64,000 bases of DNA. Origin: Diplonema papillatum. Its lineage: Eukaryota; Euglenozoa; Diplonemea; Diplonemida; Diplonemidae. The stretch is from NCBI GenBank assembly GCA_030068145.1, contig JAPJBO010000408.1, positions 124,001-188,000 on the forward strand. The letters run 5' to 3'. The notes below the pieces were generated by a model that searched no databases, was not told the DNA's origin, and worked only from the letters and a program-made list of their open reading frames with translations. This document shows positions 1 through 64,000 of the stretch, one piece after another (position 1 is the stretch's first letter; each line of letters starts with the position of its first letter). The translations under genes were made by a program, and so were the position numbers.

Positions 1-236
1 GTTTGATTGAGCCACAGTGTCGCTCCCGGATCTTGCCCTTGTAAAGAAACCGGGGGAGTCATTGTGTCATTGTTGGGCCAGTGCGCTTTTATTGAGGAAG
101 ACTAATTTGATTGAGCCACAGTGTCGCTCCATCCACAGTAGCAACCCGAATCTCTTACCGTACTCGCCTGCTTCGTGCCTACTGCTATTACTGCCTCGTT
201 TCTTAACAGCAGTCAATGTAATCAGCTCATACCTAC
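1..236. other. left edge, probably intron of the P5A ATPase gene
   Basis: No exon of the P5A ATPase is recognisable here, so this is probably intronic sequence after its fifth visible exon. A 22-24 base direct repeat (TTGATTGAGCCACAGTGTCG and a few more bases) occurs at about 3-28 and again at about 106-130. The rest of the ATPase C-terminus must lie beyond the left edge. Confidence 0.4.
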
Positions 237-3200
237 CGCGCCAACCCATTCGACGGTGTCGCCGTGGACCTCCAATGTGTAGGACATAGGCTGTCTGCAG
301 ATGCCGACGTGCTTCGCAACGTGAAGGGCGGTCAAGGGGCCATCTCCGGTGACCATCGCCACATCGTGCTTCGATGCGCGCAGCGCACTTATCTGCGTGT
401 TTTGTGTGAGGGGTAACGCTAAGCGATGTTGAACGGAACTTTGCGCGCTTTCCTGCAACCTGCGTTTTTCATCTAACGGGATGCTACGCTGCCATCGATT
501 ACCAGTTGCTTGATTGTTAGACACAAAAAGCTTGAAAAGACGGACCGCCAGCCACTCATTTCGACGGAGCCTCGAGAGGGGAGAAAAGCAGTACGGCTAC
601 ACACGAGTCTTTGTTGTTCATCTACCACAGGGGCAGCAAGACGCGAGTACACCGTGGGTGGGCTTCGGCACGTTCTTCATCCTTCGTTCGGCGGCCTCCA
701 CTTTTGCGCACGCTCGGAAGTGATGTGTAACGCACTGGAAAGCATTTGCGGTTTCCCAGTGGTACGTTTTCAAAGAGGAGAATCTACTGCTCGACAGCAA
801 GCAAGGACTGAGGCATACCACTGCGGCAGAGTCGTTTCGCACTCGGCACGAAAACGCAACGAAACCGGCGAACTGAAGATCGGACTCCAACTGTCGGTGG
901 TTTTTAAAGGATGTTCGGAGGGAGCGAGAGGGACTTTCTTCGTTAGTCCCGATACTTCTGTATACTGCGGAGATAGCAAGCTTGGTTGCTTTGACTCAGT
1001 CTCCTGTAAGGCCGAAGGCTCGATTTTCAGCCCCAGTTTGCACCCTTTGAGAAAGACAAAGAGAACGTCATGTTTCCTGTGAGACCCAAGAGGGGGGGGG
1101 GGGTCGTTGTCATTGGTGCTGGTTTTGAGGGATAAGGTAAGAAATCTTTTTGCGGTGGTATCCGCTGGCCCAGTAGTTTGTGCTACCGCCAACTTCTTTT
1201 ACACTCGTTCGCTTCTCTACTCTCTTCTGTACGTACTCTTTCACTCTTTTTCTCGGTTTGGGCCCCCCAAGTTTGGCAAGCCAAAAACATACCGCTTCCC
1301 TGCTTGGTTCCTTGCTCGGCGTGTCGATGGCCTTGTAGCCCAAGGCGAGGACTCTCATGCCCTGCTCCATGAGGGCAACGTACGTGCTTTCGAACCACTC
1401 GGGGCTGGCTGATTTGGCCAGGAGCTTTTGAATCGCCTCAGGCGAGCCCTGTGTGTGTGTGTGCGTGTGTGTTGGAGTCGTTCGCTGTTTTTTTCTCCAG
1501 AGACTCGTTCCTCAACTACCTACCTGCGGAGTCTTTCACTCCTTGCGACTCTTTCCCCTGTGTTTTTCTATCATACATTTTCTTCGAAGGAGGCTTGTGC
1601 TAAGCATCAAAATTCCCTCCCTGCTCGACGGCGGAACTTGCTGCTTGTCTTTCTTGCGCGCATTTTCGCAGGTGCGACAACCGGACGCGCCTGGCATCGA
1701 CGGCCATCCAGTATCGCCGACCGCACGGCACCCCCTGGCATGCCGCCAGCAAACCTCATTTGCTGTAGCGCAGCGAATATTTGTTGACGTCGCCTAACGT
1801 GATTCGTGGTAGAGTAGCTTGGCACTTGTTATGCGCTTCCTCGGAATATTTATTTGGTGATTACCACCTTAAGATTGCGGCACATGCCGTGCCAGGGAAA
1901 ACGACCACGGTGCGCCCAACGCATGGTTCTCAATACGTCGTATCGAGCGGTAATCGAAATCGGAAAGCACACCTTGACGAGAACGTAGTGTTGCGGTGCC
2001 GTGTTGGGCTGCATGCCCGTCACTTCCGCGATGACCGACATTCGTTGCAACTGTTGTGTTTGTTGTTTCCGGGTATAGTCCATTCTCTGTGCTTTCAAAA
2101 ACGGAGAAACATCGTTCCCCTCATTAGCTTGAAATACGAAGGCCCTGTGTGGAACCAACAAAATTAAACATGGCGCTCAGTTCATCCACAACCGAAATGA
2201 TTGGTGAATATGCGATTTGTCACCAAAGCATCGTTCAGGAGCATGCGTGGGCAGCGCACTGGCATCCAACTGCGTATGACCTTTGATTTGACACATCACG
2301 CAACTGCGGGACCCGATTGTGCGAACACTGAGGCCGGCAGCAGGAAAAAGGCTTACCTGCGAGCTGAAGTGGAAGCGGTGCTTGATCTTGACGGCGAGCT
2401 TATCGGTCTTCGTCTGCTCCTTCATCGCCGCGGCTTCCTGCTTGAGGCTCGCGATTTGCGAGGTCAGCTCCTTGTGGCGCTTCGTGGTCTCTTTGTAGGC
2501 CCTCAGCTCCTTCGCGAGGTCCCGGGCCACGCGTTCCTTGGCCTCCCAGTTGCCACGGGCAGCGATTTGCTTCTTAGCATCGTACCTCCACTCCACCCCA
2601 CGCAGGGCCGCGACTTCAATAGGATCGCCGACCAGCGTGGCGTCGTCGCCGGAGCCTACCGACACGAGGGACTGGCAGCCGGCGAGGATGATGGAGCAGA
2701 TTTCCGACGCGTTGCGGACGGGCAGCATGCTGTCGGTGCCGCCCTTGGGGTTGTCTTTGCCGCTGTTGACGATGCCCGCGGGTATCAGGGTGTCGGTGGT
2801 GAGCGTGCCGGTTTTGTCGAAGAGCGTGTGGGTTATCTTCCCGGCGATCGGCACCCGGAAGGGCTCCGTGCACATCACGCCCGACTTCATCAGCGCCATG
2901 ACCGCGGTGTTGACCGCGAGCGCCATCTGCATCGGGAGCTGCCGGGGCACGACGGACGTGATGATCAGCACGGACTTGATCAGCAGCTCGTGGGTCGTCT
3001 TGGTCCCCTTTTCCATTCCCTTTTGGAACACGTACACCGCGGCGACGATCGCGAAGCAAAGCAGGATGAGCAGCGCGAAGAAGGTCTCCCTCGTGTCCCC
3101 AGCGACGCCTTCGGTCGAAAACTCGATCAGCTGCATCAGCGACCCTTGGGAGGAACCGAACCCGGTCCGCAGCACGTGGCACACGATTCCGTTGTTCGGC

Positions 3201-4771
3201 GGCGCGGTGAAGCCTGCCGACGGAGCCTCTTCCGGTTTCGCGTCGACCAGCGTGGTGCCGCTGAATAGGGTGTGGACGCGGTGCTTGCCTTCGATGGACA
3301 GAGGAACGTCCGCTTCGGGCCCGGTGGGCGCTTGGTCCTTCATGGCGGGGATCGATTCGCCAGTCAGCGACGCTTCGTTGACCACGGCAGAGCCTTTGAG
3401 GAGTAGGCAGTCACACGGGACCATCGTCTCCTGGTGCGCCTGTTCCGCGGGCGCCGGCTTCTCGTCTTTGCCGGCCGCGACGACTTTGCCGCCGGGCTTC
3501 GGCTCCGGCTTCGCGGGCTCCGCCTTCGTCTTCATCACGCTCAGGGAGATGACGTCGCCTGGCACCAGGTCTTGGGTGATGACCTCTTTCCATTTATTGT
3601 CCCGGAGGGTCCACACGGGGTAGGCCTTCATGCTCATTTTGGTGAGCTGCTGCAGCGCGCGCTGGCGCTGGAACGCGGTGCCGCCCTCGAGCATGACGAT
3701 GATGAGGAGGGTGAACATCGTGTACTGCACGTACTCGTCGAGCATCCACAGGATCGACGTGAAGAACTGGAAGATCGGGACCGGCGAGATCAGCTGCTGC
3801 CGCCACATCGTGAACAGGCTGGGCGGGACGATCGTCAGCCGATTCTCTCCGTACTTCTTGAGCTGCTGCGCCACCTCCTCACTCGACAGCCCGCGGCTTC
3901 CGTACGTCCTCAGCACCTCGTCGATCACCGGTGAGACCGGGATCACGGCACCCATGCTGTCGTCAGCAGGGATGACTTCCATGTCTTCCGTGACGTTCGG
4001 CGCCTCCACGTAGAAGTACTTCCTCCGCTGGAACTCGAACGCGAGCTTTCCGGCCATGTCGCGAGTGAACTTGATCAGGTCCGGCTTGCCGTGGTGCGGC
4101 AGGGTCCGGACGAAGATGTAGCAGTCGTCGTGCACGCTGGCGGCGCGGGAATACAGCGCGGCGGCTTTGAACCCGACGTTCCAGTGGCAGAGCAAGTGGA
4201 AGAGGGCGTGCATCGTGACAAGGAGGAACAAGAACGCGGCGGCCCACGCCGAAGGCAGCATTTCGCTGGGCAGCGGGATTTTCTGCTTGGCCTCCATCGT
4301 CGAGTTCACGGCCGCGGCGTCTGCGGGCGGCGGGTCCGATTCGGCTTCCGATTCATCTCGCAGGGGGGTGCCTGACGATGCTTCTTCATCGAACTCATCG
4401 ACAGCCGCCTCGCCCGCAACTTCATCGGCCTGCTTCCAGCCTTCCTTCGTCGCTTTGCTCGGTTTGAACGTAAATCGATACTCGTCGTCTTCCGTGTCCA
4501 TGGCCTCCAGGTCGTCGATGTGCTCAAGCTCCTCTTCGTCCTCTGCCCAGTCTACTTGTTTCGGCTGCTTTGCCTCTTCCGTTATGATGAAGTCATGCAC
4601 CCGCCGTGCTTCCTCCACCGCGGCCGCGTACGGCTCGCCCATGGTCGACACGCACCATTGGATGGACCCGGCGTACAGCAGCACGACCAGCGACAGCAGC
4701 CCGATCTGCTTCGACTTGTCGAAGACGTGCACAGTGCACCTCCCGAGAGAGGGAGGATGCCTCAACTCCAT
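237..4771 (-). CDS. ATP13A1: P5A-type P-type ATPase (ATP13A1/Spf1 family), five exons, 3'-partial
   Basis: This is the ER P5A ATPase that in other eukaryotes removes mis-inserted transmembrane helices from the ER membrane. Exons on the minus strand are 4771-2357 (805 codons), 2050-1973 (26), 1448-1293 (52), 890-819 (24) and 392-237. The first four joins are phase 0 with GT-AG borders and restore continuous P5A homology. The last exon end is ambiguous, 237 or 233. Visible landmarks are a first membrane segment at about residues 22-41, a long acidic insert at about 60-155, TGES at 470-473, the P5A-type PRQLP turn at 609-613, the phosphorylated Asp652 in DKTGT, FHFSSQ|LQRMSVIAEV across intron 1, RVLALGYK in exon 3, and TGDGPLTA in exon 5. 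The GDGxND hinge and C-terminal helices are outside the window. The start is the first ATG of a long open frame, just before the predicted first membrane segment. Confidence 0.95.
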
Positions 4772-5015
4772 TTTTTGCTCGTTTCGCTCTCTCAGGGTTC
4801 GCTGTCCTTCTTCTTCTTTGATCCTGCCTTTTTTTTTCGAAAGTATGCCAATACTGCAGGCAATAGTTGACTAGACCTCTTGAGTTTGTGCTAACCATGA
4901 ATTGGGGAGTCGGGTGAACCTACAAAGCCAAAAGCAGGACCGCCCCCCCCGTTCGTGAGAAAAAGCGAAGAATAAAAAGAGCCTTCGTTCAGCAAATGCT
5001 GCAATATTGGGAGAC
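4772..5015. other. 5' flank of the P5A ATPase gene
   Basis: This short intergenic stretch has a pyrimidine-rich run (about 4805-4840) upstream of the ATPase start when read on the minus strand. I cannot define a promoter or a trans-splice acceptor with confidence. Confidence 0.3.
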
Positions 5016-5180
5016 AGGAGAAAGAGAGCGAGAGAGAGAGAGAGAGGGGAGACGAGTTGGAGTGCAGGGACCATCTCTCCGAGGAGTTCCCGGTCGCTTC
5101 ACTGAACTTCCACTACCTCGTATTTCTAAGGCGGGCGTAGGTCGTTCCGTCGGAGGCGCGGTGCGGGCCGCGGCCCCGTT
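5016..5180 (+). repeat. dispersed repeat family A, diverged copy
   Basis: An (AG)n run is followed by ACGAGTTGGAGTGCAGGGAC and then CATCTCTCCGAGGAG. The same head occurs at 40797, 59699 and, more weakly, 8555 and 24727. The copy at 59699-60032 is complete and has a target-site duplication, so the family is mobile. This copy is diverged after about 100 bases. Confidence 0.7.
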
Positions 5181-5450
5181 AGCTTCACCCGAACTTTGCA
5201 TTGACTTGGCTTCACCCGAACTTTGCTTCACCAGAACTACTTCGCCGAACTTAGCTTCACCAGAACTTTGCATCGCCCGAACTTTGCTTCACCAGAACTT
5301 TGCATCGCCCGAAATTTGCTTCGCCAGAACTTAGCATCTTAGCATCGCCCAAACTTTGCCTTCACCCGAAGTTCGAACTTTGCCTTGCTTCTCCCGAACT
5401 TAGCTTCGTCCGAACTTTACTGTTCCCGAACTGTAACTGCTGCCTCTAGT
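5180..5450. repeat. degenerate minisatellite of CTTCACCCGAACTTTG-like units
   Basis: Roughly a dozen imperfect units of 16-20 bases follow one another, built from GCTTCACCCGAACTTTG, GCATCGCCCGAACTTT and GCTTCACCAGAACTTT variants. No coding frame is conserved across the units. Confidence 0.8.
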
Positions 5451-7155
5451 CTCGCTGGGCGCCGGTCTTTACCGGCGCAAATGTACTCCGACCAAATATT
5501 CGGAAAGCCCTGTCCTCAACGGATTCAAACGTGTCCTGAAAATCTCGAAACCGACCATTTTCGGACCTGCAGATGGAAAATTTCGGCAGAAGTCCGAAAA
5601 AAGCCGAAATCTGTGACACTTTTCGTGGAATGAGTGGTATAATACAATTGAACTTTTTTTCGGGCCGAGGGTGACGGCGACTTTTGAAAAGTGGTTCCCA
5701 CTGTTCGTCCGTCGCTGTGGCAGTAAGGACATCTCTCTCGTTTCTGGGTGGTGCTTCGCAGTGTTGTTTCTGCTTGTGACTTAGTTCTGGGTGGTTTCTA
5801 CTTGCAGTAACGTAGGTGCGTCCGTAATCCTTGTTTTCCCTTCAGGTTGAGGCCGGTTGTTGTTGTGGTCAATGTTGACGCAACCGAGGCCGTTCGGGCA
5901 GGCGGGCGAGCCCGTCTCGCGGGGGAGCACCGTCAGAAAGATGATAGCAACTTGCTTCGGGGGCCACACCTGAAAACGACGAATACCGCACACGTCAAAG
6001 CAAGGGGTACTAACGCTAGTCGTAGCTGGCTACCACGAGCGCGGGGTAAAGCATTGAGTTCTTTAAAGTGCAAGTGCCATCAAGGCAGGCGAGCACTGTT
6101 CACGGGCTAGTGTTACTTGGTGACGTCGTCCGTCGGGAGAGTCAACGATGAGGATGAGGTCAAACTGGTCATTTCCGAGTCGAGTTCTATTCCCGCTCTG
6201 CGGACTTTCCGGGCCGTTTTGGCTGTTTCCGGGTCGACGATGGGGAAGAAGTCAGGCATTCCATTTCGTGATCGAGCGTAGAGTGGTTCGTGGCCTGCCG
6301 CGATCGCTTCGATCTTCGTGGCTTCCCTGTCGGGGATGCGAGCTTCCACTCCTGCAGGGGTCGCTTCCGCCCCTCCTGGGAGGCGCGTCTTTGGGGTAAA
6401 GTATGTACGGGATGCGGTAGGCACGGTGTCTTCGTAAACGAAGGGGTGATCAAGGCAATTCAAACGACCGGTTCAGTCTTGGGCTCTGCCCTGTTCACTC
6501 GCTGTTACTAGGAGCATCGCTGGTGCTTGCCGCCGATGCCTCGAGTAAACCGTCCGGAAGCCCAATGACGTCGTTGGCACAGGGCTTTCAATGGCGACGA
6601 CGTGCAACCTCGCCCGCAAGATTCGTTGTGCTTGAAAACAAGAGAACGCTGAAAGAAAGGGAAACGGTTCGGCAAAGAGGCTTCTGAGAAACCCTGGCTG
6701 AGAAAACCCGGTCAGCCAATATGAGGGACTGGACCGGCGGGGCTGCAGCAAGCCCCCAATATTGGAAAGCGGCGGGAAAAGCGCCATGCAGCCCCTTTTA
6801 TCCCGTCCATCGACTGAAGCCGGTGGGGTCGACTGCCACACACAGCCCCAGAACGAGCTGTGTTCTCCTTCGCCAAACGCCAGACCTTTGGGCCTGCTTC
6901 GCGGGCGGAAGTAAGTGTCGCAGCGTCCCTGCTTGTGTGTGACTGTGCGTGCTTCCGCATCGGCGACAACACATTTGCACCAACCTGCACAGTTGCCGGG
7001 GTCATATGTCACAACGCCGGTCCTTCCGAGAAGACCTGTGTCGAACGCGATGGCTCTGCATCAACCGGACCGTCGTGGGTTAAAAAAACGTCGCGAATGC
7101 TGCGTGTTGCGAGAAACAACAGCGACGGTACCGGGTCAGACACCCGAATGGGTAA
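5450..7155. other. intergenic region with no recognised gene
   Basis: No known family is recognisable. On the minus strand an open frame at 6113-6463 (116 codons, ending in a natural stop) has unbiased composition and could be an exon, but I recognise nothing in it and see no supporting splice sites. A fragment at about 6050-6085 resembles the middle of repeat family B. Confidence 0.3.
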
Positions 7156-7158
7156 GAA

Positions 7159-7378
7159 CGTTGAAGTATGGCTAAAGATAAAGTGGTGTCACCTGAGGGG
7201 GTAATCTCAGGGCCGCCCACGTGATAAGCCGTTAAGCATTGAGTTCTTTTAAGTACATGAACCACATGGATTAGCATGCACTGTAGTTAGTGCCGTTAAG
7301 CAGTGTGAACTTGAAATGCAGGTACCGTTAAGCAGCGGCTGCCGGCTTATCCCGTGACACCTTTTATATGTACGTTAT
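7159..7378 (+). repeat. family B MITE-like element, copy 1
   Basis: The element starts near GGCTAAAGATAAAGTGGTG and ends near GTGACACCTTTTATATGTA. Its ends form imperfect inverted repeats around AAAGTGGTGTCAC on the left and, reverse-complemented, AAAAGGTGTCAC on the right. It shares CTCAGGGCCGCCCACGTGAT and CAGCGGCTGCCGGCTTATC with the copies at 8315 and 50436. It has no coding capacity. Confidence 0.75.
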
Positions 7379-7559
7379 TGAAAGAGTAGCGTTGGCACTC
7401 TTACAGGTTCGTTCCCTCGTAGCTCGCCGGGAACGGAACCTAAAGAAAATAGGCTTGTTTCGGGATATCTGTGGCGATAGACTGCGTGGCCTCGCAACAC
7501 TCGGGCGGAGCAGCGCCGGGCCGCCATGAGGGAGCGGCGCTCGAAAATCGTCGTTTTGT

Positions 7560-7720
7560 GTTGCCGACAATCAACCGGGGTTGATGGGCAGTCTGGCGTT
7601 TATCGACGTTTCTTGTTTTCTTTCCATTTTCATTTTTTTTTTAAGAGTAAAAAGTTCGCATGAAACTCCGGGGGGTCAAAGTCGGATGAAAAAGCCGAAC
7701 GGCCAGAAATCGCGATAAGG
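7560..7720 (+). repeat. family G/H element (CCGGGGTTGATG ... AGTTCGC)
   Basis: GACAATCAACCGGGGTTGAT is followed by GTCTGGCGTTTATCGACG, a T-rich run, and AGAGTAAAAAGTTCGCATGAAA. The first half recurs near 41280, 36050, 35270 and 53320. The second half recurs near 17022, 30705 and 42350. The two halves probably belong to one element. Confidence 0.6.
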
Positions 7721-8275
7721 CCGGTGGTAGAGGGACGTTTTCTTTGTTCCGAAGCAACGTCTCCGAACCCGAATGGTCACCAACTATTGATGCCGGATTG
7801 TGGAAACGGGGACTACTACTAGCAAATGTGGCTACCTACCACCGATTACCATTTCATACGTTATTGGTACAGCGAATCAAGGCAAACTAGGTGCGTTGCA
7901 GCGAATCAAAGCAGCGCATCAAAGTAAACTGGTGCGCCGCAGCAAATCGAAGCAAGCTCCGAGTGTCCCAGCGAAGTTACCAGAGCAAACTCGTGTAATA
8001 CGAAGCCGCTGCTTCGAGTATACGCACGCCCTATTGTACATTTTCACGCCTTTCTCACCTATGCCACCAGAGCGAAGTGCGATGCTCCGTTTCATTTTCT
8101 GATAGTACTGAGTCTAGTGAATAGCATTGTTGTCCAGCAATTTATTTGTTCGTCTTTTCGTTTGCCAGTCTTTCGGTTCCATTTCATTCATGCATTGAAT
8201 TCGCCCTGAAAACTTTTTGAACAAGCACCTGCCTGCTGCTCGTGAGCCGCCTGTCGCTAAAAAACGCAAAGACGC
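7720..8275. other. intergenic region with no recognised gene
   Basis: The only structure noticed is a short degenerate repeat at about 7865-7990 of AGCGAATCAAAGCA and AAACTGGTGCG-like units. Confidence 0.3.
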
Positions 8276-8276
8276 A

Positions 8277-8495
8277 CAATGTGCTGTAGCCCAGGCGAGA
8301 CACAGGTCAAGTAAGTTGAAGTATGGCTAAAGATAAAGTGGTGTCACCTGAGGGGGTAATCTCAGGGCCGCCCACGTGATAAAGCCGTTAAGCATTGAGA
8401 ACTTTTAAGTACACGGACCACACGGATCTGCATGCACTGCCGTTAAGCAGCGGCTGCCGGCTTATCCCCATGACACCTTTTATATGTAGTTGGTT
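8277..8495 (+). repeat. family B MITE-like element, copy 2, preceded by a family L fragment
   Basis: The B element (about 8316-8490) carries the same GTGGTGTCACCTGAGGGGGT start and CCCATGACACCTTTTATATG end as copy 1, with the interior shortened by about 50 bases. Immediately left, AATGTGCTGTAGCCCAGGCG belongs to family L, which is longer at 10580 and 42497. Confidence 0.72.
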
Positions 8496-8554
8496 ATCAT
8501 GAATTGACTACATTGTAGAAAGAGTGGCGTTGGCATTCTTACTGGTTCGGAGTA

Positions 8555-8640
8555 ACGAGTTGGAGTGCAGATCGTCTCTCCCGATGAAATTTCAGTCGCC
8601 GCCCCCCACTGTTACCCCGTACTTCTTGGTCGTGACATTT
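8555..8640 (+). repeat. family A fragment
   Basis: ACGAGTTGGAGTGCAG followed by a variant of the CATCTCTCCGAGGAG block and CACTGTTACCCCGTAC matches the head of family A, without the (AG)n leader. Confidence 0.5.
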
Positions 8641-8692
8641 GCTAAAAATTTGCTAAGTACACTTCCCTGGCAAAAAGTCCAATGAAATTGTT

Positions 8693-8722
8693 TGCCCTTA
8701 GGGGACTAGTCCCCTAAGGGCA
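8693..8722. repeat. 30-bp perfect palindrome centred on ACTAGT
   Basis: Half-site TGCCCTTAGGGGACT is followed directly by its exact reverse complement. A second, broken version (GGGACTAGTCCCCGAAGGCA) follows at about 8738-8757. The role is unknown; it could be the tip of an inverted-repeat element. Confidence 0.85.
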
Positions 8723-8759
8723 CATTCCACATTGGGACTAGTCCCCGAAGGCACTTTTC

Positions 8760-10575
8760 CCTTTATTTTTTATTGAGTTCTCGCAGTTTTAGTACGAACA
8801 CATGTGGAGTCTCTCACCCGTAGCTAACGGTATAAACTCCCCGGTTTCGTCATGCGCCGGTGACTGGAAGAACGTTTTCACAAAGCCCTTTTAGGGTTTG
8901 CCTTGATAGAGTGTTTCGAAGGGCACCTTCGAGCACGATCCTGGGTGACTGGAAGCGCGGACATCGGGACCTGTCGTCTGTAAACCGCAGCCACAAAAAA
9001 CAGCCCGCCAGGGAACCCAAAAACATTCAGAACCCCCAGGCAAGTTTGATCCACATCGGCTTAGGTTGATAAAACGCCCGCAAAACGTGTCGCCAAACCG
9101 CCGGGGACCCTGAAAGGACTAAAATACTGAAAGGAAACGTGTCGTTTTTTGATGCGGCGGTAAACATTGAAGCAAGTACCGTTAAACCAAGCAGGAGAGA
9201 GAAATAACAAAAGAAAACAAGTCATGCGGTAGCCACAGCTTCAGCCGTTAAAGGATACTCCCACCTGCAGTTCCCATGCGCACCGCTACCCTTTCCGAGA
9301 GAGGGAGAGAGAGAGATAGAGAGCAACACCTCCCCAAAAAAACTGTATTGTTCGTGAATTTTCCTTTCCTAGCGCAATCTCGTCACAGGACGATCACAGG
9401 ACCCACAAAGCCTAAGCACCCGCGATTGTCGGATTCGGTACCTTTTCTTTGATCCAAGGAGTGCAGCAGCTTCGTTCGCCGTTTCCTACCTCGCAAGAAA
9501 GCACAAAGCGAGGCGGCAAATCTTGAGGGCAGCGCGGCGGTCGGGTCCGAATAAGCCCGAGGCAAGAAGCTGAGAGAGAGAGAGAGAACAGTTAGAATAG
9601 GGCATCCATTTGATCCATGGTATTGGTATCGGAAAGTGGATGCGAGATGAGGCAACGCTTGCGCATGCTTCGTTGAACCGGAATCTAACAACCAGGGCTA
9701 ACCCCAAAGTCTCGTTTTCATGTCACCCCCTTGTGACAGTTACCTTCACCATTTTTCCGAGAGAGAAAGAGAGACAGAGACAGAGACAGAGACAGAGAGA
9801 ACACATCAACAGAAGTCGCGGAAGCTGTGAGGCGAGACTCGCCGCAGCAGTATAGGGCTTCTCTCCACCCACCTGTATCGTGGCCATCGCTACGGCTGAC
9901 CACGAGAAAGAGAGAGAAGTGAAACTTTGCGTTCGCCCCCCAACTGCTGTCGGTACGAGAATTGAGAGAGTAGTAGTAGTTTTTGAACTTGATACGCAGC
10001 AACACTCTGTGACGATAGACTGCACAAGTAGTATGATTTGTGCGGGAGCAAGTCTGGGGCGAAAAGCAGACAAGATAATATTTCCAAACAACTTAGTGAC
10101 GCAAGGCAGGGCGGCGCCGATCCGAGCGCACATGATTTGCACGCCGCGTGCATCGACCGCCAGCTGTCGGCACGAGTGCAATGGTTCGAGCAGCGCACAG
10201 ATTGGAACTCCGAAACAACTGATATTCTCCTCCTCGTCCTGGCTGCGATTGGTGCTCCGGTCTATGCCGCTGCGGGGACACAGGGGAAGCAGAACGAACC
10301 ATCTGCCAAGGATCCTCATGCGCTTGCCCCTTTTCCATCGTGGCGCCTAGAACACGGAAAGCAACGAAGGAGACGGTAAGCGAGAGCGTGAGCGGTTATG
10401 TGAGCGAGGGCAAAATTCTGTACCACAGTGTGTTGTTAGTCAAGACCAGCGTCTTATACGACGAAAACAGCATAATAAGACGAAGAGAAATTGTTGCTGA
10501 AATGGGGGGTGTTGAGTTGCGACGACGAAGGTCGTTCTGGCGCCTGGCGAATTTGTTGTATTGTTGCTGTGTTTT
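8760..10575. other. intergenic region with AG-rich runs, no recognised gene
   Basis: There are purine runs at 9297-9325, 9570-9590 and 9760-9805. A segment at about 9965-10035 (TTTTGAACTTGATACGCAGC ... TGTGACGATAGA) is repeated at about 12208-12270. Open frames on both strands of 9720-10380 show no recognisable family. Confidence 0.35.
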
Positions 10576-10579
10576 CTTA

Positions 10580-10810
10580 TTTTTTTTGTATAAGCACCCG
10601 CTTTGTTGTAGGAAATGCTTGAGGAAACTGCCAGTTGCGATAGATCAAAGGAGGTAAATGTGCTGTAGCCCACACGAAACACAGGTAAATCTGGGTTTAG
10701 TGGCGGGCGTAAGCGTTCAACAAAAAGACCCACTTTGCAGTTGTATTGTTTTCTCCCCCTACCCTCCTTCGAAATGAGCACAAGGCAGTCCCTCGAGTAT
10801 TTTGATTTCT
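10580..10810 (+). repeat. dispersed repeat family L, copy 1
   Basis: This segment is closely similar to 42497-42705. Shared blocks are AGGAAATGCTTGAGGA, AGATCAAAGGAGGTAAATGT, GCTGTAGCCCACACGAAACA, GTAAGCGTTCAACAAAAA and CCCTCGAGTATTTTG. A partial inverted copy is at about 25060-25150. No open frame is conserved between the copies. Confidence 0.8.
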
Positions 10811-11394
10811 TTTGCCGGCCTCGTCCGGGGCTGTGGTTTTCAGACCTCCTTTGTTGACAGCTTTCAACGGAACTGCCAAACTGGGCGTCGCCACAAGTCC
10901 GAAACTCGAAACCTGCCACTCGGGTGCCCATAAAATGCTCCGCTAATGCGGGGAAAGTAATCGGACGCTCGTTTAGGCTGAAATAATGGCTGCAGAATGC
11001 GAAAACAAGGCGAAATCACCCCCACAAGGCAAATTCCTTGAGGAAAAACATCAAAAACCCAAACCGCAGCCACAAAAAAGTGCACACCGGGCGGCGGCAT
11101 TATATCACATGTACCACCTGGAGGGCAGCATTGGCACAACTGTGACTCGTTCCGCTCAGAGCTGAAAATACTGGGTTGTTTGTATGCAAGAGCGGTGGTG
11201 AAGACAATGGGTAGTTGTCCGTGCGCGGGGAGCGGAAAAGGGGGTTTGGCCTCTCTTTTTCTTGCGTCAATGGTGCATCGTTTGGTACTAAAAATTTAAC
11301 GTAATCTGGCAGCTTACATACGCATGAAACTTCCCCAAGCAGGTGAAGTTCCGCCTGGGCGCGCATACAACAAAAGGAACCAGGTTGCATATAC

Positions 11395-11780
11395 AGTGAA
11401 GTTCAGCCTCGAACGCGGAGTTAAGAAGCGCACCCGCTTTTCGGACGCACCCTCTGAGAACCCCACCTGAGGCTGGACCCACTATGCAAACCCACTACTC
11501 CGGCCCAGCCCCGTCTGAGAGAGGCTCTGCACGCCACTCAGGATCAACCCCGATTCTCAATCGTATTCTTTAGAGTGAAAGCTCACTTAAAGGTTCTCCG
11601 GGGGTTCTGGAGTCTTTCGAGGTTTAAACGTGCGGTATGTAAAGTCTCCGGTAGACCGGTTCTGGACTGTTCGTTCTGAGTTTTAGGCTGTTTCTGCTAC
11701 GAAGTCCAGCCTCAGAAGCTGGAGTTCAAAAGCGGGTGTCACCCGCTTTTCGAGTGTGGATTTACACGCGTTTTGGTTGC
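11395..11780. repeat. family I hairpin-forming repeats (TCCAGCCTCAGAAGCTGGA)
   Basis: Two related segments (about 11400-11480 and 11698-11778) contain GTCCAGCCTCAGAAGCTGGA or GAGGCTGGAC and an inner inverted repeat of AAAGCGGGTGTCACCCGCTTTT type. A third, longer copy is at 46651-46812. Inverted-repeat ends without coding sequence suggest a small non-autonomous element. Confidence 0.65.
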
Positions 11781-11935
11781 AGCACACCGGATTGGAGAGC
11801 CACGGCTGAGTCAGGGCTCTTTAATATTGAACATTTCCCCCCGAGGTGAATTGCTTAGGGTCGGAATAAAAAGATCGGGAGCGAAGCGTCGTCCTCAGAC
11901 CTTTTGTTCCCGGCCCTGGGATGAACCTTCTTCTC

Positions 11936-12062
11936 ACAAATTGACAGTGTGTATGGGGCTTTCTTTCGTTTTTCTTTGCTTTTGCTTATTGCAAGTGCTC
12001 ACAAATTGACAGTGTGTACGAGTTTTGTTTCGTTTTTCTTTTGCTTTTGCTTATTACAAGTG
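11936..12062 (+). repeat. two tandem 64-bp repeats
   Basis: CACAAATTGACAGTGTGTA followed by a TTTCTTT/TTTGCTTTTGCTTATT tract occurs twice head to tail (11936-11999 and 12000-12062) with a few differences. Confidence 0.8.
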
Positions 12063-12680
12063 ATGTGCAACCACCTGCTCTACGTGTTCCAGCTGATCAA
12101 CCACTTGCGACAGTGGCCGAAGAGGCGGTCTTCTTCATGCTGCGGGCGCACGGCACTGGTTTTAAAACAAAACAATCAGATCTTCATGATCAAGAATTTA
12201 ACGCTATAGTAGTTTTGAACTTGATATGCAGCAAGAAACTGTGACGATAGAGTGCACTACAATTTTAGTAGTACTCCACTACACAAGAAGAACGACCCAA
12301 GGCAGCTCGTTCCTGTCCCAGCCTGTACACACACGCCTGGTGGCCGGCGGTGTTCTTCACCGAGCTCACCACGCTCGTGCCCCGAACACTCATCTTGTTC
12401 TGTGGAAAGAGGACACCCAGGCAGCTGAGGCCGTTAACCAGGCAGTGGCTGGAGCTCGAGGTGGGTCAAATGTCACGCAAACATAGGTTGTTCTTCGCAC
12501 CTTCGTTGGTAATCGGCTCTGCCGTGCCTTGTGAAAGCGCCCTGTACCTTCTCAACGTTTTTTCACCGTTTCATGCTGGATTTTCCGAAACCAAGATACA
12601 GATCACAAACCACTGAGGGCCCACTTGCCAAAAAACATACAAGCGGCAAAACAAGTGAAAAATTCACAGTGTGGGAAAAC
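12063..12680. other. intergenic region, no recognised gene
   Basis: It contains the second copy of the TTTTGAACTTGATATGCAGC segment (about 12208-12270). Plus-strand frames at 12226-12616 are open but match nothing I recognise. Confidence 0.3.
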
Positions 12681-13100
12681 GCGGGAAACTAGGACGGATC
12701 ATCAGCGCCGAACCTGATCGCTTGCAGACAGGACAGCGGTGTGAGGCTGGTTTCCACCCAGGCAGACTTCTCGGGGAGAAGACCCCTGTCTGGGTACTTG
12801 TTAAAAATTGGGGGGGAAATCTTAGTTTAATGTGTAGAGCACTGCCTCTCATGCATGGCTGATGCTCGCATCAAGTCTTCTTCGAGGAAGCTGGGGAGGG
12901 CGGGAGGGGGAATTCTTAGCTTAATTTTGAGGCAGAACACCTGCCTCATGCTGTCTGATGCTAAGCATCAAGGGGGGCGGGGTGGCGGGGGTTGCAAGAA
13001 CGTGCTGCTCGGGATGATTTCGTGCTCACCACCGCCATGGATCCGTCTGCACGGGGCACATAAGGCGGGTCGTGGGACGATGTGCAGGAGAGGCCGCGTG
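12680..13100. repeat. family F repeats (two copies) inside a segment related to 51140-51300
   Basis: Two family F copies (about 12803-12885 and 12900-12972) carry a G-run, ATCTTAGTTTAATG, CACTGCCTCTCATGCAT and GATGCTCGCATCAAG-like blocks. Around them, GACAGGACAGCGGTGTGAGG and TTGCAAGAACGTGCT are shared with 51140-51300, so a larger, rearranged repeat is present in both places. Confidence 0.65.
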
Positions 13101-13132
13101 TCTAATACATCCATGCATGAACTGCACGGGCT

Positions 13133-16020
13133 TCAGTAGATTTCTGCGTCGTCGGGGTAAGGCTGATGGTGGAACACGCGCGGGGCGACGAGATTGAACG
13201 GCTCGTCCCACCAATAAGGTACAGGAACTCTGAACTCCGGCTCGGCCGTGGGCCGGCGGGACAGGACTGCCCCCCTCCCAGGGCCGGATACCATGCGCAA
13301 CATACCGCGGTTGTTGGGGTGCGAAGGCGGGAGGGGCATTGATGGCGGAGGGTCGACCGCGAGCCTATCGAACGCCACGCGGCACATGGGGCACTTTCGG
13401 TGGCCGTTTTCGGTGAGCGAACGGCCGCATTCGATGTGCACGGTGTGCTTGCAGGCGACCCGGCCAGCAAAGCCCGTAACGTTCTCTCCCAGGACGTCCA
13501 GGCAAATGCAGCACTGGTCCTCTTCCTCCGCTTTGTTTGACTGCTGCTCGAGGCTGCGTAGTTTAGTCTCGAGCGCTTCGTTTTTTTGTTTGAACTCTTC
13601 GACGGACGCCCGCAGGCTCTCGGCCTTCGTCTTGTGCTCGTCTGCCGATATCCGCAGGCTCTCGTTTTCGGTTTGCATCTCGTCGAGGGCCGACTGCAGG
13701 CCGTTGACCACTTCTCGCATCGACTCAAGCCGGCTCTGGTTCACCTCAGTGAGGCAGTCGACGATCTCTTTCATCTCTTTGTTCTCTCTCAGCAGTGCGT
13801 CTCGCTCGTGCATGATCGAAGGCGTGTCGTGCCTGCGTAGTAGTGATTTCCACGTGGTATGACAATCCACTGAATAGGATAGCCGCAGGTTGCACGTTTG
13901 GCAATTCCGTTGAGGCTGTACGCCTGATCAATTGACTCAAAAGCGGGCTGGTTCTGCATGGCAGCCTGCTGGCCGCTCGACTGATTCTTGCTGGCCGGGC
14001 GCATCATGGGTTGCTTTCACGCCATCAGTACTCCGGTTTGCCCCTATCCTCTGGAGCTATTGCCGCTGTCTATCACGATGAACACGTTCCACGGTCTATC
14101 TGGTTCATCCCCATCTCATGGAGCTGCATAGAATTGCCCGGTGCTTCTCGCAGACAATCACGGTCTACCAGGAAGAGAACTGACCGGTATCAGAACTCTG
14201 AGAGACGCGGCAGTGTTGTTGAGGAGAGATACGGAAGCACGTACAAACGAAGCTCGAACCCCCTGCGCCGGATTGAAGGCACGCGGTAGAAAAACGAATG
14301 GAATACCTGCTGGCCACGTCTTCCTCTTCTGGCGCGGCCGGCTGGCTGTCATCGACAACCTGTATGGCATGGGGTTTAAATTTTCGGGGTGGACAGAGTG
14401 CACACGTGTACTGGAAAAAGCCTGGCCCACGGGCCAAGGGACGTCACACATTCCCAAGCATCAAGACGGCGACTTGCGCTGCTTGTATTGGAATACACGG
14501 TTGAGTACAGGGGGGGGTCGAATAATAACAGTTATTTTACGTAATAACAATTAATTGTAAACACGAAAGAGAACGCTGACAGCGTGTTTGGGAGAAGTTT
14601 AGCCTACCGATCATATTCACTCACTATCACTCACTAACAGGCTAAACCTCCCCCGGCACGTACAAACAAACATCGCGCCTATTCTTTTTCACACGTCCGG
14701 TTGTCTAAACACACTAGCGCACTATTTGATCCCGCTACGGGTCGGCTACCCGGAACTTTTTTTATTATATATATATTCGACAAATCGAATAATAACACAG
14801 GTGTTATTATTCGACCCGCCCCTTTACATGGCAGAGCAAAAAAGGCTCTAGCTTCGCAAGTCTTCGTCGTGCTAGTACAGTGCGTGCTAATCCATGTTCT
14901 CGTGTACTCAAAGAACCCAATGGTTGCATGTTCACGCCTGGTGACCTCTCCTTGGTATGTTTCAGCCGAATTAAAGAAGGGGCAATTGCACGAAGAGTTG
15001 CTTCTAATTGGGCACGGAGTGCCTACATAATGAAAACCTGCATCGATTGTTCTCTGAACCTCAAATGGCGCATGCTAAATCACAGGAGCATACCCATCCA
15101 GTGTTGCGCAGATCGATTGTGTTTTCGAGTACTTGACGAGTCCGGTGGGAGTAGCGGCTGTAGCCTGCGAGCAATTCGATGCGAGCGAAGAAGGTGTCGA
15201 GATGGTTGCGCGAGGTTTCGACGGAGTCGAGGAGCTCGCCGACGATCGGGATCAGGTGGCAGGCTGCTTGCACGTCGTCGTCCTCCGGGTATGGCTGATC
15301 CAGATCAGACCCTTCGCTGCGGCACTTGAGGAAGTCGCCGAGAACGGTGAGCACCATGCGCTGCGGCACCAAATCGCACTTGTGAAGCTCGCCGATGAAC
15401 GCGGCAGTCGCGCACTTGTTCCGCAGCCTTTCCCTCCTCCACTCAGCTTCCGGCACCCGGCCGTGCCTGGCGTACAGCTGCCGCACGTTTTCCGCCAAGT
15501 GGGCCCGGAAGCCATCCGGCTTCGCGCACCCTGCGTCTCTCTTCGTCGCTTCGAGGTCCGCCAGGATCCTCGCGAACCGAGCGTAGGTCTCCCGGTTCGT
15601 CGGTTCGAGTATGGCTCGCGTGCAAAGCAGCTCGCTGGTCTTACCCAGCAGGTCGTCGCTCTCGAACAGACCGGATGTCTCGCACAAACCGCTGGCCAGC
15701 CCGTCGAGCTTGCTGTGGGACCCGGCTTTATTCAGCGCGGCTACAGTCGACCTCGTGTGCCGGTCGAGGGCTGCCAGCTCCCCCGGGGTCTTCGGGCGAA
15801 ACCGGCTGCCCGCCTCATCGGCGGCGGGGGGCTGCGGCGGGCGGTCGGTCTGCACGGCGACCGAGTCGCACCGCTGGCGGTGCTGCGCGTTGATGTACCG
15901 CACCAGCGCCGCGGCCATCGTGTTGCCGGGCGCCGCCGCCGCCGCCGCGGCGCCATCCCCGGCGAGCCAGGCCTTCGGCTCGGCCGGAGGCGGGTCCGGG
16001 GACGCGGGGGCGGCGGGCAT
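13133..16020 (-). CDS. MIF4G / coiled-coil / RING-H2 protein, apparently one three-exon gene
   Basis: Exon 1 (16020-15094, 309 codons) has an Ala/Pro-rich N-terminus and a MIF4G HEAT-repeat domain at about residues 125-305. Its diagnostic stretches are AAFIGELHKCDLVPQRMVL, IPIVGELLDS, LDTFFARIELL and the closing IDLRNTGW. Such domains scaffold translation initiation or mRNA processing (eIF4G family). Exon 2 (14359-14307) encodes the acidic VVDDSQPAAPEEEDVAS. Exon 3 (13832-13133) encodes a coiled coil at about 335-428 and a C3H2C3 RING with Cys434, 437, 454, His456, 459, Cys462, 474 and 477, typical of E3 ubiquitin ligases. Donors are GTATGC and GTATTC, and acceptors are ACAG and GCAG. Phases agree (0, then 2), giving 559 residues. 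The alternative is two genes, with the RING protein starting at ATG 13870 or 13811. The domains are near certain; the fusion is inferred. Confidence 0.75.
14505..14824. mobile_element. MITE-like element with GGGTCGAATAATAACA terminal inverted repeats
   Basis: The left end GGGTCGAATAATAACA (about 14508-14531) is matched in inverse orientation by TGTTATTATTCGACCC at about 14803-14820. The element lies in intron 1 of the MIF4G/RING gene and contains the nested 130-bp repeat D at 14540-14669. The inner CGAATAATAACAC and GTGTTATTATTCG form a second hairpin near the right end. No transposase is encoded, so it is non-autonomous. Confidence 0.7.
14540..14669 (+). repeat. 130-bp repeat D, copy 1
   Basis: This 130-base segment differs from 39830-39959 at only about three positions. 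It starts CGTAATAACAATTAATTGT, ends CGGCACGTACAAACAA, and holds an inverted pair, AAGTTTAGCCT and AGGCTAAACCT. The sharp ends of both copies indicate transposition. Confidence 0.88.
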
Positions 16021-16071
16021 GGCCGGCTGCTTGTCTTTCGTCGCCACCCCCGACGACAGCAAAGTACTAGT

Positions 16072-16850
16072 GTCAGACTAGTGCGTGACTAATGGGTCGG
16101 ACTAGCGTGGCAGACTAGTAGTGTGTCGGACCAGTCTGTGACTTGTGTGTCAGACTAGTGTGTGATTAGTGTGTCAGACTAGTAGTGCGTCGACCAGTCT
16201 GTGACTAGTGAGTCTGTCGGACAAGTGTATCAGACTAGTAGCGTGTCGGACCAGTCTGTGAGTGTCGGACTAGTGTGTCGGACAAGTGTGTGACTAGTGT
16301 GTCAGACTAGTAGTGCGTCGACCAGTGAGTCTGTCGGACAAGTGTATTAGATTAGTAGTGTGTCGGACCAGTCTGTGAGTGTCGGACTAGTGTGTCGGAC
16401 AAGTGTGTGACTAGTGTGTCGGACTAGTAGTGTGTCGAACCAGTCTGTGACTTGTGTGTCTGACTAGTGGACTAGCCTGACGGAATAGTGTGTCGGACCA
16501 GTCTGTGGGACTAGTGTCGGACCAGTCTGTGACTACTGTGACAGACTAGTGTGTCGGACTAGTCTGGCGGAAGAGTGTGTCGGACCAGTCTGTGACTAGT
16601 GTGTCAGACTAGTGTGTCAGACTAGTGTGTCAGACTAGTGTGTCAGACTAGTGTGTCAGACTAGTGTGTCAGACTAGTGTGTCAGACTAGTGTGTCAGAC
16701 TAGTGTGTCAGACTAGTGTGTCAGACTAGTGTGTCAGACTAGTGTGTCAGACTAGTGTGTCAGACTAGTGTGTCAGACTAGTGTGTCAGACTAGTGTGTC
16801 AGACTAGTGTGTCAGACTAGTGTGTCGGATTAGCGGGTCAGACCAGCCCA
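16072..16850 (+). repeat. 13-bp satellite (ACTAGTGTGTCAG)n
   Basis: From about 16595 to 16825 the 13-base unit ACTAGTGTGTCAG repeats almost perfectly about 17-18 times. From 16072 to 16595 the same unit is degenerate (GTGTCGGACTAG and GACCAGTCTGTGA variants). The array directly abuts the start side of the MIF4G exon. Confidence 0.95.
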
Positions 16851-18350
16851 CTCGAAGGCAGGGTTGATTTATTTCGGCAGGCAGGGGGGCTTTATTTTTC
16901 CTTCCCCGGCGGATGTTGTTTGGTTTTCAACCGAGGTTGACGTACGGTCGACGGGCCGCTTTCCGCTCGCCTCGCGTCCGCTGCGACGCACACACCCCGG
17001 GGTGCCTTCAAAAGGTTTGTTTTTAGAGTTAAAGTTCGCTTGAAATACCGGGGTTTTAGGGTCTCCGTGTGACCGTTCCTGAATGGGTTCTCTTAGAGCA
17101 AGAAAGGTTTTAACAGGGTATTTCTTTCTGGGGTTTGTTGTTGTTTGTGTTTACTTTTCTTTTCGACAGTACTTGTCGGTTGTTCCCTGATAGTTTTTAC
17201 GGTTTATGTTTGGTTCGGTGCGTGTGTTTGGCGCTGGATGTGCTTTTTGTCGTGCCTCGTCGCAAGATTGCGCCCCAACATCCATACATACACCCCCATG
17301 TAGTTGGATTGGGGTGGCGATAGCAGACAACCGAACAGACGTTTTCTTGTCGCATCGCGGCTGCTTTGCGCCGTACGACTCCGACATTGTCATTCTGGGG
17401 GCGCAACAAAACTTCAAGCATGTTCTTTCGAACGATTCGTAGGGCTTTCTGGTGTTTGTGCGCACAAGTCAAACTTACCTGCTGCATTCGCTCAAGTTTC
17501 ATGTAGTAGTACGCTGCTGTCAACTACTGAATTGTTAGTACCAACAATTCATGCATTGCCACAACACAACAAAGGAGCAGTGTGAAGAAGTAGTCATCTC
17601 GTGACTAATGCAAGTCATCGCTACGGATAATCTGCATTCTGACCTCAACAATGATAGTCTCTCACAGTCTATAAGTCTACCAGCCGGGGATGGCGGAAGA
17701 GACCTTGTCTACCCTTTGCCCCGATCTGCTCAGGTTGGGTGCCTGTGGATGGACGGGCTCTCTTCCCACGTCTTCTCGTTTGCCTATCACGCCCCCTCCT
17801 TGGGGCGCTCTGAGCTCGCAACAGACCCCCTCTTCCCATTTCTAGTCTTCGACCTGCGTCTCACGGTTCGTCGGGAGAAAAAGCGAAGAAAACGCCGTGC
17901 GAAGATGCTTCGTTGTGTGCAAGGGAACGTTTTTGTCAACTTCTAAGAGTTGCTACGACTAAAAACAACAACTTCGCCCGGTATGCTTTCTTGGATTGTC
18001 TTCACGTTGGAAGGGGGCCTGAGTAAGCTAGGATTGGGCCACAGGTGAGGCCGCTTGCAGTCGTTCGTGTGAGACGGAAGACTGGTAGGTTGGATTTTGT
18101 GTCTGCGTGGGACATGTCCCGGGCTGCAGGCGGGAGTCGCGGAATAGGACCCACGCGAATTGTTAATGCGAAAGTGAATGCTGTGAAAGAGGGGCGAGTT
18201 AGAGCCTGCAGGGACCCCCTCTTTGAGCCATTTCACCTACCCCCCCCTGAAACCGACCTGGGCTTGAATACGCGCCTGATTTTCGCTCGACTACAACGTC
18301 CTACTAAACTCGATTACGTTCAACGGCAGGAGGCGAAGTGGCTCAGAGGG
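16851..18350. other. intergenic region with family G and J repeats
   Basis: At 16926-17110 there is a CCGAGGTTGACGTACGGTCG segment and then TTTTTAGAGTTAAAGTTCGC with GGGGTTTTAGGGTCTCCG (families G/H). At about 17505-17560 a TAGTACGCTGCTGTCAACTA ... TTAGTACCAACAATTCATGC segment (family J) recurs at about 47598-47640. I see no credible gene; frames at 17135-17950 look like noise. Confidence 0.4.
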
Positions 18351-18570
18351 GGGAGCGAGTTGGAGTAGCAGGGTCCCTCTCTCTCAAAGGAGCTTCCATA
18401 AGCAGGTTCACCCCTATCCCCATAGAACTGCATCAAATTGCCAGCCGCGGTTTATCCAGGTACCCCAGACTATCGCTAGACTCTGGTAGACTGTGATAGA
18501 CAGCAGCAGGTAACTCGATGGAAATGGCGGTTTCAGGGGATGCGGGTGGACCGGCTCACGTACGTTATTG
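18350..18570. repeat. family A head fragment and family E repeat
   Basis: GCGAGTTGGAGTAGCAGGG resembles the family A head. It is followed by CCCTATCCCCATAGAACTGC, TAGACTGTGATAGACAG and GGTGGACCGGCTCAC. These family E motifs recur at about 14065-14135, 24110-24145, 34665-34830, 43390-43465 and 53720-53870, in both orientations. Confidence 0.5.
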
Positions 18571-18701
18571 TTGCACGTCTGCGGAAAACGCAACCAACGA
18601 CCACGCGTGGCCACCACAATCCGTGTTTCGACGTCTCTCCTGCCCTCAGGTCTTGGACAGAATTGTCGCAGGCCTGGCACCCGCCTCAGCGGTCGCCGCT
18701 G

Positions 18702-19035
18702 CAGTTGTATGACAGCTCCAATGCGATCGCGACCGCGTTGGTGTCGGTGGCCTTCGGCCACCCGGAGACTTGCGTGTAGAAGTCCTCGGGACTCGTCCGC
18801 GCGGCGCGCAGTTCGTCCCGGGTCGTAGTAGTAGTAGACTTCGACGGCGGAAAACGCTTGGGCCGGGCTCCCTCCCGCCGCCACTCGCAAGTAGTTGGTC
18901 GTGGACACGCAGTTGACCTCCCCCGTGTACGTGATGTAAGACGGGATCGTCACATTAAACGGATCCCCGCCGCCCGGCACGACCACCACCACGCCTTGCG
19001 CGTAGTATTTGTTCGAGCCCATTGAAGTTCGCGGG
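18702..19035 (-). pseudogene. truncated 3'-end copy 2 of the beta-lactamase-like gene
   Basis: This is a second tandem copy of roughly the last 110 codons of the gene at 19572-20864, from the APRTSMGS region through CSGDR. Most codons are intact. Only the C-terminal part is present, with no catalytic motif, so it is a gene fragment. A flank reading GTTGGTTGGCCCCGCGAAC marks the same breakpoint as in copy 1. Confidence 0.85.
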
Positions 19036-19126
19036 GCCAACCAACGCCAGAGAGCAACCCTTGTTCGACTCGGCTCTCTCCTGCCCTCAGGTCCTAGACA
19101 GAATTGTCGCAGGCCTGGCACCCGCC

Positions 19127-19471
19127 TCAGCGGTCGCCGCTGCAGTTGTATGACAGCTCCAATGCGATCGCGACCGCGTTGGTGTCGGTGGCCTTCGGCC
19201 ACTCGGAGACTTGCGTGTAGAAGTCCTTGGGACTCGTCCGCGCGGCGCGCGGGTCGTAGTAGTAGTAGACTTCGACGGCGGAAAACGCTTGGGCCGGGCT
19301 CCCTCCCGCCGCCACTCGCAAGTAGTTGGTCGTGGACACGCAGTTGACCTCTCCCGTGTACGTGATGTAAGACGGGATCGTCACAATAAACGGATCCCCG
19401 CCGCCCGGCACGACCACCACCACGCCTTGCGCGTAGTAGTTGTTCGAGCCCATTGAAGTTCGCGGGGCCAA
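19127..19471 (-). pseudogene. truncated 3'-end copy 1 of the beta-lactamase-like gene
   Basis: The open frame of 114 codons reproduces the C-terminus of the neighbouring beta-lactamase-like protein, with a small deletion (the VLSQ and TSDEL regions) replaced by a run of Tyr codons. It lacks the SxxK and YxN motifs. Spacing to copy 2 is about 435 bases, so both arose by tandem duplication of one end. Confidence 0.85.
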
Positions 19472-19571
19472 CCAACGCCAGAGAGCAACCCTTGTTCGAC
19501 GTCGGCTCTCTCCTGCCCTCAGGACCTAGACAGAATTGTCCACAGGCCTGCCACCGCGGCGTGGGCCCTCC

Positions 19572-20864
19572 TCAGCGGTGCCCAGCCCCGCCGCTGCAGT
19601 TGTAGGACTGCTCCAATGCGATCGCGACCGCGTTGGTGTCGGTGGCCTTCGGCCACTCGGAGACTTGCGTGTAGAAGTCCTTGGGACTCGTCCGCGCGGC
19701 GCGCAGTTCGTCGCTGGTCGGGTAGTAGACTTCGACGGCGGAAAACGCTTGGGACAGCACCGCCGGGCTCCCTCCCGCCGCCACTCGCAAGTAGTTGGTC
19801 GTGGACACGCAGTTGACCTCCCCCGTGTACGTGATGTAAGACGGGATCGTCACATTAAACGGATCCCCGCCGCCCGGCACGACCACCACCACGCCTTGCG
19901 CGTAGTAGTTGTCCGAGCCCATCGAAGTCCGCGGGGCAACCAACGCCAAGAGCGTGGTGCGGCTTTTGAACAGCGGCGCCCCGACGCTTCCCGCCGTGAA
20001 GTTGAACAACGAGAAGTACAGCATCGCCTCGTCGTCGACCGTCGACGCAAGCCCCCCGGAACCACCCATGGACCCGCGCTCCCCGGTGTTGCACCACCCG
20101 CGCGCGAGCGTCGTGTTGGGCGACTCGTGGTCCAAAAACCGGTACGACCCCTCCACGAACTTCGGGTCGAAGTCGTATCGCCCGTTGAACGGGTCGAAAT
20201 ATGTGTCCCCCAGCCCGAGTGGCCCCGCAATGCGCTCGGCGATGTAGTCCTGCAGGAGCTTTCCGCTGAGTTTTTCGAGCATGTACCCGGCGAGGATGAA
20301 GCCAGGGTTCGAGTAGTAATAAGCACCGGATCCAGGCTCGCAGACGAGGGGCTGGCCTACGAACGCGCCGAATGCGGCAGCCTGGGTCCCGGCATACGGT
20401 ATATAGTTCGACCGAGGTTCGCCCAGGATGCACGACTGCATGCTCAGCAGTTGTATGAAAGTGATGTTTCGGCACGTCCCCGTAGGGTCCCCTTGGACGA
20501 CTGGGCAGTAGTTCTGCTGCCCCGCGTACCCAAACGCGGCCATGTCCGAAGGGCCGAGGTGGGCCTGGACCGGGTCGGAGAGGTCGACGACGCCTTGCTC
20601 GTGCAGCTGGTGCAGGCCGACGGCGACGAAGAGCTTCGAGTTCGACGCGATTTGGTACCGCGCCCCGAGCGTGAGCGGCGCGCTCTCCCGCCGGTCGACG
20701 AAGCCGCTGGCGGCGGAGAACGCCGAATTCCCGGCCGCCCCCACCCGGATCGTCGCAAGGCCCGAGAAGTTGGCTTCCGCCAGGATCTCGCGGGGTGAAG
20801 TGCACTCCTTGCCCGTCGCCGAAGACAGCAGCAGCAGCAGCGCCGCCATTGACGCCCGCCGCAT
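19572..20864 (-). CDS. secreted serine beta-lactamase-like protein (class C/PBP-like family)
   Basis: The 430-residue product starts with a signal peptide (MRRASMAALLLLLSSATG). It carries the serine-enzyme motifs of the beta-lactamase/transpeptidase-like family: SNSK, the SxxK nucleophile motif, at about residues 73-76 after ARYQIA, and YSN (YxN) in AYYYSNPGFILAGYMLEKLSG. The rest of the fold follows (RIAGPLGLGDTYFDP, GSGGLASTVDDEAMLYFSL). Eukaryotic members are esterase- or peptidase-like hydrolases (LACTB-like); the substrate is unknown. No KTG box is obvious, which is common in these relatives. The signal peptide suggests secretion or a vacuolar location. The gene is intron-free and GC-rich. 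Partial copies of its 3' end lie downstream and of its 5' part upstream. Confidence 0.9.
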   Translation of the reverse strand: MRRASMAALLLLLSSATGKECTSPREILAEANFSGLATIRVGAAGNSAFSAASGFVDRRESAPLTLGARYQIASNSKLFVAVGLHQLHEQGVVDLSDPVQAHLGPSDMAAFGYAGQQNYCPVVQGDPTGTCRNITFIQLLSMQSCILGEPRSNYIPYAGTQAAAFGAFVGQPLVCEPGSGAYYYSNPGFILAGYMLEKLSGKLLQDYIAERIAGPLGLGDTYFDPFNGRYDFDPKFVEGSYRFLDHESPNTTLARGWCNTGERGSMGGSGGLASTVDDEAMLYFSLFNFTAGSVGAPLFKSRTTLLALVAPRTSMGSDNYYAQGVVVVVPGGGDPFNVTIPSYITYTGEVNCVSTTNYLRVAAGGSPAVLSQAFSAVEVYYPTSDELRAARTSPKDFYTQVSEWPKATDTNAVAIALEQSYNCSGGAGHR

Positions 20865-21145
20865 CGAAGCTTCGCCTTTTGTGTGGTCGACGACTTCCGT
20901 CGTTCTGATGTCTTGCTTATTTCGATTGCTTGTTGGTCTTCTCTCTCTTGTGGACCTTTTTGAGTTGTGTTGTTGGCAATGGTGCGTGGCTCAGGATTGT
21001 CGAAGGCCTGACAATCACCCTAATGCAACAAAAATTTACACTGTTGTTGGCGGTGAAAGCTTCGTCGGTTATTCGGGTGTTTGATTGTGTGTTTACTTAT
21101 GTTTCTCCGTTTGTTTGGTAGGCAGTCTCCTGCTCTGTGCGAAAG

Positions 21146-21380
21146 GACGACTGGGCAGTAGCTCTGCTTCCCGCGTACCCGAACGCGGCCATGTCGGAAG
21201 GGCTGAGGTGGGCCTGGACCGGGTCGGAGAGGTCGACGACGCCTTGCTCGTGCTAGCTGGTGCAGGCCGACGGCGACGAAGAGCTTCGAGTTCGACGCGA
21301 TTTGGTACCGCGCCCCGAGCGTGAGCGGCGCGCTCTCCCGCCGGTCGACGATGCCGCTGGCGGCGGAGATCGCCGAATTC
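21146..21380 (-). pseudogene. internal fragment of the beta-lactamase-like gene, frameshifted
   Basis: This segment corresponds to about residues 46-124 of the protein at 19572-20864, including the SxxK region (ARYQIASNSKLFVAVGLHQL). An extra base in CAGCTAGCACGAGC, against CAGCTGCACGAGC in the gene, shifts the frame. It lies upstream of the intact gene, so the gene has degenerate copies on both sides. Confidence 0.88.
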
Positions 21381-21385
21381 CTCTG

Positions 21386-21713
21386 CCCCTGTGTACCTTC
21401 CTACCTGTACGCCTACCTCTGTACCCTATCGTCAGTCACATTGACTTCTGTAGCACCCTCAAATGGACCCGTGCTTGAGTACACGGCCGTGGCTAAAGGG
21501 CAAAGACGGAACGTCCGTGTTGATGGCGTGATCGAGAGCGCCGAATTCTTCATGTGTACCTTCCTACCTGTACGCCTACCTGTACGTGTACCTGCACCCA
21601 ATCGTCAGTGACATTGACTTCTGTAGCACCCTTAAACGAACCCCGTGCTTGAGTACACGACCATGGCTAAAGGGCAAAGGCGGAACGTCCGTGTTGATGG
21701 CGTGATCGAGAGA
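21386..21713 (+). repeat. two tandem repeats of about 165 bp
   Basis: TGTACCTTCCTACCTGTACG through AACGTCCGTGTTGATGGCGT and GATCGAGAG occurs at about 21387-21540 and again at about 21553-21713. Both copies are preceded by CGCCGAATTC, which is also the breakpoint of the beta-lactamase fragment. Confidence 0.8.
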
Positions 21714-22370
21714 AGAACGTTGTAATGTAGGCTAGTAAAACGGAATGTCGGAACGGTCTTGTCTGTGCACGCTCTGTACGGTCTCCGGCGTGCAAGCACT
21801 GGGGATTCAATCAAGCCCTCCCACGTATGTTGACTTGGTGCTTGCATCAAGTCTTCTACGAGGACAAAGAAAGAGATAGGAGGAGGGGATATCTTCGAGT
21901 TCTCGCTCACTTTTGATGCACCACCCGCTAGCCCGGAGGGAAGCCCTTTGCTCTTTCTCTTCGTATTCGGGTCGGGAACTCTGCTCAACCGCCAAAACAC
22001 GCTGCCTGCTTGGTCTTGCTCAGCCCCACGGTCCCCATTGAGAATTGAATTCGAGGTATGGGCATCTGGGCATTAGCTGAGTCGCAGCTTTTGACCAGAG
22101 AGAAGAAGAGCAGTAGTTTTTTTCAAGTGGGGATCGGTCCCGCTGATAAACTACCGTCTGGGTTTGCCGACTCCCGGAACCGCGAGCAGTACTAACTCAA
22201 AGGGATCCAGCCGACTCCCCTGCAGGATTTGCAATACTTTCAAAAAAGGAGTGGGGGGAGGGGTTGATTGTCGTTTTGATGGTCGTGGGTGACATTGCGT
22301 TGCGGGTTCTTTTCCTGATGCTTTCTTTCTGTTTCCGCGTCCCTTCCTCTTGGCATTGCGATTCGATGAT
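21714..22370. other. intergenic region, no recognised gene
   Basis: GCATCAAGTCTTCTACGAGG at about 21845 is a fragment of family F. No other structure is supported. Confidence 0.3.
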
Positions 22371-22374
22371 GCGA

Positions 22375-22580
22375 ATGCCCGTGGTTGACACTAGATGTTG
22401 CTGGGGGTCGCCGTCCTCTCATCTTCCACATTTTGGCTCTCACAGTTGCGGGAGCCCGGGGTAGACATTTTGTGTTGCAGAGGCTTCCCACCCTTTTTTC
22501 AGCCATCTTCCCCGTTTTCTGCTTTGGCACTCACAAAAGTGCGGGTGCCCGTGGTTGACATTTGTGTTGCTGAAACGGAT
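22375..22580 (+). repeat. three imperfect repeats of about 80 bp
   Basis: GCCCGTGGTTGACA..TGTTGCTG occurs at about 22377 and 22546, with a variant at about 22455 (GCCCGGGGTAGACATTTTGT). The intervening segments end in TCTTCC and a TTTTGGCTCTCACA / TTTGGCACTCACA block. Confidence 0.7.
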
Positions 22581-22619
22581 AGAAGCAAACGAGAGGAAGC
22601 GGGCCCGGAGCAAGCGAAG

Positions 22620-23065
22620 GATCGGGTCGAGACCGTCGACGGGTGCAGCGACACCGGCATCCGCACCGGCTCCGCCCCAAAACCACACTGCTACCCAGTG
22701 GCAGAAGCAGCTGACAGAGCTGTCCGAGCGAATAGAGGCGGTTGTGAGAACAGCAAGCAGCAGCAGAGAGGCGGACCACAGAGCCCGGCAGAGCGCAGAC
22801 CAGGTGATCTGGACGAGCCGCCGGCGAGGGATTGCCGCCCCAGCACTTCGCAGCAGGCGAAGGATTGGAAGGATCGGGCCGAAATCGTCGACCCGCCGCC
22901 GGCGAGGGATTGCCGCCCCAGTACTTCGCAGCAGCGGCGAAGGATTGGAAGGATCGGGTCGAAATCGTCGACCCGCCGCCGGCGAGGGATTGCCGCCCAG
23001 CACTTCGCAGCAGCGGCGAAGGATTGGAAGGATCGGGTCGAAATCGTCGACGCCTGGTGGCGCGC
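22620..23065 (+). repeat. GC-rich tandem repeats of about 78 bp, possibly derived from coding sequence
   Basis: Units of GCCGGCGAGGGATTGCCGCC, CAGCACTTCGCAGCAG and GGATCGGGTCGAAATCGTCG repeat three to four times. A related unit at 22627 precedes a plus-strand stretch (about 22700-22810) whose translation (WQKQLTELSERIEAVV and following) looks like a coiled coil and ends at a potential donor CAG|GTGATC. This may be a remnant exon. I do not recognise the family. Confidence 0.55.
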
Positions 23066-23699
23066 AACCGGATCCGAAGCAAGAAGTGCATCGGGTCGAA
23101 CGCGAAACGGGTCGTTAAAAAGACGCGCAGGAACTCGGTCGCATCGGGGCGCGTAAGTGGCGCAGGACGATCTTTCAAGTGCTGCAGCGAAGATACTGAA
23201 GGGACCGGCAAAACGCAGGGCATCACACGGAGACGAGAGCAACGAAGCAGCCCAAGTCATATGCTCGATGCGACTGTTTTTTTCTCCCGCGCACCGCTGC
23301 TATGGTTCTTGTCTCGGCCTCGGTCAATTGTGTCCTCCTCGTCTGTCTGACCGCACGAACGGTCTGCGGCGCTCCATTTACGAGGCGAGGGTTCGTGACG
23401 CAAACTTTATGACTGCAGGATCAACGACTCAAGTTACTATTGCTTTCCAATTGCGCCCGAAGGGCCACCTTCTCCGCGTTGCCCGCCACCGACTGCACGA
23501 ACGTCGGTCCGGTACAACGGTCTGCGGCTCCATTTATGCTGGCGGCGAGGGTCCTTGGAGCAAACCGTATGACAGCAGGACCCACGGCCTCCAGATCAAA
23601 AAAAGCCGCGTCACACCGCTATGGCAGGCGCGTTGTGAATGTGGGCAGCCGCGGACAGGGTCCAGCCTGCTGGAGAAACATCGGCATACGACACCTGTT

Positions 23700-23800
23700 T
23701 TTTTTTTGGGGGGGGGGAAATCTTAGTTAAATGTTTAGGCAGAGCACTGCCTCTCATGCATGGTTGATGCTAGCATCAAGTCTTCTTCGAGGAAGATGTC
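23700..23800 (+). repeat. family F repeat
   Basis: A G-run leads into AAATCTTAGTTAAATG, CACTGCCTCTCATGCATGG and the perfect palindrome TGATGCTAGCATCA, then AGTCTTCTTCGAGGAAG. The copy at 32437-32540 has the same order. Confidence 0.8.
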
Positions 23801-24136
23801 GTCTACGAAAGGGATGCAAAATAGAAAATAGAAAGTTGTAAAGAGGGGAGTGTACGGCTCCCAAAGTGGAATGAACCCTTGAGGGACTAGCCCCCTGTGT
23901 TTTTTTTCACCGCGGTGTTGTGTGCACCTCGTTCTTCGTCTCATGTTTCGCTCTTGAACGCAGACCAATCCAAAGTCAGAGCTCATCAGTGGGTCCTTTG
24001 GATGGGGATTTTCAGTCCTGTTCCGGTGCGTGCACAACTTGGGGGGGGGGGGGAAGTTCGAGTGGTTTTCGGCAACTACTGCAGCGGTGGGATTGTAGTA
24101 AACCAAGCACGGTCTATCACGAGGGGATGGACCGGC

Positions 24137-27100
24137 TCAATTTGTAACTGAAGACTGCTCACGAACAAAGCGGGAGTTCATTCTCCAGAAGTTGGGTTGC
24201 CCGCAATGTGGTGCCTGTAAGCACTTGTAGTGCAGGGTTGTTTTTCAAAAAAGACAGGCGCTTCGTTTTGTTTGTGCGCGCCGGGTGATCGTTTTCCCAC
24301 TTGTGTACATTCAGGTAAGGAATTCTGATCAACCACCCAAACACGCTGCCTACGTCTTTTTAGACTGCACAATACATTGAAGGGCAACCCGCAAGATTGA
24401 TAGCACTAAAAAGGCTACGCTCAATTTTTTGATGAGAGAGTGTGTATGAATCGAACGGGTGACCGTGCATACCTTCGGCGCTGGAACTCTGTGCAAATCG
24501 GCATTGTGGTCGTGCGATACGTGGCCATGGTCGTGGTCGTGGCCATGGCCATGGTCGTGGCCATGTTCGTGGTCGTTAGCCTCCGTCCACGAATAGAACG
24601 GGTCTTCGAACTTCTCCCAGTCCTGTGTTTCCGTTCGTGAGAGGTGGCATACGTTCGCTTGCCTACTGGCTGGGAAGAAAAGTGCTCGGGCGCATTGCAA
24701 AGTACAAGAAAACTCAGCAACAGAAAAGAGAGAGAGAGAGAGACGAGTTAGTTGTCAAAGTTGGTACACGGCCGAAAAGCCGTATCTTGCCTCTGGGTAG
24801 GCGAGCGGCAGCGTCTTCTTCTGTCGCCGGGAAGATACAGAGTTGCACTTACAAGACTCAGGAATACCCGTAGACCATGAAATGAATCACAGGCTACCGG
24901 ACAACTGACTGCTTCGAGGGGATACGACACATTCCCTCTTTTCGAGGTTTCAAGCAGCGGTTTCAAGCAAGTGGCGGCCTTCTTGAGTATTTCCCACCAC
25001 GCAGGTATTCATGCAAAAATACTCGAGACTGCCTTGTGCTCATTTCGACGGGCTAGAGGGGGAGAAAGCAACACAACTACAAAGTGGGTTAAACCCAGAT
25101 TTACCTGTGGGTCGTGTGGGCAACAGCACATTTACCTCCTTTGAGATTGGAATATTGTTGCGATAGTCAGGGAGTCATCGGCATGCCGATGAGTACCACA
25201 CTTTGAGGTTTCGCACCTGGCAGTCTCCTGAAGTATTTCTTGCAGTTTACTGAGGGAATAGGAGCAAGACGCATGGCTAGATGAGATGAGCACGACCACC
25301 TCGAATCGACACCAGGAGAGTTCGGGTGGAGCTGGCTTCTACGACTAGCAATATTCCGGGAAAAGGTAGCACTAGCCCGAACCAACAGGATCAAAGACGG
25401 TCAGTCACACCTTCCCGATTATTTTTCCCGGGGAGAAAATCTTAGTTTCGTGTTCAGGCGCTACTAGCCTCTCATGTGTTTGGTGCTAGCATCAAGTCTT
25501 CTTCGGGGGGGGGGGGGGGGGGGGGATGTTAGTTTAAGGTTTAGGCAGGACACTGTCTCGCAGGGGCTTATACAATAAAACAAACCTGCGGAGGCAGGGC
25601 GAACTCTTCTTTCGTCAAGAGGCACGCGTCGAGGATGCTCTCGATCGCCGCCCGGTCCAGGAGGTACCCGATGACGACCAGCTCCTGCTGGCGGTCGCCC
25701 CACGGCTCCTGCCAGAGGTCACCCTTCCGCAGCTCCTCGTCGACGCCCGTAGGCCACTCCTCCTTCGGGCTCGCCGCCCACCACGGCTGCCCTCCGTCGA
25801 GGGTGAGCTGCTTGCCGGCCTGGCTCCAAATGCCGACTTGCGCCATCCGACTCGCAAGCCAAATGTACCCTTTCGACCGGATCACGGTCGGGAGCCCGCG
25901 GCAGTGCAGCGCCTCGTGCAGGCGCCCAGGGTGGAAGGGAACCCGCTTGCGGTAGACGAAGCTGCTGATGCCCATGTCTGGGTGTACGTGCTCCTTGTCG
26001 AGCCATTCGTCGTGCGTCTCGGCGTCGGCGAGGGAGTATCGGTCCGCGCTGATGATGAGGCCCAGGTCGATGTCGCTTTTGACCGAGTCCACGACGAGGG
26101 CCTTCGAGTTGAACTCGCGGATGAGAGAGTGCGCCCGCGCAATTTCCTCGCGGGTCATCAAGTCGGTTTTGTTGAGCACGATCACGTTCGCAAACTCCGT
26201 CTGCTCGACGAGCAGCTGAATGACCGAACGCTGGTCATCAGACGCCATCCCCGTCGACGCCAACGTGTCCGTCGCAGACGCCTTCACATCCTGCAAGAAG
26301 ATGGGCCCGTCGATAACCGTGACCATCGTATCGATACTCGCCACGTCCGCCAGGCTAGTTCCGTTCACCTCGAACGTAAACGTTTCGGCGACGTGCAACG
26401 GCTCCGAAATTCCCGACGACTCGATGACCAAGTAGTCGTACTTCCCCGAATTCGCGAGCTTCGCGACCTCCTCCAACAGGTCCTGCCGCAGCGTGCAGCA
26501 AATGCACCCGGACGATAGCTCGACCAAGTTTTCCTCCGCCCGTGTGACGGTCACGTCCGAGCGCACCAGCGCGGCGTCGATGTTGACGTCCGCCATGTCG
26601 TTGACCAGGATCGCCATCTTCAACCCAAGGTCGTGCGCCAGGATCCTCTGCAGCAGGGTCGTTTTGCCGGCGCCGAGCCAGCCGGAGATCACAGTGGTCC
26701 GCATCTTCTTCACGTCTGCCCGCCCTGGAACAGGGTCAGACGGGACGACCGCTGTTTTTTTTAGAGTTGAAGCTTGCTTGAGAACCCCAGAAACCTTGGG
26801 GCTTGGCGTGTGCAGCGCAAGCGCCAAGCCCCACGTGCGCCACGCCTTGATGCTTTAGTTTGGGAAATCGGGACCCGTGGCCCCGTAGCCCCGCAGTACC
26901 GCCGAACACGTGAAGCTTGGCTCCCGTGCAGCACGCTTTCCCCGGTACCAGTGCGCACAAACAAAAGAAAGCGCCATACCAATTTGTTGGGAGGGTTCGG
27001 CTGCCGTTGTTGTGGTTGTTGGTGTTGTTGCTGTTGTTGTTGGTGTTGTTGTTGCCGCGGAGGGTTGCCCGCCGTTAGTTCTCAAAGCCTCGAGCTCGGC

Positions 27101-29107
27101 CTCCTGCTGCTTCACCTTCTCGGCGACCCCTGCCAGCGCGTCCATCAGCTGGTCGAGCCCCTCGGCCGCGCTCGCGGGCGCCGGGGCGCGATCACTCACC
27201 GCAGCGCGGCCGCCGCCGGCCCACGCGGGCGCGCCGAAGTCGTCGCCGGCGTCGACCTCGCGCATGCCGAACACCCCGCAGCCCCATTGCTTCGCCACGA
27301 TCCCCACGTCGTGCGCCGACTTCAACCGGTGCGCGGCCTCCCACAAGACCGAGTGCCACTCGTTCATCGCGAGCCGCAGGGCCTGCTTCAGGGTGAACCA
27401 GTCGTACGTCGACGAAGTGTCCACCGGCCACTCCTCCTCGTCCCGCCGCCGGCCCCCAGGAGGAGCCCGGTTGGCAAACGCGAAATACAGGGTCAAAACG
27501 GCGCCATCCTCCGGAAACCGCGTGATGGTCCCAAGCTGGGGGGCGAGAGAATACTCATCGGGGTCGACGTCCAGGTGCTCCGCGAGGGTGCGAACGGCGG
27601 CAGACTCTGCGGTTTCCTCGTGGAGGGCCGTCGTGGTGGGGACGGCCAGCTCCCGGCGGTTCGACCCCCGCGGCTTCACGCGCACGAGCGCGCACTTGCT
27701 GCCACGGACGAGCAGGCAGCCGACCGTGTTTTTGACGGCTCCTGCCCCGAGGCCGACGCGCGTGAGCTCGGCCGCGGTCATCTCCGCCGGTTCATCGAGG
27801 ACGATGCTCATTTCGTCGTCTTTAATCGGCACCGCCGCGCGAGGCTCGTCGGCAGGCACGCTGATGTACAGGCGCCCGTCAGCGTCGGACAGCACCTTCC
27901 CCGAGATGCACACCGCTGCGTCCTTCTGGAAGGCCCGCGCGTGGGGCTTGCAGCCGGCGTCGAAGGCAACCCGAGCCGACCCGTGCGTGTCTGCCACGCG
28001 CGCCCACCTCGCCGCGGCCTTCGGCTCCGGCGTCTCGACGGACAGCACGCGGACCGGCATCCGCTCGATCGACGCCCCTGCCCGCAGCCCCCAGAGGTGC
28101 GTTTCCGCGGCGTAAAAATCGTCGCGGTCTTCGGCCCACCATTTGCACACCTCGATGCCCGCTGTCGCCCGCGCCGGCGGCGGCGGCTTTGCTGCGGCGG
28201 CGGCGGCGGCGGCGGCGGCGGGGGGGGGGTGTGCTGGTTTCGGGGGCGGCGCGGCGGTCTCGGAAGCGGGCTGCTGCCCGCTGGCCTCGGCTGGGCCGGC
28301 GTGTCCGTTGGCGGTGGCCGGCTCCTCCGTGGGGGTCTCCGTCGTGTCAGTCGGGGTGGGGAGCGCGACTGGTTTGAAGGTCTGCTCGGGCATTTTCGTG
28401 TAGGGAGAGAGCGTGAACACGATCTCACACGCCTGCAGCGTGTCGTCCCTACAGTAGCCCGGGGGGACGGCCTGCGTGTGCAGATCGTGCACCCGCTGGG
28501 CCATGCGGTCGCACATGGAGTCTAGGAGGCCGTTTTCGCCGATTTCGATGACGGAAGACGTGACTTTGCCGGCGTTCGCCTCCCGCCAACCGGCCTCGTC
28601 CGTGTCGTTGGGCTCGGTGACGAACATCAAGTGCAGCGCCACCGGCGCTTCCGGCAACGCGTCGCGGATTTGCGCGGTTTGGACTGAGTCCGGCTGGATC
28701 ATGATCCCTTCGCCCACCATCCCCGCCAGGACCTCCTGCCGCAGCAGCTTGGCCACCAGCGACGTCGCGCCGGACAGGCCGATCACGATGGCGTTCCTCG
28801 GGTTGAGTTTTTGGATGACGCGGCTCATCGGCTTCAGGACGGGGCCAGGGCCGACGGTCGCTTTTTCCTTGGGGATGTCCTTCACCAGCTTCGTGATGTC
28901 GAGAATGTACAACGCCGCGTGTGTGCCCTTTGCAAACAGCTTCCTTGCCATCGGCAGCCATCGGGACACCGGATCGCCTTTCGGCGTCGTGCGCAGGATG
29001 ATGACAGCATTCTCCGGCTGCGCCGTCTCGCTGTACGGTCCTCGGCTCACCGCGAAAAGCCGAGCATCGGCCGGGAACTCCTTCCCGTTGCGCGATGGGC
29101 GGCTCAT
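24137..29107 (-). CDS. Nudix-like / CobW (COG0523) metallochaperone GTPase fusion, four exons
   Basis: Exons are 29107-26980, 26724-25586, 24622-24473 and 24214-24137. Phases agree at each join (1, 0, 0), for about 1164 residues. Residues 1-235 are an unrecognised alpha/beta region and about 238-320 a Pro/Ala/Thr linker. About 455-600 is a Nudix-like fold whose box is degenerate (AAVRTLAEHLDVD instead of REXXEE), so hydrolase activity is doubtful. From about 717 comes a COG0523 GTPase: P-loop GWLGAGKTT (725-732), CxCC metal site (CICC, about 783-786), ESSGISEP, NKTDL, and a CobW C-domain at about 965-1085. Exon 3 supplies EDPFYSW and a tail of about 13 His in (HG/HD)n, as in zinc chaperones. 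Intron 1 holds a family C repeat. The last exon (APHCGQPNFW through SSVTN) is the least certain. The alternative is two adjacent genes. Confidence 0.85.
25060..25150 (-). repeat. family L fragment, inverted
   Basis: On the minus strand it reads AGGAGGTAAATGTGCTGTTG, CCCACACGACCCACAGGTAA and CTTTGTAGTTGTGTTG, matching 10640-10760 and 42560-42640. It lies inside intron 2 of the CobW fusion gene. Confidence 0.7.
25430..25560 (+). repeat. family F repeats, two joined copies in intron 2 of the CobW fusion gene
   Basis: AAATCTTAGTTTCGTG, CCTCTCATGTG and TGCTAGCATCAAGTCTTCTTCG are followed by a run of about 20 G, then GTTAGTTTAAGGTTTAGGCA and CACTGTCTCGCA, the start of a second copy. Confidence 0.75.
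26765..26960 (-). repeat. family C repeat inside intron 1 of the CobW fusion gene
   Basis: The segment holding AAGCATCAAGGCGTGGCGCA (read on the plus strand of the other copies) with GGGGCTTGGCGCTTGCGC and CGTGTTCGGCGGTACTGC recurs at 41385-41600 and partly at 41660-41800 and 33590-33690. It lies between donor 26979 and acceptor 26725. An apparent ATG start for CobW at 26827 falls within it, which is why I do not use that start. Confidence 0.75.
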
Positions 29108-29249
29108 CCTCCTAGCCGCGTGTGCTTTCCTCCGCCTGGCCTGGCGGGTGGGTGTTTTCTCGATTCCTTTTTCCCTTCGGTGTTTGGTTTGTGTCCAACC
29201 GCTTTTTCACGAATGGCATGCTGACATGACAAAAAGATGCTCGGAGGTG
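29108..29249. promoter_or_regulatory. 5' flank of the Nudix-CobW gene, repeated in the tandem copies
   Basis: This spacer between the start codon and the first truncated copy is nearly identical in each 421-bp repeat unit. The copies therefore carry the upstream region as well as exon 1, and any promoter or trans-splice acceptor here has been duplicated too. No specific element was identified. Confidence 0.4.
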
Positions 29250-29528
29250 TTACTGTTTGTGTTGGGCTTTTGGGACTAGGGGGTGTACTGGATTCAGCAC
29301 AGTTCCGCGGCCTGTGGTCGCCTTTTCCTTGGGGATGACCTTCACCAGCTTGACGAACAGCTTCCTGGCCATCGGCAGCCATCGGGTCATCGGATCGCCT
29401 TTCGGCGCCGCGCGCAGGATGATGACAGCATTCTCCGGCTGCGCCGTCTCGCTGTACGGTCCTCGGCTCACCGCGAAAAGCCGAGCATCGGCCGGGAACT
29501 CCTTCCCGTTGCGCGATGGGCGGCTCAT
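29250..29528 (-). CDS. truncated tandem copy 1 of Nudix-CobW exon 1, 92 codons
   Basis: The frame starts with the same MSRPSRNGKEFPADARLF as the full gene and follows it to MARKLF. It then lacks the GTHAALYILDIT stretch, resumes at KLVKVIPKEKATTGRGTVL and stops after VPKAQHKQ. It is open and intact, so a 92-residue product is possible, but it may be a simple pseudogene fragment. Confidence 0.7.
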   Translation of the reverse strand: MSRPSRNGKEFPADARLFAVSRGPYSETAQPENAVIILRAAPKGDPMTRWLPMARKLFVKLVKVIPKEKATTGRGTVLNPVHPLVPKAQHKQ

Positions 29529-29763
29529 CCTCCTTGCTCGCGTGTGCTTTCCTCCGCCTGGCCTGGCGGGTGAGTGTTTTCTCGATTCCTTTTTCCCTTC
29601 GGTGTTTGGTTTGTGTCCAACCGCTTTTTCACGAATGGCATGCTGACATGACAAAAAGATGCTCGGAGGTGTTACTGTTTGTGTTGGGCTTTTGGGACTA
29701 GGGGGTGTACTGGATTCAGCACAGTTCCGCGGCCTGTGGTCGCCTTTTCCTTGGGGATGACCT

Positions 29764-29949
29764 TCACCAGCTTGGCGAACAGTTCCTGGCCATCGGCAGC
29801 CATCGGGACATCGGATCGCCTTTCGGCGCCGCGCGCAGGATGATGACGGCATTCTCCGGCTGCGCCGTCTCGCTGTACGGTCCTCGGCTCACCGCGAAAA
29901 GCCGAGCATCGGCCGGGAACTCCTTCCCGTTGCGCAATGGGCGGCTCAT
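29764..29949 (-). pseudogene. truncated tandem copy 2 of Nudix-CobW exon 1, frameshifted
   Basis: Its start is exactly 421 bases from copy 1. The frame begins MSRPLRNGKEF and follows the parent, but one missing base after MAR changes the reading to NCSPSW and a stop. The following KLVKVIPKEK block persists out of frame. Confidence 0.8.
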
Positions 29950-30091
29950 CCTGCTTGTCGCGTGTGCTTTCCTCCGCCTGGCCTGGCGGGTGGGTGTTTT
30001 CTTGATTCCTTTTTCCCTTCGGTGTTTGGTTTGTGTCCAACCGCTTTTTCACGAATGGCATGCTGACATGACAAAAAGATGCTCGGAGGTG

Positions 30092-30370
30092 TTACTGTTT
30101 GTGTTGGGCTTTTGGGACTAGGGGGTGTACTGGATTCAGCACAGTTCCGCGGCCTGTGGTCGCCTTTTCCTTGGGGATGACCTTCACCAGCTTGGCGAAC
30201 AGATTCCTGGCCATCGGCAGCCATCGGGTCATCGGATCGCCTTTCGGCGCCGCGCGCAGGATGATGACAGCATTCTCCGGCTGCGCCGTCTCGCTGTACG
30301 GTCCTCGGCTCACCGCGAAAAGCCGAGCATCGGCCGGGAACTCCTTCCCGTTGCGCGATGGGCGGCTCAT
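30092..30370 (-). CDS. truncated tandem copy 3 of Nudix-CobW exon 1, 92 codons
   Basis: This is again 421 bases from copy 2 and encodes a 92-residue frame nearly identical to copy 1 (RNLFAKLVKV instead of RKLFVKLVKV). Beyond it, about 30548-30620 is a decayed start of a further copy (TCAGCACAGTTCCGCGGCCT). Confidence 0.7.
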   Translation of the reverse strand: MSRPSRNGKEFPADARLFAVSRGPYSETAQPENAVIILRAAPKGDPMTRWLPMARNLFAKLVKVIPKEKATTGRGTVLNPVHPLVPKAQHKQ

Positions 30371-30620
30371 CCTCCTTGTCGCGTGTGCTTTCCTCCGCCT
30401 GGCCTGGCGGGCGGGTGTTTTCTTGATTCCTTTTTCCCTTCGCGTTTCCAACCGCTTTTGACGAATGGGACGGCATGCTGACAAGACGAGTGGATCCTCG
30501 GATGTGGTACTGTTTGTGTTGAACGTTTGGATCACTGGCGCGGCTCGATAGTTTCAGCACAGTTCCGCGGCCTATGGTCGCTTTTTTCTTGAGGATGTTC
30601 TTCATCAGTTCGGTGACGGA

Positions 30621-31265
30621 TCGATGAACAGTCCTGCGCTTGTGTGTGTCCGACGACGAATTCCCAGTTTCTTGTCTTTCGACCTTCCATCTTGTTGTTA
30701 TTCTAGAGTTAAAGTTAGTTTGGTAACCCGGGATTTTAGAGTCTCCGGTTTACTTGCTTTGTCAAGCCAGGTTCGTAACAACTTATGCTGACACCAAGAT
30801 TACACCAGGTTAGGCTTTTTTGCGCTTCCAACCGCTCTTCGCAAAGTCAGGCTGACAAGACGAAAGGATCGGGTAGTCTGGTTCCTTCTCGAACGTGTAC
30901 GTACTGTGTGGAGCCCTTCCTTTCATGGGAATCTCGCTGGTAGGCTAGCCGTCGAGAAGCAAGATTCCTTTCAGGAAGAATTGGAACGAAGCTTGGATCA
31001 AGACGGCATAAAACAGGTCGGGCGCATCATTGAGACGGTCGCCGTCTTCTTCAGGCAATGCCTTTTGGGCACAGCCGGAAAGAGTGACGGCTCATTTTAG
31101 CGAAACAGGTCCGAAGGTCTGGCTCGATGACGATGAACAGTTGTAGCGCCTGCATCAAGACTCTGCTGTTTCAAGACAAAAACTCCTGTCTCAGCTCACC
31201 TATGTCAGAGGTACGAGTGACTCATGAGGCAACAAGCGACTTCTTCATTACCCGACTGAGCAGCT
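30621..31265. other. intergenic region with a family G repeat
   Basis: TTCTAGAGTTAAAGTTAGTT with GGGATTTTAGAGTCTCCGG (about 30702-30750) is family G. The remainder shows no recognised gene. Confidence 0.35.
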
Positions 31266-31382
31266 GAAGTTGCTGGTCAACATCGTCACAACTCAGCTTC
31301 CTCAACAGTGTGCTTGTCGAGCAGCCCCAGCAGCTTCTCGTTCAGTAAGGTGCGCCGGCCGGCGGTGCTGTATCCCCAGTTG

Positions 31383-31745
31383 TCACTGTTTGAGCATTTC
31401 TGCGAGCTTTCCTCTGGCATCGAGCATCTGCGCTTCGTCACAGCCACCAACGTGTTCGTCGCCAATAAAGATGTTGGGCACGGTGCGTTGGCCCGTGATC
31501 GTCGCCAATTTGTTCTGAATGTCCGAGCCGTTGGGCATTGTGTTCAGCTCCACGACTGCCACTTTCACTTTGTGCTTCGCGAACAAGTCCTTGGCCATGA
31601 CACAGAACGGACAGTGCGTTTTGGAAAACATCAGGACGTGTGCCGCCGCCTGCTCGTCCGTCGCCAGGGCGCGTGCCTTCGAAGCTACCGACATGTTTGT
31701 TTTCTTCTTTTTGCGGGAGAGTCCTGTTTGCGGTGTTCTTGGCAT
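31383..31745 (-). CDS. dithiol glutaredoxin 1 (CPFC)
   Basis: The 120-residue frame (103 if translation starts at the second Met, MSVASKARAL) is a complete glutaredoxin, which uses glutathione to reduce disulfides or glutathionylated proteins. Visible motifs are the CPFC active site in MFSKTHCPFC, TVPNIFIG with the cis-Pro, and GGCDE, which binds glutathione. The first 17 residues include KKKK and could be untranslated or a targeting segment. It is intron-free. It differs from the two other glutaredoxins in the window throughout, so it is not a recent copy. Confidence 0.95.
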   Translation of the reverse strand: MPRTPQTGLSRKKKKTNMSVASKARALATDEQAAAHVLMFSKTHCPFCVMAKDLFAKHKVKVAVVELNTMPNGSDIQNKLATITGQRTVPNIFIGDEHVGGCDEAQMLDARGKLAEMLKQ

Positions 31746-31786
31746 TGTCGTGTTTCGCTCGCGGCGGCGGGTTGCAGGTCTGCATT

Positions 31787-32160
31787 TGGCACTGTCGCCC
31801 GGCTGAGAGCTACCAACAAACTTTCGCTCACGACCTTTGCATACTTGACTCTCTTGCTCCTATTGACGATGGCTTCCTCGCTCACTTCATAAGCCCCTTG
31901 CGAGCTGAGCGTGGAAGCGAGGCGAAGTCTGCGTCGGCACTGTCGCCCGGCTGAGAGCTACCAACAAACTTTCGTTCACGACCTTTGCGTACTTGACTCC
32001 CTTGCCCCTATTGACGATGGCTTCCATAGCTGAGCGTAGCGGCGGGTTCAGGTCTGCATCGGCATTATCGCCCGGTTGAGAGCTACCAACAAGCTTTCGC
32101 TCACGACCTTCGCCTACTTGACCATCTTGCCCCTCTTGACGATGGCTTCCGTGCTTACTT
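31787..32160. repeat. three imperfect tandem repeats upstream of glutaredoxin 1
   Basis: TCGCCCGGCTGAGAGCTACC, CGCTCACGACCTTTGC and CCCTATTGACGATGGCTTCC recur at about 31793, 31942 and 32065, with periods of about 149 and 123 bases. They cover the 5' side of the glutaredoxin gene. Confidence 0.85.
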
Positions 32161-32436
32161 CTTAATCTCCTTGATATCTCGCCGACTTTATGTTGACGTT
32201 TCGGAAAGCTGTATACATCAACTCTATCGGAGTCGCAGCAGCAAACGAACAAAGAGCAAAAAGGAGTTGTGCATGGTACAGTCGTTCAAAGCAAAGATAG
32301 GGGGCGGGAGGAAAACGTCGTTTCCTGAAGCTGGCCTTAGATCGTTTGCCGCGGGTGAAGCTCTGGGAGAATAAATTGTCGGGGCGGGGAGGAGGCGGGG
32401 CGAAACAATTGCCGGGTGGAACCCTTCGAGAATTAT

Positions 32437-32545
32437 TTGCGGGGGGGGGGGGGGGGGAAACTTAGTTTAATGTTTAGGCAGAGTACTGCCTCGCATGCAT
32501 GTTTGATGCTAGCATCAAGTCTTCGTCGAAGAAAGTGTAAAATAA
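32437..32545 (+). repeat. family F repeat
   Basis: A run of about 17 G leads into AAACTTAGTTTAATG, GTACTGCCTCGCATGCATG and TGATGCTAGCATCAAG, with TCTTCGTCGAAGAAAG as a short hairpin at the right. Confidence 0.85.
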
Positions 32546-33555
32546 AATAGGGGAAAGGGAAAAGGGTCGCAGGGAGTGTAAGACTCCGCAGGTAGGGTCT
32601 GGAACCTTGAGGGACGGGGGCGTGGGCGTACGGCTTTTAGGATGATGCGGACGCAGTCTTACTTGACCCAGGAACAGCCCCGGCTGCTCCTAGCACACAG
32701 GCCGGAGAAAAGGGGTATGCGGTCCCGCGCAACAGCGCAGGCCGACACGCCCGCACAGCTGCTAACTGGGGAGCAACAAGAAATGTGAAAACGGGGTTTT
32801 GCCTAGAGAAATGCTGACAAAGCACATTTGTTCAGCCCCGCACTGGACGTGACTGATTTCGTTTTCTTCGCCTCGCCATCTGCAGCTGAGCACCACACGG
32901 AACCCGGCTGGAAGGCCCCAAAGAGGAGTTGCATGTTGAAACGCCGCCCTCGCAGACAGGCCACCCACAACAACCAACTGTCTTGTAGGGGATGGGACGG
33001 GGGTACTTGTAGCCAGAGCGGCTCTGTGGAAGCAGACTGCAAGTCGCTGGCTCCCGTCCAACGGAACGTATCCGCCAACGCCTTGGCACAACGATGAAAA
33101 ACCTTAGGACTTCCTCTGCTTCACTTTTCCTGTGTTGCCAGCCGACCCCCTCCCACCTTGACCGTGTCCCATAGGATTATTCACCGCAGGGTGACCGTAC
33201 ACAGCCGCCCTTTAAGGTGGCTCTCCGTGGTGGGAATAAATCCTCGAGGGGACGCCAGGTGGATGCTTTTGTCGACGGAGGCTAGGGGATGAGAAATACC
33301 AATAACCGCCCGTGTCGGCCACGGCGACTCACATCTTGCCGCACACGGCCTCGTTGTGCTGAAGCTCGTCAAACACTGGACTGAAGGCCTGATTTGGTGC
33401 TGCATGCATAAAGGGCACCATTGATTCTCGCGCAAGCTGGAGGCTTGCATGGGATGTAAGGGAAATTAACCGAAGAAATATGTTGTATTGCGTTTTGAAG
33501 TTTGTCTCGGGCGTGCCGCAGCATTTTGCAAATATTGAGTCGGGAGTTCGCGACA
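32546..33555. other. intergenic region, no recognised gene
   Basis: Frames on both strands are short and overlap without any recognisable motif. Confidence 0.3.
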
Positions 33556-33700
33556 GCACCACAGCCCTGTGGTTGACCGTCAGTCTCGGCTTCTGTTCAG
33601 CGCAAGCGCCAAGCACAAAGGCTTGCCACGCCTCGCCTTGGCGTATGGTTTGGGAACTTGATCCGGAGGGCCCGCGGCGCCTCACACATTGAAACGTGAT
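33556..33700 (-). repeat. family C repeat fragment
   Basis: CCTGTGGTTGACCGTCAG, TTCAGCGCAAGCGCCAAGC and CTTGCCACGCCTCG... match, in inverse orientation, the family C copies at 41385-41600 and 41660-41810. Confidence 0.65.
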
Positions 33701-34199
33701 TCCCATGTAGAGGTTTTCCCTGGTACATTTGTGTTCGCAAAGAGGGGAAGTGCGCCGGGAGGCATTACAGTGCGCCAGGTGGCATTGCAGGAAGAAATTC
33801 GGTGTCGCAGCGGGAGTGGGGGTTTGGATCCCTGCACAAACTTTCGTGATTACCCTGCACAAACTCTCATGATTACAGGGGGGTTTGTAATTTTTGCAAC
33901 AAGGTGGCAAGCACCTGCCCCGGGCCCCGGGCCGCAACGTACAGTGTTTCTTGGCCGGCCGCGGCAATTCTTTTCCCACTCCTTTTCCACCAAAACACCC
34001 ACATCACGAATATCCAGCTGGGTTCCGACCCTCAACAGGACCAAGTGCTTTAGCACCACGTATCGTGCCAAGCCAATGTGCATGGTACTGTACACGTGTG
34101 CACGGTGAGGTTTAGCCTCAAAAGCTGGAGAGAAAAAATGATCTGGCGGGTTTCTTCATCTAACGAGGGGAGTACGCTGCTCTTGACAAAGTGCTTTTC

Positions 34200-34595
34200 T
34201 TAGACACAAGACAGAGCAGTGTGTCCTCGCCACGCGGATGAATTCCCCCTGCAGTGGACCGATGCTGCAAGGCTCGGGGTGGTCGCTTTCCGCGAAATGA
34301 AGGCGCCGGTCGCGCACATGCGCACCACAGAGTTCGGCAAAAGCGCAAAGAGCCTGGTCATCGCCCTGATCGAAACACGCTGGAACTACATTGTGCGCCC
34401 TGTTCACAAATCCTGCGCAGGTTTGAGCCCGAGCGCTGGCGTTCGGAAACTGACGGACAAGCTCGCCTGGGACTGATGCTGTACCTTCCCTTGTTTCTTC
34501 CAGGATGGACAACCACGAGCTCAACGCTCTTGCGGAGCACACGCAGTGGGAGGGCGCAACGTTTCAGAGTCTAAACCTGAAAGGTAGCTCGGAGT
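34200..34595 (+). other. coding-like stretch, unresolved
   Basis: The plus strand has an open frame at 34219-34476 with protein-like composition (FGKSAKSLVIALIETRWNYI). A strong acceptor (CCCTTGTTTCTTCCAG) at about 34504 is followed by a short open stretch reading MDNHELNALAEHTQWEG. The phases of these two pieces do not agree, and the minus strand is also open, so I cannot assign a gene. Confidence 0.2.
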
Positions 34596-37500
34596 GGTCA
34601 GCACACTTAGGCGGCGCCAGTTGGCCAGGAGCCTGTGACCCCCAGATGGTAGACTGCTTCTAGACTGTGATGGACTATAATTGTTGAGGTTAGAATGCAG
34701 AATATCTGTGCGATGGCCTGCATGAGTCACCAGGTGAGTGCCTCTTCGATCGTACCGTGTCGTGCTTCTAGACTATAATTGCCTGTGATAGCCTTGTGAT
34801 GGGCTGCAGGCAGTTCGACGCACTTCCAGGAAATAGGAGTGGACTGAGTCGGAGCCTGGCCGCGGCTTCGAGTCGCTTAGCCAAGTCGCGTCTACCAGCT
34901 CGTCCGAGCGTGAGTCGGACTAGACAGACGTTAAGGCAAAACAAAGTCGGTAAGGATTTGGAACCCCGGGTCCTTGGGCGGTTGCACACCCCACGACCAG
35001 TGAATCGGCCGTTGACTCAAGTTCCGGTTTCTCCTCACGATTTGCGAACGCTCGCTGACGTAGCGAACGTCGTGGCGAACGTTCGCAGCCATCACTGCCC
35101 TAGGGAGGAGAGGCAGGCTTTGCGGGTTTGATTTTTTAGAGTGAACGCTCGTACTTTTGGCAAATTTTCTCTACCAACTGCGGTGCACTTAAACTTGCTT
35201 GCGATTGAAACACTCGACAGTGATGGCTGCTCGGTTGAAGGGGCGTGTAGCGGGCGAGTATCCCCTTGCACCGGGGTTGATGTGCTGTCTGTTGTTTCTT
35301 AACACATTTGTGACTGAGGGAATAGTTCCGGAACAACGGTGCACGTGCGAAGAGGGACGAAGCCAACGAAAAAGCGTTCAATGATTTCACAGCCGTGCGT
35401 TCATACAGGAATCAGCTACGGATACGAAGACCCTAACCAGCGGCTTCCGTCTTCCCATCAGTGGACAAGAGTCTGAATAGAGCATCTATTTGATATCGGA
35501 AAGTAAGTGCGAGATCAGGCACACCTTGTGCGCTGGCTTCGTTTAACCGTGAATCTAATAATCAGGGCTTACCCCACTTTCTCGCTTTCATTTCACCAAC
35601 CCTGTGATAATTATCGTCTTCACCGTTTCTGCTAACGCGACCTTTTCCGTAAAGCGACAACAAGAGACACCTCTCGTGTCACTGGGCAAAGTCAGACTTT
35701 AGTCAAACGCAGCGGGGTCTTCTTTCCTTGCTGGCAGTTTCGAGCCCGTTCCCTTTGGGAACAGAAGGAAACTCAATGGTCCATATATGCGCGTCTTTGA
35801 ATGACGAAGCATGGCTACCTGAGTAACCCCCGCCGTTTACTGACCTGATCTCTCAGCGTTGGCATTCAGGGCACTGAATGATGTACACGGGCAGGACAAT
35901 GATCATTCATCGTTGGTGCTGATCGTCCGCCACTTCGTTTACTAGTGCAAGCCCAGCTCCGGAATATTTCTTTTTCCCTCAACGACAAGTGTCAGACTAG
36001 CTCAACGTTGATCCCTGAAGTAACTCCGTATCGTTTGTGTTTCCGACAATCGGGGTTGATGTGCAGTCTGGTCGTTTTTTTCCCCCACGACAGCAAGTGT
36101 CAGACTTGCCACTTGAAGGCAGTTGACTCCTGGCAGGTCTTCTCTACTGGTGGGTGTTGCTTGGGCTGGCTTTTTTTGCTTACAGAACAGGGTACTGGTA
36201 CTGACCTGGTCCCGCGCGGCACGCGCTGGTGACTCGGTCTGGATCCAAATCGGGTCTGCCGCCCCGGGAAAAAATTGCAACCTTGTTGTATGACTGAAGC
36301 AGGTCTGGAGACCAGGTTACCACCCCCAAGCTAGTACCCTGTTGCAGGAGCTGCTGTAGCCGTAAGCGCTTCGTTTACGTATACTATCTCCCATCCCCCC
36401 CGCTTCTTTGAATTGTTTGCGATACTACATACATAGTACTGTGGACACTTTCTAACCACTGGAAGGCAGAAATTTCGAGCCTGCTGCCCCTGCAGAAAAG
36501 GGCCTTTCAGGCTATGCGTGGGGGCTGTCACCCCGATGTTCTTCAAAGAAACGCAGCAAGGTGGCTACAGGGCGTGCGGCTGCCGCGTTGTAGTCTGCGT
36601 TGCCTCCTTCCGGCGGTCCCAGCAAGGCTTCCTCGAGCTCTGGTGTCGGTAGCCGCGGCAGCTCGCCAACAAGGGGCCATGACAAACTGCAGAACTCAGC
36701 AAAACATTTGTATCATGATATGCACGAGGGCACATCGAGCCGCAAACATGATTTTTTTTGGAAAAATGGAGAAGTGAATGTTTGAGAGCGGTGGTGCGTC
36801 ACGCCTCTTGGATTTGACGGCATCTGGCAGCAACAAGCTTGAAACTACGAGATCGCGAGTTGTCGGTAACAAATGGATTTCTTGCGCGCTGTATCAACAC
36901 GGAAACTTAGGTGGATTCGGTCAGCATCAACGTCCTTTGCTTGGACCCCAACAGCTTCGATACGACTGGTGAGGAACCTCCGCGGAATTGAACTGCGCAA
37001 AATCTCACTTCATCCGGAATCGCTCCCTCGCCCCCACACGTTGCTGCCAAAATGGTAAGTAATACCAACCCATGGCCGATGATTTTCGTCAACGCTGCCA
37101 TCAGCCAGACAATTGAATAATCGGCTTGGCCTGTACCCAAGAGAACCCTGACGCAACACTGCACGGCCCAGACTCGCTGTGGAGTCGTTGCAGATCGGTC
37201 TGGCTTTGGGGCAATTGGAAAGGTTGAGAAAGAATCTGGGGATCTCCGCCGTTTGGGGAGTTGCTTGAATTAATTTTTTTTTTTTTTTTGCGTTGATTGC
37301 TTGCGAGGCAATATTCCTAATAGGTATGGGTATGAGATCAGTAGTTGGACCGGCTTAATCTTCTCGTCACTGGGGAAGCAGACAGAGTCTAAACCAGCTT
37401 CGCTACACCTTTTCCGGCAGTCCACCATCATGTACAAAACATAAGCACTGGTAAGGCACGTTTGGGTGCACCTGCTGATGGAGGCATGAATCCATGGCAC

Positions 37501-39250
37501 CAGGACATCGGTGCTTCCCACGTGTTACACCCCCCGTTGCAGTTCCGAGACCGAGAGGCTCGTGAAGTCGCGCCTTGTAGTTGCGCCTTCACAAGTGCAC
37601 GGAACATCTGCTAGTAACCATTTCTGGGCGACGTTGGTTTTGACCACGCCTGCCTTCCCCCTCCGGTCGAGATGATTTGCCGAAATCCCTATCGTCTGCA
37701 TCGTACAATGTACTACATGGGAAAATACTCGACGTTGCTGCTTCGACTCCGAACGGAAGGGAGGAATATAGAATATAGAGGTACCTACCCCCCCCGTGCA
37801 TAAGATGGATAGTCAAACCCCCTTGATTAAGATGGATAACGGGCGAGAATCCAATCCATCTTGGAGGTAAGGGGCAAATACGATACAAACACAATCTGAT
37901 TTGTTCTTCGCGTACACCACCGTGTGTTGCTTTCTCACTCAGGACTTTGACCTGTTGTGTTTGTGTGATTGAGATCGTGTAGGGGTAGACCCGCATGACC
38001 TCACGTCCGTTCAACACGTGGTTCGGTAGTTACAGCACTTGGGATCCCTTCTGTTCTTTGTCGGGCAGCATCGTCGAGTATTTCCTTTCAAGCTGGCACT
38101 TGTGTAAAACAAAAGAGTGGAAGTGATGAGCCCGCTTTTTCCGCCCCCCCCCTGACCCGACGTGCAGAAAGCACTGCTTCGGACCATCGATTTACACAGG
38201 ATTTCTGGCGGGGACACCGCTCACGTTTTGGAATAATGCTTGATGCTCTGTTTGGAATCAAGGGTCCGAGAACGAGCGTCGCAATGGTCGATTTGAATCG
38301 CGCGATCTGATGAAAAGATACTGGCGATTTTCCAAAACCGTTCAGTCGCGTGATGCTCGCACTACAATGCATCACACCATTGGATTCAGGAGATTAGCTT
38401 CTGTAATCCACATTTGGGCTGTCAGTTTGCTGAATAGAAATCAGAAAACATTGTCCGGTGCAGTATTTTATGGGTACCGGGTATCTTTGCATCGCCACTT
38501 CTCATTCAAACCGACCTCAATCGACGATGGTCAACAAACATAGTCGAATCGAGAGTCGAACGCAGTCCGAGACAAGCTTGGGGCTTTTGGCCCGGACATG
38601 AATAATATTGAGGCTTCTTGGTCCAAAAGAGATGGGAAAGCTTGAAATTTTTTGTCGAGTGCAATATTCTTTCCAAGAGCCATCGGGATTTCCGCGGTCT
38701 GGCACGAGAGAGGTTTCGCGCCGGTATTCGATAGTACACAGTGCCCGCTTCGCACGCACGGGAATCCCTGAGAGGTCTCTTCGAGTGAGAGTTTTCACCT
38801 TGGCGGAAACCCCGACGGCAACAAAACAACCTACGCTCCACCTCTGCGCTTCACCGCTTCGTGCGGTGTAAAGTGCGATCGCAATGCACTACACGGCGAA
38901 GAGAGAAGGAGGGAGAGTGAGAGAGAAAGAGCGAAGGCAAAGTTACAATCGTGACAACCTTTTTGAACAAACTTTGTCAACACGGCTTTTTTCTCCGGGA
39001 ACAACCCTGTCGGTCTCGCGAAAAAAAGACGGTTCGAGGTGTTAGCAAAATACGTAAACAAATGCTCTTTGGGACACAGGCGGGGAGTGAAGAAAGGCGT
39101 GCAAGGATTCCGTAGGAAGTCTGTTCTCTTTTTTTGTTGTGAAGAGAAGAGACTGGAGACCTTCAATAATATATTTGGGGGAGGGATCTTAGTTTGCGGT
39201 GAGGGGAACGACTGGGCTCCTACCGACTCTGTGTAAACGTTCAACAACGC
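34596..39250. other. long intergenic region, no recognised gene
   Basis: Contents noticed are family E motifs (TAGACTGTGATGG, GATAGCCTTGTGATGGGCTG) at about 34665-34830, family G/H pieces at 35135-35150, 35270-35300 and 36050-36090, a T-run at 37275-37290, and an AG-rich run at 38905-38935. Many frames of 60-140 codons exist on both strands, but none shows a recognisable domain or splice-supported extension. Confidence 0.35.
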
Positions 39251-39829
39251 TCGGAACAGGAAGTCTTAACCAGAGGTCGACGTCATGAGTGTAAACCTTG
39301 CGTTTACGCCGAGTTTTGAGCGCAGCCCGCCTGGTTGAAGGGCGAATTGCACTGGGTAACACGTGTGCGGTTTGTGCCGCCTGTTCTGACTCGAGGCGGC
39401 ATGAGCCACAGCCGAGGGAAAATCCAAGAGCATGCCGACGTGCAGGCTGTGGTGGCCCTGCGCAGCAAAGCATCGGAACTCTGTGGCCACGCTTTCGTTG
39501 GAACACGACAGAGGACGAGCTGAAGGAACTTTGGACCGCGCATTGTGAAGCGCTTTGCCAATGTTGCCAGGCAGACATAGATGAGTCTAAATGAATTTCA
39601 AAAAGACTTGCCTATTTTCATCCGCCGATTCGAGACAACAACAGAACAATGTCCATCTTGGGAGATCACGGGAGAGGGTATTAATGGGAGGTCAAAAATT
39701 GCGTTTGAGTGGAATACAAGGACAGTATGCCTACCTATTCAGCGGGTTGCTTTACAAGGTATTGTGAGCACGTTGTGTGGGACCAGGATTCCTGACTTTT
39801 GAAAAGTCCCTTGTATGGACGAGATATTT
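39251..39829. other. unassigned region downstream of the MULE remnant
   Basis: Frames are open on both strands at 39265-39600, but I recognise no MULE C-terminal feature such as a SWIM zinc finger. CCCTTGTATGGAC-type units (39807, 39960, 39990) are a small local repeat interrupted by repeat D. Confidence 0.3.
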
Positions 39830-39959
39830 CGTAATAACAATTAATTGTAAACACGAAAGAGAACGCTGGCAGCGTGTTTGGGGGAAGTTTAGCCTACCGA
39901 TCATATTCACTCACTATCACTCACTAACAGGCTAATCCTCCCCCGGCACGTACAAACAA
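39830..39959 (+). repeat. 130-bp repeat D, copy 2
   Basis: This is about 97-98% identical to 14540-14669 over exactly 130 bases, with the same ends. It is inserted between two CCCTTGTATGGAC repeats. Confidence 0.88.
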
Positions 39960-40174
39960 GCCCCTTGTATGGACAAACTTTCCAGGTCCCTAATATGGAC
40001 ACCTGATTTTGGAAAAGTCCCTTGCACGGTGTAGTGAAACCTGCTTGCTGCACGTCGACCCGTGGAATGATCTGATGTTGGGGTTCACCCATGTACACAT
40101 TAGTACAGCTGCGGTGAAATTGGAGCCTTCACATTCTGAGTGGAAAGGGTATCAAAAGGCATCAAAGAGCGACA

Positions 40175-40741
40175 TCATGCCGTGTCAGAACAATCCAGAG
40201 AAGGAACCACGTTCCGCTTTATGTGTTCCCGGCAAAGTAAGTTCGGTGTCCTGGGGAGAACCCCTTCCACAGCAGCCTCGAGTCCTTTGTCCCTGTCAGA
40301 AATGAGGCCAAAGTTGCTGCCAGCGTGTATTTCGCTCAGATTTTGAAGGAATCGAGGCCATGACTCTGTATCTTCCGTGGTTCCCAAAGCGTAGCAAATG
40401 GGAATTGTGCCGAGGTTGGCGTCGATGCCAACAGCACTGAAAAGCACCCCCCCCCCCAAGCACCACGCGCTCTTCAAACCCAAGAAACATTTTCCCCCCT
40501 TTCCATGTGCGGCGTCAATGCTTATCAGTGGGACCACGTGGGCGGTCGCACGGATCGCGGCCCCGAAGGCCAGGAAACAAAATGTAAACCGCCTGCCTTC
40601 TTCATCGCGCTTGGTGTACACACGACTACACGAGTCCGGATCTACTGCTCTGATGGCAGCAAAATACGGGTTGCTCTCTGTGAACGCCGGAGCTTCGTCG
40701 CTGAAGGTAACAACCAGCTCAAGAATGAAGTTGGAAATCGA
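40175..40741 (-). pseudogene. Mutator-like (MULE) transposase fragment
   Basis: The open frame (about 188 codons, entered after a stop at 40742-40744) matches the core of MULE DDE transposases. PLISIDAAHGKG gives the first catalytic Asp. It is followed by VGIDANLGTIPICYALGTTE, ESWPRFLQNL, LISDRDKGLEAAV with the second Asp, and LCREHIKRN of the C/H motif. The frame stops before the third acidic residue and the C-terminal zinc finger, and the upstream DNA-binding region is missing, so it is a dead remnant. No terminal inverted repeats were found around it. Confidence 0.85.
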
Positions 40742-40792
40742 TCATCAAGCGGCACGCACAAAGCAATCGACGCGCCGCGTGTGTCAGTCTCG

Positions 40793-41010
40793 ACGAAGAG
40801 AGAGAGACAGAGAGAGAGACGAGTTAGAGTGCAGGGACCATCTCTCCGAGGAGAGAGACGGTCGTCCCACTACTGTCACGTGCCACTGGCCGGAGTAAGT
40901 CGTTGCGCCGTGGGCGCGGAGCGAGCCGCGGCCCAGTCAAAGATGATTGTTGCACCGATGGTGGCGCAGCCGGGGGCGTTCTGACTGACGGACGAGACCG
41001 CCTGGCAGTG
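40793..41010 (+). repeat. family A repeat, copy 2
   Basis: (AG)n, ACGAGTTAGAGTGCAGGGAC, CATCTCTCCGAGGAG, AAGTCGTTGCGCCGTGGGCG and GATTGTTGCACCGATGGTGG match the complete element at 59699-60032 up to GACGAGACCGCCTGGCAG. The right third is missing or replaced. Confidence 0.85.
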
Positions 41011-41269
41011 TGACCTCTCGTGCGCTCAGGCCATCCCTTTCTGCCACACAGGTCCGATTCCGCATCCGCCAGTGAGCGCTGACAGCTTGTCTTCAGGGTG
41101 TAGTCGAACTATTTCTTGAGCCAAGGAGTTGCCGAGATCTGGTACCCACCCCGTTATGTGGTGGTACTACGCGTGCATTAGTGGTCCACTATGGGATCCC
41201 TGCCCCGCAGGAGCCGCTCCCGGATCTAGACTAGCCCACCTTCCGGTGGTGGAGGTCTACTTCAGGATG

Positions 41270-41345
41270 CTTGTGTTGCCGACAATCAACCGGGGTTGAT
41301 GTGCAGTCTGGCGTCTTTCGACGCTTCCTGATATCGCTTTTTTTC
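41270..41345 (+). repeat. family H repeat
   Basis: CCGACAATCAACCGGGGTTG and ATGTGCAGTCTGGCGTCTTT match 7567-7610 closely. Confidence 0.7.
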
Positions 41346-41369
41346 CCGGCGTCACGTTTTGGTACCAGG

Positions 41370-41815
41370 GAAAGCCTGCTACACGGGAGCCAAGCTTCAC
41401 GTGTTCGGCGGTACTGCAGAGCCACGGACCTACGGATCAAGTGGCTACCGATTTCCCAAACTAAAGCATCAAGGCGTGGCGCACCTTGGGGCTTGGCGCT
41501 TGCGCTGAACACAAGCTCGTCGAGACGGTCAGCCACAGGGCAGAGCGGACGGGGTTGTGCCTCCGACGCAAGCTTTGCAAGCTGTGGTTGACCGTCACTT
41601 TCCTGGACCAGGAGCGGCCTTCTTATTTTCTTCTTCTTCTTCTTCCGGCGTCACGTGCCAACCAAACTAAAGCATCAAGGCGTGGCGCACCTTGAGGCTT
41701 GGCGCTTGCGCCGAACATAAGCTCGTCGAGACGGTCAGCCGCAGGGCAAAGCGGACGGGGTTGTGGCACTGTGCTGCCTTGTGCAAGCTGTGCTTGACCG
41801 CCACGTTCCTGGACC
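41370..41815 (+). repeat. family C repeat, two tandem copies
   Basis: AAACTAAAGCATCAAGGCGT, GGGGCTTGGCGCTTGCGC and ACGGTCAGCC..AGGGC..AGCGGACGGGG occur at about 41457-41600 and 41664-41810. The first copy also carries the CACGTGTTCGGCGGTACTGC part that is found in the CobW intron. Confidence 0.8.
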
Positions 41816-41854
41816 CGGAGTCGTCTTTTTCTTCTTTTTTCTTTTCTTCCGGCA

Positions 41855-42235
41855 TCACGTCCTCTTCCCGTGCGGTCTCAGCAATTCAGCCAGCTTTCCC
41901 GAGTGGTCCAACTTTTTGGTTTCGTCGCACCCGCCCACGTGCACGTCTCCGATGAAGGTGTTTGGCACCGTTGCCTGGCCGGTCAGCGCGGATAGCTTTT
42001 CCTGTACCTCCGCGCCGTTTGCCATGCGGTCAAGCTCGATCAACGCGGGCTTCACTTTGTACTTCTTGAAGATCCGCAGCACGGTTCTGCAGTAGGGACA
42101 GTACGACTTCGAGAACATGACCACGGGCTCGTTCCGACAATGGGCGGGCAACAACTCTCGGATCAGCGCCGTCCTTTCTTCTGGGCTGTACTGCACCGGA
42201 TCGACGACATCAGCTTTCGTGTTGTTGCAGCCCAT
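41855..42235 (-). CDS. dithiol glutaredoxin 2 (CPYC) with a MGC lipid-anchor N-terminus
   Basis: The 126-residue product is a classical glutaredoxin: CPYC active site in MFSKSYCPYC, TVPNTFIGDVHVGGCDE for glutathione binding, and LAELLRP at the end. The N-terminus reads MGCNNTKADVV. Gly2 followed by Cys3 is the usual context for N-myristoylation plus palmitoylation, so membrane attachment is inferred. The preceding extension of about 35 residues separates this anchor from the catalytic fold. It is intron-free and clearly distinct from the glutaredoxins at 31.4 and 49.5 kb. Confidence 0.95.
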   Translation of the reverse strand: MGCNNTKADVVDPVQYSPEERTALIRELLPAHCRNEPVVMFSKSYCPYCRTVLRIFKKYKVKPALIELDRMANGAEVQEKLSALTGQATVPNTFIGDVHVGGCDETKKLDHSGKLAELLRPHGKRT

Positions 42236-42496
42236 GGCTCGTATTCTACTTGGCTGGACGCGCGGTCGTGCGGACAGTCAACGGTCGTGTTGCTTCCTTT
42301 GTCTCTTTTTGTTTCAAATCCTTTTTTAGCGTTTTTTTTTTGTAGCGTTTATTGTGGTTTAGAGGGTCGGTGTTTTAGGGTCTCCGGTTGAGACCATTGA
42401 GGCTGTGAGGCGGGAAGTATGAGGGTAGTAGGTATGCTTACACTTTAACTACGGCTAGCCATGTTTGTAAGTGTTGCGACCGACACCATGTATACG
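42236..42496. other. intergenic region with a family G fragment
   Basis: GGTCGGTGTTTTAGGGTCTC at about 42364 is the second half of family G; related pieces are at 42716 and 63249. Confidence 0.5.
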
Positions 42497-42710
42497 TATT
42501 TGTATAAGCACCTGCTTTGTAGGAAATGCTTGAGGAGGCTGCCAGCTGCAAAAGATCAAAGGAGGTAAATGTGCTGTAGCCCACACGAAACACAGGTGAA
42601 TCGTAAGCGTTCAACAAAAAAGACCCATTTTGTAGTTGTATTGTTTCTCCCCCTCTAGCCTCCTTCGAAGTAAGCACAAGGCGGCCCCTCGAGTATTTTG
42701 TGGATTAGAA
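42497..42710 (+). repeat. dispersed repeat family L, copy 2
   Basis: This matches 10580-10810 in order and orientation (AGGAAATGCTTGAGGA, AAAGGAGGTAAATGTGCTGT, CCACACGAAACACAGGT, CCCCTCGAGTATTTTG), with about 20 bases deleted before GTAAGCGTTCAAC. Confidence 0.8.
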
Positions 42711-43940
42711 TCGCCGGTATTTAAAAGTCTCCGGTTGACCGTAGAGGTTTGGGTAGGGAGAAGGGTTGAAAGAGGTTCACCGGTGGAACGCTCGTTTCGG
42801 GTGATGTCACTCTGTTGTGAAACCTTGTGAGGCCTCCTAACGCGTATAGGGAGTTTTAAAGTGAACCCCCGTTCCGAAAAAAGAAAACGCGCGAAATTGA
42901 ACGTTCGCTGGAAACTCGGGGGGGGGGCGTTTTGAGAGACTGTGAGAAGAGCGTCTGTGTGGTTTGGCAATTTTTCCTCAGTGTGCAAGGAGAATGGGGG
43001 GTTTTTAGTGTAAAGCTTCCGGAAAGAAGCTACGAGGACGCTCGTTTACGTGGGCTCTTGTTCGACATCAAGTGGTCCAGACGGTGGACATTTGCAGCTC
43101 CTTCGCTTTCCTCGGACAAAACCGTCGATCCGTTCGCTGTTTTGAGCTGCACGTCCAGTCCCCTTGCGTCTGCCTCCTTCGTTGCCTACTTCCCTTTTCT
43201 GATGGCGTGACGGCTTTGTCTGACGGGCTCCTGCTCGGTGGCATCGAGGACGGACGGTGAGACACTTGCAACCGGGCCTGCGCTGGCGACTGCACTACGG
43301 GGAAAAGCCTCTTCCACAGGGTCGCAAACCCGTTTGGGGGACGTCGGCATGGGTATGTTCCGTGCCACCACCATGAGCCGGTCCATCCCCTCTTGATAGA
43401 CCGTGATAGACTGCGGCAGGCACTTCGATGCAGTTTCAAGAGATAGGGACGGACCGGCTCACACGGTCCCCAACACAGGGCGCGTTGTCGTAGATTCAAC
43501 TGGCACACACACAGGCAGCCGAAGGTTTCCTGCGTACACGTGAGCAATAGTGTCCAAGTTGTCCGTGTTGCATCGAGCTCAACAGACATGGACATAACTC
43601 GAATTAAATCCCAGCCCACAATTGTACTATGAAGGCTTTGGATCGGCGGTGGTTCCCTCGTCGCAAGCTTGAATCGTTTACAACACAATCCCCCTGGCAC
43701 AGGTTTTCGGCGCCTGCTCCTGGGTACAGGGGCGAAAGACCCATCAAACCTGGTTCGCTCCGAAGTTTCCCTCAGGATAGCTAGAACCAAAACAGGAGTT
43801 CCGCCAGGTAAAGCGAATGATTGGAGGCATTGGGGAAATCGTTTCCTCAACCTATTCTCAAATTTTGAATGGGCGTGAGCCGGGTTACTTCATTGAGCCC
43901 TGACGTAGAATCCTGGTTCTGAGTGGGTCACCTCTGGTAA
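42711..43940. other. intergenic region, no recognised gene
   Basis: A minus-strand frame of 260 codons at 43068-43850 is open but Arg/Ser-rich and without any domain. It contains the family E repeat (about 43390-43465), so I treat it as chance. Confidence 0.35.
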
Positions 43941-44225
43941 GCAGGACTGGCGAAGCGGGATGAACCGAGAGCTGACTTAAGGTGTCCGAGTGATCGCTCA
44001 TCAGATCCCACAAAGGGTGTCGGTTCATCTTGACAGCAGGACTGGCGACGCGGGATGAACCGAGAGCTGACTTAAGGTGTCCGAGTGATCGCTCATCAGA
44101 TCCCACAAAGGGTGTCGGTTCATCTTGACAGCAGGACTGGCGACGCGGGATGAACCGAGAGCTGACTTAAGGTGTCCGAGTGATCGCTCATCAGATCCCA
44201 CAAAGGGTGTCGGTTCATCTTACGG
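43941..44225 (+). repeat. three 95-bp tandem repeats
   Basis: Units begin at 43941, 44036 and 44131 (GCAGGACTGGCGACGCGGGA ... GGGTGTCGGTTCATCTTGAC) and are nearly identical. Confidence 0.95.
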
Positions 44226-45224
44226 TGGCCATGGAAGTCGGCATCCGATAACGAGTACCTGCCTGTTTGTGAACTGCAGCTGGGTCAAAGTGAATTCCAG
44301 ACCAGCAGCACTTGCGCGTGTTGCACTTCTCCTTCGATCAAATCCCAATTCGCACGAGCTAATCAGTTTCTTCAGAGGCTCGTCGTAGCGCAGTAACACC
44401 GATCGAAACGGGAAGAATGTGCTCTTGAAGATCGCTTTAAAGGGTACGATTTACACGAGGGGAGGTGGAAAAAAGTAAGGGATTCGGGAAGAATGCGGTC
44501 ACATGTCCGTTTGGCATCCTCGAGAGCGATCTCTAGAACTCGGGGAAATCCACCCCACCCTAAACACAATCATGCGCAAGATCGGCGGGGTGGCGCCGGG
44601 CCTGGCAGCATGAAACAACACCCGAAGGTTTGCGGCTATGTCTGGTTGGCCTGTGGTGAGATGGAATGTGCACTTTTGCCAATTTCTTTTCTTTCAAAGT
44701 CCACTGTGCGAGGACTAGAAGAGAAGACCCCGTTATTTTCGAATTGCGGCCGAAAGACAATAAAGGAAAAGCGAGGAAGGGGCTGGGGTGGGAGAAATTT
44801 GAAGGGGTTGCTGCCCAGAGGTTCTACGGTTTTGTGGGCAGACCTTCCCTTCGTGATGCTTAGGAGAGCCGGCGTTCCCCTGTTGTCCGTCTGCTTCCTT
44901 TTTCTTCGCCGTCGAGTTCTTAACGACGTGCTTCAGCGAATATCGGTAGGTTCTCGTTGACGGCATTCGTTGTTTGCTTTACTCCTCGCACAAAATGTTC
45001 GATTGTACGGGAAGAAAGTTAAGAAGCGATGGTTGCATCCTTGTTAGAAAAAGAGAGTGAGAGATAGTGTGTATGTGTATTTGTGGGGGGGTGCGGGACA
45101 CGGGATGCAAGCCAATCTCACGAATTTGCGCCGGTTTGTTGAGAAACTGGCGCCGTAAGAATTGCGTTGCTTGCGTGCAGTCTGTGATGGGTGTTGTTTA
45201 CGGCGTTGTTGGCTGAACAGCGGC
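44226..45224. other. 3' flank of beta-tubulin, no recognised gene
   Basis: No domain-bearing frame is seen. The 200 bases next to the tubulin stop are probably its 3' untranslated region. Confidence 0.35.
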
Positions 45225-46586
<1,362 letters not shown>

Positions 46587-46650
46587 TTAAACGACGTGTG
46601 GAGGGGAAGTTCTGGTCGAAGGCAACGGTGGGTGCAATAGAAACACACGT

Positions 46651-46812
46651 TGAGGTCCAGCCTCAGAAGCTGGAGTTGAAGAGGGTGTGCCCGAGTCACA
46701 CCCGAAAAGCGGGTGTGACACCACCAAAACGCGTGTAAATCCACACCCGAAAAGCGGGTATGACACCCGCTATTTTAACTCCAGCTTTAACTCCAGCCTC
46801 TGAGGCTGGACC
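46651..46812. repeat. family I hairpin element upstream of beta-tubulin
   Basis: GTCCAGCCTCAGAAGCTGGA at the left is answered by CTCCAGCCTCTGAGGCTGGA at the right. CACACCCGAAAAGCGGGTGT repeats inside. The segment AAAACGCGTGTAAATCCACA is the inverse of that at 11755-11775. It lies about 90 bases upstream of the tubulin start. Confidence 0.75.
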
Positions 46813-47640
46813 CCACCGTGTGCGACGGGATCTAAGGTTGGTAGTTGGGTGTCAAACCGGGTGAAAACAATAGCGGGAAGGATGGCACGTTTGATAGCGT
46901 CAAGCTGCCCTGGATGGGAGGCACACCAAGCTGACAATAGGCACGCATGGGTCTCGGCTAATCTAGCAATGGCATCGGAGCGCCATTCATGATGACAAAA
47001 CGCAGATCCGGGCTCGTCAAGTACTGCTTGTGAATCAGGATACAGGACCTTATGCGGCCAGGGTTCTCCTTGATTCGACACTGAGCATACTGTTGACGAG
47101 CGTTTCTGGCCTTACCATTTCTGGTCCTACTTAATCTAACCGTTCCTTCCCACCTGGGGTTTGCCCGGTTGATGCTGGGATCCCAAGAGAGAGAAGATCC
47201 CGATATGTTTGCCCTGTTTTGTTTGCGTAGAATACGATCTGACGATACGGCGACGGCGTGCTCAGTCCTTCGCTTCTCTGCTAGCACTTTCAAGTCATCT
47301 CCTCCTGTTACGAAGAGCTGGAACAAACCCCGAAGACACCGAACAAGTTACATCTTCCCTGCTAGTCCTGCACGTGTTCTCTTCGACGTCGGAGCTTGAA
47401 AACGGCCGCAGAAGGCGCAGAGGGACATCTACAGGCAGACATGCGACGACATACGTCGAGTCCGCGTGGCCACACGGGAGACGTAGGAACTCCCGATTGG
47501 TGAGTTAGTTCAGAAGTCGGAGATGGAAAAAATTAGTATGGCGCTTCCGTTTGTTTGTGCGCACTAGCGGCTTTTCACCTGATTTGGTGAGTTGCTTTTA
47601 GTACGCTGCCAACTACTAATTTTTAGTACCAACAATGCAT
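46813..47640. other. intergenic region, no recognised gene
   Basis: A minus-strand frame at 46958-47326 (122 codons) matches nothing I recognise. At 47598-47640 the family J segment (TAGTACGCTGCCAACTACTA) is shared with 17505-17560. Confidence 0.35.
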
Positions 47641-47642
47641 TG

Positions 47643-48386
47643 TTAAGTTACTAAAGCCCCCCCCTCGTACTATTTAGGTGAAAATCATCAGACATTTCCT
47701 GAAAAAGCTAAAAGTACACCCCCCAAACTTTCAGGGTGACTCGTACTATTTAGCCACTATTTAACCACTATTTAACCACTGTTTAACCACTATTGAACCA
47801 CCATAAAGAACCGAGAGAATCGGGGCTCGGCGTCATTTAGAGTGAGGTCTCACTCTAAGTGATGCTGAATGCTCTACTCTTTAGTGACACTGAGGTCGCT
47901 AAAGGTTACTGGGTTTCCGCCGAAATCTTCCGTTTTTCTAATTCTTCTAAGTGACACTGAAACCGCATTTTTCAGTCACAGTGGACAAAAGTGCATGAGT
48001 GTCACTTAGAGTGAGCCTCACTCTACGTGCCCCAACTGTCTATGGGCTCAGAAGGACGAAACACACACTGTTCGCAGCAGCTCACGCACACTGTTCGCAG
48101 CAGCTCTCGCATTGCTGATGCAGTAGAGGTGGTGAACCTTGACGAATCAGTGATGATGGATCTGGACGCGCTCTCTGCTGGATCTGCATGCTGATACCTG
48201 TCCTTCACCTGCATCAAAGAGAAAACGGGGAAGGGACGAGCGTGAACTCTTAGCCGGAATTAAAACTTAAAAGTCATTGCAGCTGGGGGCACCACTTAAA
48301 ACTTTTAAAAAACAACACTCGTACTATTTACCTAAATAGTACGACTGCCTAAATAGTACGAGGGGGGGGGCTTTAGCAATGTTAAC
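47643..48386. mobile_element. about 740-bp element with CTAAAGCCCCCCCC-type terminal inverted repeats
   Basis: The left end CTAAAGCCCCCCCCTCGTAC and ACTATTTAGG (from 47651) is matched in inverse orientation at the right end (CCTAAATAGTACGAGGGGGG and GGGCTTTAG to 48376). The inverted repeat is about 30 bases and probably extends to GTTAA at 47643 and GTTAAC at 48386. CGTACTATTTA and CACTATTTAACCA motifs repeat inside. No transposase frame is present. Confidence 0.75.
47833..48028. mobile_element. nested element with palindromic ends (TTAGAGTGAG..CTCACTCTAA)
   Basis: The left terminus is TTAGAGTGAGGTCTCACTCT followed by AAGTGATG. The right terminus is GTCACTTAGAGTGAGCCTCA followed by CTCTACG. 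Each end is itself a palindrome and the two ends are inverted copies, so this is a small foldback element inserted into the larger element at 47643-48386. Confidence 0.65.
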
Positions 48387-48699
48387 ACAAAAAAAAAGGG
48401 TGCGACGCCGAACTCGTTCTGCAAGAGCTGCGGTGGCGAGAGTGTCTCTGCCCGAAAAGTTGATGCACTGCGAGTTGCAGAGGCCGTTGTGGCGGCTGCA
48501 TTTTCTTTTCGCAGCACCGCGGACTGTTTCAAGAGCTTGGCAACCCATCCGGAAGCGTTCGAGGCTCTGCATGCGGCGTATCAGTTGTTCGGCCCTATCC
48601 GTTGCTCTATTCTTAAAACGAACTGGTCGTTTGCAATGCGGCAGTAGGCTACGCTGGTTCACCACGAGTTCCGCACAACACCACCGAATATTGCTGCTT

Positions 48700-49470
48700 A
48701 GATACAACACCGAAAGTCGCTGCTTAGATACCACTCCGAATATCGCTGCTTAGATACAAACGGCGAAAATCGCTGCTTAGATGCAACGGCGAAGATCGCT
48801 GCGTAGATGCAACGGCGAAGATCGCTGCTTAGATGCAACGGCGAAGATCGCTGCTTTGATACCACTCCGAGAATCGCTGCTTAGAAACCACTCCAAATAT
48901 CGCTGCTGATACAACTGCGAATACTGCTGCTTAGATACAAACGGCGAAGACGATCGCTCCTTAGATGCAACGGCGAAGATCGCTGCGTAGATGCAACGGC
49001 GAAGATCGCTGCGTAGATGCAACGGCGAAGATCGCTGCTTAGATGCAACGGCGAAGATCGCTGCTTTGATACCACTCCGAGAATCGCTGCTTAGAAACCA
49101 CTCCAAATATCGCTGCTGATACAACTGCGAATATTGCTGCTTAGATACAAACGGCGAAGACGATCGCTCCTTAGATGCAACGGCGAAGATCGCTGCGTAG
49201 ATGCAACGGCGAAGATCGCTGCGTAGATGCAACGGCGAAGATCGCTGCTTAGATGCAACGGCGAAGATCGCTGCTTTGATACCACTCCGAGAATCGCTGC
49301 TTAGAAACCACTCCAAATATCGCTGCTGATACAACTGCGAATATTGCTGCTTAGATACAAACGGCGAAGATCGCTGCTTAGATACAACACCGAAAGTCGC
49401 TGCTTAGACACCACTCCGAATATCGCTGCTTAGATACACCGAATGTCGCTGCTCAGATACAACACCGAGT
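48700..49470 (-). repeat. minisatellite with 210-bp higher-order repeat
   Basis: The base unit is about 21-23 bases (CGCTGCTTAGATGCAACGGC and GAAGAT). A block of ten such units repeats as a 210-base higher-order unit at about 48881 and 49091. All frames are open because the units lack certain stops, but the translation (KQRSSPLHLRSDLRR-like) is only a repeat read-through. Confidence 0.92.
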
Positions 49471-49473
49471 ATC

Positions 49474-49794
49474 TTAAAGGGACGCGGCCTGCTTCAAGAG
49501 CTTCGCAAGCCCCCCGGAAGCGTCGAGGCCCTGCACAGCGTCGCAGCCGCCGATGTGTCGGTCGCCGATGAAGACGTTCGGCACCGTCCGTTGGCCCGTT
49601 ATCTTCAGCAAAGCAGCCTTCACCGCCGCCCCGTTGGCTTCGGTGCCCACGTCGTAAACGGCCGGCTTGGCCCCGTGCCGAACGAACACGTCCATCGCAA
49701 TGCGGCAGAACGGGCAGCTCGCCTTCGAGAACATGAGCACGTGCGCCATCCGCATATGCTCTGGAACCAGCTGCCGCGCCTGCTGCGCTGCCAT
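49474..49794 (-). CDS. dithiol glutaredoxin 3 (CPFC)
   Basis: The 106-residue, intron-free product is a single glutaredoxin domain. It has CPFC in MFSKASCPFC, TVPNVFIGDRHIGGCDA for the cis-Pro and glutathione-binding loop, and LAKLLKQ at the end. No targeting signal is visible, so a cytosolic location is inferred. Its 3' end is separated by only a few bases from the minisatellite at 48700-49470, so the 3' untranslated region must lie in repeat DNA. Like the other two glutaredoxins it is on the minus strand but about 10 kb away, so they are dispersed rather than tandem paralogues. Confidence 0.95.
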   Translation of the reverse strand: MAAQQARQLVPEHMRMAHVLMFSKASCPFCRIAMDVFVRHGAKPAVYDVGTEANGAAVKAALLKITGQRTVPNVFIGDRHIGGCDAVQGLDASGGLAKLLKQAASL

Positions 49795-49966
49795 CGAGAC
49801 GCGGAAACGGTGGAGGAGGGCCTCAGGGCGGTGTGTTCCTATTACTGGATGGAATTACTGGATGGAGGGGACACAATTCGTTCTGGTCTGAGAAATTGGG
49901 GAAGGTAGGAAAGTTGCGGTGGTCTCCGTCGGTTAGGAACAAGGAGGTACTTTGTACTACCTCCGA

Positions 49967-50344
<378 letters not shown>

Positions 50345-50429
50345 CTCAAGATATCATTCATTCTTTTTTCATCCCTCCATGCAAGAGCCGAATCGGTTCC
50401 TCGTATTGAACACAGGAACACAGGAAATG

Positions 50430-50612
50430 AAAAAAGTTGAAGCATGGTTAAAAGGGTTAAAGGTAAAGGGGAATATCAGGGCCGCCCATGTGATAAAGCC
50501 GCCGCAGCACTGGGAACTTTAAGTACATGGACAACATGGATCAGCATACACTTCAGCCGATGAGCAGCGGCTGCCGGCTTTGCCCGTGACACCTTTTATA
50601 AGTAGTTGGAAT
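50430..50612 (+). repeat. family B MITE-like element, copy 3
   Basis: GTTGAAGCATGGTTAAA, ATCAGGGCCGCCCATGTGAT, AGCAGCGGCTGCCGGCTTTG and CCGTGACACCTTTTATAAGT follow the same order as at 7159 and 8315, with more divergence. It lies about 90 bases right of the (GT)n run. Confidence 0.75.
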
Positions 50613-51535
50613 TTATGAATTAAGTACTGTGTACAATCTGTGCGCGGGACGTACAGATTGGTCTTCCGCGAGTTGCAGTTTCCGCATGCCGAACTCTCAG
50701 GGTTTAGCGGTGGGTGGCGGTTGTCACAGCAGTCTGCTGTGCTTTACGTGTTGCGCATCATATCGAGAGTCGAGAATCCACCCGTCGATTGTTCGTCGGC
50801 GGATCCGCCCCTGAAAGGCCGCGCCCGTCTTTCATCTTTACAACACGGCCATTTGCCCTTCTTTGTGCTGGGTTCCTCACGCTACCGACTTCCCGGCGCT
50901 GACATGTGCTGCATGTTCACCTTCTAAAGTGCACCTTCACTGTGGGGTGAGTCGGATGCATGCTGCAGGCAAGCACTCGCTCCGCCAGGTGCCGGGAGGC
51001 GTTCAGCCACAATCTATCCAGTGGGAGTTCCTAGTGCGACTCGGATCAGCCGCGCTATCGTTGAAAACCCATCCGGTTTGCACAAAAAGTGAATAGGAAG
51101 CAGAAGCCGACGTTCTCGACAGCAGTTCTTTTGAGTGAGGGGGGATTTGCAAGAACGTGCTTGGAAGGGATATGTGCTCAACACCGCACTGTCCCATCTG
51201 CACCTTTAGGCCATGGACACATAAGGCGGAACCTGTGTGTCCGCAAACAGGACAGGGGTGTGAGCCTGGTTTGCCAGGCGGCTAGCCGCGCCAGACGAGG
51301 GGCTGGAGGCGAGATAGCCGACGAATTCAGCTGACCGGGTAGAGTATCAAAAAAGGCAGAAGCGTACACATGTTTCGTTTTGCTTATGTGATCGTTTCCC
51401 GCTTTGCCATCGATGGTTGTCCGGTGAAGGACAAACTGAAGCCTGGTCCGACGGACGGGATGAAAGTACGCGCGAACGAATTCGGCATCGGACGGACTGA
51501 ATTTACCGGGTGGAAGCATCCCGTCCTGCTAGCGT
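50613..51535. other. intergenic region with a repeat shared with 12690-13090
   Basis: GCAAGAACGTGCTTGGAAGG, ACACATAAGGCGG and ACAGGACAGGGGTGTGAGCC (51145-51275) are related to blocks at 12720-13070. No gene is recognised. Confidence 0.4.
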
Positions 51536-51539
51536 CCGG

Positions 51540-52480
51540 AAGTGCACCCGCCACAGCTTCGCGCGACCAATTTCTTCTCGGGGGGACGGACGCCTGTGTG
51601 AAAGCCACATCAGCACTAGCAGTAGTTCCGTTTTGTATTCATTCGTTCTGCGTTGAAGAGCATGCAGCCGTTGGGAACGGACACGTCACAGCTTCTTCGA
51701 GCGATCACACAAGTTCTTTTGGTAGACGGCCGTATGAAAGCTAAAGCTGGCCAATTCGTAGTGACGTTTTGTACTCATTCGTCCTACGTTGGAAGCACGT
51801 CACAGCTTCTTCGAGCGATCACACAATTTCTTTTGGTAGACGGCCGTATGAAAGCTAAAGCTGGCCAATCCGTAGTGACGTTTTGTACTCATTCCTCCTG
51901 CGCTGGAGACACGTCACAGCTTCGCACGACCACGCGATTTCTTCTTGGTAGACGGCTGTATGAAAGCCAAAGCCGGGCTGATGCCGAGATCCGCACTCCT
52001 CGCTGTGAAGATGAGCCGCTTGTCGTCTTGAAAGGAAGCGCGCAGAGTCCCGCAGAAGGGCGCGACTTGGTTGTACGCGCGGTGGATGTCGGCGGTGGCC
52101 ACTGTGAGCCCCCACAGGCGCGCTCGCGCCGACCCGACGAAGGCAGTGATGCTGCGCTTGAAGAACTCGGCGGGGCTCCGGCGGTTCGGCGGCGCGGGGC
52201 TGTCGTCAGACCGTTTATTCTTGCTAGACGGCTGTATTAAAGCTAAAGCCAGCCAGGCAGCAGCAGCACAGCAGTAGCAGTGACGTGTTGCATTCATTGG
52301 TTCTGCGTTGAAGAACATGCAGCGGTCCGGAACGGACGCGCCACAGCTTCGCGCGGCCACACAATTTCTCCTCGGTAGACAGGCCTGTAGAAAGCTAACG
52401 CTGACCAATTTGAACACACGTCACAGCTTCGCACGACCACGCGACTTCTTGGTAGACGGCTGTATGAAAGCCAAAGCCGG
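51540..52480. repeat. repeats of about 112 bp built from the 3' flank of the VOC gene
   Basis: CACGTCACAGCTTC, TTTCTTNTTGGTAGACGGC and TGTATGAAAGCCAAAGC blocks recur at about 51550, 51684, 51796, 51910, 52205, 52340 and 52422, with some spacings of 112-114 bases. The unit includes the last few codons and 3' side of the VOC gene. Confidence 0.8.
51935..52210 (-). pseudogene. truncated 3'-end copy of the VOC gene
   Basis: This segment repeats about the last 90 codons of the gene at 52421-53194 (SPAPPNRRSPAEFFKRS through ALAFIQPSTK) with one or two changes. It is offset by about 504 bases and lacks the first VOC module and a start. Confidence 0.88.
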
Positions 52481-53194
52481 GCTGATGCCGAGATCCGCAC
52501 TCCTCGCTGTGAAGATGAGCCGCTTGTCGTCTTGAAAGGAAGCGCGCAGAGTCCCGCAGAAGGGCGTGACTTGGTTGTACGCGCGGTGGATGTCGGCGGT
52601 GGCCACTGTGAGCCCCCATAGGCGCGCTCGCGCCGACCCGACGAAGGCAGTGATGCTGCGCTTGAAGAACTCGGCGGGGCTCCGGCGGTTCGGCGGCGCG
52701 GGGCTGTCATCCGACGTGCAAGGGGCAACGACTTCGATGATAACGGGCCCGGCTTTGAAGAACAGCATCATCCGGCCGCCAACAAGCTGCGCAGGCTTCC
52801 GTGGGGCCAGTCCCAGCAATTCTGCCACCTCACGTGTGGTTTCCGAGAGGTTGGTGGTGAAGACGACGACGTGGTCCAAACGGGTTGCGGCGTTCGGGTG
52901 CGCTGCGGGCTGCGCTCGGCCGGGCGCGTCGCTGCCTCCTTGTCTCGCTACGCGGGTCGGAATGCCGCCGATGCTGCCGGTCTGTCCGGCGACGGTTGCC
53001 GTCGGGCTGAAAAAGGTCCAGCCCGCAATTCCGTCCCCCCGCGCCTTCACCGGCGGACCTTCCGCCCGGCGGCGGAGCACGACGCTGACTCCGCCGATGT
53101 CGATTCGGTCGTCCGCGTTCACGGTGAACCCGCAGCGCTCCCACGCTGCCGGATCGTCGTCCACGCGCAATTCTCCGAGCTGCATTTTCTTCAA
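52421..53194 (-). CDS. VOC/glyoxalase-like protein
   Basis: The 257-residue product resembles vicinal-oxygen-chelate (glyoxalase/dioxygenase-like) proteins. An N-terminal half-module (LGELRVDDDPAAWERCGFTV, IDIGGVSVVL) is followed by a canonical module starting LDHVVVFTTNLSETTREVAE, with MMLFFKAGPVIIEVV and GLTVATADIHRAY, and ending ISPALAFI. In VOC enzymes metal ligands are His/Glu from each module; here His in LDHVVV and Glu in IIEVV are candidates. Substrate and reaction are unknown. Either Met1 or Met4 could start the protein. The extreme C-terminus (PSTKKSRGRAKL) lies in the repeated block and may be recent. Its 3' end is duplicated immediately downstream. Confidence 0.8.
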   Translation of the reverse strand: MKKMQLGELRVDDDPAAWERCGFTVNADDRIDIGGVSVVLRRRAEGPPVKARGDGIAGWTFFSPTATVAGQTGSIGGIPTRVARQGGSDAPGRAQPAAHPNAATRLDHVVVFTTNLSETTREVAELLGLAPRKPAQLVGGRMMLFFKAGPVIIEVVAPCTSDDSPAPPNRRSPAEFFKRSITAFVGSARARLWGLTVATADIHRAYNQVTPFCGTLRASFQDDKRLIFTARSADLGISPALAFIQPSTKKSRGRAKL

Positions 53195-53299
53195 GTGATG
53201 TGTATGTGTGAGAGAGAGTGTGTGTGTGTGTATGGGTTACGGTTACGCGTTTGAACGTGGTACTTCCTGCACGAGAGACGTCCACGCTTAGTGTCTGTG

Positions 53300-53950
53300 T
53301 GTGCGCGTGCTCTCAGACAATCAAACCGAGGTTGGATTGACGCCTTCGTCGACTTCTTCTTTTCGTCCTTCCTTTCCTTCCTTCGTAGACGCTGGTGTGC
53401 CCTGCTGCACACTTCCCAATCCTTTTCTCGTTTACTTTTTTAGTCTTTTTCTCCCGGCGAATTCCTTTTTGGGTCGTTTTCTCTACAGGGGGCGGAAGTT
53501 GCTTGGGCTAGCTTTTTCTTGCTGTTGGCGATGAACGCTCGTCGAAGTCAACAAGTTGGGCTTATTCTTTTGATTGTGTGTGTTGTGTCTTCCTGTCTTG
53601 TCTTAGAGTGGTCAGTTTCCACGCACCAATCAACAGCCAGGTACTGGCCAAACACGACTCTTCAACCCAAAAACAGTATTAGGCGACTGCCTGCCGATCT
53701 GCATCGAGGTGCCTGTGCCTCTCGCCGTCTATCACGGTGCACACTTCACAAATTCTCTGCATTCGTAGATTATTCTGACGTCAGACTGCCTGGATGGGCA
53801 CGTCTTACTACACCACGGTCTACGATCTACAGTTACCATCCTGGAGCTGCATATAGATTTTCCTGCAGCTTGAGTAAAGAGCAAATTACTCGTCGGCTAG
53901 CTGCCGAATACACCAAACTCGGATCCGAACCTGAATCGACGTAATATGTG
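53300..53950. other. spacer between the VOC gene and the GRAM array
   Basis: A family H piece (AGACAATCAAACCGAGGTTG) is at about 53316 and family E motifs (CGTCTATCACGG, CACGGTCTACGATC, GGAGCTGCATATAGATTTTC) at about 53725-53870. A plus-strand frame of 141 codons at 53519-53944 overlaps these repeats and is not credible. Confidence 0.4.
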
Positions 53951-54226
53951 GCTGATCCGTCGGTTGCTTGAAATACGTCGCGCAAAGATGAATGAGAATG
54001 AGACTTTTCTGTCAAACTGAGGATAGCTAGTGTGGCTTTGACGCAACTAACCAGCAACTGTCAAGAGAGAGGTAGCAAACAGGTGAGAAATGCACGGGTG
54101 GGAATGGGTCACGTCGGGCCGAGTTCAAGCGGAATGCTGTCTACCCAGCCTGACGCGGGGGGAGGTTAGAGAAAGGGTTGTTATTTAGCAAGTTATTGTC
54201 CATGGGAACAGTAGTAGACTGTCAGC

Positions 54227-54964
54227 TTACGAAGAGTGGTACGTCGCCGCAGGGTGGGGCACTTCTGAGGCCTTCCTCCAGTAGAAGTCCATCCAGTTGT
54301 GTGCCTCATAGATCGTCTCCTCGACACTGGTGTTCTGGATGTTCTCCGCTCGCAGGTTCTGGAAGTGGAACACTCTGTTGTCAGTCGTGTACACATCGAT
54401 TCTCTTCGGCGTCGTGTTCGGAATGTGCAAACTGGCAATCAACTTGTACGGAGCAGACTCCTTCAAGCTCAGCTTCTTGTCTTTGTTTCCATCAGCGAAG
54501 TGAACGCCACAGCTGGTGATTGCCAGTTTGCCAAGGTGCTGGTGGGCCTTGCCGTCGACATACATACATTGGTACACCTCGATCACAGTCTCGTACTTGT
54601 GAAGCTCTGGGAAGCATTGCATGAACCACTTCTGTTCAGCTTCACTCGCCTTCTTGTGGAACCTGTCTGTCATCGAGTGCTGCGTGTGGGACAGTGTGGC
54701 TGCTGCTTTCGCCCCTGCCAGGTGAGCCGCGCTCCTTGCCTTGTCCATCATTCCCTTCTTGTGTTCTTTGTTCTCGAGGTGCGCTGCCTGCGCGTATTCG
54801 ACGCGTTGCTGTGCTTTCGTCTCCTCGTGGTGTTGTTCCACCTTGCGCTGTTCTTCCGGCGTTGCTTTGTTCACAACTTGTGTAGGCATCGGCGCGCCAC
54901 CAGTGTACTTTGCAGGCCCGCACGTCGTGGGCTGGAAAGCAACGGTCTCAGACGTGGTCGGCAT
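54227..54964 (-). CDS. GRAM-domain protein, array copy 1
   Basis: The 245-residue intron-free protein has a Glu/His/Gln-rich amphipathic N-terminus (about 1-110, with AAHLAGAKAAATLSHTQH). A GRAM domain follows at about 112-225 (YQCMYVDGKAHQHLGKLAIT, GVHFADG, YKLIASLHIP, RIDVYTTDNRVFHFQNL). GRAM domains are PH-like membrane- or lipid-associated modules; plant GEM-like proteins have a similar layout. The exact role is unknown. All six copies encode the same protein. This is the last (3'-most) copy; its 3' flank back to about 53955 still matches the array unit. Upstream of the ATG the sequence reads ACCCTACTAACC in every copy. Confidence 0.88.
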   Translation of the reverse strand: MPTTSETVAFQPTTCGPAKYTGGAPMPTQVVNKATPEEQRKVEQHHEETKAQQRVEYAQAAHLENKEHKKGMMDKARSAAHLAGAKAAATLSHTQHSMTDRFHKKASEAEQKWFMQCFPELHKYETVIEVYQCMYVDGKAHQHLGKLAITSCGVHFADGNKDKKLSLKESAPYKLIASLHIPNTTPKRIDVYTTDNRVFHFQNLRAENIQNTSVEETIYEAHNWMDFYWRKASEVPHPAATYHSS

Positions 54965-55712
54965 GGTTAGTAGGGTCTTGTGTGAAGTTGTGTAAGCTGA
55001 AGCGTGTTGACTGTTTCATTTGAGGCACGATTACGTACGACAGATTTCCTTTATTTGCAGTGCATGCCCCCGGGACCAGTACCCACAGGATAGAGATACG
55101 GTATCGGAGGCTAATTATCTTCCGCAGCAACTATAGACCATGCTTGGCGCCCCCCGAAGTTTTCAGTGCGTCTTTGCGTTCTTCTGCCGAGAACGCGCCA
55201 CTCTATGTCAGGGCTGCCACGTTTGCGGCCTTCTTCTAATCTCCTCCTGCTTAAGGTAGCCCAATGCCTCGTCTTCTAATTAAAGACGCGCGTGAATGGA
55301 CCGATGAGATTCCTTCTGTCCCTACCTAGCTTTTTCGAACTCCAGTGAAACAACCAAGAGGCTACGGGTTCTCTCTCTCTGTGTTTCTCCGTTGCTGACG
55401 GACTTGCTTCGTGTTTCAACAAACATAAAACTTGCTTCTGCGAAATATGGCGCGCAAACACGAATGAAAGTGAAAGGCTTTTTATCACACTGAGGATAGT
55501 TGGTGTGGCTTTGACGCGACTAACCAGACTAACCAGCAGTTGTCAAGAGAGAGGTAGCAAACAGGTGAGAAATGCACGGGTGGGAATGGGTCACGTCGGG
55601 CCGAGTTCAAGCAGAATGTTGCCAATCTACCCAGCCTGACGCGGGGGGAGGTTAGAGAAAGAATTGCTAATTGGCAAACTGCTGGTCATGGGAACAGTAG
55701 TAGTCGGACAGC

Positions 55713-56450
55713 TTACGAAGAGTGGTACGTCGCCGCAGGGTGGGGCACTTCGGAGGCCTTCCTCCAGTAGAAGTCCATCCAGTTGTGTGCCTCGTAGATC
55801 GTCTCCTCGACACTGGTGTTCTGGATGTTCTCCGCTCGCAGGTTCTGGAAGTGGAACACTCTGTTGTCAGTCGTGTACACATCGATTCTCTTCGGCGTCG
55901 TGTTCGGAATGTGCAAACTGGCAATCAACTTGTACGGAGCAGACTCCTTCAAGCTCAGCTTCTTGTCTTTGTTTCCATCAGCGAAGTGAACGCCACAGCT
56001 GGTGATTGCCAGTTTGCCAAGGTGCTGGTGGGCCTTGCCGTCGACATACATACATTGGTACACCTCGATCACAGTCTCGTACTTGTGAAGCTCTGGGAAG
56101 CATTGCATGAACCACTTCTGTTCAGCTTCACTCGCCTTCTTGTGGAACCTGTCTGTCATCGAGTGCTGCGTGTGGGACAGTGTGGCTGCTGCTTTCGCCC
56201 CTGCCAGGTGAGCCGCGCTCCTTGCCTTGTCCATCATTCCCTTCTTGTGTTCTTTGTTCTCGAGGTGCGCTGCCTGCGCGTATTCGACGCGTTGCTGTGC
56301 TTTCGTCTCCTCGTGGTGTTGTTCCACCTTGCGTTGTTCTTCCGGCGTTGCTTTGTTCACAACTTGTGTAGGCATCGGCGCGCCACCAGTGTACTTTGCA
56401 GGCCCGCACGTCGTGGGCTGGAAAGCAACGGTCTCAGACGTGGTCGGCAT
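55713..56450 (-). CDS. GRAM-domain protein, array copy 2
   Basis: The product is identical to copy 1. Differences are synonymous, for example CAACGC against CAGCGC in the EEQRKVE region. The frame runs open upstream of the ATG to 56603, but the shared Met at 56450 is the start in the other copies. The spacer to copy 1 is 748 bases and to copy 3 is 835 bases. Both belong to the longer spacer class, containing CAGATTTCCTTTATTTGCAG and GCTTAAGGTAGCC. Confidence 0.88.
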   Translation of the reverse strand: MPTTSETVAFQPTTCGPAKYTGGAPMPTQVVNKATPEEQRKVEQHHEETKAQQRVEYAQAAHLENKEHKKGMMDKARSAAHLAGAKAAATLSHTQHSMTDRFHKKASEAEQKWFMQCFPELHKYETVIEVYQCMYVDGKAHQHLGKLAITSCGVHFADGNKDKKLSLKESAPYKLIASLHIPNTTPKRIDVYTTDNRVFHFQNLRAENIQNTSVEETIYEAHNWMDFYWRKASEVPHPAATYHSS

Positions 56451-57285
56451 GGTTAGTAGGGTCTTGTGAAGTTGTGTAGGCTGAAGCGTGTTGGCTGTTT
56501 CATTTGAGGCACGTTTACGACAGATTTCCTTTATTTGCAGTGCCTGCCCCGGGACCCACAGGATAGAGATATAGTATCGGAGGCTAGCTTTCTTCCGCAG
56601 CAACTATAGACCATGCTTGGCGCCCCCCGAAGTTTTCCGTGCCTTTGCGTTCTTCTGCCGAAAACGCGCCACTCTGTGTCAGGGCTGCCACGTTTGCGGC
56701 CACCTTCTAATCTCCTCCTGCTTAAGGTAGCCAAATGCCTCGTCTTCTAATTAAAGACGCGCATGAATGGACCGATGAGATTCCTTCTGTCCCTACGTAC
56801 TATCTGGCGAAAGAAAATTCTGCACTATTCTTGCGGTATCGGCCGAGTCGCCATATTCTACGGTCAGTCCTTGCACCATTCTCACCGCCTGTGCACTAGT
56901 GTGTCAGTTCCCCGTAGCTTTTTCAAACTCCAGTGAAACAACCAAGAGGCTACGGGTTCTCTCTGTGTTTCTCCGTTGCTGACGGACTTGCTTCGTGTTT
57001 CAACAAACATAAAACTTGCTTCTGCGAAATATGGCGCGCAAACACGAATGAAAGCGAATGGCTTTTTTATCACACTGAGGATAGTTGGTGTGGCTTTGAC
57101 GCGACTAACCAGACTAACCAGCAACTGTCAAGAGAGAGGTAGCAAACAGGTGAGAAATGCACGGGTGGCACGTCGGGCCGAGTTCAAGCAGAATGCTGTC
57201 TACCCAGCCTGACGCGGGGGGAGGTTAGAGAAAGGGTTACTAATTAGCGAGTTATGGTTCATGGGAACAGCAGTAGACTGTCAGC

Positions 57286-58023
57286 CTACGATGAGTGGTA
57301 AGTCGCCGCAGGGTGGGGCACTTCGGAGGCCTTCCTCCAGTAGAAGTCCATCCAGTTGTGTGCCTCATAGATCGTCTCCTCGACACTGGTGTTCTGGATG
57401 TTCTCCGCTCGCAGGTTCTGGAAGTGGAACACTCTGTTGTCAGTCGTGTACACATCGATTCTCTTCGGCGTCGTGTTCGGAATGTGCAAACTGGCAATCA
57501 ACTTGTACGGAGCAGACTCCTTCAAGCTCAGCTTCTTGTCTTTGTTTCCATCAGCGAAGTGAACGCCACAGCTGGTGATTGCCAGTTTGCCAAGGTGCTG
57601 GTGGGCCTTGCCGTCGACATACATACATTGGTACACCTCGATCACAGTCTCGTACTTGTGAAGCTCTGGGAAGCATTGCATGAACCACTTCTGTTCAGCT
57701 TCACTCGCCTTCTTGTGGAACCTGTCTGTCATCGAGTGCTGTGTGTGGGACAGTGTGGCTGCTGCTTTCGCCCCTGCCAGGTGAGCCGCGCTCCTTGCCT
57801 TGTCCATCATTCCCTTCTTGTGTTCTTTGTTCTCGAGGTGCGCTGCCTGCGCGTATTCGACGCGTTGCTGTGCTTTCGTCTCCTCGTGGTGTTGTTCCAC
57901 CTTGCGCTGTTCTTCCGGCGTTGCTTTGTTCACAACTTGTGTAGGCATCGGCGCGCCACCAGTGTACTTTGCAGGCCCGCACGTCGTGGGCTGGAAAGCA
58001 ACGGTCTCAGACGTGGTCGGCAT
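57286..58023 (-). CDS. GRAM-domain protein, array copy 3
   Basis: The protein is identical to the others, with a few synonymous differences (for example CACACAGCACTC against CACGCAGCACTC). From its 5' side onward the spacers switch to a second class (CAGGTCAGGGCCCCTCAGAA, GAATACTATGTCGGAGGCTA), so copy 3 sits at the junction of two sub-arrays. Confidence 0.88.
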   Translation of the reverse strand: MPTTSETVAFQPTTCGPAKYTGGAPMPTQVVNKATPEEQRKVEQHHEETKAQQRVEYAQAAHLENKEHKKGMMDKARSAAHLAGAKAAATLSHTQHSMTDRFHKKASEAEQKWFMQCFPELHKYETVIEVYQCMYVDGKAHQHLGKLAITSCGVHFADGNKDKKLSLKESAPYKLIASLHIPNTTPKRIDVYTTDNRVFHFQNLRAENIQNTSVEETIYEAHNWMDFYWRKASEVPHPAATYHSS

Positions 58024-58727
58024 GGTTAGTAGGGTCTTGTGTGAAGTTGTGTAAGCTGAAGCGTGTTGACTGTTTCGTGTTGAGGCACGATTACGTATGA
58101 CAGGTCAGGGCCCCTCAGAAAACATGAATACTATGTCGGAGGCTAGCTAAGTTCGGTAGCAACAACCATGCTTGGCCCGACTTTGCGCTGTTCTGCCGAA
58201 ATGCGCCACTCTGTACTAGGCATGCGGCTTTTTTAGCTAGTTCTGCAATAATAATATGTTATGCGGTATCGGCCAAGTTGCGCATTTTTTCTACGGTCAC
58301 TTCTTAAGACCCCTTAGGACAAGTCTCACCGTCCGTGCAGAGTGAAAGTCGAAGAAGTTGTCGGCTCTGCTTGTAGCTTCCTGAGCGTCCGCAGGTTCTC
58401 GCTGCGTGTCTCCGTTGCTGACGGATTTGTTTCGTGTTTCTGCAACCATAAAATTTGCGTCGGCGAAATACGGCGCCCAAACGCGAAAGGAAATGAAAGC
58501 CTTTTCTGTCAAGCTGAGGATAGCTAGTGTGGCTTTGACGCGACTAACCAGCAACTGTCAAGAGAGAGGTAGCAAACAGGTGAGAAATGCACGGGTGGGA
58601 ATGGGTCACGTCGGGCCGAGTTCAAGCAGAATGTTGCCAATCTACCCAGCCTGACGCGGGGGGAGGTTAGAGAAAGAATTGCTAATTGGCAAACTGCTGG
58701 TCATGGGAACAGTAGTAGTCGGACAGC

Positions 58728-59465
58728 TTACGAAGAGTGGTACGTCGCCGCAGGGTGGGGCACTTCGGAGGCCTTCCTCCAGTAGAAGTCCATCCAGTTG
58801 TGTGCCTCGTAGATCGTCTCCTCGACACTGGTGTTCTGGATGTTCTCCGCTCGCAGGTTCTGGAAGTGGAACACTCTGTTGTCAGTCGTGTACACATCGA
58901 TTCTCTTCGGCGTCGTGTTCGGAATGTGCAAACTGGCAATCAACTTGTACGGAGCAGACTCCTTCAAGCTCAGCTTCTTGTCTTTGTTTCCATCAGCGAA
59001 GTGAACGCCACAGCTGGTGATTGCCAGTTTGCCAAGGTGCTGGTGGGCCTTGCCGTCGACATACATACATTGGTACACCTCGATCACAGTCTCGTACTTG
59101 TGAAGCTCTGGGAAGCATTGCATGAACCACTTCTGTTCAGCTTCACTCGCCTTCTTGTGGAACCTGTCTGTCATCGAGTGCTGCGTGTGGGACAGTGTGG
59201 CTGCTGCTTTCGCCCCTGCCAGGTGAGCCGCGCTCCTTGCCTTGTCCATCATTCCCTTCTTGTGTTCTTTGTTCTCGAGGTGCGCTGCCTGCGCGTATTC
59301 GACGCGTTGCTGTGCTTTCGTCTCCTCGTGGTGTTGTTCCACCTTGCGCTGTTCTTCCGGCGTTGCTTTGTTCACAACTTGTGTAGGCATCGGCGCGCCA
59401 CCAGTGTACTTTGCAGGCCCGCACGTCGTGGGCTGGAAAGCAACGGTCTCAGACGTGGTCGGCAT
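58728..59465 (-). CDS. GRAM-domain protein, array copy 4
   Basis: The protein is identical to the others. Start-to-start spacing to copy 3 is 1442 bases, the standard unit of this half of the array. The spacer on its 5' side (59466-60511) is 1046 bases instead of 704 because of the inserted family A element. Confidence 0.88.
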   Translation of the reverse strand: MPTTSETVAFQPTTCGPAKYTGGAPMPTQVVNKATPEEQRKVEQHHEETKAQQRVEYAQAAHLENKEHKKGMMDKARSAAHLAGAKAAATLSHTQHSMTDRFHKKASEAEQKWFMQCFPELHKYETVIEVYQCMYVDGKAHQHLGKLAITSCGVHFADGNKDKKLSLKESAPYKLIASLHIPNTTPKRIDVYTTDNRVFHFQNLRAENIQNTSVEETIYEAHNWMDFYWRKASEVPHPAATYHSS

Positions 59466-59698
59466 GGTTAGTAGGGTCTTGTGTGAAGTTGTGTAAGCTG
59501 AAGCGTGTTGACTGTTTCGTGTTGAGGCACGATTACGTATGACAGGTCAGGGCCCCTCAGAAAACATGAATACTATGTCGGAGGCTAGCTAAGTTCGGTA
59601 GCAACAACCATGCTTGGCCCGACTTTGCGCTGTTCTGCCGAAATGCGCCACTCTGTACCAGGCATGCGGCTTTTTTAGCTACTTCTGCAATAATAATA

Positions 59699-60032
59699 GA
59701 GAGAGAGAGAGAGACGAGTTAGAGTGCAGGGACCATCTCTCCGAGGAGTACCCGGTCGCCCCACTACTATCCCGTACTACTACGGCGGGCGCAAGTCGTT
59801 GCGCCGTGGGCGCGGAGCGAGCCGTGGCCCTGTCAAAGATGATTGTTGCACCGATGGTGGCGCAGCCGGGGGCGTTCTGACTGGCGGACGAGACCGCCTG
59901 GCAGGCGTGTGTTGACACGTTGTTTCGCGGGCTCTCCTCCTTTTGGCAATAGCCCGCCCTATGGCGGCGGCTAGCATCTTGACAGAGAATCTCAACTCCC
60001 ACTGAACATAGGGTACGTCGTAGGGTACATCG
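59699..60032 (+). mobile_element. complete family A retroposon-like element, 334 bp, with 8-bp target-site duplication
   Basis: The other spacers of the array give the empty site (CTGCAATAATAATATGTTATG). Here the element lies between two copies of TAATAATA (59691-59698 and 60033-60040). It starts with (GA)n ACGAGTTAGAGTGCAGGGAC and ends with two short units, GGGTACGTCGTA and GGGTACATCG. Size, lack of a gene, simple-sequence ends and the duplication fit a SINE-like element, though I see no clear pol III A/B boxes. The unit length confirms it: 1784 minus 1442 equals 342, which is 334 plus 8. Confidence 0.93.
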
Positions 60033-60511
60033 TAATAATATGTTATGCGGTATCGGCCAAGTTGCGCATTTTTTCTACGGTCACTTCTTAAGACCCCTTA
60101 GGACAAGTCTCACCGTCCCTGCAGAGTGAAAGTCGAAGAAGTTGTCGGCTCTGCTTGTAGCTTCCTGAGCGTCCGCAGGTTCTCGCTGCGTTTCTCCGTT
60201 GCTGACGGATTTGTTTCGTGTTTCTGCAACCATAAAATTTGAGTCGGCGAAATACGGCGCCCAAACGCGAAAGGAAATGAAAGCCTTTTCTGTCAAGCTG
60301 AGGATAGCTAGTGTGGCTTTGACGCGACTAACCAGCAACTGTCAAGAGAGAGGTAGCAAACAGGTGAGAAATGCACGGGTGGGAATGGGTCACGTCGGGC
60401 CGAGTTCAAGCAGAATGTTGCCAATCTACCCAGCCTGACGCGGGGGGAGGTTAGAGAAAGAATTGCTAATTGGCAAACTGCTGGTCATGGGAACAGTAGT
60501 AGTCGGACAGC

Positions 60512-61249
60512 TTACGAAGAGTGGTACGTCGCCGCAGGGTGGGGCACTTCGGAGGCCTTCCTCCAGTAGAAGTCCATCCAGTTGTGTGCCTCGTAGATCG
60601 TCTCCTCGACACTGGTGTTCTGGATGTTCTCCGCTCGCAGGTTCTGGAAGTGGAACACTCTGTTGTCAGTCGTGTACACATCGATTCTCTTCGGCGTCGT
60701 GTTCGGAATGTGCAAACTGGCAATCAACTTGTACGGAGCAGACTCCTTCAAGCTCAGCTTCTTGTCTTTGTTTCCATCAGCGAAGTGAACACCGCAGCTG
60801 GTGATTGCCAGTTTGCCAAGGTGCTGGTGGGCCTTGCCGTCGACATACATACATTGGTACACCTCGATCACAGTCTCGTACTTGTGAAGCTCTGGGAAGC
60901 ATTGCATGAACCACTTCTGTTCAGCTTCACTCGCCTTCTTGTGGAACCTGTCTGTCATCGAGTGCTGCGTGTGGGACAGTGTGGCTGCTGCTTTCGCCCC
61001 TGCCAGGTGAGCCGCGCTCCTTGCCTTGTCCATCATTCCCTTCTTGTGTTCTTTGTTCTCGAGGTGCGCTGCCTGCGCGTATTCGACGCGTTGCTGTGCT
61101 TTCGTCTCCTCGTGGTGTTGTTCCACCTTGCGTTGTTCTTCCGGCGTTGCTTTGTTCACAACTTGTGTAGGCATCGGCGCGCCACCAGTGTACTTTGCAG
61201 GCCCGCACGTCGTGGGCTGGAAAGCAACGGTCTCAGACGTGGTCGGCAT
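60512..61249 (-). CDS. GRAM-domain protein, array copy 5
   Basis: The protein is identical to the others; a silent change (AACACCGCAG against AACGCCACAG) marks this copy. Its 3' spacer holds the family A element. Confidence 0.88.
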   Translation of the reverse strand: MPTTSETVAFQPTTCGPAKYTGGAPMPTQVVNKATPEEQRKVEQHHEETKAQQRVEYAQAAHLENKEHKKGMMDKARSAAHLAGAKAAATLSHTQHSMTDRFHKKASEAEQKWFMQCFPELHKYETVIEVYQCMYVDGKAHQHLGKLAITSCGVHFADGNKDKKLSLKESAPYKLIASLHIPNTTPKRIDVYTTDNRVFHFQNLRAENIQNTSVEETIYEAHNWMDFYWRKASEVPHPAATYHSS

Positions 61250-61953
61250 GGTTAGTAGGGTCTTGTGTGAAGTTGTGTAAGCTGAAGCGTGTTGACTGTT
61301 TCGTGTTGAGGCACGATTACGTATGACAGGTCAGGGCCCCTCAGAAAACATGAATACTATGTCGGAGGCTAGCTAAGTTCGGTAGCAACAACCATGCTTG
61401 GCCCGACTTTGCGCTGTTCTGCCGAAATGCGCCACTCTGTACTAGGCATGCGGCTTTTTTAGCTAGTTCTGCAATAATAATATGTTATGCGGTATCGGCC
61501 AAGTTGCGCATTTTTTCTACGGTCACTTCTTAAGACCCCTTAGGACAAGTCTCACCGTCCGTGCAGAGTGAAAGTCGAAGAAGTTGTCGGCTCTGCTTGT
61601 AGCTTCCTGAGCGTCCGCAGGTTCTCGCTGCGTGTCTCCGTTGCTGACGGATTTGTTTCGTGTTTCTGCAACCATAAAATTTGCGTCGGCGAAATACGGC
61701 GCCCAAACGCGAAAGGAAATGAAAGCCTTTTCTGTCAAGCTGAGGATAGCTAGTGTGGCTTTGACGCGACTAACCAGCAACTGTCAAGAGAGAGGTAGCA
61801 AACAGGTGAGAAATGCACGGGTGGGAATGGGTCACGTCGGGCCGAGTTCAAGCAGAATGTTGCCAATCTACCCAGCCTGACGCGGGGGGAGGTTAGAGAA
61901 AGAATTGCTAATTGGCAAACTGCTGGTCATGGGAACAGTAGTAGTCGGACAGC

Positions 61954-62691
61954 TTACGAAGAGTGGTACGTCGCCGCAGGGTGGGGCACTTCGGAGGCCT
62001 TCCTCCAGTAGAAGTCCATCCAGTTGTGTGCCTCGTAGATCGTCTCCTCGACACTGGTGTTCTGGATGTTCTCCGCTCGCAGGTTCTGGAAGTGGAACAC
62101 TCTGTTGTCAGTCGTGTACACATCGATTCTCTTCGGCGTCGTGTTCGGAATGTGCAAACTGGCAATCAACTTGTACGGAGCAGACTCCTTCAAGCTCAGC
62201 TTCTTGTCTTTGTTTCCATCAGCGAAGTGAACGCCACAGCTGGTGATTGCCAGTTTGCCAAGGTGCTGGTGGGCCTTGCCGTCGACATACATACATTGGT
62301 ACACCTCGATCACAGTCTCGTACTTGTGAAGCTCTGGGAAGCATTGCATGAACCACTTCTGTTCAGCTTCACTCGCCTTCTTGTGGAACCTGTCTGTCAT
62401 CGAGTGCTGCGTGTGGGACAGTGTGGCTGCTGCTTTCGCCCCTGCCAGGTGAGCCGCGCTCCTTGCCTTGTCCATCATTCCCTTCTTGTGTTCTTTGTTC
62501 TCGAGGTGCGCTGCCTGCGCGTATTCGACGCGTTGCTGTGCTTTCGTCTCCTCGTGGTGTTGTTCCACCTTGCGTTGTTCTTCCGGCGTTGCTTTGTTCA
62601 CAACTTGTGTAGGCATCGGCGCGCCACCAGTGTACTTTGCAGGCCCGCACGTCGTGGGCTGGAAAGCAACGGTCTCAGACGTGGTCGGCAT
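61954..62691 (-). CDS. GRAM-domain protein, array copy 6
   Basis: This is the first copy in transcription order, with an identical protein. The frame is open upstream to 62778, but the shared Met at 62691 is used. Homology to the other spacers ends about 40 bases upstream of the ATG (near 62735), so the sequence beyond is the unique 5' border of the array. Confidence 0.88.
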   Translation of the reverse strand: MPTTSETVAFQPTTCGPAKYTGGAPMPTQVVNKATPEEQRKVEQHHEETKAQQRVEYAQAAHLENKEHKKGMMDKARSAAHLAGAKAAATLSHTQHSMTDRFHKKASEAEQKWFMQCFPELHKYETVIEVYQCMYVDGKAHQHLGKLAITSCGVHFADGNKDKKLSLKESAPYKLIASLHIPNTTPKRIDVYTTDNRVFHFQNLRAENIQNTSVEETIYEAHNWMDFYWRKASEVPHPAATYHSS

Positions 62692-62735
62692 GGTTAGTAG
62701 GGTCTTGTGTGAAGTTGTGTAAACTGAAGAGTGTT

Positions 62736-63331
62736 GACTGCTACATGTTGAGACACGACTGCATACGACAAGAGTCACCGTGATCTAACGCAACAAGAAA
62801 ACGTGAAGTTGGAAACCTGTTGTGATAACCTGTAATAGGCTGCTGATAGAGCGCTCTGTCTCGTAAAAGATGAAAAAATTTGTTCTCGTGTTCACAACAG
62901 ACACCAGACCTGCTTCTGAGAAACTACCATTTTGCCCATTTGTAAGAGGCAACAGTAAGATACTACCATTTGGAGGTCAGCTGCCTATGGTGCAACCAGT
63001 TCGAGTCGAGACTACTTCGTGCAAGCAGCAACGTTGAAGCAATCCGTCTACTGCCTTCCTTCCCTGAGCGTTCCATCTGCAAGCTGGTTTTCTGTGTGCG
63101 CAAACACCAGCAAGAAGTGATGTGTGCAGAAAGAGCATGACAACCGAGCATTACTGAGACGAGGAGAGCGAAGACAGCGACAAATAAAAAGGAGAGAAAA
63201 GGCGGGACTCGTGTGCTTTTTTTAAGGACTGTTTCGTGTTTTTAAGAAGTCGGTGTTTTTGAGTCTCCGGTTGACTGTTGAGGCGGGGTAGGCCGAGTGA
63301 AGGCGGTTGCCGTGATCTGTTGTACTGTTCC

Positions 63332-63366
<35 letters not shown>

Positions 63367-64000
63367 CCACATGCAATGTGTGAGGAAACTGGACCGCCTG
63401 AAGGAGGACCTTCTGATCATGATCATCTTTGACAATTTGACACCTGAAACCACGTCCAGGATTTTGGGCTCAGGGTAGTGCGGTCAACGAAAACTCTAGC
63501 TTCCCTTTCTACTTTTTCCTACTCTCGCGGTGTACGGTGTTTCTTTGTTTTTTCGCGGGTTTCGCTAGCTACGTGTAAGAGTCCGTACAACCCCGGCAGT
63601 TCCTGTTGATGTTGTTGGTCCCGCGTAACGAGGTCTTTGGACGAAACTCAAAAGAGAACCGCCGAGAACTTCGTTTTGAATATTGCCTACGCGGGAAGAG
63701 AGGCGAAAGCAAAAAACAATAATAAAAAGACTCGCGAGATTCGAGATTCGATCCCTTGTCCGTCCTTGCGTTATCATCCCCACAGCGAACGCCTGCGTTT
63801 GTACGTGCGATTTGGCCGGTATGTGTGGGTTCAGGTTGAACAGTTGACGTTCGTCTTTAGCTGTAACAAGTATGAGCTCTAAGGAGAGCAGTTACTGAAT
63901 GTCCAGCGTTTATCGCAAAACTACCAGCCGGTGACCGCTCGCTCGCCAGTTTCCATCGTGGCAAGTGCCGCGAGCGATTGTATGACAGAGAAGTCAGTCA
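62736..64000. other. right edge, no recognised gene
   Basis: A family G piece (AGTCGGTGTTTTTGAGTCTC) is at about 63246 and a run of about 27 T at 63338-63364. No domain-bearing frame is seen. The region upstream of array copy 6 may hold its promoter or trans-splice signals, but none is identifiable. Confidence 0.35.

Follow-up and report, generated by a model that had tools for sequence, protein, structure and literature searches.

The 64,000-nucleotide window analyzed here, from Diplonema papillatum, carries on its minus strand a 750-codon open reading frame (ORF) whose Nudix domain is of marginal score. Behind it, and sharing its frame, comes a ZigA-type CobW/COG0523 ORF. Between the two lie a single TAA (26857–26855) and then 50 open codons. 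When joined as four exons, the minus-strand segments 29107–26980, 26724–25586, 24622–24473, and 24214–24137 translate without internal stops, and the introns of this model are all GT-AG, in phases 1, 0, and 0. The features at the locus are as follows.

28928..30442, no strand assigned: 421-bp unit in 3.6 tandem copies, taking in the gene's own 5' end
26980..29107, minus strand: upstream ORF as far as the proposed donor (exon 1 if fused), 709 codons plus one base
27350..27727, minus strand: degenerate Nudix domain, residues 461–586, from Pfam PF00293 and an alignment to MutT
26808..26985, minus strand: composite dispersed repeat
26725..26979, minus strand: disputed stretch, either a cis-intron or a gene end plus spacer, with a pyrimidine tract and an AG at 26726–26725
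25586..26724, minus strand: CobW/COG0523 exon with P-loop GWLGAGKT, GCICC, NKTD, and CobW_C; ATG at 26704
24623..25585, minus strand: cis-intron of 963 bp, phase 0, across which the ZigA profile match runs on
24473..24622, minus strand: exon 3, encoding DWEKFEDPFYSW (by the ZigA profile, the counterpart of the DPF..W motif at the C terminus of bacterial proteins) and then a His-rich tail
24137..24214, minus strand: exon 4 as proposed in an earlier note on this DNA, unsupported by its codon score

The earlier note had described two ORFs 28 bases apart, connected by one phase 1 intron. Its exons, GT-AG boundaries, and phase hold, but the ORFs share one frame, and the choice of intron 26979–26725 is not specific, since 72 of 229 GT-AG pairs tested in the disputed stretch leave the frame open. 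The join is thus cheap, which weighs against a fused gene. Exons 2 and 3 are joined, as the continuous profile match demonstrates; the join of exon 1 to exon 2 is one that we infer from sequence.

The CobW exon encodes a ZigA-like protein

Coding signal is present all along the CobW exon, and its product was matched by the Pfam profiles cobW (157.6 bits) and CobW_C (80.3 bits). It has the features that define COG0523/CobW proteins, namely a nucleotide-binding domain with P-loop and NKxD, a CobW_C domain, and a CXCC metal-binding motif, here GCICC and invariant in a six-sequence alignment. By far the top family was ZigA (NCBIfam NF038288, a COG0523 G3E GTPase zinc metallochaperone), at 446.2 bits over profile positions 3–389 of 390, a score below the curated equivalog cut-off of 600 bits. 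Four bacterial proteins annotated as ZigA or as GTP-binding protein share 45 to 47% identity with it, and an archaeal protein shares 38%. Judged by its sequence, the protein is ZigA-like, not ZigA. It shares with ZigA the P-loop, GCICC, NKTD, CobW_C, and a C-terminal DPF..W, whereas it differs in being eukaryotic and intron-split, in its His-rich tail, and in a possible N-terminal fusion.

Inclusion of exons 3 and 4 raised the ZigA score from 434.1 to 446.2 bits and moved the end of the profile match from position 378 to 389 of 390. Of the 69 prokaryotic relatives read, 57 have a DPF..W-like motif and none has a pattern of the HxHxHxH type. According to the earlier note, two phase 0 introns add DWEKFEDPFYSW, the His-rich tail, and a short last exon; ZigA homology bears out exon 3 with its tail (codon score +8.4 bits over 50 codons), but the codon usage of exon 4 resembles that of non-coding sequence (−13.7 bits over 25 codons).

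The upstream ORF contains a degenerate Nudix domain

Residues 1 to 245 of the upstream ORF are without assignment; a linker rich in Pro, Ala, and Thr then extends to about residue 320, and the Nudix domain occupies 461 to 586. Beyond the latter come a likely coiled coil (judged by eye) and a tail that is rich in Thr and includes a 3-base tandem repeat. The PF00293 score was 21.6 bits with the whole ORF and 24.8 bits with the piece, marginally above the cut-off of 21.1. A Nudix box comprises the REXXEE glutamates, a Glu eight residues before the Arg, and two glycines. Like Nudix hydrolases, the Diplonema domain retains this Glu, the Arg, and one REXXEE glutamate; unlike them, it lacks the other two REXXEE glutamates as well as both glycines in an alignment to MutT that is itself not significant (E = 1). 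The earlier statement that the REXXEE glutamates are lost is accordingly right for two of the three. As judged from these residues, the Nudix-like part is very likely no hydrolase.

Single-sequence AlphaFold models gave a mean pLDDT of 33.2 for residues 318 to 650 and 35.6 for residues 1 to 245, values too low to support a comparison of folds. In Pfam, residues 1 to 245 had only a subthreshold match to DNA_Packaging (E = 0.16, 12.2 bits, cut-off 25), with no match in PHROGs or the PDB, and the whole ORF had none in NCBIfam. When residues 1 to 640 were searched against the same genome, the matches were the ORF itself and three incomplete copies a short way upstream of it (60 scored of 7,043 candidates), and three queries of viral contigs found no relatives. 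The idea that a Nudix gene next to bacterial zigA might point to a functional link was rejected, the strict Nudix-box pattern being found in 0 of 69 loci read (control, also 0).

A dispersed repeat supplies both the proposed donor and the stop codon

The composite repeat joins the initial 29 bases of one short interspersed element to the body of a second element. It contains the proposed donor GT (26979–26978) as well as the TAA, and the proposed intron starts at its edge. No stop outside the repeat closes the upstream ORF. Rfam, queried with a single copy of the short repeat, gave no match up to E = 1. Membership of intron 1 in a family of transposable introns was unsupported: a strong same-strand coding run reaches the repeat start in 1 of 39 other distinct copies examined (locus L058), and the remaining 38 are without a coding run like that of the window copy.

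One fused gene or two neighboring genes

Diplonema papillatum has one-way gene arrays and spliced-leader trans-splicing, a setting in which a pair of genes can pass for a pair of exons. The 20-base 3' part of the diplonemid spliced leader was matched 661 times in the genome with up to one mismatch (control, 0), and the longer leader was found in three of three loci examined; the dinoflagellate leader gave 0 matches with up to two mismatches allowed. All 16 coding segments in the window (six being copies of one gene) lie on one strand, as do all nine of those in three additional stretches, and at other loci of this genome 10 neighbor pairs are same-strand and one is opposite-strand, some of the former surely being exons. 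Since trans-splicing separates the genes of such arrays, a CobW gene of its own could receive the leader at the AG at 26725. These observations support a reading in which the locus holds two genes of one polycistronic array: the Nudix-like gene ends within the repeat at 26855, the CobW gene acquires its own leader by trans-splicing at AG 26725 and has ATG 26704 as its start codon, and the fused model is a merge artifact. Consistent with this, published reports describe virtually every mRNA of D. papillatum as leader-bearing (PMC10161547) and merged gene models as an artifact (PMC12817076). We regard this reading as a serious contender that falls a little short of an even chance.

Spacing bears on both readings. 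TAA and ATG are 150 bp apart, short against the 704 to 1046 bp that separate the members of five neighboring pairs of tandemly copied genes in this window and against the medians of about 800 bp (3'-UTR) and 70 bp (5'-UTR) published for D. papillatum (PMC10161547), which favors fusion; with two genes, the upstream 3'-UTR would be at most about 130 nt. Close neighbors do exist in this genome, however: the stop of a PPR gene lies 124 bp from a CobW ATG, with PPR codon signal reaching the stop, and this pair speaks for two genes. The fading of codon signal in the upstream ORF at 27089, ahead of the donor, weighs against fusion.

The start of the CobW protein is equally informative. The earlier note had argued for fusion on the ground that the CobW start codon lies inside the repeat; this is incorrect, as the only in-frame ATG back to the TAA, at 26704, is outside both the repeat and the proposed intron. 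It precedes the P-loop glycine by seven residues; in the 70 readable prokaryotic relatives that have a Met upstream, this Met is never nearer than 10 residues, so that the resulting N terminus is shorter than in 70 of 70. At the position of this Met, relatives carry Leu (67/71), Ile (3/71), or Val (1/71), and the codon before it is Lys, where 56 of 71 relatives have Lys or Arg (share of K/R triplets in repeat-flank loci of this genome, 0.146). That the ATG is too near the glycine and leaves a conserved K/R codon upstream argues for fusion and against a separate gene starting here. Fusion is also favored because the leader stretch read supplies no ATG, because both ORFs share a frame that a lone TAA interrupts inside the repeat, and because the only stop of the upstream ORF comes from the repeat. 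Pointing the other way, 44 of 73 relatives have a potential start codon within seven residues of the glycine once GTG and TTG codons are counted too, the open stretch ahead of the P-loop never exceeds 117 residues in 69 prokaryotic relatives, and the AG 20 nt upstream of ATG 26704 is the most pyrimidine-preceded AG in the preceding 150 nt. With two genes, a repeat-linked deletion between them could account at once for their closeness, for the stop supplied by the repeat, and for the reduced CobW N terminus.

Two further readings concern the disputed stretch. A separate CobW gene might have a short first coding exon, for example from a repeat ATG at 26977 spliced to 26724; donors at 26958, 26934, 26907, and 26874 join acceptor 26725 in frame and would supply residues upstream of ATG 26704, as in relatives, but the start exon would have to be repeat-born and 26980–26858 has a codon score of −10.0 bits, and we consider this improbable. 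More improbable still, a once-continuous fused ORF may have been split by the repeat insertion, leaving one or both halves as remnants. Both sides are in the same frame and the 27 codons from the repeat to 26725 are open, although the shuffle chance of this is 0.68; against it, 26806–26726 scores below 99.9% of 1000 coding windows (the ORF's own linker is equally bad), and the CobW exon has coding signal throughout. On balance, fusion of a degenerate Nudix protein to CobW survives as slightly likelier than its rivals, and the sequence gives one fused gene about an even chance.

Implications of either reading

If two genes are present, the locus is a warning that neighbors mimic exons in euglenozoan one-way arrays, in which a trans-splice acceptor is indistinguishable by eye from a cis-acceptor.

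If the gene is fused, a single mRNA would begin upstream of ATG 29107 and encode, in order, the N-terminal region without assignment, the degenerate Nudix domain, a Thr-rich linker with a likely coiled coil, a COG0523 GTPase of the ZigA type, and the His-rich tail. The donor of the first cis-intron (26979–26725) would have arrived with the repeat insertion, because the intron begins at the edge of the inserted repeat. The His tail may collect zinc, and the GTP-loaded GTPase may hold it via GCICC and release it to a client. The Nudix-like part might bind a nucleotide-like ligand or a partner without hydrolysis, coupling zinc delivery to that signal or client. We put this forward tentatively, as a rather unlikely scheme when taken whole: a pseudo-Nudix sensor set before a diplonemid ZigA-like chaperone, with a donor from a repeat insertion at the domain boundary and a nucleotide-like signal gating zinc delivery. 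A real fusion would be a new arrangement of known parts, in which a nucleotide-type recognition fold is physically tied to a zinc-inserting GTPase, from a family with few established clients or triggers, and would offer a testable handle on when and where the chaperone is told to deliver metal.

Titles and the beginnings of abstracts yielded no publication with a Nudix–CobW fusion as its subject, and diplonemids together with CobW only in a Chromista review, judged by its title. Other eukaryotic COG0523 proteins include a nuclear CobW/WW-domain factor of Chlamydomonas (PMC12891040), ZNG3 (PMC13368412), and diatom ZCRP-A (PMC9010474). Two of the three are tied to zinc and one is named for an extra domain; that domain is WW rather than Nudix, and the organisms are different.

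Adjoining open frames and the proposed exons

The Nudix-like open reading frame (ORF1) and the CobW ORF lie in a common frame, with the TAA at 26857-26855 and 50 open codons in between, followed by the ATG at 26704.

Features of the window
29107-26855, minus strand: Nudix-like ORF (ORF1), 750 codons, with the CobW ORF downstream
26985-26808, minus strand: dispersed repeat, which takes up 172 bases at the start of the proposed intron 1 and a few bases ahead of it
54227-62691, minus strand: six tandem copies of a 245-codon gene whose product starts MPTTS

When translated, the four exons proposed in the earlier note (29107-26980, 26724-25586, 24622-24473 and 24214-24137, minus strand) contained no internal stop, and the introns between them were GT-AG with phases 1, 0 and 0, as claimed. 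That both ORFs can be joined means little, since 72 of the 229 GT-AG pairs in the disputed stretch (26979-26725) leave the frame open.

A ZigA-like COG0523 protein downstream

Profile matches place the downstream part among the COG0523 GTPases (Pfam cobW, 157.6 bits; CobW_C, 80.3 bits), and it carries the GCICC motif. The top NCBIfam family was ZigA (NF038288), at 434.1 bits with exon 2 read to its stop; addition of exons 3 and 4 raised the score to 446.2 bits and the profile reach from 378 to 389 of 390 positions, which supports the proposed intron 2 and exon 3, although the Diplonema protein still falls below the family cut-off of 600 bits. Among prokaryotic relatives (80 fetched, 69 read), 57 of 69 carry a C-terminal DPF..W-like motif and none of the 69 an HxHxHxH-type pattern, and the His-rich tail thus looks like an addition. 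In a further CobW gene (L002:1120-2733), a long open N-terminal stretch shares the exon, and CobW_C is matched in the ORF that follows.

A degraded Nudix domain upstream

Residues 461-586 of ORF1 match the Nudix domain at 21.6 bits (cut-off 21.1), or 24.8 bits as an isolated piece, while residues 1-245 gave no database match above a cut-off. The REXXEE glutamates of the Nudix box had been described as lost; the box is indeed degraded, but in a weak MutT alignment (E = 1) it retains a Glu, an Arg and one of the three REXXEE glutamates. A 421-bp unit in 3.6 tandem copies (28928-30442) takes in the 5' end of the Nudix-like gene itself, a habit that PMC10161547 also describes for D. papillatum.

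The repeat at the proposed donor

The 29-mer at the proposed donor (26951-26979) has 1,087 genome copies at up to three mismatches (reversed-pattern control, 0); its bases 1-2 are the GT of the proposed donor, and the AAATTG ahead of it resembles the A-rich stretch ahead of most copies. With the whole stretch as query and 40 of 970 candidates scored, at least 39 other places align up to query position 188-193, at least eight of them starting in the first 30 query bases, plus at least one short match. The short interspersed element (window 26951-26979; loci L048-L077) begins (A-rich)TTAGTATGGCGC, and many fetched copies continue into GGTAAGT, AATTTTTAG and AACAATGCATTGTTAACAC motifs, which recall a small nuclear RNA or a leader RNA; one copy gave no match in Rfam. 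The rest of the disputed stretch, 26807-26725, is absent from all repeat matches listed. Its codon usage looks non-coding, with a score lower than those of 99.9% of 1000 coding windows and of 73% of 2000 open non-coding ones; the Thr-rich linker of ORF1 scores equally poorly, so codon usage cannot separate linker from spacer.

One gene or two

Fusion of the Nudix-like ORF and CobW into a single gene, to which we give about an even chance, is favored by the spacing and the N-terminal evidence. The 150 bp from TAA to ATG is short compared with the median 3'-UTR of ∼800 bp (PMC10161547) and with the 704-1046 bp between five neighboring pairs of MPTTS copies (54-63 kb), and the ORF1 stop falls inside the dispersed repeat, outside which ORF1 has no stop. 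At 86 prokaryotic loci (readable ORF in 75, none in 11), the 70 relatives with an upstream Met all had it at least 10 residues away from the P-loop glycine, as compared to seven residues for ATG 26704, so that a CobW N terminus from this ATG would be shorter than in relatives. When GTG/TTG are counted as well, 44 of 73 relatives have such a codon within seven residues of that glycine; in our reading they are simply the Val and Leu codons that the strand would normally have, but the short-N-terminus argument thus counts ATG codons only. Among 71 relatives with full context, the position of the window Met is Leu in 67, Ile in three and Val in one, and the position just ahead is K or R in 56. The window encodes Lys there, upstream of ATG 26704, which suggests that translation of the CobW part starts earlier; a further ATG was found neither in the leader stretch read nor in the CobW frame back to the TAA.

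A CobW gene separate from the Nudix-like gene, a possibility that we place somewhat short of even, is favored by the genome's way of working and by a precedent. ACAGTTTCTGTACTWTATTG had 661 genome matches at up to one mismatch (control 0; 271 Mb genome), and the longer CCAACGATTTAAAAGCT-ACAGTTTCTGTACTTTATTG, the diplonemid spliced leader, was seen in three of three loci fetched; the dinoflagellate leader was not found in the genome. The window has 16 coding segments, every one of them on a single strand (six being copies of one gene), and the same holds for 6/6, 1/1 and 2/2 in three other loci (L084, L085 and L086). These features agree with D. papillatum, for which PMC10161547 describes a ∼280 Mb genome, clusters of genes that run one way, a leader on essentially every mRNA and a mean of 1.6 introns per gene. 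In a genome of this kind, the AG at 26725 may serve a separate CobW gene as its trans-splice site, and a 2026 paper (PMC12817076) states that RNA-informed predictions in this species often join distinct coding regions from this cause; the AG 20 nt upstream of ATG 26704 is preceded by 75% pyrimidines, the highest among AGs in the preceding 150 nt. In the precedent pair of the same genome (L001; L084:5230-7723), the ATG of a second CobW gene follows, on the same strand, 124 bp behind the stop of a PPR gene whose codon signal persists to the end of its frame (+10.1 bits over the last 30 codons). A single repeat-linked deletion could have reduced the spacing and truncated the two genes at their facing ends, so two genes stay plausible.

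Predicted role and novelty

On GTP hydrolysis, the GTPase would release its metal to a client. COG0523 proteins have been tied to zinc homeostasis across all kingdoms (PMC2770081), and Mg and GTP are thought necessary for tight metal binding (PMC9010474). In a fused protein, the Nudix-like part would most likely bind a ligand or partner without hydrolysis. Bacterial neighborhoods gave no Nudix link (strict Nudix pattern in 0 of 69 read), and the Nudix-CobW arrangement was not found in the open literature searched. All recognized parts are members of known families; if true, the fusion would add a new architecture to a known kind of system rather than establish a new kind.

Elsewhere in the window, one copy of the MPTTS gene had no match in Pfam or NCBIfam, and 43766-43967 on the plus strand carries a eukaryotic large-subunit rRNA fragment (153.6 bits).
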